Shown here one piece after another: positions 1 through 40,753 of a stretch of DNA of 40,753 bases. The stretch is from Armatimonadota bacterium. GTDB taxonomy: Bacteria; Sysuimicrobiota; Sysuimicrobiia; Sysuimicrobiales; Humicultoraceae. Location: the NCBI GenBank assembly GCA_031081585.1, contig JAVHLY010000021.1, forward strand, positions 12,675 to 53,427, in the 5' to 3' direction. A model generated the notes under the pieces. That model saw only the letters and a program-made list of their open reading frames with translations, was not told the DNA's origin and ran no database searches. Every line of letters starts with the position of its first letter. Position 1 is the first letter of the stretch. The position numbers and the translations under genes are program-made.

Positions 1-2072
<2,072 letters not shown>

Positions 2073-2149
2073 TGGTCGGGCCGCCGGGATTTGAACCCGG
2101 GACCTCTTGAACCCCATTCAAGCGCGCTACCAGGCTGCGCCACGGCCCG
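2073..2149 (-). tRNA. tRNA-Pro (anticodon GGG)
   Basis: A complete cloverleaf reads on the minus strand. The acceptor stem is CGGGCCG with CGGCCCG, the D-arm contains AGCCTGGTAGC, the anticodon stem is CTTGA/TCAAG around loop ATGGGGT (anticodon at 2113-2115), and the T-arm is CCGGG-TTCAAAT-CCCGG. The discriminator is A2076 (complement strand) and the CCA end is encoded at 2073-2075. GGG reads CCC and CCU proline codons, with CCC common in this GC-rich genome. Confidence 0.97.
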
Positions 2150-2168
2150 ACGCCGTGCGGACACACCC

Positions 2169-2174
2169 AGTCTA
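2169..2174 (-). promoter_or_regulatory. likely -10 box for tRNA-Pro
   Basis: TAGACT on the minus strand, about 20 bases before the tRNA 5' end and just beyond the stop codon of the glycosyltransferase gene. The -35 region is poor (GTGCTA-like). The same TAGA(C/G)T hexamer recurs before ispH, lysA and the thiolase gene, which adds some weight. Confidence 0.4.
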
Positions 2175-2190
2175 GCACGGCCGTCCTCGG

Positions 2191-3231
2191 CTAGCACACC
2201 GGGCGGTGGGCCTCGCCGCGCAGCAGCGGCAAGAGCGCCTCCCGCAGGGCCCGGCGCGTCTGTGCCCACGTCGGCAGCGCCGCCCCCCGGGCGGCCGCCT
2301 CGTGTGAGAGCCGCGCGCGCAGGTCGGAGTCGCGGGTCACCCGCTCCAGCGCCGCCGTGAGCGCGGTCACGTCGTCCGGGGGGACCAGGATCCCGCCGCG
2401 CCCCTGGCCGACCAGGTCGCGCAGCCCCGGGACGTCGCAGCCCACCACCGGCAGGCCGAAGGCGAGCGCCTCCGCCACCGCGACACCGTAGGACTCGTAG
2501 GCCGAGGGCAACACGAAGACGTCCGCGGCTGCGTAGCGGCGGGCCAGGTCGCTCCCGGCGAGAGGGCCGTGGACGTGAACGCGCCGCGCCACGCCCAGCG
2601 CCACGATGGCCGCACGGAGGCGCGCGGCGTAGTCCGGGTCGAGCACGGCCCCGACGAGGTCCAGCGTCACGACGTTCGGGAGGCGGGCCAGCGCCTCGAG
2701 CAGGAGGTGGATGCGCTTCACCGGGGACCAGTTGGCCACGCACAGCAGCCGCAGGGGACCGCGGCGCTCACGTCGGGGCGCAGCGGCGTGCACGCCGGGA
2801 GCGTCCTTCCCCGGGGGGATCACCCTGAGGCGGTCGGGTGAGGCGACCAGGTCGAGCAGTGCGCGGCCCTCGCTGGCGCCGACGGCGATGACCAGGTCGG
2901 CCCTGGGCAGCACAGCCGCCTCGGCGCGGCGCCACAGCGCCGCGCGCTCGGGGTCGGCGGCGCTGGGCTGGAAGAGCATCAGGGCCACCACCCGCGCCGG
3001 CGGCTCTGTGGCGTCGCCCCTCCTCGCCGCCACCCACGCCGCCGCACGGTCCAGCACCAGGCTGTCCACCAGGAGCATCCGCGGCAGGGCACCGGCCGGG
3101 GGCGCCGCCGTCAACCGCACCGGGACGCCCGCCTCCTCCAACGCCTGGATCAGGTGACGCAGGTACAGGTTGCCGCCGGTGGTGGTGCTCAGGTCCGCGG
3201 AGGTCCAGAGGGCGACCGCGTCATCCTTCAT
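2191..3231 (-). CDS. GT4-family glycosyltransferase
   Basis: A 346-residue GT-B glycosyltransferase that would move a sugar from a nucleotide-sugar donor to an unknown acceptor. The N-terminal half has the GGNLYLRHLIQAL start of the acceptor domain. The C-terminal half carries the typical donor-binding run: LLCVANWSPVKRIHLLLEAL, then YAAADVFVLPSAYESYGVAVAEALAFG with the EX7E-type motif, then GLPVVGCDVPG. There is no signal peptide and it is probably cytoplasmic. It lies 39 bases after the pterin-synthase-like gene in the same orientation, so it is probably co-transcribed with it and with the dehydrogenase. That context hints at glycosylation of a small molecule rather than cell-wall work (inference). 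The RBS at the ATG is weak. Confidence 0.88.
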   Translation of the reverse strand: MKDDAVALWTSADLSTTTGGNLYLRHLIQALEEAGVPVRLTAAPPAGALPRMLLVDSLVLDRAAAWVAARRGDATEPPARVVALMLFQPSAADPERAALWRRAEAAVLPRADLVIAVGASEGRALLDLVASPDRLRVIPPGKDAPGVHAAAPRRERRGPLRLLCVANWSPVKRIHLLLEALARLPNVVTLDLVGAVLDPDYAARLRAAIVALGVARRVHVHGPLAGSDLARRYAAADVFVLPSAYESYGVAVAEALAFGLPVVGCDVPGLRDLVGQGRGGILVPPDDVTALTAALERVTRDSDLRARLSHEAAARGAALPTWAQTRRALREALLPLLRGEAHRPVC

Positions 3232-3270
3232 TCGACCGGACCGCGTCGTCCGCCACCCGAGCGGATCGCG

Positions 3271-3663
3271 TCACCCCTCATTGGAGCGGATCGCCGCCTC
3301 GTAGGCGGCAAAGACGTCCGGAGACTCCCACACCGTCACCCGCAGCCGGTCCACACCGCGCACGCTGGCCAGTCCGGCCTGGAGGACGGCAAAGATGCGC
3401 CGGGCCACCACCTCGGCCGTGGTGTTCTGGCCCTGGAAGGCGGCGACCTCGTCGAGGTCCCGGTAGTGGAACTCCCCCACGGCAGCGTTCAGGAGCCCGC
3501 GCAGGGTGCCGACGTCGATGAGGGTCCCGCCCTCGCTCAGCGCCGGCCCGCGCACGACCGCCTCGACCACGTAGGTGTGCCCGTGCAGCCGCGTGGCCGG
3601 GCCGAAGTCACCGCGCAGCCGGTGGGCGGCCTCGAACCGGGCGCGCACCCCCACCTCGAACAT
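3271..3663 (-). CDS. 6-pyruvoyl-tetrahydropterin synthase / QueD-family protein lacking the catalytic Cys
   Basis: A 130-residue T-fold protein. The zinc histidines are present (FEAAHRL and LHGHTY), as are the substrate-side motif NTTAE, the FHYRDLD histidine and the late Glu in VWESPD. QueD and PTPS enzymes carry a nucleophilic Cys four residues before HGH; here that position is Ala (ATRLHGH). The reaction may therefore differ from classic PTPS or 6-carboxy-tetrahydropterin synthase. I recall similar Cys-less relatives in actinobacteria, unverified. The start is the ATG at 3663, with GAGGGG about 8 bases upstream. It lies 13 bases after the dehydrogenase gene and before the GT4 gene. Family is firm, function open. 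Confidence 0.85.
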   Translation of the reverse strand: MFEVGVRARFEAAHRLRGDFGPATRLHGHTYVVEAVVRGPALSEGGTLIDVGTLRGLLNAAVGEFHYRDLDEVAAFQGQNTTAEVVARRIFAVLQAGLASVRGVDRLRVTVWESPDVFAAYEAAIRSNEG

Positions 3664-3676
3664 CACCGTGCACCCC

Positions 3677-4744
3677 TCATCCGCCGTTGCCCGTCGCCGG
3701 CCCGTCGGCGCCGGTCGCCCCTCCATCGTAGGTGAGGACGACCTGGACCGTCTCCTCCGGATGCCGGTCCACCAGGGCGTAGGCCTCCGCCGCCCGGTCG
3801 AACGGGATGCGGTGCGTGATGAGCGGGGCGAGGCGCAGGTCGCCTTCGCCCAAGAGCGCGCGCGCCACCTGCAGGCGGCGGGCGCGATCCCACCGCGCCG
3901 AGACCTCCGCAGGCAGGTGCCCGACCTGGGAGGCGACGAGCCGCAGCCGCCGCCGGTGGAACGCCCCGCCCAGGTCGAGGGTCACCGGCTTCTGCCCGTA
4001 CCAGCTCAGCACCACCACCCGTCCCTCGAGACCGGCCAGCTCCAGCGCGCTCTGCAGCGCGGCCGGGGCGCCGCTCGCCTCCACCACCAGGTCGGCCCCG
4101 CGTCCGCCGGTCAGCGTCCGGACCACAGCCGCCACGTCGTTCTGGGCCGGGTTGAGGACGGTGGGGATGCCCACGGTGCGGCTCACCGCGCGGCGCCGCG
4201 CCAGCGGCTCGACCGCCACCACCGCCACGCCCGGGATCCGCCGGAGGAGTTGGGCGACCAGCAGGCCGACCGTCCCCTGCCCCAGGACGACCGCGCACTC
4301 CCCGACGCGCGGAGTCGCGTCGAGCATGGCGGTGAGCGCCGTCTCCAGGTTGGCCAGCAGCACCGCCTGCTCCGGGGGACAGCCCGGCGGCAGCGGGACG
4401 GCCTGTCCGGCGGGCAGGGTGAACGCGGTCTGGTGCGGGTGGTGAGCGAAGACCAGGTCGCCGGGCCCGAGCCCGGTCACTCCCGGGCCGGTGACGGCGA
4501 CGCGCCCCACGCAGGCGTAGCCGTACTTGATCGGGAAGGCGAACCCGCCGCGCAGGGCCGGCAGGTCGAGCGGCAGGCGCGGGTCGACCTCGCCGCGGTA
4601 GACGAGCATCTCGGTGCCGTGGCTGACGGCCGAGCAGACGGTCTGGACGAGGACCTCGCCCGCGCCGGGGGGCGGGAGGTCTTCCTCGCGGATCTCGACG
4701 GCACGCGGCTCGCGGAACCAGACCGCCCGGGCCCGCATAGGCAT
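3677..4744 (-). CDS. MDR-superfamily zinc-type dehydrogenase, divergent zinc site
   Basis: A medium-chain dehydrogenase/reductase of 355 residues, with an N-terminal GroES-like domain and a Rossmann domain containing LGQGTVGLLVA (about 153-163) for NAD(P). Cys37 in VCSAVSHGTE matches the first catalytic zinc ligand, but the usual GHE is replaced by YGYACVG and the four-Cys structural zinc loop is absent, so metal binding is uncertain. The pattern recalls the BchC/threonine dehydrogenase-like branch. It appears to be the first gene of a dehydrogenase, pterin-synthase-like, glycosyltransferase operon. Two in-frame ATGs (4744 and 4738) have weak RBSs. The substrate is unknown. Confidence 0.85.
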   Translation of the reverse strand: MPMRARAVWFREPRAVEIREEDLPPPGAGEVLVQTVCSAVSHGTEMLVYRGEVDPRLPLDLPALRGGFAFPIKYGYACVGRVAVTGPGVTGLGPGDLVFAHHPHQTAFTLPAGQAVPLPPGCPPEQAVLLANLETALTAMLDATPRVGECAVVLGQGTVGLLVAQLLRRIPGVAVVAVEPLARRRAVSRTVGIPTVLNPAQNDVAAVVRTLTGGRGADLVVEASGAPAALQSALELAGLEGRVVVLSWYGQKPVTLDLGGAFHRRRLRLVASQVGHLPAEVSARWDRARRLQVARALLGEGDLRLAPLITHRIPFDRAAEAYALVDRHPEETVQVVLTYDGGATGADGPATGNGG

Positions 4745-4842
4745 GGAGTTGTGCGGGGGCGGGCCTGCTCCTGCCAGGGCCCGGGCCGCTGCGCTCCTGC
4801 CTCAGGGCTCGGGCGCTGCGGTGGCGGAGGCAGGCGCGAGCG

Positions 4843-5280
4843 CTAGCGGCGACCCTCGGGGCGGACCGGCGGCGTCAGCTCCTGCTGCAGCTCGGTCATG
4901 CGCAGCACATCCTCGACGCGCGCCCGCAGCAGCCGCAGCTCCTGGTCGACCGTGTCCAGGCGCGTCCGGAGGTCCGTGGTCAACCCGCGGTCGCGGTCGT
5001 ACACCTCCGCCTTCACCGCGGCGAGCTCCCGGTCGCGGTCGGCCACCAGGCGCTGGAGCCGCGCGCGCTCTGCCTGGTAGCTCAGCATGTCGAAGAGCCC
5101 GCCGAGCAGCATCAGCACCCATCCCCCCGCCGCCACGAGCAGCAGGTCGCGCAGGCGCACGCTCAGCGCCGTCCCCGCCAGGGTCAGCGTCACCGCCTGC
5201 TGCAGCACCGCCGGGTTCTGCAGCATGACCACGGCGAGCCCGGCGGCCAGCACGAGCAGGAAGACCAGTTGCCAGACCAT
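4843..5280 (-). CDS. LapA-like (DUF1049-type) membrane protein with coiled coil
   Basis: A small inner-membrane protein of about 145 residues. Two hydrophobic helices (VWQLVFLLVLAAGLAVVML and LLLVAAGGWVLMLLGGLF) are followed by a long charged coiled-coil tail rich in Arg, Glu and Leu that should face the cytoplasm. This layout matches LapA-domain proteins, which are linked in other bacteria to envelope or LPS assembly; the role here is unknown. The ATG at 5280 is preferred because GGAGAGG lies upstream; a GTG at 5307 is also possible. It sits after the GT39 gene on the same strand. Confidence 0.7.
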   Translation of the reverse strand: MVWQLVFLLVLAAGLAVVMLQNPAVLQQAVTLTLAGTALSVRLRDLLLVAAGGWVLMLLGGLFDMLSYQAERARLQRLVADRDRELAAVKAEVYDRDRGLTTDLRTRLDTVDQELRLLRARVEDVLRMTELQQELTPPVRPEGRR

Positions 5281-5331
5281 GACCCTCACATCCTCTCCCG
5301 ACACCACACCGGCTGCAGGGTGTCGTCCCTC

Positions 5332-6783
5332 TCATTTTCCCCCGCCCGGGGCCGACAGCGCGCCCGTCCGGCGCGGAGCGGGATCGGACGCCGGGCCCGG
5401 GGCGGCCAGGAGCGTCCGGAGCCGGAAGATGCGGAACGTGCGCAGCGGGCGCCCGTGGAAGTGGACCACCTCGGGTGGGGCCTCCTCCACGTGCCCGGCG
5501 TGGCGCTCCCAGGCCACGTGCGGCGTCCAGCGGGCGTCCACCACCGCCACCGCGTCGCGCCCGGCCAGCGCGGCCGGCGGCGTCCAGATGGAGGCCGGGT
5601 TGGGTTCGGGCAGGAGCGTGACCGGCACCTGCCACCGCGTGTAGTAGGCCAGCTGGGCGGCCACCTGGTAGCGGTCGGCGGCGATGACGGCCCCCGGCGG
5701 GAGGGCGGCCAGCTCGGCCTGCACCCTCGCCGCCGCCTGGGGCCAGCCGTACAGGTCCTCCGCCCCGGGCAGCGGCGGCAGGGCGGGCACGACGGCCACC
5801 GCGAAGCCGTAGGCAAGGATCGCCCCGCTGAGCGCCGCGAGCGCGGCCGTCGTCCGGGTCCACAGCGCCCCCAGCACCACCGCCAGCCCCAGGTAGGCCG
5901 GCCCCAGCCAGTTGCCGTGGGGCGCCCCGCTCACCCAGGCGGCGGCCGCCGGCATCGCCACCGCCGGCAGCGCCGTCCAGAAGAGGAAGGCGAAGCGCGC
6001 GTCCCGCCGCCGGCGCCAGGCCGCCGCCAGCGCCCAGGCAAACGCCGGGACGAGCAGCAGGGCGAAGGCGAACTGCTGCGTGAGCAACTGGACGACGCCG
6101 AGCCACCCCGTCGCCGTGCCCGGGACGCGCTCGAAGAGGACGAACCGCACTGCGGCCCACCGGTGGGTCAGGTTCCACCAGAGCACGGGCAGAGCGCCCG
6201 CGGCCGCAACGGCCGCGCCCAGCCAGGGTCCCGGGCCCCGCACCACCCGCCACCGGCCCGCCGCCACCACCACCGCGCCCAGCGGCAGCAGGACGATGGC
6301 GAACTTGCTGAGGACGCCCAGCCCTGTCGCCAGGCCCGCGGCCAGCCACGCTCCGACGGGCGCCGGGGCCGGTCCGCCGAAGATCCGCCATAGCGCCCGC
6401 ATGGCCACCACCCAGGCCAGGAAGAGTGGCGCGTCGGGCGTGGCCAGGAGCCCCGCCCCGGCCAGCACCGGGGTGAGCTGGAAGAGCAGCGCGGCGAACA
6501 CCCCGGCGCGCGGGCCGAAGAGGTCCCGCCCCAGCAGGAAGAGCGCGTACGTGGTGAGGAACCCCAGGACCAGCGCCGGGAGGCGGACCCACACCGGCCC
6601 GTCGGCCAGGGCCGTCCCCGCGGCGATGAGGTAGGCGATCATGGGCGGGTGGTCGAGGTAGCTCCAGTCGAGCCGCTGGGCCCACAGCCAGTAGTAGGCT
6701 TCGTCGTCGATGAGCGGCACCGTCCCGGCGGCGACCAGGCGCAGGGCCGCCAGGACGCCCACGGCCAGCAGGGCGGCCCGCAT
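5332..6783 (-). CDS. GT39-family membrane glycosyltransferase (ArnT/PMT-like)
   Basis: A 483-residue polytopic protein of the dolichyl-phosphate-mannose mannosyltransferase/ArnT type, which transfers sugars from a lipid-phosphate donor outside the membrane. The first loop contains the hallmark acidic pair in LIDDEAYYWLW followed by YLDHPPMIAYL, matching the DE(A/S)YY...HPP signature. About ten hydrophobic helices follow, and a soluble C-terminal domain begins near residue 370. Its ATG overlaps the der stop codon by one base (TGATG), so it is translationally coupled to der. The acceptor, lipid A-like or protein, is unknown. Confidence 0.85.
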   Translation of the reverse strand: MRAALLAVGVLAALRLVAAGTVPLIDDEAYYWLWAQRLDWSYLDHPPMIAYLIAAGTALADGPVWVRLPALVLGFLTTYALFLLGRDLFGPRAGVFAALLFQLTPVLAGAGLLATPDAPLFLAWVVAMRALWRIFGGPAPAPVGAWLAAGLATGLGVLSKFAIVLLPLGAVVVAAGRWRVVRGPGPWLGAAVAAAGALPVLWWNLTHRWAAVRFVLFERVPGTATGWLGVVQLLTQQFAFALLLVPAFAWALAAAWRRRRDARFAFLFWTALPAVAMPAAAAWVSGAPHGNWLGPAYLGLAVVLGALWTRTTAALAALSGAILAYGFAVAVVPALPPLPGAEDLYGWPQAAARVQAELAALPPGAVIAADRYQVAAQLAYYTRWQVPVTLLPEPNPASIWTPPAALAGRDAVAVVDARWTPHVAWERHAGHVEEAPPEVVHFHGRPLRTFRIFRLRTLLAAPGPASDPAPRRTGALSAPGGGK

Positions 6784-8129
6784 CAGGCCGGGGCGGGCTT
6801 GCGGGTGCGGGCGCGCAGCTCGAAGCGGATGGGCGCTCCCGGGAAGGGGAAGCTGTCCCGCACGGCACGCTCGAGGTACTGCAGGTAGCTCTCGGGGAGG
6901 AGCGTCGGGTCGTTCACGAAGAGGACGACCGTGGGCGGCCTGGCGTGGGGCTGCGTGGCATAGAGGATCTTGGCGCGCCGCCCGCGGTGGTCGGCCGGCG
7001 GCGGGGCGGCGGCCTCGGCCGCTTCGATCACCCGGTTGAGCGGCCCCGTGGGGACGCGCGTGGCGTAGGCCTCGGCGACGCGCCCGAGGGCCTCCAGGAG
7101 GGCGTCCAGGCCCGTGCGGGCGGTGGCGGAGACCGGCACCTGCGGCGCATAGGCGACGAAGCGCAGGGCGTGCGCCGCCGCGCACCGCACCTCCGCGGCG
7201 CGCTCCCGGTTGCCGGCGACCAGGTCCCACTTGTTCAGCACCACCACGAGGCCGCGCTCCGATGCGGCGATCTGTCGGGCGATGCGCTGGTCCTGGTCGG
7301 TCACCCCCTCGGCCGCATCCACCACCAGCACGGCCACGTCCGCCCGCTCGAGCGCCCGGCGGGTGCGGCTGACGCTGTACCGCTCCACCGGCGCCCCCAC
7401 CCGGGCCGGGCGGCGCAGCCCGGCCGTGTCGACGAGGACGTACGGCGCGCCCCCGATCTGCACGACAGTGTCCACCGCGTCGCGCGTCGTGCCGGGCTCG
7501 GGAGCCACCACGACGCGCTCCTCCCCCAGCACCGCGTTCACCAGGGAGGACTTGCCGACGTTGGGCCGTCCCACGACGGCCACGCGGGTGGGGGCTGCCG
7601 CCTCCTCGGCCTCGTCGGTCGGCGGCAGCAGCGCCACCACCTCGTCGAGGAGGTCCCCGGCCCCGCGCCCGTGCAGCGCCGAGACGGGCAGTGGCGCGCC
7701 CAGCCCGAGCGCATGGAACTCGTGGACCGCCGCCTCCTGCTCCGGGCCGTCAACCTTGTTGGCCACGAGCAGCACCGGCTTGCGGGCCTGGCGCAGGAGG
7801 TGCGCCACCTCGGCGTCCTCCGGGAGCAATCCGCTCTGCGCGTCCACGACGAAGAGGAGCACGGCCGCCTCCTCGACCGCCCGCAGCGTCTGCTCCCGCA
7901 CCGCCCGCGCGACGGCGTCGACGGCGCCCCGCTCCTCGCCGGCGCGCAACCCCCCGGTGTCCACGAGGAGGAAGGAGCGGCCGCTCCACTCCACGGGGGC
8001 GTAGAGCCGGTCGCGGGTGAGTCCCGGCGTCTCCTCGACGATGGCCTGGCGGCGGCCGATCAGGCGGTTGAAGAGCGCGGACTTGCCCACGTTGGGCCGC
8101 CCGACGATGGCCACGACGGGGCGCGCCAC
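6783..8129 (-). CDS. der: ribosome biogenesis GTPase Der
   Basis: Double-GTPase EngA/Der, needed for 50S ribosome assembly, 448 residues as usual for the family. G domain 1 has GRPNVGKS (10-17), DTGGL (57-61) and NKVD (124-127). G domain 2 has GRPNVGKSS (187-195), DTAGL (234-238) and NKWD (299-302). A KH-like C-terminal domain follows (RAKILYATQ...FVNDPTLL). It lies 12 bases after ispH and overlaps the GT39 gene by one base. The ispH-der neighbourhood is common in Bacillota-like gene orders. Confidence 0.97.
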   Translation of the reverse strand: MARPVVAIVGRPNVGKSALFNRLIGRRQAIVEETPGLTRDRLYAPVEWSGRSFLLVDTGGLRAGEERGAVDAVARAVREQTLRAVEEAAVLLFVVDAQSGLLPEDAEVAHLLRQARKPVLLVANKVDGPEQEAAVHEFHALGLGAPLPVSALHGRGAGDLLDEVVALLPPTDEAEEAAAPTRVAVVGRPNVGKSSLVNAVLGEERVVVAPEPGTTRDAVDTVVQIGGAPYVLVDTAGLRRPARVGAPVERYSVSRTRRALERADVAVLVVDAAEGVTDQDQRIARQIAASERGLVVVLNKWDLVAGNRERAAEVRCAAAHALRFVAYAPQVPVSATARTGLDALLEALGRVAEAYATRVPTGPLNRVIEAAEAAAPPPADHRGRRAKILYATQPHARPPTVVLFVNDPTLLPESYLQYLERAVRDSFPFPGAPIRFELRARTRKPAPA

Positions 8130-8141
8130 GGCGACTCCGGG

Positions 8142-9014
8142 TCAGGTGGCGGAGGGAGCGGGTGATGGGGGCGCGCCCCGGCTGATCTCCTCGAGGCGGT
8201 GGAGGACCTGCGCGATGATCCAGTCCGGGGTGGAGGCCCCCGACATCACGGCCACCTTCTCCACCCCCTGGAACCACGCGGGGTCGAGCTCGTCGGGGAC
8301 CTCGATGTGGTAGGTGGGCAGCCCGCGGGCGCGGCCGATCTCCGCCAGGCGCGTGGTGTTGCTGCTGCCGTGGCCGCCCACGACGACCAGGGCCTGGACC
8401 TCCTCCACCAGCCGCTCGGCCTCCTCCTGGCGCACCGTGATGGCCGGACAGAGGGTGTTGAGGACCTTCAGCTCCTTCACCCGCACTGCCAGGTCGGCCA
8501 CGATCTGCTTGAAGTTCTCCAGCGACTGCGTCGTCTGGGAGAGCACCCCCACCCGCCCGCGCACCTTCACCTGTCGGGCTTCCTCCAGCGTGTGGACGAT
8601 GGTGACGCGGTCCCCCAGGACCTCCTTGAGCGTGACCATCTCCGGGTGGCCGTGGTCGCCCACGACGATGAGGGTGTAGCCCTCCTCGGCCAGCTTGAAG
8701 GCCAGCTCGTGGGCCCGGATGACCACCGGGCAGGTGGCGTCCACGATGCGCATCCCGCGGGCGCGGGCCTGGTCGAGGACGGCGTGCTCCACCCCGTAGG
8801 CGGAGACGACGAAGGCCTCGCCGTCCAGTTCGTCCAGGTGCTCGGCCACACGCACGCCGGCTTCCTCGAGGCGGCCCACCACCTGCGGGTTGTGGATGAG
8901 GGGACCCCAGGTGAAGACGGGGCCGGCGCTCTGCTCGGCGGTCGAGCGGGCCATCTCCACGGCCCGCCGGACCCCGCCGCAGAAGCCCATGTGTCTGGCG
9001 ACGATGATCTCCAC
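8142..9014 (-). CDS. ispH: 4-hydroxy-3-methylbut-2-enyl diphosphate reductase (IspH)
   Basis: Last enzyme of the MEP isoprenoid pathway, reducing HMBPP to IPP and DMAPP with a 4Fe-4S cluster. The three cluster cysteines are visible: Cys12 (GFCGGV), Cys95 (DATCPVV) and Cys189 (NTLCPA). His41 (HNPQVV), the HGHPE motif with Glu125, and SQTTQS are also present. The protein has 290 residues, normal for the family. It starts with GTG at 9014 behind GGAGGG. It shows that this organism uses the MEP route, which makes the HMG-CoA reductase at 22.7-24.0 kb notable. Confidence 0.96.
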   Translation of the reverse strand: MEIIVARHMGFCGGVRRAVEMARSTAEQSAGPVFTWGPLIHNPQVVGRLEEAGVRVAEHLDELDGEAFVVSAYGVEHAVLDQARARGMRIVDATCPVVIRAHELAFKLAEEGYTLIVVGDHGHPEMVTLKEVLGDRVTIVHTLEEARQVKVRGRVGVLSQTTQSLENFKQIVADLAVRVKELKVLNTLCPAITVRQEEAERLVEEVQALVVVGGHGSSNTTRLAEIGRARGLPTYHIEVPDELDPAWFQGVEKVAVMSGASTPDWIIAQVLHRLEEISRGAPPSPAPSAT

Positions 9015-9083
9015 GGTCCCTCCGCGCGCCAGCCAGCTAGAGACCTGCGGTTCGCTGACGTGCCCCGGCCGCGGTCCCCGCCT

Positions 9084-9089
9084 ACTCTA
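9084..9089 (-). promoter_or_regulatory. possible -10 box of the ispH-der operon
   Basis: TAGAGT on the minus strand about 70 bases before the ispH start, in the 242-base gap after the TRAP permease gene. The -35 is poor (TGGATG, 18-base spacing). The call rests mainly on recurrence of the same hexamer before other genes in the window. Confidence 0.3.
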
Positions 9090-9164
9090 CCACCTGCCCC
9101 TTCCGGCCATCCACCGACCCAACTCGGCCACCCCATGGGCCGGGGGTCCCGTGAGCCGACCGTC

Positions 9165-9185
9165 ACAACGGAGATATGTCGTTGT
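9165..9185. repeat. short inverted repeat upstream of ispH
   Basis: ACAACG, nine bases, CGTTGT. It sits in an AT-richer pocket (GAGATATGT) between the TRAP permease stop and the ispH promoter region. It could be a regulator site or a weak hairpin ending the transport operon. There is no T-run. Confidence 0.35.
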
Positions 9186-9256
9186 CACGCCGAGCGGGGG
9201 GACAGAAGGGCTGCTCTCTTCTTTCCTGCGGCAGGGGGCCTGGGACCAGGCAGCCA

Positions 9257-11134
9257 TCAGGAGGAGGACGTCTCCGGTTCAGGTGCAGGACGGGCAGCCG
9301 TGCGGGCGGCGGCCTGCCGCGCCGTCAGCAGCCCGCACAGCGCCAGCCCCCCGAGCGAGGCCGCCCAGGAGGGATGGAAGAGCAGTGCGGCCCCCGCCAC
9401 CAGGACCAGGCGCTCCAGTGGCCGGAGGGGGCGCAGGAGGAAACCCATGGCCCCGGCCGAGAGGAAGACCACCCCCACCGCCGCCGTGGTGACGTGCAGC
9501 AGGATGTCCAGGGGATCGCCGCGCAGCAGCAGGGTGGGGATGACGACGAAGCCAAACGGCACCAGGTAGCCGGAGAGCGTCATCTTCATCCCGGCGAGCC
9601 CCGTCTCCATCCAGTTGGAGCCGGCGATGGCCGAGGCGGTGAAGAGCGCCATCCCCTCCGGCGGCGTGATGGTGGCCAGCACCGAGTAGTAGAAGATGAA
9701 GAGGTGCGCCGCCAGCGGCGGGATCCCCACCTGCTCCAGCGCGGGCGCGACCGTGGCGGCGGCGATGAGGTAGGAGGCGGTGGTAGGCAAGGCGAGGCCC
9801 AGCAGCAGCGTGGCCAGGACGACCAGGGCAAGCAGGACGAGGACGTTGCCACCGGCGGCCTGGACCGCCAGCGTCGAGAACTTCACGCCGATGCCGGTGA
9901 AGACAATCATGGAGAAGATCAGCGCCGAGGCGGCGGTACCCATCGCCGCCTCCAGCGTGCGCACGCCGCCGTCCGCCAGCGCACCGGCGAGGCCCCGCAG
10001 TCCCAGGCGTGTGGCCGGGTGGAGGGCGGCGACCAGCGCGGTCACCACCACGGCCACCGCCGCCGCCCGGGGCGCGTACCACCCCGTCAACACCAGGTAG
10101 ACCAGCACGACGAGCGGCAGCAGCAGGTGACCGCGGCGGGCCAGGGCCTGGCGCACGGGCAGGAAGCCCTGGTCGAGTTCCGACCGGCTCAGGCCACGCA
10201 GCCCGAGCGCCCCGGCCACGAAGTAGACGGAAGCGCCGACCCCCAGGTAGTAGAGCAGAGCGGGGAGGAGGGCCGCCGAGGCCACGTCAACGTAGCGCAC
10301 CCGCAGCAGCTCGACGATGAGGAAGGCTGCGGCCCCCATCACCGGCGGCATGAGCTGGCCGCCGGCCGAGGAGGCCAGCTCGATACCGGCAGCTAGCGGC
10401 GGGGGGAAGCCGTAGCGCTTCATCAGCGGGATGGTGACGGCGCCGTCAATGGCCACGTTGGCCGGCGCCGAGCCGGAGACCATCCCGAAGCCCAGGCTGC
10501 CGAGCACCGAGACCTGCGCCGGGCCCCCGCGCACACGGCCAGCCACCCGCATCGCCAGCGTGCTCAGCAGGTCGGCGATCCCCGCCCGGGCGACGAACTC
10601 CCCCAGCACCACGAAGGTGATGATATAGGTGGCCGCCACGCCCAGCGGCAGGCTCCACAGCCCGTCGGGCGTCAGGTAGAGGTAGCCCAGCACGTTGGCC
10701 AGGCTGAAGCCGGCGTGCCCCCAGTTGCCGGGGATGGCCCGCCCGAAGAGGGCATAGGCCACCATGAGGAGGACGAGGGCTGGCAGGACCCAGCCGATGA
10801 GCCGCCGGGTGGCCTCGAGCACCACCAGCACGAGCAGGGCCGCCAGCACAAGCTGCCCGCGCGTGGCGATCCCGGCCTGGTAGGCGATCCGTTCGTGGGC
10901 CAGGATGACGTAGCCCGTCCCCACGACCGCGAGCAGCGCCAGTACCGTCTCCGCGGGGCGCAGCCGCCCCGCCCGCGCCATGGGCCCGAGGAAGACCAGC
11001 AGGAGGGCGAAGAGCAGGAAGAGCCCGCGCTGGACGAAGAGGTCCATCCCGCCCCGCCAGGCGGCGGCCAGGAAGACCAGGGCAAAGGCGAGCGCCGTCC
11101 CCCGGCAGGCGAGGGCGAGGAGACGGGACATCAT
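9257..11134 (-). CDS. TRAP transporter fused permease (TAXI-type, DctQM)
   Basis: Sodium-coupled TRAP permease of about 625 residues in which the small (4-TM) and large (12-TM) membrane subunits are fused, as is usual for TAXI systems. The N-terminal part is a run of hydrophobic helices. The large-subunit core carries GSLGFGMVSGSAPANVAIDG and SSAGGQLMPPVMGAAAFL, both typical of TRAP large subunits, and later LGLALPTTASYL and ITPPEGMALF. Two adjacent ATGs (11134, 11131) follow GTGAGGGCGG. It works with the binding protein encoded just upstream and is probably the last gene of the catabolic operon. The substrate is likely a carboxylate or sugar acid (inference). Confidence 0.92.
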   Translation of the reverse strand: MMSRLLALACRGTALAFALVFLAAAWRGGMDLFVQRGLFLLFALLLVFLGPMARAGRLRPAETVLALLAVVGTGYVILAHERIAYQAGIATRGQLVLAALLVLVVLEATRRLIGWVLPALVLLMVAYALFGRAIPGNWGHAGFSLANVLGYLYLTPDGLWSLPLGVAATYIITFVVLGEFVARAGIADLLSTLAMRVAGRVRGGPAQVSVLGSLGFGMVSGSAPANVAIDGAVTIPLMKRYGFPPPLAAGIELASSAGGQLMPPVMGAAAFLIVELLRVRYVDVASAALLPALLYYLGVGASVYFVAGALGLRGLSRSELDQGFLPVRQALARRGHLLLPLVVLVYLVLTGWYAPRAAAVAVVVTALVAALHPATRLGLRGLAGALADGGVRTLEAAMGTAASALIFSMIVFTGIGVKFSTLAVQAAGGNVLVLLALVVLATLLLGLALPTTASYLIAAATVAPALEQVGIPPLAAHLFIFYYSVLATITPPEGMALFTASAIAGSNWMETGLAGMKMTLSGYLVPFGFVVIPTLLLRGDPLDILLHVTTAAVGVVFLSAGAMGFLLRPLRPLERLVLVAGAALLFHPSWAASLGGLALCGLLTARQAAARTAARPAPEPETSSS

Positions 11135-11223
11135 CGGCCCGCCCTCACGACGGCCCACGCCCGGGCAGTGGCGCGCGGGCCCGCACCGGTGCCCCGCGCC
11201 CGTGGGTGACCATCACCAGCCCC

Positions 11224-12252
11224 CTACCGCGGCAGGCCGGCCGGCGGCTGCATGGAGGCCGGGACGCGCACCCCCACCTCGCGGTAGTAGCGCAGCGCGC
11301 CGGGGTGGAGCGGGTAGCCGGTCTCCAGCACCGTGCGCGGCGTGAGGCCCTCGGCCGGCTTGTAGATGCTCACCACCGTGGCGAAGTTGTCGAAGACCGC
11401 CTTGGTGATGCGGTAGACCAGGTCGGCCTCCAGGTCATGCCGCGCCGCCATCACCGCCCAGGGGGCCAGCACCCGCGCCCGGCCGGCGCCCCGGTAGGCC
11501 TCGCTGAAGTCGGCCTCCGCCACCGGGACCTGCGGCAGACGCTCCCGCACCAGCGCCACCTCCTCGTCGGTGAGGGACAGCACGCGCAACGGCTCGCGCA
11601 GTCCCACCTCGCCGTAGGGCGGCGCAATCCCGCCGGCCACGACGGCGTCGATGTCTCCGCTCTGCAGCCCCGCCGCGGCCTCGCTGTGCGGGAAGTGGTA
11701 GAGGCGGGAGGGACGGATGCGCAGGACCTCGAGCAGCCGCGTCCCCACCGCCTCGGCCAGGGAGCCGCGGGTGAGCACGTTGATACGTTTCCCGTTCAGG
11801 TCGGCGAAGCCACGGATGCCGCTGGCCTGCTTGGCGATGAAGTGGACGTAGAGCGGCGGATTGGTCGGGTACATCTGCAGCGGGAACTTCCGCGCGTCGG
11901 TGTACGGTGGCCGGCGCTCCAGCACCTGGAAGCCGTCCACCGTCACCACCACGGCGATGTCGCCCAGCCCCTGGGCCAGGCGTTGCGCGTTGGCGCCGTA
12001 TCCCGGGGTCCCCTGCACCGTTGGCACGGCCACCCCGCGCAGGTGGTCGAGGATCACCTGGTGGAGGCCGACCGCCTGCTGGTACCCGGCGCCGCCCACC
12101 ACGCCGCCCAGGATGGTGAGGCGGACCTGCGCCGCCGCCGGCCCGACGACCGCAAGCAGGAGCGTCAGGACGGCGGGGAGCACCGGGCCGCCCCAGCCCC
12201 GCGAGCGTGCGCCCCCGCTCACCTCAGCATACCGCCACCTGCCGTGCCTCAT
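11224..12252 (-). CDS. TAXI-family TRAP solute-binding protein
   Basis: Secreted or periplasmic substrate-binding protein for the TRAP permease downstream, 342 residues. A signal peptide is visible (Arg-rich start, hydrophobic LPAVLTLLLAVVG, cleavage near AAA-QV). The mature part has the TAXI pattern: LTILGGVVGGAGYQQAVGL at the start, TPGYGANAQRLAQG, then a domain with FADLNGKRINV and LQSGDIDAVVAGG. The ATG at 12252 is chosen because AGGGGGGAG precedes it directly; an upstream ATG at 12279 lacks this. It lies 23 bases after the lacI-type gene. Confidence 0.9.
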   Translation of the reverse strand: MRHGRWRYAEVSGGARSRGWGGPVLPAVLTLLLAVVGPAAAQVRLTILGGVVGGAGYQQAVGLHQVILDHLRGVAVPTVQGTPGYGANAQRLAQGLGDIAVVVTVDGFQVLERRPPYTDARKFPLQMYPTNPPLYVHFIAKQASGIRGFADLNGKRINVLTRGSLAEAVGTRLLEVLRIRPSRLYHFPHSEAAAGLQSGDIDAVVAGGIAPPYGEVGLREPLRVLSLTDEEVALVRERLPQVPVAEADFSEAYRGAGRARVLAPWAVMAARHDLEADLVYRITKAVFDNFATVVSIYKPAEGLTPRTVLETGYPLHPGALRYYREVGVRVPASMQPPAGLPR

Positions 12253-12275
12253 GCGCTCCCCCCTCTCCACACCGC

Positions 12276-13307
12276 TCATCCTGACCCCGCCCCGCGCGTC
12301 GCCATGGCCCGCGACGGAGGCGCGGTACTCTCCCGGACGATCAGGCGCGGACGCAGCACCACACCGCGGCCCGCGCCACCATCTCGCAGCTGCAGCAGCA
12401 ACTCCAGGGCGCGCCGCCCCAGCTCGTCCATCGGGATGTGCACCGAGGTGAGGGCCGGCACGGTCACCGCGGCCAGCGGGGTGTCGTCGAACCCCACGAC
12501 CGACACGTCCCCCGGGACGCCCACGCCGCGTTCGTACAGCGCGCGGATGGCGCCCACTGCCGCCTGGTCGTTGGGGGCCACGAGGGCCGTCGGTGGCGGC
12601 CCCTGTGCCCACAGCCGCTCCACCCCGCGGCGGCCGCCCGCCGGGGTGAAGTCGGCCGGCACGACGTAGCGGGACGCCACGCGCACGCCGGCGTGGCGCA
12701 GCGCCCGGCGGTAGCCGGTGAGGCGGTCGCGTGCCGAGGTCGAGCCCGCCGGGCCGACCAGGCAGGCGATGCGCCGGTGCCCCAGCGCCAGGAGGTGGCG
12801 CGTGGCCAGGGCGCCCGCCGCGACGTTGTCCACGCGCACCGACGGCACCCGCGCCGGATGCCGCCCGATGGCCACGACCGGCAGCCGGCCCCCCAGCACG
12901 GTCAGGTCGGCCGGACCGAAGGCCCCGCCGGCTACGACCAGGCCGTCCACGCGCCGCTCCGCCAGCATCTGCAGGGCTGCGCGCTGCCGCTCCGGCCGAC
13001 GGTCGGTGTTGCACAGGATGACGGCCAGCCCACGCTGCCAGGCCGCGTCCTCGATCCCGCGGAGGATGACGGCGTAGTACGGGTTGCTCACGTCGGGGAC
13101 GAGCAGGCCCACGGCGCTCGTGGCCCGGCGGAGGAGGCTGCGCGCCACCATGTTGGGCAGGTAGCCCAGCCCGCGCGCCGCCTGCAGCACCCGTGCCCGC
13201 ACCTCCGGCCGCACCGGGTGCGGCGTCCCGTTGAGCACGCGGGAAACCGTGGCCGGCGAGACCCCGGCGCGGGCGGCCACGTCGACGATGGTGGCGGGGC
13301 GGGTCAT
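12276..13307 (-). CDS. LacI-family transcriptional regulator
   Basis: A 343-residue repressor-type regulator. The N-terminal helix-turn-helix and hinge read TIVDVAARAGVSPATVSRVL (6-25) and NMVARSLLRR. The rest is a periplasmic-binding-protein-like effector domain (VGLLVPDVSNPYYAVILRGI, VDGLVVAGG, VSVVGFDDTPLAAVTVPALT). It lies between the zinc dehydrogenase gene (10 bases upstream) and the TAXI gene, so it very likely controls this catabolic and uptake operon in response to a sugar-like ligand. No palindromic operator was found nearby; the operon's upstream end is missing (see the junction near 16640). Confidence 0.94.
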   Translation of the reverse strand: MTRPATIVDVAARAGVSPATVSRVLNGTPHPVRPEVRARVLQAARGLGYLPNMVARSLLRRATSAVGLLVPDVSNPYYAVILRGIEDAAWQRGLAVILCNTDRRPERQRAALQMLAERRVDGLVVAGGAFGPADLTVLGGRLPVVAIGRHPARVPSVRVDNVAAGALATRHLLALGHRRIACLVGPAGSTSARDRLTGYRRALRHAGVRVASRYVVPADFTPAGGRRGVERLWAQGPPPTALVAPNDQAAVGAIRALYERGVGVPGDVSVVGFDDTPLAAVTVPALTSVHIPMDELGRRALELLLQLRDGGAGRGVVLRPRLIVRESTAPPSRAMATRGAGSG

Positions 13308-13317
13308 CGCTGCGGGT

Positions 13318-14421
13318 CTAGACCGTGACGACCACCTTGATGGCGTCGTCCAGCCGCCGGGCCGCCGTCTCCAGCGCCTGCGGCAGCTGGTCGAGGGGGA
13401 AACGGTGGGTGATGAAAGGGCGTCCGGAGATCTTGCCCTGGGCCATGAGCGCCAGCCCCCGCCTGACCGCGCCGCGCCCCTCCCCGCGGATCCCGTAGAG
13501 GGTGATGTTGTGCCGCACCAGGTGAGCGGTGTCCACCGGGACGGGATCGCGGCTGAAGGCGGCCAGGCAGATGCGCCCGCCCCGCTTCGTGGCGTAGAGT
13601 GCCTCGTTCACAGCGTTGGGGGCGCCCGCGCACTCCAGCACCAGATCCACCCCCAGCCCGTCGGTGAGGCGCCGGACCTCCTGCACCACGTCGGCCTCGC
13701 GCACGTTGATCGTGTGGTCCGCCCCGAGCTCCCGTCCCAACCGCAGGCGGTTCTCCCGCGTGCCGGTGAGGATGACCTCGGCCCCGAGCGCCTTCCCGCA
13801 GGCCACGCCCATGAGCCCGATCGGCCCCGGCCCCGTGACCAGCAGCGTCTCCCCGGCGACCGGCCCGCCCAGCGTGTCCAGGCCGTACAGGGCCGTCCCG
13901 GCGGTGACGATGAGCGTCGCCTCGTCGAACGGGAGGTGGTCGGGCAGACGGAAGAGGGTGTTCACGCGGTTCACCGCGTACTCGGCGAAGCCGCCGTCGG
14001 TGGTGAAGCCGTTGGCGCGGTGGCCGCGGCCGCGGAAGGAGTAGTTCAGGCAGGCCGTGTACATGCCGTGGCGGCAGCGCTCGCACCGCCCGCACCCGGC
14101 GTGGACCTCGACGACCACCCGGTCGCCCACGCGGAACTCGTCGACGTCCGGCCCGAGCGCCGCCACCGTGCCCACGTACTCGTGCCCCAGCACGTGCCCC
14201 TTGTGGAAGGGGAGCTCCCCCTCGATGAGGGCGGGGAGGCCGTGGTGGAGGATCTCCAGGTCGGTGGCGCAGACCGCCACAGCCGCCACCTTGACCAGCA
14301 CCTCCGCAGGCCCCGGCCGCGGGACCGGCTTCGTCACCCGCTGCAGTTCCCCGGGACCTCCGAGGGCCCAGGCCGTCATCGTCTCGGGGATGCGCCCCAC
14401 GTCAGCCGTCCGCGCCTGCAT
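13318..14421 (-). CDS. zinc-dependent alcohol/polyol dehydrogenase (MDR)
   Basis: A 367-residue medium-chain dehydrogenase with a complete zinc apparatus: catalytic ligands Cys51 and His80-Glu81 (LGHEYVG), structural-zinc cysteines 110, 113, 116 and 124 (CGRCERCRHGMYTAC), and a Rossmann GPGPIG (197-202). Such enzymes oxidise secondary alcohols of polyols or sugar acids with NAD(P). The ATG at 14421 follows GGGAGGG by 8 bases. It sits between the UPF0261 gene and the lacI gene in one operon and probably oxidises the substrate imported by the TRAP system (inference). Unlike the dehydrogenase at 3.7 kb, nothing in its active site is missing. Confidence 0.93.
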   Translation of the reverse strand: MQARTADVGRIPETMTAWALGGPGELQRVTKPVPRPGPAEVLVKVAAVAVCATDLEILHHGLPALIEGELPFHKGHVLGHEYVGTVAALGPDVDEFRVGDRVVVEVHAGCGRCERCRHGMYTACLNYSFRGRGHRANGFTTDGGFAEYAVNRVNTLFRLPDHLPFDEATLIVTAGTALYGLDTLGGPVAGETLLVTGPGPIGLMGVACGKALGAEVILTGTRENRLRLGRELGADHTINVREADVVQEVRRLTDGLGVDLVLECAGAPNAVNEALYATKRGGRICLAAFSRDPVPVDTAHLVRHNITLYGIRGEGRGAVRRGLALMAQGKISGRPFITHRFPLDQLPQALETAARRLDDAIKVVVTV

Positions 14422-14453
14422 CGCCCGTCCCTCCCGCTCTCCCCCACCCGCGC

Positions 14454-15695
14454 TCACGTCGAGCTGGCAGCCGCTGATCCGCCGACCCGATGGCCCTCCA
14501 GGAAGTCGAGGAGGAGCCCGACGGCCGCGTCGGCGTAGCGCGGGTCGTTGAGGTCGGCGTCGAGCTCCACGTACCGCACGTCCTCCCCGCACGCCTCCCG
14601 GACGGCCCGCCGCAGGTGCTCGTTGGCGTCGGGATCGTGCAGGGCCCCACCCGGACTCCCCACTTCCGACCACCCCCGCAGCGGGTAGAGGAAGGCTGTG
14701 GGCCCGCGAGCCGCGTTCAGCCGCTCCGCCAGCAGCCCGCCGACGCGCGCCAGCTCCTCCCCCGTGGTCCGCACGTTGGTGTTGTACGGGTTGTGGCGGT
14801 GTGTGGGGCGCCCGCGGCAGCGCGCCGGGACCGTCTCTGGAGGCCCGAAAACGAAGTAATCCAGCCCACCGGGTCCCACGACCTGGGGGAGACCGGTGCG
14901 GCCGGCGGCCACCAGGCGCGGCCGGAGCGGCGCGTAGATGTCGTCCGCCCACACCTCGCCGAGCAGCTCGTGCGTCGTCAGGTCGAGGACACCGGCGAAG
15001 AGCCCGCGCTCGAGGAGGGTCTCCATGGCGCTCCCGCCGCACCCGGAGGCGTGGAAGGGCACCGGCTCGTACCCGCGCCGGCGAAGCCAGTCCATGGCCC
15101 GCTCCACCGCGCGCTGGGTGTTGCCGAGCGCGGTGAGCGCCACCGCCGGGGCCCACTCCTCCAGCGGCGGCCGGCCGGGCGGGGCAGGGAGGATCATGCC
15201 GGCCATCATCCCCGCCGCCCGTTCGAGGAGCGGACGGGTCAGGCGGTTCGGCCCGCCCAGCAGGTCGGCCACCGCCGGCAGCACGGCGATGTCGCTGCTG
15301 CCGAGGTAAGGGCGCAGGTTGCCCGAGGCCACCGTGGAGACGAGGAGCTTGGGCAGGCCGAGGGGCAGGTCGCGCATGGCCATGGCACCCGCGGTCGTGC
15401 CCTGGTTGCCGCCCAGCCCGACGACACCTGCCAGGTCCCCGGCCGCGTGCCAGGCCGCCAGCAGGCGCGCCGCCTCGCGCCCCACCACCGCCAGGGCCTC
15501 GTCCCGCCGCCCGGGCAGGCGCGCGGAGGCGGCGCGCACGACATCCACCTCACCGTCGTGGCGCGGCGTGGGGCGCAGCCCCACGTCCACCAGGCGCGGC
15601 ACCAGGCCGCGCACCCGCAGGCGGTCGGCCAGGTAGCGGGCCTCCTCCCCCTTCGTGTCCAGCGTGGCCACGACGGCCACGACCGGCGCGCTCAC
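14454..15695 (-). CDS. Tm-1-like ATP-binding protein (UPF0261)
   Basis: About 413 residues of the UPF0261 family, named after the tomato Tm-1 resistance protein. Seen are the N-terminal VVAVVATLDTKGEEARYLADRL segment, the glycine loop GVVGLGGNQGTTAGAMAMR, LPKLLVSTVASGNLRPYLGSS and HASGCGGSAMETLLERG, all family hallmarks. Bacterial members often sit in catabolic operons with aldolases, but I know of no established reaction. The GTG at 15695 overlaps the aldolase stop (GTGA) and is preferred; an in-frame GTG at 15710 is the alternative. Family firm, function unknown. Confidence 0.88.
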   Translation of the reverse strand: MSAPVVAVVATLDTKGEEARYLADRLRVRGLVPRLVDVGLRPTPRHDGEVDVVRAASARLPGRRDEALAVVGREAARLLAAWHAAGDLAGVVGLGGNQGTTAGAMAMRDLPLGLPKLLVSTVASGNLRPYLGSSDIAVLPAVADLLGGPNRLTRPLLERAAGMMAGMILPAPPGRPPLEEWAPAVALTALGNTQRAVERAMDWLRRRGYEPVPFHASGCGGSAMETLLERGLFAGVLDLTTHELLGEVWADDIYAPLRPRLVAAGRTGLPQVVGPGGLDYFVFGPPETVPARCRGRPTHRHNPYNTNVRTTGEELARVGGLLAERLNAARGPTAFLYPLRGWSEVGSPGGALHDPDANEHLRRAVREACGEDVRYVELDADLNDPRYADAAVGLLLDFLEGHRVGGSAAASST

Positions 15696-16324
15696 CGCTC
15701 CACCACCCACCGCCGCGCCGCGTCCGCCAGGAGGGCGGTGCGGGCGGCGTCCTCCAGGTACTGGGCCAGGTAGAAGGCGCTGCGCAGCGTGGGGCCCACC
15801 GTCACCGTGCCGTGCTCCGCCAGGATGGCCGCGGTGATGGCCGGGTCGGCGAACGCACGCCCCACCGCGTCGGCCAGCTCCTGCGACCCCGAGGGCGCGG
15901 GCGGGACGAGCGCCAGCTTGCCCCCCAGAAACGCCCGCGCCGCTCCGGTAAGGAGCGGCGGCAGGGCGTGCACGGCGGCGAAGGCCACCGTGTGCGGCGG
16001 GTGGAGGTGGGCGATGGCCCCCACGTCGGGTCGCCGGCGGTAGATGGCCAGGTGGAAGTGGCGCTCCTTGCTGGGGGCGCGGTCGCTGGCCTCCAGGACG
16101 TGGCCCTCCAGGTCCAGCAGGAGGACGTCCTCGACGGTCATGTCCCCCATGGCCAGCCCGGTGGCCTTGATGAGGATGCGGTCGGTGCCGGGGACGCGCA
16201 CGCTCAGGTTGCCGCTGATGCCGGGGACGAGGCCCATAGCGTAGGCGCGGTGCGCCACCGCCACCAGCTCCTCGCGCAGGCCGGCGACGGGGTCCACGGC
16301 CACGGGATCGGTCAGGGGCTCCAC
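15692..16324 (-). CDS. class II aldolase/adducin-family protein
   Basis: A 210-residue zinc-dependent aldolase or dehydratase of the fuculose-phosphate/ribulose-phosphate aldolase type. Seen are the phosphate/substrate loop GNLSVRVPG, SKERHFH with the catalytic Glu, the zinc ligand run HLHPPHTVAFA and the late zinc His in AEHGTVTVG. The GTG at 16324 overlaps the end of the creatininase fragment by 13 bases and gives the expected N-terminus; no better start was seen. It is probably an aldolase or epimerase in breakdown of the imported sugar acid. It overlaps the UPF0261 gene by four bases. Confidence 0.88.
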   Translation of the reverse strand: MEPLTDPVAVDPVAGLREELVAVAHRAYAMGLVPGISGNLSVRVPGTDRILIKATGLAMGDMTVEDVLLLDLEGHVLEASDRAPSKERHFHLAIYRRRPDVGAIAHLHPPHTVAFAAVHALPPLLTGAARAFLGGKLALVPPAPSGSQELADAVGRAFADPAITAAILAEHGTVTVGPTLRSAFYLAQYLEDAARTALLADAARRWVVER

Positions 16325-16640
16325 GCCCGCTCGGGAAAGTCGCGCCGGGTGATCTCCACCGGGAAGGTGCGCACCTCCTGGACGAAGTCGGCGAGGTGGC
16401 GGGCCATGCGGCGGAAGATCTCCTGCCCTTTCTCCGCCGTGGCCCGAAAGGGGTTGCCGATGGTGGCGGTGTCCGAGTACTCGTGGTGCTCCATGGGCAC
16501 CCAGATGTTCTCGGAGTCCTGGAAGATCACCGTCCCCGTCCCGTCCTTCTTGCTGAAGGCCGGGCCCATCCAGCGCGGGGCGTGGGCCCGGTCGGCGACG
16601 GCCACGGCCATGTTCACCAGCGCCGGGTGGACGGCCATGA
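16312..16640 (-). pseudogene. creatininase-family amidohydrolase, C-terminal fragment
   Basis: About 108 residues match the end of creatininase-family proteins: MAVHPALVNMAVAVADRA corresponds to the ETS-(x)-L-ALRPELV helix after the catalytic HAGE, and TATIGNPFRATAEKGQEIF to the conserved GdPtlATaekG segment. The N-terminal half, with the metal site and HAGE motif, is absent. Beyond about 16640 the sequence switches to an elongation factor P gene on the other strand. No family start or RBS is present. The stop overlaps the aldolase start, so it was once the upstream gene of the catabolic operon. Confidence 0.75.
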
Positions 16641-16960
16641 TGAACACGGAGACCTTCGACCAGGTCGCTGTGGAGCGAGCCCGGCTGGGCCGGGCGGCGG
16701 CCTTCCTCACCGAGGGGATGGTCCTGCCGGTGGAGTTTCACGAGGGCCGGCCGATCGGCGTGGTCTTCCCTGACATCGTCGAGGTGCGGGTGGTCGAGAC
16801 CGCGGCCCCCGCCCACGGGGCGGGCCCCGACACCGTCTGGAAGGAGGCGAAGCTGGAGAACGGGCTCACTGTCCAGGTCCCGCCGTTCATCGCTGCCGGC
16901 GAGTGGATTCGCGTGGAGGTGGAGACCGGGGCCTACGTCGAGCGGGCCAAGCGCAGGTAG
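16640..16960 (+). pseudogene. efp: elongation factor P, C-terminal domains only
   Basis: The reading frame from MNTETFDQ to EYV-like ending GAYVERAKRR is unmistakable EF-P: domain II onward with LTEGMVLPVEFHEGRPIGV, then VELKVVET-type IVEVRVVETA and the domain III motif ENGLTVQVPPFIAAGEWIRV. EF-P is normally about 185 residues; here about 75 N-terminal residues are missing, including domain I with the modified Lys/Arg loop that reaches the ribosome P site. There is no promoter or RBS; upstream sequence is the opposite-strand creatininase fragment. It could not work as EF-P, so an intact copy should exist elsewhere or the junction is an assembly error. Confidence 0.85.
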
Positions 16961-17159
16961 CCGCCTGGCGGTTCGGCTGCGCGGCCCGGCCCGGTCCGGC
17001 CTTGGTACCCTCCGCCATCGATGCCGCGGCGCGCGCCGGAGCTGTCGTCATTGCGTCATCCGGGGCCGCCAGTGCACGCGGGTGACTGCGGTGGGCTCGC
17101 TCATCGCGGCTCCCCTCTGCGTTGCCCAAGCTCGCACGCCGTAACCGCCAAGATGGCCT
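16961..17159. other. gap between efp fragment and MFS gene, nothing recognised
   Basis: The short open frames (for example one ending in AARAGAVVIASSGAASARG at 17085) have no support. No promoter-like AT-rich pair or T-tailed hairpin was seen between these converging genes. Confidence 0.5.
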
Positions 17160-18395
17160 TCACGGCCGCGCTGGCGGGATGGGCGCCGGCGGCGCCCCCG
17201 CTCCAGGGGACAGGAGCGGCACTGTCCTGAAGAGCGCCCACAGCGTCAGGTCGTAGACGGCCTTCAGCCCGCCGGCCAGCACGAACGGGAGACCGCCCGC
17301 CGCCGCCTGCAGGGCGAGGCCGGAGAGCAGCGGGGCCACGCTCGCCGCTGTGGGGCGCACGGCGTTGGTGATCCCCGCCGCGGCGGTCCGCTCCTCCGGC
17401 GCCACGAGGGCCAGGGTGTAGGCCTGGCGCGTGGGCACGTCCATCTGCGAGAGGGCGTGACGGAGCAGCAGTACGCCCGCGGCGGCCGGCCAGGTGGGCA
17501 TGAGCGGCACCAGGGCGAGGAGCACATTGGAGGGAAGGTGGGTGAAGACCATCGTGTTCAGCAGCCCGATGCGCCGGCTCAGGCGGGCCGCGGCCAGGTA
17601 GGAGAGCGCGGAGAGGAGGTTCGTCCCGAAGAAGAGCGGGCCGAGCTCCGCCAGGTCCACGCCGAAGCGCTGGTGGAACCAGAAGGCCACCAGGCTCTGG
17701 ACCACCAGCCCGCCGGCCAGCGCGTCCAGCCCGAAGAGCCCGGTGAGGCGCAGGACGATGCGGCGGGAGCGGCGCAGCCCTCCCCCACCCCCGCCGGCGA
17801 CCGGCGCCTCCACCCGGTCCGAGAGGCGCCCGTACAGCGCGGCCAGCACGAGCCCCGTGGCGGCGAAGGCCCAGACCAGTCCCCGCTGGGCCCCGGCGTC
17901 CGGCACGCCGAGGAGGGCGAGGACAGACGGGACGGCGCCCGCCGCCAGCGCGCCCAGGGCCACGGCCACCGTCCCCACCAGGTTGTACCAGGCGAAGAGC
18001 CCTACCTCAGGGGCCCCGCGGCTCACCTCCGGGAGCGCCGCCTGCTCCAGGGGGAAGAAGGGGCCGACCTCGTAGCCGCTCGGGCTGATCGTCCCCGCCA
18101 GCGCCGCCAGCAGCAGCAGCCAGGGCGGCGCGCCCAGGGCGTAGACGGCCCCGCTCACTGCCATCAGCAGGGCGAAGCGGCGCAGGACCCCGCGGCGGCC
18201 CCACCGCCCGGCCAGGGTGCCGACCGCGCCCGTGGTGACCGCGCCCCCGAGCAGCGCCGCCGTGAAGAGTCCCCCCACCTGCGCCGGGGTGAGTCCGAGG
18301 TCGCTGAGGTAGAGGGCCAGGACGACGGAGAGGAAGCCGTAGGCAAACATGCGCAGCGCCCGCGCGGCGAAGAGCAGACCGGCGTCGGACGTCAC
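17160..18395 (-). CDS. MFS transporter in the chromate-resistance locus
   Basis: Major facilitator of about 411 residues with twelve predicted helices. The first half has the loop 2-3 motif region GAVGTLAGRWGRRGVLRR, and a central Gly-rich loop (about 200-215) separates the halves. The GTG at 18395 overlaps the stop of the ChrB-C gene (GTGA), so the two are coupled; an in-frame GTG at 18422 is also possible. MFS genes next to chrB are seen in other chromate loci, where their substrate is not settled. Export of chromate or a related anion is an inference from context. Confidence 0.88.
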   Translation of the reverse strand: MTSDAGLLFAARALRMFAYGFLSVVLALYLSDLGLTPAQVGGLFTAALLGGAVTTGAVGTLAGRWGRRGVLRRFALLMAVSGAVYALGAPPWLLLLAALAGTISPSGYEVGPFFPLEQAALPEVSRGAPEVGLFAWYNLVGTVAVALGALAAGAVPSVLALLGVPDAGAQRGLVWAFAATGLVLAALYGRLSDRVEAPVAGGGGGGLRRSRRIVLRLTGLFGLDALAGGLVVQSLVAFWFHQRFGVDLAELGPLFFGTNLLSALSYLAAARLSRRIGLLNTMVFTHLPSNVLLALVPLMPTWPAAAGVLLLRHALSQMDVPTRQAYTLALVAPEERTAAAGITNAVRPTAASVAPLLSGLALQAAAGGLPFVLAGGLKAVYDLTLWALFRTVPLLSPGAGAPPAPIPPARP

Positions 18396-18832
18396 CGTGC
18401 CGAGGCGACGCGTTTCTGACACCAGCGGTACAGGGCGTCGTACAGTGGCATCTCCAGCTGCAGCTTGGTCTGGTCGTCCGCCCCATGGAGGAGGGCGAAG
18501 CCGTGGGCGATGGCGCGGAGGCCAGGCGCTTCCGGCTCGATCGCCAGGTCCTGGGGGATGTCCGCCCCGTGCACGATGCGGCCGAGCAACTGCAAGGCCG
18601 GGTCGGTGAGCCCGTACCGCCGCAGGATGGACTCAAAGCTGCACCGGCCCTCCACGTGCCCCAGCTCGACACCAGGCACGTCGAACGGCACGGCGCCTTC
18701 CCGGTGGGCTGTGGGCAGGACGGCTTCGTCCGGGACGAAGAGGAACTCCGCCTGCGGGTCGATGAAGCGGCGGATCAGCCAGGGACAGGCGATGCGGTCG
18801 ACCTTGGCGTGCTGGCGTGTCACCCAGCGCAT
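18392..18832 (-). CDS. ChrB C-terminal-domain protein (short form)
   Basis: A 146-residue protein matching only the C-terminal domain of ChrB: start RWVTRQHAKVDRIACPWLIR, then RFIDPQAEFLFVP, FDVPGVELGHVEGRCSFESIL, and IVHGADIPQD. The full ChrB encoded divergently at 18947 contains the same blocks (VDRLACIWFIRRFIDP, FTHVGPLCTFEVM, IVHELDLQD). It lacks the N-terminal winged-helix region, so it is probably not a DNA-binding regulator; an enzymatic or metal-sensing role is possible. The RBS GGAGGAG lies 6 bases before the ATG. It is the first gene of a pair with the MFS transporter. Confidence 0.88.
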   Translation of the reverse strand: MRWVTRQHAKVDRIACPWLIRRFIDPQAEFLFVPDEAVLPTAHREGAVPFDVPGVELGHVEGRCSFESILRRYGLTDPALQLLGRIVHGADIPQDLAIEPEAPGLRAIAHGFALLHGADDQTKLQLEMPLYDALYRWCQKRVASAR

Positions 18833-18857
18833 GGGGCACTCCTCCAGGAAGCATTGA

Positions 18858-18898
18858 TGCAACTTAGGTTGCAATTTCCTTGTAACAGATGATACAAA
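18858..18898 (+). promoter_or_regulatory. divergent chr promoter region with two inverted repeats
   Basis: An AT-rich island in GC-rich surroundings between the two chr transcription units. On the plus strand TTGCAA (18870-18875), 17 bases, TACAAA (18893-18898) makes a good sigma-70 promoter for chrBA. Two dyads overlap it: TGCAAC-TTAG-GTTGCA (18858-18873) and TTGTA-N8-TACAA (18880-18897). These are likely operators, possibly for ChrB. A TTACAA hexamer on the minus strand could serve the ChrB-C/MFS pair. Confidence 0.65.
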
Positions 18899-18946
18899 AT
18901 GACTGGTCCTGGATGACCGATCCCGTTTCCCCTGGCGAACCGCGCG

Positions 18947-19930
18947 ATGGCCTGGCTGACCTTCTCCTCCTCGCTGGCAGGGCGCCGCCGCTCCAGCGAC
19001 CGGGTCCGGCTGTGGCGACGGCTCCGCCGCCTCGGGGCAGTGACCGGGCCGACCGGCGTCACCGTGCTGCCGGACCGTCCGGAGACCCGGGAGGCCTTCG
19101 CCTGGCTGGCCCAGGAGGTCCGCCGGTCGGGCGGTGAGGCCCTGGTGCTGCACGTCCGGAGCTTCAACGGCCTCCAGGACCGGGACCTCGTCCGGCTGTT
19201 CCAGGAGGCCCGGCGGCAGGACTACCGGGCGCTGGAGCGGGAGCTGCGGCGCCTGGAAGCGGGCCTGCACAGCCGGAGCGACGACCCGGCACGGCGACGG
19301 GCGGCCGCGGCCCGGCTGGCCCGGCTGCGGCAGCGGCAACGGGAGATCCGCCGCATCGACTTCTTCCCCGTCACCGAGGGGCGTCGCGTCGAGGCACACC
19401 TGGCCCGCCTCGAACGGCGCCTGACCCGCGTCACGGCCCCGGGCGAGCCGCGTATCCCGCGCCGGCGTCCGGAGGCCTTCCGGGGCCGACGGTGGGTCAC
19501 CCGCCCCCGGCCCTACGTCGACCGGCTGGCCTGCATCTGGTTCATCCGCCGCTTCATCGACCCGAACGCGCGCGTCCGGTATGCCGACCGTCCGCGCCGC
19601 GGCGAGGTGGCCTTCGACATGGAGGGCGGGGAGTTCACCCACGTCGGCCCGCTCTGCACCTTCGAGGTCATGGTCCGCGCGTTCGGCTTGAGCGACGAGG
19701 CGCTCACGGCCATCGGCGAGATCGTCCACGAACTCGACCTCCAGGACCGCCGCTTCGTCCGGGCTGAGCTCGCGGGCGTGGACGCCGTGCTCCGCGGGTG
19801 GCACGCGGCGGGCTGGTCGGACCGCGTGCTGGAGGCCTGCGGCGTGGCCCTCTTCGACGGGCTTTACCGGAGCCTCTCGGCGCGCACGGCCGCGCGCCGT
19901 CGCGCCCGCACCCGGCGGCCCGGCGGATGA
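18947..19930 (+). CDS. chrB: ChrB, chromate-resistance regulator/sensor protein
   Basis: Full-length ChrB of 327 residues. The N-terminal part (about 20-110) is the winged-helix-like ChrB domain (LRRLGAVTGPTGVTVLP, HVRSFNGLQDRDLVRLFQEA), followed by a charged helical linker (about 110-185) and the C-terminal ChrB domain (YVDRLACIWFIRRFIDP ... VHELDLQDRRF). In studied systems ChrB acts as a chromate-responsive regulator of chrA. The stop overlaps the chrA ATG (ATGA), so the two are translationally coupled. The ATG at 18947 has a weak RBS. It faces the short ChrB-C gene across a shared promoter region. Confidence 0.93.
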   Translation: MAWLTFSSSLAGRRRSSDRVRLWRRLRRLGAVTGPTGVTVLPDRPETREAFAWLAQEVRRSGGEALVLHVRSFNGLQDRDLVRLFQEARRQDYRALERELRRLEAGLHSRSDDPARRRAAAARLARLRQRQREIRRIDFFPVTEGRRVEAHLARLERRLTRVTAPGEPRIPRRRPEAFRGRRWVTRPRPYVDRLACIWFIRRFIDPNARVRYADRPRRGEVAFDMEGGEFTHVGPLCTFEVMVRAFGLSDEALTAIGEIVHELDLQDRRFVRAELAGVDAVLRGWHAAGWSDRVLEACGVALFDGLYRSLSARTAARRRARTRRPGG

Positions 19931-21171
19931 GCGGCGCACCACGGTCACAGCCTCCAGGACCCGGGATCCCACCGGAGCCCTGGGGGCGGCTCTTCCTGCG
20001 GTTCCTGCGGTTCGGCCTCCTGGCCTGGGGCGGGCCGGTGGCCCAGATCGCCATGATCCGCCAGGAACTCGTCGAGGAGGCGCGCTGGGTCTCCCGCGAG
20101 CGCTTCAACCGCGTCCTCGCCGTCTACCAGGTGCTGCCCGGGCCCGAAGCGCACGAGCTCTGCGTCTACTTCGGAATGCTCGCCCGCGGGCGACTGGGGG
20201 GTCTGCTGGCCGGCCTGGGGTTCATGCTGCCCGGGTTCCTCCTGATGTTCGGCCTCTCCGCCCTGTACGCGGCGGGCGTCCGCGCGCCCCTGTGGCAGGC
20301 GGTCTTCCTGGGCATGCAGCCTGCCGTCGTTGCCCTCGTCGTCCGGGCGGTGCACCGCATCGGGAGGCACGTGCTCACCGATCCCTGGGCGTGGGCCGTC
20401 GCCGCCGCGACGGCGCTGGGCGAGACCCTGGGCCATCCCTTCTGGGTCACTCTGCCGACGGCCGGCCTCGCGGCGCTGCTGGCGCGTCGGCCCGGGCTCC
20501 GGATCGCCGCGGGGCTGCTCCTGATGGTAGTGCTCCTCGCGGGCCTGGTGCAGGTCGGGGAGACGCGCCGGCCCCGGTTGGAAGTACCCCGATGGGGCCT
20601 GCCCCACAGCACCGTCCCGCCATTGCCCGGTGAGGCCGTCGGAGAGCCTGCCATCGGGCGGCTGTTCCTCTCCGGGCTGCGGGCCGGCCTGCTCACTTTC
20701 GGCGGGGCCTACACCGTCCTCCCCTTCCTGCGCCGCGACGCCGTCGAGGTGGGCCGGTGGATGACCGATGCCCAGTTCCTCGACGGGGTGGCGCTCTCCG
20801 GCATCCTCCCCGCCCCGTTCATCATCTTCAGCACCTTCGTGGGCTTCCTCGGCGGCGGCCCGCTTGGCGCACTCGCCCTCACCGTGGGCATCTTCCTCCC
20901 GGCCTTTGCCATCACCCTCACCGGGCACGGGGCGCTGGAACGCCTGGTCGACGTAGCGGGCGTGCGGACGTTCCTGGACGGGGTGAGCGCGGGGGTGGTG
21001 GGGCTGATCGCGACTACCGCCCTTGACCTCTTCGTCACGGGCGTGCGCGACCTCGCCGGCGGGATGCTCTTCGCCGTGGCGCTCGTCACGCTGCTCCTCT
21101 GGCAGGCCAGGGCAGGGGTGGCCGCGGTCGTCGCGGCCGCCGGTGCGGCAGGGCTGCTCCTCTTCCGCTAG
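19927..21171 (+). CDS. chrA: chromate transporter ChrA (two-domain, long form)
   Basis: Membrane exporter of chromate in the CHR superfamily, 414 residues with two homologous halves. Each half begins with the family motif: FLRFGLLAWGGPVAQIAMI (about 20-38) and FLSGLRAGLLTFGGAYTVLPFL (about 245-266), with LPGPEAHELCVYFG and LSGILPAPFIIFSTFVGFLGGG in the matching later positions. About ten to twelve helices are expected. The start is fixed by the ATGA overlap with chrB. It would lower cytoplasmic chromate by efflux. Confidence 0.95.
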   Translation: MSGAPRSQPPGPGIPPEPWGRLFLRFLRFGLLAWGGPVAQIAMIRQELVEEARWVSRERFNRVLAVYQVLPGPEAHELCVYFGMLARGRLGGLLAGLGFMLPGFLLMFGLSALYAAGVRAPLWQAVFLGMQPAVVALVVRAVHRIGRHVLTDPWAWAVAAATALGETLGHPFWVTLPTAGLAALLARRPGLRIAAGLLLMVVLLAGLVQVGETRRPRLEVPRWGLPHSTVPPLPGEAVGEPAIGRLFLSGLRAGLLTFGGAYTVLPFLRRDAVEVGRWMTDAQFLDGVALSGILPAPFIIFSTFVGFLGGGPLGALALTVGIFLPAFAITLTGHGALERLVDVAGVRTFLDGVSAGVVGLIATTALDLFVTGVRDLAGGMLFAVALVTLLLWQARAGVAAVVAAAGAAGLLLFR

Positions 21172-21180
21172 GGGGCACGT

Positions 21181-21197
21181 GGGGGCGTGTCGCCCCC
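21181..21197. terminator. hairpin between convergent chrA and thioredoxin-like genes
   Basis: GGGGGCG-TGT-CGCCCCC, a 7-bp G/C stem with a 3-base loop, 10 bases after the chrA stop. There is no T-run, so it is a weak intrinsic terminator by textbook rules, though the position is right. Confidence 0.45.
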
Positions 21198-21216
21198 GAC
21201 AGCACCGCCGCTCCGC

Positions 21217-21594
21217 TCAGCCGGGCGCGGGCGGCCGGTGCCCCGCGCGGGCCAGGGCGGCCTCGATGCGCTGTGCCAGCGCCTCCAGGTCCCAACCCGT
21301 GTAGCGGTCCCGGCCGTCGATGAGGAAGGTGGGGAAGCGGCGGATGCGGTGGCGCAGCACCCTGAGCACCCACTGGGGGGAGAGCGGGTCGACGAGGTAG
21401 AGGACGATGCGGTCGCGGAAGCGCGCCGCCACCGCGTCGAGCAGCAGCCACAGGCGGTAGGCCTCCTCGCGGGCGTGCACCCAGCGGCGCCTCCGCCCGA
21501 AGCCGGGGGGCGCCAGCAGCGGGGCCAGGACCTCCACCGGCATCGGCGCCGGGGCTGGGACGTCTTCACGGGGTCTCCGGAACACGCCGCGCAT
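21217..21594 (-). CDS. small thioredoxin-fold-like protein without CxxC
   Basis: A 125-residue cytoplasmic protein. The second half reads like the end of a thioredoxin or glutaredoxin fold: a beta strand RIVLYLVDPLS, the cis-Pro segment RRFPTFLIDG, then RYTGWDLEALAQRIEAAL. The first half lacks any CxxC and the chosen protein has no Cys at all, so disulfide exchange is not possible as such. The ATG at 21594 has a weak RBS. It is encoded alone between two plus-strand operons. The fold call is tentative and the function unknown. Confidence 0.55.
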   Translation of the reverse strand: MRGVFRRPREDVPAPAPMPVEVLAPLLAPPGFGRRRRWVHAREEAYRLWLLLDAVAARFRDRIVLYLVDPLSPQWVLRVLRHRIRRFPTFLIDGRDRYTGWDLEALAQRIEAALARAGHRPPAPG

Positions 21595-21636
21595 CCGGCA
21601 CCATCGTACGCACAGGACAGCCCTCCGTCTGCGCCG

Positions 21637-21642
21637 TATAAT
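21637..21642 (+). promoter_or_regulatory. -10 box for the di-iron/HMGR/lipid kinase operon
   Basis: A perfect TATAAT in GC-rich surroundings, about 90 bases before the first gene of the operon. The -35 is weak (GGACAG, 16-base spacing). No other promoter candidate was seen in the gap. Confidence 0.55.
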
Positions 21643-21733
21643 GCCTGGGTAGTCGGTCTGAGGGGACCGTGGCGCGCCGCGTGCGGCGGCGCGGCGGCGG
21701 GCCACCGCCGGGCGCAGACGACAGGGTGAGACG

Positions 21734-22684
21734 GTGACGAGACCAGGTACGCGCGCTGGCATCCGGGGCGTCATCCGCATCTTCCCCGACCTGGAGGAGG
21801 ACCTGCTCCTCAACCTCTTCCACAAGGCGGCGAAGGTGCAGTGGACCTCCCGCGACCTCGACTGGGGGCAGTCCCTCCAGATGACGGAGCGGCAGCGCCA
21901 GGCCCTGGCGCGCATGCTCACGCCCGTCTACCTGGGGGAGCAGACCGCCATGGTGGGCGCCAGCGCCATCCTCCCCCAGCTCATGGACGCCGGGGAGACC
22001 ACCGCCCAGCTCTACCTGGCCTCCTTCATCATGGACGAGGCCCGCCACTTCGAGGCGCTCACGCGCCTGTACCGGCGGCTGGAGTACCACCCCATCGGGC
22101 TGCGCGAGCTGCCGGAGATGCTGCGCTACCACCACCGCCTGCGGCAGGGCGACCGGGCCGACTGGGTCTGGGGCATCCTCATCAGCGACCTCTTCGCCAA
22201 GCACTTCTACCGCTGGTTCGCCGAAGCCCAGCCGGAGGCGCTCTTCGGCCGCATGTCGGCGAAGATCCTGGTGGACGAGTCGCGGCACCAGGCCTTCGCC
22301 GAGCACTACCTGCGCCGCAACATCCCGCGCATGGAGCCGGCCCGCCGCGCCGCGCTGGTGGCCATGCGCGACGAGCTCTACCGCATCATGCACGCCATGA
22401 ACGACCGGCTGCGCGCCGACTGCGAGGCGCTGGCCTTCGACGGCGACGCCTTCCTGGCCCGGCTGTGGGACGACATCGAGTACTTCACCCGGCGCATCGG
22501 CCTCACCGACGGCACCCCGCCGCCGCCCGACCCGGCCCGCCTCGGCCCCGACGCGCCCGTGGAGGAGGAAGCAGAGGACCGGCCGCGCCCCACCCTCCAC
22601 CTGGCCGGGCTCCCCCTGCCGCGCTGCTTCGGGTGCGTCCTGGCCCTGCTCTGCCACCCGCGGGCGCAGCCCGCTCCGGCGTGA
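21734..22684 (+). CDS. R2lox/ferritin-like di-iron protein
   Basis: A 316-residue four-helix-bundle protein resembling R2-like ligand-binding oxidases and ribonucleotide reductase R2. Candidate metal ligands are Glu69 (LGEQTAM), Glu102/His105 (DEARHFEAL) and Glu182/His185 (DESRHQAF). The third-helix Glu expected in R2lox falls, by my alignment, on Ser151, with Asp152 next to it (GILISDLFA). The family binds Fe/Fe or Mn/Fe and oxidises fatty-acid-like ligands in some members. The start is GTG at 21734 behind GGGTGAG. It overlaps the HMG-CoA reductase gene by four bases (GTGA). The exact reaction is unknown. Confidence 0.75.
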   Translation: MTRPGTRAGIRGVIRIFPDLEEDLLLNLFHKAAKVQWTSRDLDWGQSLQMTERQRQALARMLTPVYLGEQTAMVGASAILPQLMDAGETTAQLYLASFIMDEARHFEALTRLYRRLEYHPIGLRELPEMLRYHHRLRQGDRADWVWGILISDLFAKHFYRWFAEAQPEALFGRMSAKILVDESRHQAFAEHYLRRNIPRMEPARRAALVAMRDELYRIMHAMNDRLRADCEALAFDGDAFLARLWDDIEYFTRRIGLTDGTPPPPDPARLGPDAPVEEEAEDRPRPTLHLAGLPLPRCFGCVLALLCHPRAQPAPA

Positions 22685-23976
22685 GGGCCCCGCCCACCCG
22701 CCGGTCTCCCTGGCCGCGCCGCAACATGCCGGAGCAGATCGCCGAGCGCCAGGCCGCCCTGCGCGCCCTGCCCCAGTGGGAGTCGCAGCACGAGTTCCTC
22801 TTCGCCTTCCCCCACCCCCCCGAGGTGTACGCCAGCGCCATCGAGGCGCTCACCGCCGGGATGTTCCTGCCGGTGGCGGTGGTGGGACCGCTGCGCGTGG
22901 AGCTGGGGCGCTACGCGGTCGACCCCGCGGACGGCCGGCTGGTGGAAGAGGGGCGCGAGGTCGACGAGGTCTTCGTCCCTATCGCCCACACCGAGGGGGG
23001 GCTGTCCGCCTCGATGCTGCGCGGCATGACAGCGGTGCTGCAGGACGGGGGCGTGCGCACCTACGTGCTGCACGACCGGATGACGCGCGACTCCGCCTTC
23101 GTCTTCCGCACCACCGGTGAGGCCGTCGCCTTCGCCCGGTGGGTCGCCGCCCACGCCGCGGCGATGCGGGACTGGCTGCACGACCCCCAGAACCCGCTCT
23201 ACCGGGAGCGGGTGGGCGGGGTCGCCCGCCTCAGCCGCCACGCCCGCCTGTGGGAGGTGGACACCCACGTGGTCGGCGCCACCTGCCACGTCCTCTACCG
23301 GTACACCACCGGGGACGCCTGCGGGCCCAACATGATCACCCGCAACTCCCACGCCCTCAACCACGAGTTCATCATGCGCCGCTTCCCCGCCGAGACCGGC
23401 ATCACCCCGGTGCGGTTCTTCCTGGAGACCAACATGGGCGGGGACAAGAAGCCGAGCGCCCTGTACTACATCCAGGGCGGGCACGGCAAGACCGTCCTGG
23501 CCGAGGCCACCGTGAGCGGGGAGACGCTGCGCCGCGTGCTCCGCACCACCGCCGAGGACCTCGTGGCGCTGGAGCACGCCGGCGTGCACGGCAGCCACGC
23601 CAGCGACATGCAGTCGGTGGCCTTCACGCCGGCCTCGGCCATCGCCGCCCTCTTCGCCACCACCGGGCAGGACCTGGGAATGGTGGGGACGAGCAGCATG
23701 GCACACGAGGTCCTCGAACCGGCCGGCGACGGGGTCCACCTGGCCATCCGCCTGGCCGGGCTCGAGGTGGGGACGGTCGGCGGCGGTACCGTGCTGCCCC
23801 ACGCCCGTGCCTACCTGTCGCTCCTGGGGTGCACGGGACCCGGCAGCGTCTACCGGCTGGCTCAGATCATCGCCGCGGCCACGCTCTGCCTGGAGCTCTC
23901 CGCCTCGGCGGCCATGGCCAGCGCCGGCAGCGAGAGTTTCGCCACCGCCCACCTGCGGCAGAGCGGGCGGGTGTGA
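22681..23976 (+). CDS. hydroxymethylglutaryl-CoA reductase family protein
   Basis: HMG-CoA reductase fold, about 431 residues from the GTG at 22681 (GTGA overlap) or 416 from the ATG at 22726. Numbered from that ATG, the catalytic set is complete: Glu90 (HTEGGLSAS), Lys241 (GGDKKPSA), Asp316 (TTGQDLGMVG) and His409 near the C-terminus, plus the dinucleotide motif DACGPNM (197-203) and GTVGGGT (349-355). It diverges from human-type enzymes around the TEG motif (VPIAHTEGG rather than PMATTEGC). No membrane anchor is seen. In mevalonate-pathway organisms it makes mevalonate, but this genome has IspH, so another use is possible. Confidence 0.88.
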   Translation: MRAPPTRRSPWPRRNMPEQIAERQAALRALPQWESQHEFLFAFPHPPEVYASAIEALTAGMFLPVAVVGPLRVELGRYAVDPADGRLVEEGREVDEVFVPIAHTEGGLSASMLRGMTAVLQDGGVRTYVLHDRMTRDSAFVFRTTGEAVAFARWVAAHAAAMRDWLHDPQNPLYRERVGGVARLSRHARLWEVDTHVVGATCHVLYRYTTGDACGPNMITRNSHALNHEFIMRRFPAETGITPVRFFLETNMGGDKKPSALYYIQGGHGKTVLAEATVSGETLRRVLRTTAEDLVALEHAGVHGSHASDMQSVAFTPASAIAALFATTGQDLGMVGTSSMAHEVLEPAGDGVHLAIRLAGLEVGTVGGGTVLPHARAYLSLLGCTGPGSVYRLAQIIAAATLCLELSASAAMASAGSESFATAHLRQSGRV

Positions 23977-24866
23977 GGGCGTTCGCCATCGTCAACCCCG
24001 CCGCCGGCGGGGGGCGGGCGCGACGGGTGTGGCCGGCGGCGCGCCGCACGCTGGTGGCGGCCGGCTGGCAGGTGGACGAGGCCACGGCCGAGCACCGCGG
24101 CCACGAGGCCGACCTGGCCGCCGCCGCGCGTGACCGCTACGAGGTCGTGATCGCCGTCGGCGGCGACGGGACCGCCCACTGGGCGGTGAACGGCCTGCTG
24201 CGTCCACCGGCCCCGGGCGCCGGCGCTCCGACCCCGGCCCTCGCCGTCATCCCCGCCGGCACGGGGGCGGACTTCGCCGCGGCCATGGGCCTGCCGCGCC
24301 ACCCGCTGGACGCGGCTGCCCGGCTGGCGGGCGGACGCGTCGGACGCGTCGACGTGGGCCGACTCAACGACCGCTACTTCCTGACCATCGGCACCGTGGG
24401 GTTCGGGGGCGAGGTGGCCCGGCAGGTGAACGCTTGGCCGCGCGGGGTGCCCGGCCCGCTGCTCTACGTGGCCGCCATCCTGAAGATGCTGGCGGTCTAC
24501 CGCCCCGTCGAGATGACGGTGACCCTCGACGGCACCGCCCGCCGCCGCCGCCTCTTCATGGTGGCCGTGGGGAACACCTCCCGCGCCGCCGGGGGCATGC
24601 GGCTGTGTCCCACCGCGCGGCCCGACGACGACCGCTTCGAGGTGGTGGTCTTCGGCGACCTCACCCGGCCGCAGGTGCTCGGCCTGCTGCCGCGCGCCTT
24701 CTCCGGCCGGCACGTGCTCCACCCGCTGGTGGAGGTCCGGGCGGCGCGCACGGTGACGGTGGAGAGCCCTACCCCCCTCTCGCTGCAGGCCGACGGCGAA
24801 CTCGTCGGACAGGTGCCGGCCACTTTTGCGCTGGTCCCCCGCGCCCTCGCCGTCCTGGTCCCCTGA
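23973..24866 (+). CDS. diacylglycerol kinase-family lipid kinase (DagK/YegS-like)
   Basis: A 297-residue lipid kinase with the catalytic domain at the N-terminus: IVNPAAGGGRA (6-16), AVGGDGTAHWAVNGLL (61-76) and the second glycine stretch VIPAGTGADFAAAMGLP. It would phosphorylate diacylglycerol, a sphingoid base or an undecaprenol-like lipid using ATP. The Glu found after GGDGT in many members (GGDGTxNE) is replaced by Trp. The GTG start overlaps the HMGR stop (GTGA). Being third in an operon with a di-iron oxidase-like protein and HMG-CoA reductase suggests lipid modification as the shared task (inference). Confidence 0.9.
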   Translation: MRAFAIVNPAAGGGRARRVWPAARRTLVAAGWQVDEATAEHRGHEADLAAAARDRYEVVIAVGGDGTAHWAVNGLLRPPAPGAGAPTPALAVIPAGTGADFAAAMGLPRHPLDAAARLAGGRVGRVDVGRLNDRYFLTIGTVGFGGEVARQVNAWPRGVPGPLLYVAAILKMLAVYRPVEMTVTLDGTARRRRLFMVAVGNTSRAAGGMRLCPTARPDDDRFEVVVFGDLTRPQVLGLLPRAFSGRHVLHPLVEVRAARTVTVESPTPLSLQADGELVGQVPATFALVPRALAVLVP

Positions 24867-24878
24867 AGCCCCGGCCGG

Positions 24879-25598
24879 TCAGTCGCGTCCCCCTGGCGCG
24901 GTGGGCGTCCCGGACGAGGTCGCGGCGGGCGCTGAGACGTCGGGCCGCGGGGGGGTGGCTGCCGCCTGCGCTGCGAGGGGCCGGACGGGCCGCTGCTCCT
25001 CCGGGAGGAGGGCGGCCACCGCGGCCTCGAAGCGCGCGGTCCACTCGCGCACCAGGGCGTGGCTCAGCCGTCCCTCCACGCGCGGCACCGCCAGGGGCGG
25101 ACCCAGCCGGATCGACACCGGGGCCCGGCGGGGCCAGCGCGCCCCTTTGGGCATGATGCGGTGGCTGCCGCCGATGCCCAGCGGCAGGACCGGGACCCCC
25201 GCGCGCAGCGCCAGGTAGGCGGCGCCCTGCTGGAAGGGCTGGAGCCGGCCGTCCAGGCTCCGCGTCCCCTCGGCGAAGACGCCGATGGCCCAGCCCTGGG
25301 CCAGGCGGTCCAGCGCGGTGCGCAGCGCGGTGCGGTCGGCCTGGTCGCGCCGGACGAAGAAGCTGCCGAGCGAGCGGATCCACAGCCGCACGCCCCGCAG
25401 CCGCGCCAGCTCCTCCTTGGCCATGAAGGCCACCCTGGCCCGCAGCGCCAGGGCCACGAGCGGGATGTCGGCCGCGCTGGCGTGGTTGGCGATGACGATG
25501 AACGGCGGTGGCGGCTCGTGGTGGCGCCCCTCCACCCGGTAGCGCACCTGCACCCGAAACCACAGCCGGAAGAGGAAACGGTTGAACCTAAACCACAC
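24879..25598 (-). CDS. plsC: 1-acyl-sn-glycerol-3-phosphate acyltransferase (PlsC)
   Basis: Membrane-associated acyltransferase that makes phosphatidic acid from lysophosphatidic acid, 239 residues. Motif I NHASAAD gives the catalytic His39 and Asp44, motif II is FFVRRD (80-85), motif III is FAEGTRS (108-114), and VPVLPLGIGG is motif IV. The C-terminal 40 residues are low-complexity Ala/Pro. It starts with GTG at 25598 inside the end of cmk (11-base overlap), which makes cmk-plsC a coupled pair as in Bacillota. Confidence 0.95.
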   Translation of the reverse strand: MWFRFNRFLFRLWFRVQVRYRVEGRHHEPPPPFIVIANHASAADIPLVALALRARVAFMAKEELARLRGVRLWIRSLGSFFVRRDQADRTALRTALDRLAQGWAIGVFAEGTRSLDGRLQPFQQGAAYLALRAGVPVLPLGIGGSHRIMPKGARWPRRAPVSIRLGPPLAVPRVEGRLSHALVREWTARFEAAVAALLPEEQRPVRPLAAQAAATPPRPDVSAPAATSSGTPTAPGGRD

Positions 25599-26295
25599 TC
25601 AACCGCTCCTGACAGAGGCGCAGCACCGCCTCCACGACCTCCCCGAGCTCCCGCTCGGTGGTGTCCATGACCACGGCGTCCGGGGCCGCCCGCAGTGGGG
25701 AGTGCGGGCGGCGCCGGTCCCGTTCGTCGCGCGCCTCCTCGGCGGCGCGGAGGTCCTCGTAGGCCACCTCGATGCCCTTGGCGCGCAGCTCCCGGTAGCG
25801 GCGGCGGGCGCGCTCCTCGGGCGAGGCGGTGAGGAAGATTTTCACCTCGGCGTCGGGGAAGACCACCGTCCCGATGTCCCGTCCCTCCACCACCACCCGC
25901 CCGTCGCCGGCCAGCCGTCGCTGCAGGGCCACCAGCGCCTGGCGCACCTCCGGGTGTGCACTCACGAGGGAGGCCGCCTCGCTCACCGCCGGGCTCTGCA
26001 GGGCCTCCGTGACATCTTCGCCCGCCAGCAGCACGCGCTGCCCGTGGGAGCCCTCGCGGAAGTCGATGGCCAGGGTGCGGGCGATGGCCGCCAGCGCAGG
26101 GGCGTCATCGGGGGCGATGCGGCGGCGCAGCGCCTCGTAGGCCACCGCCCGGTACATCGCGCCGGTGTTCACGTACCGGAACCCCAGCCGGGCCGCCACG
26201 GCGCGGGCCACCGAGGTCTTGCCCACGCCGGCCGGACCGTCGATGGCCACGATCGGTCCTGTCCGCCGCTCTCCGGTGTCCCGATCTTCGGCCAT
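25588..26295 (-). CDS. cmk: cytidylate kinase
   Basis: Phosphorylates CMP and dCMP, 235 residues. The P-loop is GPAGVGKTS (20-28). LNTGAMYRA-type YVNTGAMYRAVA follows, and the CMP-binding insert contains VVEGRDIGTVVFPDAEVKIFLTAS. The LID region has Arg-rich YRELRAKG ... RDERDRRRPHSPL. The ATG at 26295 gives the usual N-terminus. It overlaps plsC and is diverged from the tRNA-binding-domain gene by 141 bases. Confidence 0.96.
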   Translation of the reverse strand: MAEDRDTGERRTGPIVAIDGPAGVGKTSVARAVAARLGFRYVNTGAMYRAVAYEALRRRIAPDDAPALAAIARTLAIDFREGSHGQRVLLAGEDVTEALQSPAVSEAASLVSAHPEVRQALVALQRRLAGDGRVVVEGRDIGTVVFPDAEVKIFLTASPEERARRRYRELRAKGIEVAYEDLRAAEEARDERDRRRPHSPLRAAPDAVVMDTTERELGEVVEAVLRLCQERLSVV

Positions 26296-26436
26296 GCTGC
26301 AGGGGCTATTCCGTGGCGCGGCGGGGAACTCCTGTGCTCCCGCTGCCGCGGGCGCCGCGGGGCGGACCGGTGGCCGGCCCCGCCCTCTGCCCCGCGCCGG
26401 GAGGCGTGACGGCACGGGGCGTGGAACCGGTCCTCC

Positions 26437-26790
26437 ATGCCCGCGGACGAGCCCCTGCCTACCATCACGCTGGCGGAGTTCCAGCGGGTGGAGATGCGCG
26501 TCGGCCGTATCGTCGCTGTGGAGCCCTTCCCCGAGGCGCGCCAGCCGTCCTACCGGCTGCTCATCGACTTCGGCCCCCACGGAACCCGCCGGTCCTCCGC
26601 CGCCCTGCGGCCCTTCTACCCGCCCGAAGCGCTGCAGGGACGGCTCGTGGTGGCGGTGACGAACTTCCCGCCCCGCCGCATCGCCGGCTTCGCTTCAGAG
26701 GTGCTCGTCCTCGGCGCCGTGGAGTCCACCGGGCGGGTGGTCCTGCTCCAGCCCGACGGCGAGGTGGAGCTCGGCGCGCGCATCGCCTGA
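26437..26790 (+). CDS. CsaA-like tRNA-binding-domain protein
   Basis: A stand-alone OB-fold tRNA-binding domain of 117 residues, like CsaA: EFQRVEMRVGRIVAVEPFPEARQ (14-36), RLLIDFG, then LQGRLVVAVTNFPPRRIAGFASEVLVLG, the conserved part of CsaA/MetG C-domains. Such proteins bind tRNA as dimers, and CsaA has been described as a secretion chaperone in Bacillus. It is the only plus-strand gene within the 24.9-33.5 kb minus-strand block. No obvious RBS. Confidence 0.87.
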   Translation: MPADEPLPTITLAEFQRVEMRVGRIVAVEPFPEARQPSYRLLIDFGPHGTRRSSAALRPFYPPEALQGRLVVAVTNFPPRRIAGFASEVLVLGAVESTGRVVLLQPDGEVELGARIA

Positions 26791-26840
26791 TCCCGCGGCG
26801 GCGGCCGGGGACGCCGCGCGCGGTCAGGCCTCCGGCCCGG

Positions 26841-27464
26841 TCAGGGTTCCGGGCGCCCCGGGGATCCGGCGGCACCAGCCGCGCGCGCGCCGGGCGACAC
26901 CCTCCGGTAGATCCCCCGTTCCCGCCGCATCAGGCCGTGGTCCACCAGCGCACGGCGCAACTCACAGTGGTCGTGGTAGAGGGCCTTGAGCACCTGGTCC
27001 ACCTCCCGCTCGGAGTAGGCCCGGTCGGGCGCGAAGCGCCGGGCCACCTCCTCCAGCACCATGAGGCGCTTGCGCCGGGCCGCCGGCAGCCGGCGCAGCC
27101 GGCCGTCCGGGAAGAAGGCACGCAGGACCTGGTCCCGCTCCTCGGCCGCCGGGGCCGCCTGCCGCGGCAGCAGAGCCCGGGAGAGGTGGGCGAGCCGCTC
27201 CGACTCCAGGCGGTAGTAGACGTGCTGGTCACGGCGCCCGGCCGTCACGAGACCGGCGGCCCGGAGGCGGAAGAGGTGGTGCGAAACGGTGGGCGCGCTC
27301 ACGCCGAGCGCCTGAGCCAGCTCCTGGACGTAGCGCGGCCGCTCCGCCAGCAAGCCGACGATGCGCAGGCGCGTGCGGTCAGAGAGGACCTTGAAGAACT
27401 CAACCAAGTCCTCGAAGGGAACCTCCCCCGGCTGCCGCTCCGGGGGACCACCGGTCGACACCAT
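26841..27464 (-). CDS. ArsR/SmtB-type regulator with DUF2087 domain
   Basis: A 207-residue transcription factor. The N-terminal ArsR-type winged helix has FKVLSDRTRLRIVGLL and the recognition helix VSAPTVSHHLFRLRAAGLV (about 54-72), with no metal-binding Cys motif. The C-terminal DUF2087 domain (about 112-185) has FFPDGRLRRLPAARRKR, YSEREVDQVLKALYHDHCELRR and LVDHGLMRRERGIYRR. DUF2087 proteins usually act as regulators of unknown signal. The ATG at 27464 is preceded by AGGAGG at good spacing. A dyad in its own promoter suggests autoregulation. Confidence 0.9.
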   Translation of the reverse strand: MVSTGGPPERQPGEVPFEDLVEFFKVLSDRTRLRIVGLLAERPRYVQELAQALGVSAPTVSHHLFRLRAAGLVTAGRRDQHVYYRLESERLAHLSRALLPRQAAPAAEERDQVLRAFFPDGRLRRLPAARRKRLMVLEEVARRFAPDRAYSEREVDQVLKALYHDHCELRRALVDHGLMRRERGIYRRVSPGARAAGAAGSPGRPEP

Positions 27465-27510
27465 GAGCCGCCTCCTCCCCCGCCGGACCCCTCGGCCCGG
27501 CGGGAGTTAA

Positions 27511-27526
27511 ACAATTTTACAGTTGT
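27511..27526 (-). promoter_or_regulatory. promoter with dyad (candidate operator) of the ArsR-DUF2087 gene
   Basis: ACAA-N8-TTGT inside an AT-rich island 47-62 bases before the ATG. On the minus strand TGGACA and TGTAAA lie 17 bases apart, so the dyad would cover the -10 box. It fits autorepression by the ArsR-type protein. Confidence 0.5.
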
Positions 27527-27566
27527 CTCATCGTCGATTGTCCAGGGCCGCAGGCGGTACCGGCGG

Positions 27567-27974
27567 TCAGAGGCGCCCTGGACGCAGGAGGAGGATGAGG
27601 AGCCCGGCGAGGATGAGGACCACCGCGGCCAGGCGCTCGCCGCCCAGGCTCACCAGGTCCAGGTGGCGCAGCGCCAGGTAGAGTCCGCCCAGGACCAGGA
27701 TCAGGCCCAGCGTGCGCTGGCGCTGCACGCCGGGGGGCTCGCCAGCGTGTTCCTGGGGCAGGTCCGGTTCCGTCGCCACGTGGCCCAGCGGCTCCTCCGG
27801 GATGGTCACCGTCATCACCAGGTAGAGGAGCACGCCGAGCCCGTCCCACAGGCTCAGGGCGACGAAGGCCACGCGCACCGGGAGGGGGTCGACGCCCAGG
27901 AAGCGGGCCAGGCCCGCGGCCACACCGGCGATCCAGCGGTCCTCCCGCGCCCGGTAGAGGCGCCGCCCGGTCAC
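27567..27974 (-). CDS. PspC-domain membrane protein
   Basis: A 135-residue inner-membrane protein. The N-terminal PspC domain reads RRLYRAREDRWIAGVAAGLARFLGVDP then a hydrophobic helix (VRVAFVALSLWDGLGVLLYLV) ending in TVTIPEEP. After a polar linker come two more helices (LGLILVLGGLYLAL and LAAVVLILAGLLILLL). PspC proteins take part in envelope stress control in some bacteria. The GTG at 27974 overlaps the CitE-like stop (GTGA), so it is coupled to the lyase gene although no functional link is evident. Confidence 0.85.
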   Translation of the reverse strand: MTGRRLYRAREDRWIAGVAAGLARFLGVDPLPVRVAFVALSLWDGLGVLLYLVMTVTIPEEPLGHVATEPDLPQEHAGEPPGVQRQRTLGLILVLGGLYLALRHLDLVSLGGERLAAVVLILAGLLILLLRPGRL

Positions 27975-28876
27975 GAGCGAGAGCGGCGGCGCGTGGGACG
28001 CTCCGGCGGCACTGCGGCGCCCCGCGCGCGTTCCAGCAGGCGTTGCGCCTGGGCGACGATGGGCGCGTCGACCATGCGCCCGTCCAGCACGATCGTCCCG
28101 CGCGGCGCCGTCGCATAGGCCTCCACCACGCGCATAGCCCAGGCCACCTCCTCGGGCGAGGGGGTGAAGACGGCGTTGGCCACCTCCACCTGCGTCGGGT
28201 GGATGCACTGCTTGCCGGTATAGCCGAGCAGCCGCCCCGCCTCAGCCTCGGCCCGGAAGCCGTCGGTGTCGCGCACCGCCGTGTAGACCATGTCGATCGC
28301 CTCCACACCGCCGGCGTGGGCGGCCACGGCCACATGCGCCCGCGGGTAGGCCACCTCGGCGTTGGTCGGGGTACGGCGGATGCCCATGGCCGCGGCCAGG
28401 TCGTCGGCGCCCAGCAGCAGCGCCGTCACCCGCGGAGTGGCCTGGGCGATGGCGACGGCGTCGAGGACGGCCCGCGGGGTCTCGATGAGGACGAGCAGGC
28501 GCACCGTCCCCGGGTCCAGGCCGGCCGCCGGTTCGTGGGCGGTCAACCACTCGTCGAGCGCCACCACCTCGGCGGCATCGGCCACTTTGGGGACCACCAC
28601 CCCCCACAGCGCCGGGTGGAGGACCGCACGCAGGTCCTCTTCCAGGAGGCCCGTTCCCCGGCTGTTGGGCCGCACGCAGACGGCCGTCGACGCGGGGAAA
28701 CCCTCGGCCAACGCCTGCGCCACCAGCGCCCGCGCCCGCGGCTTGTCCGCGGCGGCCACCGCGTCCTCCAGGTCCAGGATCACCGCGTCGGCGGACACCT
28801 GGCGCGCGCGGGCCAGCATGCGCGGCTGGTCGCCGGGGACGAAGAGCATGGAGCGGAGGGGACGGCTAGGGCCCAT
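27971..28876 (-). CDS. HpcH/HpaI-family CoA-ester lyase (CitE-like)
   Basis: TIM-barrel lyase of 301 residues in the citrate lyase beta/malyl-CoA lyase/citramalyl-CoA lyase family. Seen are RSMLFVPGDQPRMLARA (8-24), VILDLEDAVA (32-41) with the acidic pair, VRPNSRGTG, VPKVADAAEV, the magnesium ligands in LIETPRAVLDA and LLLGADDLAAAMG, and GYTGKQCIHPTQV. It cleaves a 3-hydroxyacyl-CoA-type ester; the substrate cannot be told. It overlaps the carboxypeptidase gene by 11 bases and the PspC gene by four, an unusual set of partners. Confidence 0.9.
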   Translation of the reverse strand: MGPSRPLRSMLFVPGDQPRMLARARQVSADAVILDLEDAVAAADKPRARALVAQALAEGFPASTAVCVRPNSRGTGLLEEDLRAVLHPALWGVVVPKVADAAEVVALDEWLTAHEPAAGLDPGTVRLLVLIETPRAVLDAVAIAQATPRVTALLLGADDLAAAMGIRRTPTNAEVAYPRAHVAVAAHAGGVEAIDMVYTAVRDTDGFRAEAEAGRLLGYTGKQCIHPTQVEVANAVFTPSPEEVAWAMRVVEAYATAPRGTIVLDGRMVDAPIVAQAQRLLERARGAAVPPERPTRRRSRS

Positions 28877-30110
28877 CCCCGGCCGCCTGCGGGAAGGGCT
28901 CCCGGCCCCGCCGGATCCAGAGCCAGCCGGCCAGGCGCTCCCACCACGAGAGGGCGGCGACGTCCGCGGCGGCGACGATGGGGACCTGCAGGGCCCGTCC
29001 GCCGCCCCGGAGGACCACCACCGCCCCTACGCGCGCTCCGCGCCGGATGGGCAGGGTGAGGCCGGGGTCCAGGCGCACGACCACCGGCGGCGCCGGTGCG
29101 CCGCGCGGCAGGACGACGTAGAGGTCGTCCCGGGGCACGCCCGTCAGCACACGGCGCCCGCCGGCCAGGGGGCGGCGGACCACCACGCGGTCGTGCGCCA
29201 CGACCCGGACCAGGACGGAGGCGGCAAAGCCGTAGTCGAGCAGGCGGGCGGCATCGCCGAAGACCTCATTGCTGTTCAGGACGACGGCGATGAGCCGCCG
29301 CCCGCCGCGGGTGGCCGAGGCCACCAGCGAGGGACCCGACTGGGCGGTCCACCCGGTCTTCACCCCGTCCGCCCCCGCGTAGAGCCAGAGCAGCCGGTTC
29401 CGGTTGATGAGCTCCACCGGAGGCTGCCCGGGGCGCACCAGCCGCCAGGTGGGCTGTCGGACGATGGCGTCGATGACCGGGTGGCGCAGGGCCCCGCGGG
29501 CGATGAGGGCTAGGTCCCGCGCCGTGGTCAGGTGGCCGGGATCGTGGAGCCCGTGCGGGTTCACGAAGGTGCTCCGGCGCGCGCCCAGCGCGCGGGCCCG
29601 CCGGGTCATCTCGGCGGCGAAGGCCTCCACCGAGCCGCTCACCGCCTCGGCCAGCGCCACCGCGGCGTCGTTGGCCGAGTGGAGCAGCAGCGCGTGCAGC
29701 AGGGCCTCCACCGACCAGACCTCCCCCTGCCTCATCCCGATGGCCGACCCGTTCCGCTGCGCCTCGGCCCGCCCCGAGACGGTCACCGGGTCCTGCAGGC
29801 GCAGGCGTTCCGCCGCCAGCAGCGCGGTGAGGATCTTCGTGGTGCTGGCCGGCGGCCGGGGCAGGTCGGGGGCGCGCGCCCACAGCACCTCACCGGTGCG
29901 CACGTCCATGAGCAGCGCCGAGGTCGCGGCGACGCGGGGGGCTGGGACCGTGCGGACGGCGGCCGGGTGCAGGGAGGACCGGCCGGTGGCGGCGCCTCCC
30001 GGCGAGCCCGCCAGCGCAGGGGCGGCCACCATCGAGACCGCCGCCAGGACGGACGCACAGGTCCGCGGCCGGACGAGCCGGAGCGGGTGGGCTCCGCGGG
30101 ACGCCATCAT
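28866..30110 (-). CDS. D-alanyl-D-alanine carboxypeptidase (DacF-type, S11)
   Basis: Penicillin-binding D,D-carboxypeptidase that trims peptidoglycan stem peptides, 414 residues. A signal peptide (hydrophobic 19-34, ALA) is followed by the S11 catalytic motifs STTK (Ser89, Lys92), SAN (145-147) and KTG (251-253). The C-terminal part is the beta-rich PBP5-C domain with an amphipathic tail (SWWERLAGWLWIRRG) likely to hold it on the membrane. The ATG overlaps the scpB stop by one base (TGATG). Adjacency of scpAB and dacF is typical of Bacillota. Confidence 0.95.
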   Translation of the reverse strand: MMASRGAHPLRLVRPRTCASVLAAVSMVAAPALAGSPGGAATGRSSLHPAAVRTVPAPRVAATSALLMDVRTGEVLWARAPDLPRPPASTTKILTALLAAERLRLQDPVTVSGRAEAQRNGSAIGMRQGEVWSVEALLHALLLHSANDAAVALAEAVSGSVEAFAAEMTRRARALGARRSTFVNPHGLHDPGHLTTARDLALIARGALRHPVIDAIVRQPTWRLVRPGQPPVELINRNRLLWLYAGADGVKTGWTAQSGPSLVASATRGGRRLIAVVLNSNEVFGDAARLLDYGFAASVLVRVVAHDRVVVRRPLAGGRRVLTGVPRDDLYVVLPRGAPAPPVVVRLDPGLTLPIRRGARVGAVVVLRGGGRALQVPIVAAADVAALSWWERLAGWLWIRRGREPFPQAAGDGP

Positions 30111-30712
30111 CACCCGGGCGGTGTCTGCCCGTCGCGGGCCGCCACCGGCACCAGGTCGGGGCGCGGCGGGAGGTCGGCCAGGCTGCGCAACCCGAAGTAG
30201 CGCAGGAAGGCGTCGGTGGTGCCGTACAGCAGCGGCCGGCCCACGGTCGGCTTGCGGCCGACCACCCGCACCAGCTGGCGCTCCTCCAGCCGCTCCAGCA
30301 GGTGCTCGCAGCGCACCCCGCGCACCGCTTCCACCTCGGCGCGCGTCACCGGCTGGCGGTAGGCGACGATGGCCAGGACCTCCAGCGCGGCCTGGGAGAG
30401 CGGCTCGCGCGCGGCGGCGCCCAGGAAGCGGCGCACCACGTCGGCATAGGCCGGGTGCGTCACCAGCTGGTAGCCGCCGGCCACCGCCTGCACCTGCAGG
30501 CCGCGCCGCTCGCACGCCGCCGCCAGATGGCGCACCGCCGCCTCGGCCAGGTGGGGCGCCACCTGGACCGCGTCGGCCAGACGGTCGAGCGGGACGGGCT
30601 CACCGCTGACGAAGAGCACCGCCTCGATGGCGCGGGCGGTGTCCTCGACCGCGGCGTCGGCCTCCCCGATCAGGTCGGCCAGGCTGGTGAGCGCGGTCCG
30701 CACGTCGATCAT
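30110..30712 (-). CDS. scpB: segregation and condensation protein B
   Basis: ScpB, the winged-helix partner of SMC-ScpA, 200 residues. Seen are IEAVLFVSGEPVPLDRLADAV (27-47), YQLVTHPAYADVVRR, LSQAALEVLAIVAYRQPVTRAEVEAVRGV and VGRKPTVGRPLLYGTTDAFLRYFGL, all family blocks. Its ATG overlaps the scpA stop (ATGA). It acts in chromosome condensation and segregation. Confidence 0.96.
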   Translation of the reverse strand: MIDVRTALTSLADLIGEADAAVEDTARAIEAVLFVSGEPVPLDRLADAVQVAPHLAEAAVRHLAAACERRGLQVQAVAGGYQLVTHPAYADVVRRFLGAAAREPLSQAALEVLAIVAYRQPVTRAEVEAVRGVRCEHLLERLEERQLVRVVGRKPTVGRPLLYGTTDAFLRYFGLRSLADLPPRPDLVPVAARDGQTPPG

Positions 30713-31455
30713 GTCACAGCGTCCTCCCCATGGCGGCTGAGCCGCACCTGCAGCGCCCCGTCCTCCCCCGCCTGCACCCGCACCCGCCGCAGCCGGATCA
30801 GCTCCAGCACGGCCAGGAAGGTCACCACCACCTCCAGCCGGGTGGCCTCCGCCGGGAAGAGCCGCTCGAAGACGACACCCGCCGGATGGGTCCGCAGCAG
30901 CGCCAGCAGCGCGGCCATCCGCTCGGCCACCGTGATCCCCTCGGGCTCGATGGCCGGCGGCGGCGCTTCCCGCGACCGGGCCAGGACGCGGTGGAAGGCC
31001 GCGAGCAGGTCGTCCAGCGAGACGCCGGCCAGCAGCGCCTCGTCCGGCGGCTCCCCGGGCGGACGGGCGAAGACGCGCTGGCGGTAGGCCTCGAGCACCC
31101 GCAGGGCGGTGGCGGCGTCCTTGAAGGCCCGGTAGGCGCGCAGCCGTTCCTCCAGCAGGGCGTCGAGGTCGGCGGCGGACTCCTCGAGGGTGACCGGTTC
31201 AGGGGGGGCGGGCGGGCGGGGCAGCAGGGCCCGCGCCTTCAGCTCGACGAGCGCCGAGAGCAGCCACAGCGTCTCGGTGGCGTCGTCCAGGTCGAAGCCC
31301 TCGCGCACGCGCGCCAGGACGTCCCGGGCGAGCTCGGCCAGGGGGAGGGTCTGAAGGTCCACCTCGCCCTGCTGCGCCAGCTGCACCAGCAGGTCGAGCG
31401 GGCCTTCAAACGTGGTGGTATGGACGACGTAGGACGACGGTCGGGTGCTGGTCAC
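30709..31455 (-). CDS. scpA: segregation and condensation protein A
   Basis: ScpA kleisin that bridges SMC heads, about 248 residues. The N-terminal domain carries TTTFEGPLDLLVQLAQQGEVDL, the C-terminal winged helix has FERLFPAEATRLEVVVTFLAVLELIRLRRV. The start is uncertain: GTG at 31455 gives the usual short lead before FEGPLDLL, and a TTG at 31479 is the alternative; neither has a good RBS. It overlaps scpB by four bases. Confidence 0.95.
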   Translation of the reverse strand: MTSTRPSSYVVHTTTFEGPLDLLVQLAQQGEVDLQTLPLAELARDVLARVREGFDLDDATETLWLLSALVELKARALLPRPPAPPEPVTLEESAADLDALLEERLRAYRAFKDAATALRVLEAYRQRVFARPPGEPPDEALLAGVSLDDLLAAFHRVLARSREAPPPAIEPEGITVAERMAALLALLRTHPAGVVFERLFPAEATRLEVVVTFLAVLELIRLRRVRVQAGEDGALQVRLSRHGEDAVT

Positions 31456-31548
31456 GCTCGACGACGGCCCACCACGCAACGGATATGGAGGGGCACGGAG
31501 CCCCGCTGCCCTGGTACGGTTAGGTGCCGGCGCCCCGAAATCCTGCGG

Positions 31549-32160
31549 TCAGGCCCCCAGCGCCTGGCGCATCAGCCAGAGGAAGGGCGGCCCCACCAGC
31601 ACGTCCACCAGCCCCAGGTAGATGAGGCCGATGAGGATGAGCACGCCGAAGGGCTGCAGCCGCGCGTAGGCCAGGCTCAGCTGCGGCGGCAGCAGGCCGA
31701 TGAGGATCTTCGAGCCGTCCAGGGGAGGCACCGGCAGCAGGTTGAAGACCGCCAGGATGGCGTTGATGCGCACCAGCGTGACGACGAGCTGCACGAGCGG
31801 GTCGGCGGTGTCGCGGACCAGCCCCAGCTTCACCGGCAGCCCGAAGAGGAAGGCCAGGACGACGTTGGCGAGCGGGCCGGCGGCGGCCACCACCAGCAGC
31901 CCGCGGCGCCAGTCGCCGCGGAAGTTCAGCGGGTCAACCGGCACCGGTCTGGCCCAGCCGATGCCGAAGAGGAGCAGCAGGAGGGTGCCGAGCGGGTCGA
32001 GGTGGACGAGGGGGTTGAGGGTGAGGCGCCCCAGCCGGCGCGCCGTCGGGTCCCCGAGCCGGTCGGCGGCGTAGGCGTGGGCCGCCTCGTGGGCCGGCGC
32101 GGCCACCAGCAGGGCCAGGGCCCGGAAGAGGAGGACCGACGCGGACGGCAGGAACGGCAC
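31549..32160 (-). CDS. site-2 protease-type M50 family membrane protease
   Basis: A 203-residue intramembrane zinc metalloprotease homologue. HEAAH (24-28) supplies two zinc His and the Glu, and FNLLPVPPLDGSKIL supplies the Asp in the LDG motif. About five to six hydrophobic helices are seen, without a PDZ domain or CBS domain. This small form commonly sits between lysA and scpA in Bacillota and Chloroflexota; its substrate is usually unknown. The stop of lysA lies 4 bases from its start. Confidence 0.93.
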   Translation of the reverse strand: MPFLPSASVLLFRALALLVAAPAHEAAHAYAADRLGDPTARRLGRLTLNPLVHLDPLGTLLLLLFGIGWARPVPVDPLNFRGDWRRGLLVVAAAGPLANVVLAFLFGLPVKLGLVRDTADPLVQLVVTLVRINAILAVFNLLPVPPLDGSKILIGLLPPQLSLAYARLQPFGVLILIGLIYLGLVDVLVGPPFLWLMRQALGA

Positions 32161-32163
32161 GGC

Positions 32164-33465
32164 TCAGGCCAGCGGGCGGTCCAGGCGGATCAGGTCCTCG
32201 TAGGTCTCGCGCTCCACGATCACGCCGGTGCGCGCCGCGTCGCTGAGGACCACCGCCGGACGGGGGAAGCGGTTGTAGTTGCTGGCCATGGCGTAGGTGT
32301 AGGCCCCGGTGGAGAAGACGGCCAGCACGTCCCCCGGCTCGACCGGCGGCAGGGCCGCCTCCCAGATCAGCACGTCCCCCGACTCGCAGCAGCGCCCGGC
32401 CACGGCCACCGGCTCCCCCGCCGGCGCATCGACCCGGTCCGCCACCACCGCCGTGTAGCGCGCGCCGTAGAGGGCCGGGCGGGGGTTCTCGTACATCCCG
32501 CCGTCCACCATGACGTAGGTGCGCACGCCGGGGATGCGCTTCACCGCGCCCACGGTGTAGAGGGTCACGCCCGCCGGGCCGACGATGGAGCGCCCGGGCT
32601 CCAGGAAGAGGCGCGGGCGCGGCAGGCCGTGCCGGTCTACCGCCTCGCCGAGCGCCCCGGCCACCGCCCCCACGTAGGCGGGGATGGTGGGCGGGGCGTC
32701 CTCGGGCAGGTAGGCGATCCCCAGCCCGCCGCCCAGGTTGACCTCCGCGGCCACGAGCCCGGTGGCTTGCCGCACCTCCGCCAGGAAGTCGGCCACGGCG
32801 CGCGCGGCCAGGCGGAACGGTTCCAGGTCGAGGATCTGCGAGCCGATGTGGCAGTGAACCCCGCGCCACTCCAAGCCCGGCAGCCGCGCCGCCACGCGCA
32901 CCGCCTCGAGCGCCGCTCCGTCCGGGATCCCGAAGCCGAACTTCGAGTCCACCCCGCCGGTCTGGATGGCCCGGTGGGTGTGGGGCTCGATGCCGGGCGT
33001 CACGCGCACCAGCACGGCTGCCCGCCGTCCCAGGTCGCGGGCCAGGCGGTCGAGCAGGCGCAGCTCGTGGGCGTTGTCCACGATGATCCGCCCCACCCCT
33101 TGCGCCAGCGCCAGGCGCAGCTCGTCGGGGGTCTTGTTGTTGCCGTGGAGGTGGAGGTGCTCGGGCGGCACGCCGGCCCGCAGGGCCGTGTACAGCTCCC
33201 CGCCCGAGGCCACGTCCACGTGCAGCCCTTCCTCGTGGGCGAGCTGGCAGAGCGCCACCGTGCACAGCGCCTTGCTGGCGTAGATGACCTGCCCGTCGCC
33301 CCAGGCGTCGCGCAGGGCCGCGGCGTAGGCGCGGCAGGCGGCGCGCAGGCGGGGCTCGTCGAGCACCAGGAGCGGCGTGCCGTACCGCTCGGCCAGGGCG
33401 AGGGCGCTGTGTCCCCCGATGTGCAGCACCCCGCGGGCGTCCACCTGAAAGCCGTGCAGGACCAT
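32164..33465 (-). CDS. lysA: diaminopimelate decarboxylase
   Basis: PLP-dependent fold-III decarboxylase making lysine from meso-diaminopimelate, 433 residues. The PLP Lys65 is in VIYASKALC. HCHIGSQI, the Gly-rich NLGGGLGI, FLEPGRSIVG, MVDGGMYENPRPALYGA and GRCCESGDVL (active-site Cys) are the expected blocks. The ATG at 33465 lies only 6 bases after a TAGAGT -10-like box, so the mRNA may be leaderless. It diverges from the thiolase gene across 113 bases. Confidence 0.96.
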   Translation of the reverse strand: MVLHGFQVDARGVLHIGGHSALALAERYGTPLLVLDEPRLRAACRAYAAALRDAWGDGQVIYASKALCTVALCQLAHEEGLHVDVASGGELYTALRAGVPPEHLHLHGNNKTPDELRLALAQGVGRIIVDNAHELRLLDRLARDLGRRAAVLVRVTPGIEPHTHRAIQTGGVDSKFGFGIPDGAALEAVRVAARLPGLEWRGVHCHIGSQILDLEPFRLAARAVADFLAEVRQATGLVAAEVNLGGGLGIAYLPEDAPPTIPAYVGAVAGALGEAVDRHGLPRPRLFLEPGRSIVGPAGVTLYTVGAVKRIPGVRTYVMVDGGMYENPRPALYGARYTAVVADRVDAPAGEPVAVAGRCCESGDVLIWEAALPPVEPGDVLAVFSTGAYTYAMASNYNRFPRPAVVLSDAARTGVIVERETYEDLIRLDRPLA

Positions 33466-33471
33466 GGCGCT

Positions 33472-33477
33472 ACTCTA
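33472..33477 (-). promoter_or_regulatory. -10 box suggesting a leaderless lysA mRNA
   Basis: TAGAGT, six bases, then ATG on the minus strand. A partial -35 (GGGACA) lies 18 bases upstream. Transcription starting at the usual distance would begin at or next to the ATG, as in Deinococcus-Thermus TANNNT leaderless genes. No Shine-Dalgarno is present. Confidence 0.45.
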
Positions 33478-33539
33478 GCAGAGACCCCCGCAAGCTGTCC
33501 CCCGCGCAGGAGCGGCGGGCGGGGCGCACGGTGCGGGTG

Positions 33540-33545
33540 TAGACT
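33540..33545 (+). promoter_or_regulatory. possible -10 box of the thiolase gene
   Basis: TAGACT 33 bases before the thiolase ATG on the plus strand. No recognisable -35. A strong RBS (GGAGGCGGAG) follows. Confidence 0.35.
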
Positions 33546-33578
33546 GGAGCCAGCGATGTTCCTTCGGAGGCGGAGACC

Positions 33579-34757
33579 ATGGCCGAGGTCGTCATCCTCA
33601 GCGCCGCCCGCACCCCCATCGGGCGCTTCCTGGGCGGGTTCGCCACCACCCCGGCGCCGCGGCTGGGGGCGGCGGCGATCCGTGCCGCCCTGGAGCGTGC
33701 CGGAGTCGGCCCCATCCAGGTGGACCAGGTGATCATGGGCAACGTCCTCTCCGCCGGGGTCGGCCAGGCCCCGGCGCGGCAGGCCGGGCTGGGCGCAGGG
33801 CTGTCCAACACCGTGCCGGCCACCACGGTGAACAAGGTCTGCGGCTCGGGGCTGCAGGCGGTCGTGCTGGCGGCGCAGGCCATCCGCACCGGCGATGCCG
33901 AGGTGGTGGTGGCCGGGGGCATGGAGAACATGAGCCTGGCCCCCTACCTGCTCGACCGGGCGCGCGCCGGGTTCCGACTCGGCCACGCCACCGTGTTCGA
34001 CAGCATGCTGCGCGACGGGCTCCACGACGCCTACACCGACCTGCACATGGGGCAGTGCTGCGAGCTGTTGAACCGCGAGTACCGCTTCACCCGCGAGGAG
34101 CAGGACGCCTACGCCGCCGAGAGCTACCGGCGGGCGCTGGCGGCCATGGACACGGGGGCCTTCGCCGACGAGCTGGTCCCCGTGGAGGTGGCGCAGCCGA
34201 AGGGCCCGCCCGCGGTGGTGGACGCGGACGAGGAGCCGCGCCGCGTCGACTTCGACCGCCTCCCCTCGCTGCCGCCGGCCTTCGACCCGCAGGGCTCGGT
34301 GACGGCGGCCAACGCCAGCAAGATCAGCGACGGGGCGGCGGCGCTGGTGGTCGCCTCCGCCGACGTGGCGGCCCGTCTGGAGCGGCGGCCGCTCGCCCGC
34401 ATCGTGGGGGCGGCCGGCGCGGCGGGCGCGCCCGAGTGGTTCACCATCCAGCCCGCGGCGGCCATCCGCCGCCTGCTGGAGCGCGTCGGCTGGACGCTCG
34501 ACGAGGTCGACCTCTTCGAGATCAACGAGGCCTTCGCCTCGGTGGTCCTCGCCGTCACGCGCGACCTCGGCGTGGGCACGGAGCGGGTGAACGTCCACGG
34601 CGGGGCGGTGGCGCTGGGCCACCCCATCGGGGCGAGCGGGGCGCGCATCCTCACCACCCTGCTGCACGCCCTCCGCCGGCGTGGGGGCCGTCGGGGCGTG
34701 GCCGCCATCTGCCTGGGCGGCGGCGAAGCCCTGGCCCTGGCGGTCGAACGGGTCTGA
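33579..34757 (+). CDS. acetyl-CoA acetyltransferase / thiolase
   Basis: Thiolase of 392 residues that joins two acetyl-CoA or cleaves 3-ketoacyl-CoA. The nucleophilic Cys is in VNKVCGSGLQAV (about 84-95), with GGMENMSLAPYLL after it, then INEAFASVVLA, the catalytic His in GGAVALGHPIGASGARI, and the second Cys in CLGGGEALAL (usually CxGGGxGxA, so slightly changed). The RBS GGAGGCGGAG precedes the ATG. The stop overlaps the apparent CTG start of the SLC13 gene. It could supply acetoacetyl-CoA, but HMG-CoA synthase is not seen here. Confidence 0.94.
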   Translation: MAEVVILSAARTPIGRFLGGFATTPAPRLGAAAIRAALERAGVGPIQVDQVIMGNVLSAGVGQAPARQAGLGAGLSNTVPATTVNKVCGSGLQAVVLAAQAIRTGDAEVVVAGGMENMSLAPYLLDRARAGFRLGHATVFDSMLRDGLHDAYTDLHMGQCCELLNREYRFTREEQDAYAAESYRRALAAMDTGAFADELVPVEVAQPKGPPAVVDADEEPRRVDFDRLPSLPPAFDPQGSVTAANASKISDGAAALVVASADVAARLERRPLARIVGAAGAAGAPEWFTIQPAAAIRRLLERVGWTLDEVDLFEINEAFASVVLAVTRDLGVGTERVNVHGGAVALGHPIGASGARILTTLLHALRRRGGRRGVAAICLGGGEALALAVERV

Positions 34758-36568
34758 CCCCGCAGGCGCTCGCCACCCTCCTCATCCTGGCGGGGGCGGT
34801 GGTGGCCCTCGCCCTCGGCCGGTGGCCCGCCGACCTCACCGCCTTTGCCGTCCTCCTCGTCGTGGCGCTGGCCCGTCTCGTCCCGCCGGAGCAGGCCTTC
34901 GCCGGGTTCGGCTCGCCGGCCGTGGCGGCGGTGGCCGCCATCTTCGTCCTCAGCACGGGGCTGGAACGCACCGGCGCCGTGGCGCTGCTGGCCCGGCCCC
35001 TGCGCCTGGTGAGCGGCCGGTCCTACCAGCGGCTGCTCGCCCTGCTCATGGGCCTCGCCGGAGTGCTGGCCGGCTTCATGAACAACCTGGCGACCATGGG
35101 CGTGCTCCTCCCTGTCACCTTGACGGTGGCCCACCGGCGGCGCATCAGCCCCACCCGCCTCCTCCTCCCCCTGGCCTACGCGGCCCGCTTCGGCGGGAAC
35201 CTCACGTTGGTGGCCGGCCCGTCCAACGTCCTCATCGCCGCCATCCTGCAGGAGCGCGGGCTGGCGCATCTCGGCCTCTTCGACTTCGTGCCGCTGGGCC
35301 TGACGATGCTGGTCGTGGGGACGGCCTGGACCGTGGCGGTGGGGTGGCGCCTCCTCCCCGCGCGCCCCTCCGAAGAGCTCCTGCGCGCCACCCGGCGACG
35401 CACGCGCCTGGTGCGCCTGTACCGCCTCAGCGAGCGCCTCTTCGAGGCCCGCATCCCCGCCGGCTCCCCGCTCGTCGGCAAGACCATCGAGCAGAGCGAG
35501 TTCGGCCGCGCCTACGGGCTGACCATCGTGGCCGTAGTCCGCGACGGCCGCCAGCTGCTGGCCCCGCCCAAGGACCTGGCGCTGCGGGCCGGGGACCGGC
35601 TCGTCATCGAAGGGCGGCTGGAGGAGCTGCTGGAAGCCGAGGCGCTGGAGCGGCTGGGGCTGGAGCTGGCCGCACGCTCGGAGGGGGGTGCCGCACCCGA
35701 GGTGGCGCTGGACGGCGGCGACGTCGGCATCGTCGAGGCGATGCTCTCTCCGCGCTCCGGCCTCGTCGGACGGACTTTGCGCGAGATCAACCTGCGCGAC
35801 CGCTCCGGGCTCACGGTGCTGGCGCTGTGGCGGGAGGGACGCCCGGTGCGCACCCGCCTGGCCGACCTGCCCCTGCAGGTGGGCGACGGCCTCCTCCTCC
35901 AGGGGCCCTGGCGTGCCATCCACGCCCTGCGCAGTGATCCCGACTTCATCGTGCTCGAGGCGGAGCTGCCTGCCGAACCCCGGCCGCAGAAGCTCGCCTA
36001 TGCGCTGGCGGCGCTGGGGGTGATGATCGTCCTGGCCCTGGCCGGCGTGCCCATCGCCCTGGCCGCAGCCGCGGCTGCCGGGGTGATCGTCCTCAGCGGG
36101 GCCATCACCCCCGAGGAAGCCTACCGGGCCATCCATTGGCGCAGCATCGTCCTCATCGGCGGGATGGTCCCTCTGGGCCTGGCCCTGGAACGCACCGGCG
36201 TCGCCCGCCTCGTGGCCGAGGCGTTGCTGGCGGTGGTGGGGCGGACGCCGCTGGCGGCCCTGGCGGGACTGCTGGCCGCCGCCGTCGTGGTGGGACACTT
36301 CATGGACAGCGTGGCCCTGACACTCCTCATGGCGCCCATCGCGCTCGACCTGGCGGCCACGCTGGGCGTCTCCCCCGTCCCCTTTGCCATGGCCGTGCTG
36401 GCGGCCACGGGGCTGACGCTCCTCACCCCCTTCAGCAACGCGGTGATGCTGATGGTCATGGCGCCGGGCGGATACCGCCTGCAGCACTACGTGCGCTCGG
36501 GCCTGCCGCTCGTCGGCCTCCTCTTCCTGGTAGTGCTGGCGGTGATCCCGCTGGCCTACCCCTTCTGA
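34754..36568 (+). CDS. SLC13/DASS-family permease with RCK_C (TrkA-C) domains
   Basis: About 604 residues. Two membrane halves (about 1-205 and 415-604) flank a soluble centre with two TrkA-C domains (GSPLVGKTIEQSEFGRAYGLTIVAVVR at about 235 and SGLVGRTLREINLRDRSGLTVLALWR at about 335). The membrane parts carry GFMNNLATMGVLLPVTL and the late VGHFMDSVALTLLMAPIA and TPFSNAVMLMVMAPGGY, typical of sodium/anion (dicarboxylate or sulfate) symporters. No ATG, GTG or TTG fits the family's N-terminus LTPQALATLL; the CTG at 34754 overlapping the thiolase stop (CTGA) does. A later GTG near 34800 would cut helix 1. Substrate unknown. Confidence 0.88.
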   Translation: MTPQALATLLILAGAVVALALGRWPADLTAFAVLLVVALARLVPPEQAFAGFGSPAVAAVAAIFVLSTGLERTGAVALLARPLRLVSGRSYQRLLALLMGLAGVLAGFMNNLATMGVLLPVTLTVAHRRRISPTRLLLPLAYAARFGGNLTLVAGPSNVLIAAILQERGLAHLGLFDFVPLGLTMLVVGTAWTVAVGWRLLPARPSEELLRATRRRTRLVRLYRLSERLFEARIPAGSPLVGKTIEQSEFGRAYGLTIVAVVRDGRQLLAPPKDLALRAGDRLVIEGRLEELLEAEALERLGLELAARSEGGAAPEVALDGGDVGIVEAMLSPRSGLVGRTLREINLRDRSGLTVLALWREGRPVRTRLADLPLQVGDGLLLQGPWRAIHALRSDPDFIVLEAELPAEPRPQKLAYALAALGVMIVLALAGVPIALAAAAAAGVIVLSGAITPEEAYRAIHWRSIVLIGGMVPLGLALERTGVARLVAEALLAVVGRTPLAALAGLLAAAVVVGHFMDSVALTLLMAPIALDLAATLGVSPVPFAMAVLAATGLTLLTPFSNAVMLMVMAPGGYRLQHYVRSGLPLVGLLFLVVLAVIPLAYPF

Positions 36569-36714
36569 GTAGCCGGTCCTGGAGTAAGGGGCCGGTCCTC
36601 GAGGCCCCGCGCGCCCCGCGAGGCGCCCGGGGGTCGGCCGGCTCCCCGACGGTTTGGTCCGCCGGCCGGATGGGCATATACCGAGTGCCTGGCGACGGCG
36701 CGTCGGCTGACGGA

Positions 36715-36744
36715 TTGACAGGCGCCGCGTGCCGTCTCTATACT
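36715..36744 (+). promoter_or_regulatory. near-consensus sigma-70 promoter facing no gene
   Basis: TTGACA (36715-36720), 18 bases, TATACT (36739-36744): the best -35/-10 match in the window. It points away from SLC13 into the convergent gap; the next plus-strand gene is groEL more than 1.1 kb away, which has its own promoter. A transcript would start near 36751. Confidence 0.7.
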
Positions 36745-36750
36745 GAGCAC

Positions 36751-37001
36751 CCGTCTCAACGAGGGTCGCGTCGCAACGCCGTCGCCGCCACTCAAGTTCG
36801 CCGGGCACGCGGCACGGCGCAAGCGCGACGGACCTCTCTCGGACGGGTTCTCGGGACCGTCCGGGGTCAGCCGAGAGGATGTCCGTTCACTCGGCGCCCG
36901 GTCGGTCCCTGCGCGTTTTCGAGGGCCAGGGTCAGCGGGCCGGCCCCGGGGATGTGGGTGTCGGTCCGCTGTGACGATGGAGGAGCGCCCCTGAAGGGCG
37001 C
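36751..37001 (+). ncRNA. candidate small RNA or antisense transcript
   Basis: Sequence after the orphan promoter shows paired blocks: CCGTCGC/GCGACGG (36779-36785 with 36825-36831) enclosing CGCCG/CGGCG (36799-36803 with 36815-36819); CTCTCGG/CCGAGAG (36836-36842 with 36871-36877) enclosing ACGG/CCGT; and a final hairpin GCGCCC-CTGAA-GGGCGC (36985-37001). No start codon with RBS or coding motif was seen. I do not recognise tmRNA, RNase P, SRP or 6S hallmarks. In a GC-rich genome stems arise easily by chance. It could instead be antisense to the end of the DUF881 gene. The 3' end is a guess. Confidence 0.35.
36985..37001. terminator. hairpin after the DUF881 gene (and at the end of the candidate RNA)
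   Basis: GCGCCC-CTGAA-GGGCGC, a 6-bp perfect stem with a 5-base loop, 7 bases beyond the DUF881 stop. It could serve transcripts from either side. There is no T-run on either strand. Confidence 0.45.
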
Positions 37002-37008
37002 GTGCGGT

Positions 37009-37701
37009 TCAGCGGGGCACCGGACGGGCGTGGCGGAAGAGGAGCGGGCCGCGGTACGGCGGCAGGCGCAGCCGGGCCTGACGCTGCACGGTGACCCGCA
37101 GTCCGATCGCCTGCAACCCGTCCACGAAGCCCCCCCGCAGGCTCAGGGCGCCGTGCAGGGTGAGCGGCTCGCCGATGGCCGCGATGGTGAAGGGCGCCAC
37201 CATCGGCACGGTCCCCACGACGATGGCGCCGTCCTCCCGGTCCCCGATGCCGGTCGTGGCCAGGACGCGCACCCCGTTCACCGCCACCGCCTCCGCCCCC
37301 GCCGCCCACAGCTCGTTCACCAGCCCGGCCAGGTCGGCCGCCCGGATCGTCACCGGCAGCGGTCCGCCCCCCAGGGCGGGCCGGTCGAGCCGGACCACCA
37401 CGCCCGGGCCCTCCACCGGCAGCAGCCCCAGGGCCATACGCAGCTGGGCCAGCTCCTGGGCCAGGGCCTCGGCGGCCCCGCGCCCTTCCTGGATGGCCTG
37501 CAGGTAGGCGCCCAGGCGCCCCTGGAGGCGCTGGATCTCGGCCTCCAGGGCGGCCACCGCCTCCTCCTGCCGCTTCAGCAGCACGGCCACCTCCTGCACC
37601 CGGCGCGAGGGGAGCTGGGTGCGGGCCCGCAGCGGCCGTTCGGCGCGCCACTGGGCCACCCCGGCCATCCCGGTCACCAGGAGGAAGAGCGCCAGGGCCA
37701 C
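37009..37701 (-). CDS. DUF881-family protein (YlxW-like)
   Basis: A 230-residue membrane-anchored protein. An N-terminal helix (VALALFLLVTGMAGVAQW) is followed by a coiled coil (about 35-90, QEVAVLLKRQEEAVAALEAEIQRLQG) and the DUF881 globular domain (PVEGPGVVVRLD, IRAADLAGLVNELWAAGAEAVAVNGVRV, IAAIGEPLTLHGAL). Relatives lie near division genes in Bacillota and Actinobacteria, function unproven. The GTG at 37701 has no clear RBS and the basic stretch upstream (SRHGIGGRAWQ) is open, so the true start may be earlier at a non-standard codon. It diverges from groEL. Confidence 0.87.
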   Translation of the reverse strand: MALALFLLVTGMAGVAQWRAERPLRARTQLPSRRVQEVAVLLKRQEEAVAALEAEIQRLQGRLGAYLQAIQEGRGAAEALAQELAQLRMALGLLPVEGPGVVVRLDRPALGGGPLPVTIRAADLAGLVNELWAAGAEAVAVNGVRVLATTGIGDREDGAIVVGTVPMVAPFTIAAIGEPLTLHGALSLRGGFVDGLQAIGLRVTVQRQARLRLPPYRGPLLFRHARPVPR

Positions 37702-37741
37702 CTGCCAGGCGCGCCCGCCGATGCCGTGTCGAGATTCCCTC

Positions 37742-37770
37742 TTGATTTGCCCGCCCCCCCTCCTAAGAAT
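37742..37770 (+). promoter_or_regulatory. groEL promoter
   Basis: TTGATT, 17 bases, AAGAAT on the plus strand, just before the CIRCE operator. Transcription would start around 37777, so CIRCE lies in the first bases of the mRNA, the classic arrangement for HrcA control. Confidence 0.6.
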
Positions 37771-37783
37771 AGGGGATAGAAGA

Positions 37784-37810
37784 TTAGCACTCCGGCCTGT
37801 GGAGTGCTAA
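37784..37810. promoter_or_regulatory. CIRCE operator (HrcA binding site)
   Basis: TTAGCACTC, nine bases, GAGTGCTAA: an exact match to the CIRCE consensus. It lies 45 bases before the groEL start. HrcA repressor, matured by GroEL itself, is expected to bind here and release on heat shock. The hrcA gene is not in the window. Confidence 0.97.
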
Positions 37811-39481
<1,671 letters not shown>

Positions 39482-39497
39482 TCCGCCTGCCCACCCC

Positions 39498-39537
39498 AGC
39501 GGGGGAGCGGGGTATCCCGGCTCCCCCGCTTTGCTTT
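39498..39537 (+). terminator. intrinsic terminator of groEL
   Basis: AGCGGGGGAGC pairs perfectly with GCTCCCCCGCT (11 bp), with further GGG/CCC pairing in the loop, followed by TTGCTTT. It starts 17 bases after the groEL stop and separates it from the convergent Crp-family gene. Confidence 0.9.
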
Positions 39538-39542
39538 CATGG

Positions 39543-40244
39543 CTATCCCGCCGCCAGACCGGCACGCTGGCGCAGCCGCAAGGGGTCGAGCAGGACGATG
39601 CGCCGGCCGCGCAGGGCCACCAGCCCTTGCGCCCGCAGCGCGCCCAGCGCCCGGTTCACCCGTTCCCGCGTCGCCCCCACCATGGAGGCCAGCTCGGCCT
39701 GCGTGAGGTCGACGTCGATCTCCACCGCCGGGCCGTCCCGGCGGCCGGCGTGGCGGCCGGCCAGGTCGAGGAGGAGACGGGCCAGGCGCGCCTGCACGTC
39801 CAGGAAGGCCAGGCTCTCGGCATAGGCGGTGGCGTGGCGCAGCCGGGCGCCCAGCAGCTCGATCAGCTTGACGGCCAGCCCCGGCGTCGTCTCCACGGCG
39901 CGCAGGAACGCCTCCCGGGTGAGGGTGTAGAGGACGACATCCTCCACCGCCTCGGCGCCGGCGGACCGCGCCCCCCTGTCCAGCAGGGCCAGCTCGCCGA
40001 AGACGTCCCCCGGGCCGGCCAGGTCGACGGTGAGCTCCGTGCCGTCCTCGCCGAGCAGGAAGATACGGACGTGCCCCTCGCCGACGATGTAGAGGGCATC
40101 CCCCGCCTGGTCGCGGTGGAAGATCATCGTGCCCCGCCGGTAGGTCCGCCGGCGGAGGTGCGGTCCCAGGACGTCCAGGGTCCCGTCCGGGAGCGCCGAG
40201 AAGAGTTCGACGCGGCGGAGCAGCTCTCGCCCCTCTCCGGCCAT
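39543..40244 (-). CDS. Crp/Fnr-family transcriptional regulator
   Basis: A 233-residue regulator. The N-terminal cyclic-nucleotide-binding-type domain has IFHRDQAGDALYIVGEGHVRIF and GPGDVFGELALLDRGARSAGAEA, close to the cAMP pocket of CRP (Glu, Arg and Ser present in GELALL...RSA). The C-terminal helix-turn-helix is LTQAELASMVGATRERVNRAL (about 180-200). It has no Cys cluster of Fnr. The RBS AAGGAG precedes the ATG at 40244. Its targets are not visible. Confidence 0.93.
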   Translation of the reverse strand: MAGEGRELLRRVELFSALPDGTLDVLGPHLRRRTYRRGTMIFHRDQAGDALYIVGEGHVRIFLLGEDGTELTVDLAGPGDVFGELALLDRGARSAGAEAVEDVVLYTLTREAFLRAVETTPGLAVKLIELLGARLRHATAYAESLAFLDVQARLARLLLDLAGRHAGRRDGPAVEIDVDLTQAELASMVGATRERVNRALGALRAQGLVALRGRRIVLLDPLRLRQRAGLAAG

Positions 40245-40302
40245 GGCGAGGGCTCCTTCGGCGCCGGCTGCAGCCTTCCTGTTGCCTGGCCGGTGACGCG
40301 GC

Positions 40303-40649
40303 CTACCGCCCCGTGAGCTGCCCGCGGACCTCCCCGGCCGGGTTCAGCGCGGTGTGCAGGTTCACGTAGATGCGGCCGGCCTGCAGCTCGGCCATGAGCT
40401 CCTGGCTCGGCCGCCACACGCCGGCCATGGTCCCGCTGTTCCCGCCCGTCGGGCAGGCACCCGCCAGGGCGGGTTCGGGCGCCCCGCAGATCGTCTGTAC
40501 CACCGGCCCCGCCTGTCCCGCTGCATCGCCGCAGCCATGGGTGTCGCTGGCGCGGCCGCACCCGACATCGTCAGCCACAACGCCAGGAGCCCCGCTGCGA
40601 CCACCAGCACCAACGCGTGCTGCACGGGCCTCACCAGGCTGTGAGCCAT
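40303..40649 (-). pseudogene. CHRD-domain secreted protein with internal deletion and frameshift
   Basis: The ATG at 40649, behind a strong RBS (GGAGGCGGAGG), opens a good signal peptide (LVLVVAAGLLALWLTMSG, AAA). That frame then runs into Arg-rich nonsense. A second frame, from about 40540 to 40303, encodes the C-terminal half of a CHRD domain: GQAGPVVQTICGAP, GNSGTMAGVW, and the family ending AGRIYVNLHTALNPAGEVRG. The N-terminal half of the domain, with the GxxEVPP and HIH parts, is missing. So roughly 80 codons and the frame were lost at about 40540, either in nature or in assembly. Confidence 0.7.
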
Positions 40650-40753
40650 CCTCCGCCTCCTCCGCCTGTCGCCACAGACACCGGCCTGTACGGGCGCGGA
40701 CCCCGCCGGCCTCACGCGTGCCGGGTCCCCCCCGGTCTCACACGTGCCCTAGC

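Follow-up and report, generated by a model that had tools for sequence, protein, structure and literature searches.

We report that, in three or more distant groups relying on the MEP pathway, a gene for a protein of the HMG-CoA reductase (HMGR) fold is paired with a gene for a ferritin-like di-iron protein, and that this pairing points to an undescribed lipid-modifying step, and not to mevalonate synthesis. The pair was found in the window, by which we mean the whole 40,753-nucleotide stretch of DNA that was analysed, where a lipid kinase gene follows it. The relevant features of the window are listed below.

21734..22684, + strand: ferritin-like di-iron (or Mn/Fe) protein, 316 aa (weak R2lox/AurF matches, profile matches, invariant ligands)
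22681..22684, + strand: GTGA stop/start overlap of 4 bases, from the di-iron gene to the HMGR-like gene
22681..23976, + strand: putative HMGR-like acyl-thioester reductase, 431 aa (PF00368, class I HMGR fold, catalytic residues)
23973..23976, + strand: GTGA stop/start overlap of 4 bases, from the HMGR-like gene to the kinase gene
23973..24866, + strand: YegS/Rv2252/BmrU-type lipid kinase, 297 aa (DAGK_cat, YegS_C, TIGR00147 above cut-off, GGDGT motif)
24879..25598, − strand: PlsC-type acyltransferase, convergent neighbour (context)
8142..9014, − strand: IspH, final enzyme of the MEP pathway (context; TIGR00216, 282 bits for a cut-off of 187.85)

The coupling of the three genes by 4-base overlaps, claimed in the first-pass annotation, was confirmed at both junctions. 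The gene order given there was also right; only the start of the span had to be moved, as the first gene begins near 21734 and not at 21637. The identification of IspH held as well, and IspG was found besides it in the source genome (2.88 Mb, 96.5% complete). Neither HMG-CoA synthase nor diphosphomevalonate decarboxylase was detected in this genome, leaving no evidence for a full mevalonate pathway elsewhere in it. HMG-CoA synthase was found in none of the 37 carrier genomes tested, and IspG in 35 of them. The source genome has one PF00368 protein, and a single copy per genome was counted in 10 out of 10 genomes tested. HMGR is taken as a marker of the mevalonate pathway, so that genes of this family are likely annotated as a stray mevalonate step. 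No published description of the HMGR/di-iron pair was found in the open-access literature.

The protein encoded by the middle gene is a clear HMGR homologue (PF00368, E 6.8e-75), as first proposed. It is probably not a strict HMG-CoA reductase, judging from its residues, because those that bind the HMG carboxylate have been lost. With TIGR00533, the curated HMGR equivalog model, it scored 189.9 bits for a cut-off of 441.8, and this was the best E-value among ten family members, all the same below the cut-off. The predicted structure (pLDDT 77.6, pTM 0.83) has the class I HMGR fold, and resembles the enzyme of Methanothermococcus (6hr7; Foldseek E about 1e-27, 29% identity) and human HMGR (1dqa). 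Shared with class I HMGR are the Glu/Lys/Asp/His catalytic set, Arg590, Asp690, Lys692 and the GTVGGGT motif. The family differs from it by HTEGG in place of TTEGC and G[DE]ACGPN in place of GDAMGxN, by the loss of the Lys735, Ser684, His752, Asn755 and Leu853 equivalents, by the lack of HMG-CoA synthase in carriers and by the presence of a di-iron partner. The HTEGG motif, singled out in the first-pass annotation, is real and essentially family-wide.

To examine these residues, 43 family members were mapped onto human HMGR by sequence-profile alignments, and not by superposition of crystal structures. Equivalents of Glu559, Lys691, Asp767 and His866, which serve thioester reduction, were invariant in 43 of 43 (E105, K256, D331 and H424 in the window protein), and so were those of Arg590, Asp690, Lys692, Ser565 and Arg568. 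On the HMG side, by contrast, Lys735, which contacts the carboxylate of HMG through a salt bridge (PMC9500038), is replaced by Ala, Val, Thr or Ile in all 43 proteins. Ser684, His752 and Asn755, which together with Lys735 have roles at the HMG carboxylate or its pocket (PMC9500038), are changed in all 43 to Glu, Thr and Ser respectively. Further replacements were Leu853 to Ala (42/43), Leu857 to Met (43/43) and Cys561 to Gly (42/43). The reduction machinery has thus been kept and the HMG-recognising part rebuilt, and with the carboxylate and acyl-pocket residues replaced, the substrate is probably not HMG-CoA. As Arg590, Asp690 and Lys692 are retained, a 3-hydroxyacyl group, or HMG-CoA bound in a new pose, are possible substrates on this alignment.

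The partner protein had been called R2lox-like, a label that is only approximate. It falls below all R2lox cut-offs, the best model giving 31 bits when 194 are required, and below the AurF cut-off. In profile searches, its N half resembled R2lox/R2 (6qrz, E 6.7e-7) and its C half the cyanobacterial aldehyde-deformylating oxygenase, ADO (4kvs, E 1.9e-6). The predicted structure, of moderate confidence (pLDDT 74, pTM 0.72), resembles both folds, and compared with the ADO structures 4rc5, 4rc6 and 5k53 it gave TMt values of 0.75-0.80, with an rmsd of 2.9 at 0.80. Six predicted metal ligands, E69, E102, H105, D152, E182 and H185, were invariant in 58 sequences; they include two ExxH motifs (E102/H105 and E182/H185).

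The protein has in common with R2lox the helical di-metal fold, the N-half sequence similarity and the six-ligand site. It differs by its low scores, its ADO-like C half, an Asp as third ligand, and the loss of both residues of the R2lox cross-link: the position of Val72 is an Ala in 58 of 58 sequences, and that of Tyr162 aligns with Trp or Phe. An assignment to R2lox was rejected on the scores and the missing Val/Tyr pair. With ADO it shares the C-half sequence and the fold, and it differs by its greater length, its R2lox-like N half and Asp152 where ADO has Glu115. Assignment to ADO was likewise rejected, as PF11266/TIGR04059 matched only marginally (E about 1e-3) and in one of eight members. 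The Asp third ligand and the Ala at the cross-link Val set the protein apart from both, and we conclude that it is a new family lying between R2lox and ADO and belonging to neither.

The third gene encodes a lipid kinase of the DagK type, as annotated, with DAGK_cat and YegS_C domains and a TIGR00147 score of 164.8 bits (cut-off 118.65). The match to YegS/Rv2252/BmrU kinases is full-length, and nothing decisive separates it from them; its operon context is what is new.

A scan of genome contigs returned nine relatives, three in Bacillota and six in one order, hereafter Binatota-type, whose records are labelled Binatota, Deltaproteobacteria, Proteobacteria or, evidently by mistake, Klebsiella. 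Such a scan detects close relatives only, and the true distribution is therefore larger. The genomes are mostly metagenome-assembled. Within the phylum of the window (43 genomes), HMGR was found in 3 genomes, and a close di-iron protein in the same 3. All 16 genomes of the Binatota-type order had the HMGR. In a Bacillota class that we suspect to be Sulfobacillia, it was present in 55 of 154 genomes, 54 of which also had the di-iron protein; in the one exception, the HMGR itself is incomplete and lies at the edge of a contig. Co-occurrence in this one class of 154 genomes gave a Fisher p of 3e-29, a value that ignores shared ancestry. The recurrence of the pair in three distant groups makes it more than a chance association.

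The two genes were adjacent in 37 loci from the three groups, 36 of them scored by geometry and one, G004 of the window lineage, split by a contig break. Adjacency was read from HMM hits on all ORFs; a simple gene caller misread the very GC-rich loci L105 and L120 and overlooked the di-iron gene of L111, which the HMM search detected. Among the 36 loci, 14 of Binatota type and 2 of the window lineage have the di-iron gene upstream of HMGR and on its strand. Those of the Bacillota class have it convergent with HMGR (10 loci), downstream on the HMGR strand (9) or upstream (1). The link between the two genes thus survives rearrangement. Coordinate comparison over the Bacillota class placed them within about 3.1 kb of each other in 48 of 55 genomes, mostly convergent or with the di-iron gene downstream. 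The HMGR tree sets the family apart from a second HMGR-like group; it also recovers the window lineage as a supported clade and places the Binatota-type loci together. HMGR identity between window and Binatota is about 56-62%.

All 14 Binatota-type loci have the order di-iron, HMGR, kinase, as do all 3 genomes of the window lineage, including G004 across its contig break. The di-iron/HMGR junction has a 4-base overlap in 12 of the 14 Binatota-type loci. The trio is thus kept in relatives and in another phylum, and the early suggestion of an unusual lipid or acyl-CoA pathway gained support from both checks run against it, the search for mevalonate genes and the conservation of the trio.

The reading we favour, tentatively and at a little under an even chance, is that a core of two enzymes, an acyl-thioester reductase and a di-iron enzyme that activates O2, modifies a lipid chain in consecutive steps and gained a kinase in two lineages. 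This reading builds on the linkage of the genes, the absence of HMG-CoA synthase, the retained catalytic and lost HMG-binding residues, and the invariant metal ligands; the substrate, the order of the steps and the product are those we infer. The HMGR-like protein would be an NAD(P)H-dependent reductase taking a thioester to a hemithioacetal and an aldehyde, possibly on to an alcohol, and its acyl chain would lack the terminal carboxylate of HMG. The adjacent di-iron (or Mn/Fe) protein would activate O2 and oxidise or deformylate the aliphatic product or its precursor; R2lox and ADO both act on or bind aliphatic chains (PMC10867098). In the window lineage and the Binatota-type order, the co-translated DagK-type kinase would most likely phosphorylate the resulting hydroxyl-bearing lipid, so that the end product there would probably be an unusual polar membrane lipid. 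Three observations go against such a module: the Bacillota class has no adjoining kinase, the HMGR and di-iron genes are non-adjacent in 7 of its 55 genomes, and 11 of its genomes have the di-iron protein without HMGR. Six loci of these 11 genomes showed no consistent substitute partner beside the di-iron gene (antiporter and nucleoside genes were seen).

Four other readings were weighed. The least remote, which we hold to be somewhat unlikely, is that the kinase is a passenger: the unit would be the HMGR-like and di-iron proteins only, with an ordinary YegS-type lipid kinase inserted downstream. The kinase is indeed the loosest member of the trio, since none of the Bacillota-class loci examined has it next to the pair, and since window and Binatota kinases are only 32-40% identical, with GGDGT in the former and GGDGL in the latter. 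Arguing the other way, it occupies an identical place in the gene order in each of the 17 non-Bacillota genomes examined, and in the window it is coupled by a 4-base overlap. That the protein is after all a true HMG-CoA reductase, making mevalonate from HMG-CoA of another origin (leucine breakdown, for instance) to supply part of a mevalonate route or a purpose other than isoprenoids, appears unlikely. The fold and the invariance of the four catalytic residues and of the Arg590, Asp690 and Lys692 equivalents would suit it; the score far under the equivalog cut-off, the replacement of all four carboxylate or pocket residues, the lack of HMG-CoA synthase across 37 genomes and of diphosphomevalonate decarboxylase in the genome of the window would not, and the di-iron partner would be left unexplained.

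The remaining two give the di-iron protein a definite chemistry, and we regard each as quite improbable. ADO partners a thioester reductase, and the HMGR reaction goes through an aldehyde intermediate, which is normally reduced on to the alcohol. The HMGR-like protein could then stand in for the cyanobacterial acyl-ACP reductase, and the ADO-like protein turn a fatty aldehyde into an alkane or alkene. The two proteins would parallel AAR-ADO in combining a thioester reductase and a ferritin-like oxygenase, and the C half and fold of the di-iron protein agree with this hydrocarbon route. Against it, the third ligand is Asp and not Glu, the residues for both reduction steps (His866, Asp767, Lys691) are retained, which would carry the aldehyde to the alcohol, and alkane export is ill-matched to a lipid kinase; moreover the N half is closer to R2lox, and the other R2lox proteins assayed had no ADO activity (PMC10867098). 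If hydroxylation came first, an R2lox-type hydroxylase would act on a fatty chain, HMGR-like reduction would yield a diol or hydroxy-alcohol, and phosphorylation by the kinase would lead to an ether or diol lipid. A Geobacillus R2lox (GkR2loxI) reportedly hydroxylates alkanes (PMC10867098), the kept Arg590 and Asp690 equivalents could hold a 3-hydroxyl, and the kinase is co-translated in two groups. This scheme fits poorly with the substitutions at both cross-link positions, and no nearby ether-lipid gene was recognised.

Returning to the two-enzyme core, its broadest form would be a fatty acyl-thioester reductase of HMGR fold working outside mevalonate metabolism with a new family of di-iron oxygenases, on an undescribed route to a hydrocarbon or an oxidised or ether-type membrane lipid in at least three phyla. 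We consider this possible, if on balance doubtful. Should another acyl thioester be the substrate, genome-based calls of the mevalonate pathway would need correcting, and an acyl-CoA reductase family with an oxygenase partner would be of interest to the biochemistry of lipids and of hydrocarbons. Small as it is, the pair is widespread, given the counts in the Binatota-type order and the Bacillota class.

Other neighbours of the pair were recorded. CDP-alcohol phosphatidyltransferase and haem genes upstream in Binatota-type loci were discarded as module parts, each being present in only some of these loci, so that they probably reflect local synteny. After the trio, Binatota-type loci often have an alpha/beta hydrolase or a short-chain dehydrogenase and a methyltransferase. 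Several of the Bacillota loci have an AMP-dependent acyl-CoA synthetase adjoining the di-iron gene. These neighbours suggest acyl or lipid chemistry; they may also, the acyl-CoA synthetase link included, be mere synteny within a clade. The PlsC-type acyltransferase that converges on the trio in the window also neighbours it in loci L017 and L018.

The surroundings of the trio differ between the window and its relatives. Upstream of it, ispH is found in the related loci L017 and L020, versus the following pair in the window:

18947-21171, + strand, immediately preceding the trio: ChrB-type regulator and two-domain chromate transporter

On the other side, a 214-aa transglutaminase/vasohibin-like protein is encoded directly after the kinase in relatives L017 and L018; this gene is missing from the window.

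A second HMGR-like protein was found in genome G003, which belongs to the same family as the window:

L019, about 7721-8893, - strand, degenerate HMGR-like protein of 390 aa

In this protein the catalytic Glu is replaced by Asp, Lys691 by Leu and His866 by Ile (human HMGR numbering), and it is possibly a non-catalytic or repurposed HMGR. A CrtI-like FAD protein is encoded two genes away.

Another divergent HMGR-like group (L123 to L126) was observed in distant phylum-mates of G043, a genome of the Binatota-type order, in which the trio runs di-iron protein, HMGR, kinase. Its members carry Asp or Glu at Ser684 and have lost Lys735, and three of the four possess an N-terminal extension of roughly 140 residues. 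In L123 and L124 the divergent gene has a methyltransferase gene nearby, as well as one for a CrtI-like FAD protein, with no mevalonate genes in view around it in these two loci. As for L004, its contig is entitled Klebsiella pneumoniae MAG, a title that appears wrong, since the locus is Binatota-type and its genome is placed within that order.

Finally, a di-iron paralogue was detected in the Bacillota class, where the di-iron/HMGR pair lacks an adjoining kinase:

G314:C1:619590-620354, second di-iron protein paralogue, about 280 bits

This paralogue, also present in other loci of the class (L138-L141, L147 and L148), shows no linkage to HMGR. In two loci it is adjoined by a small membrane protein, DoxX-like in appearance.
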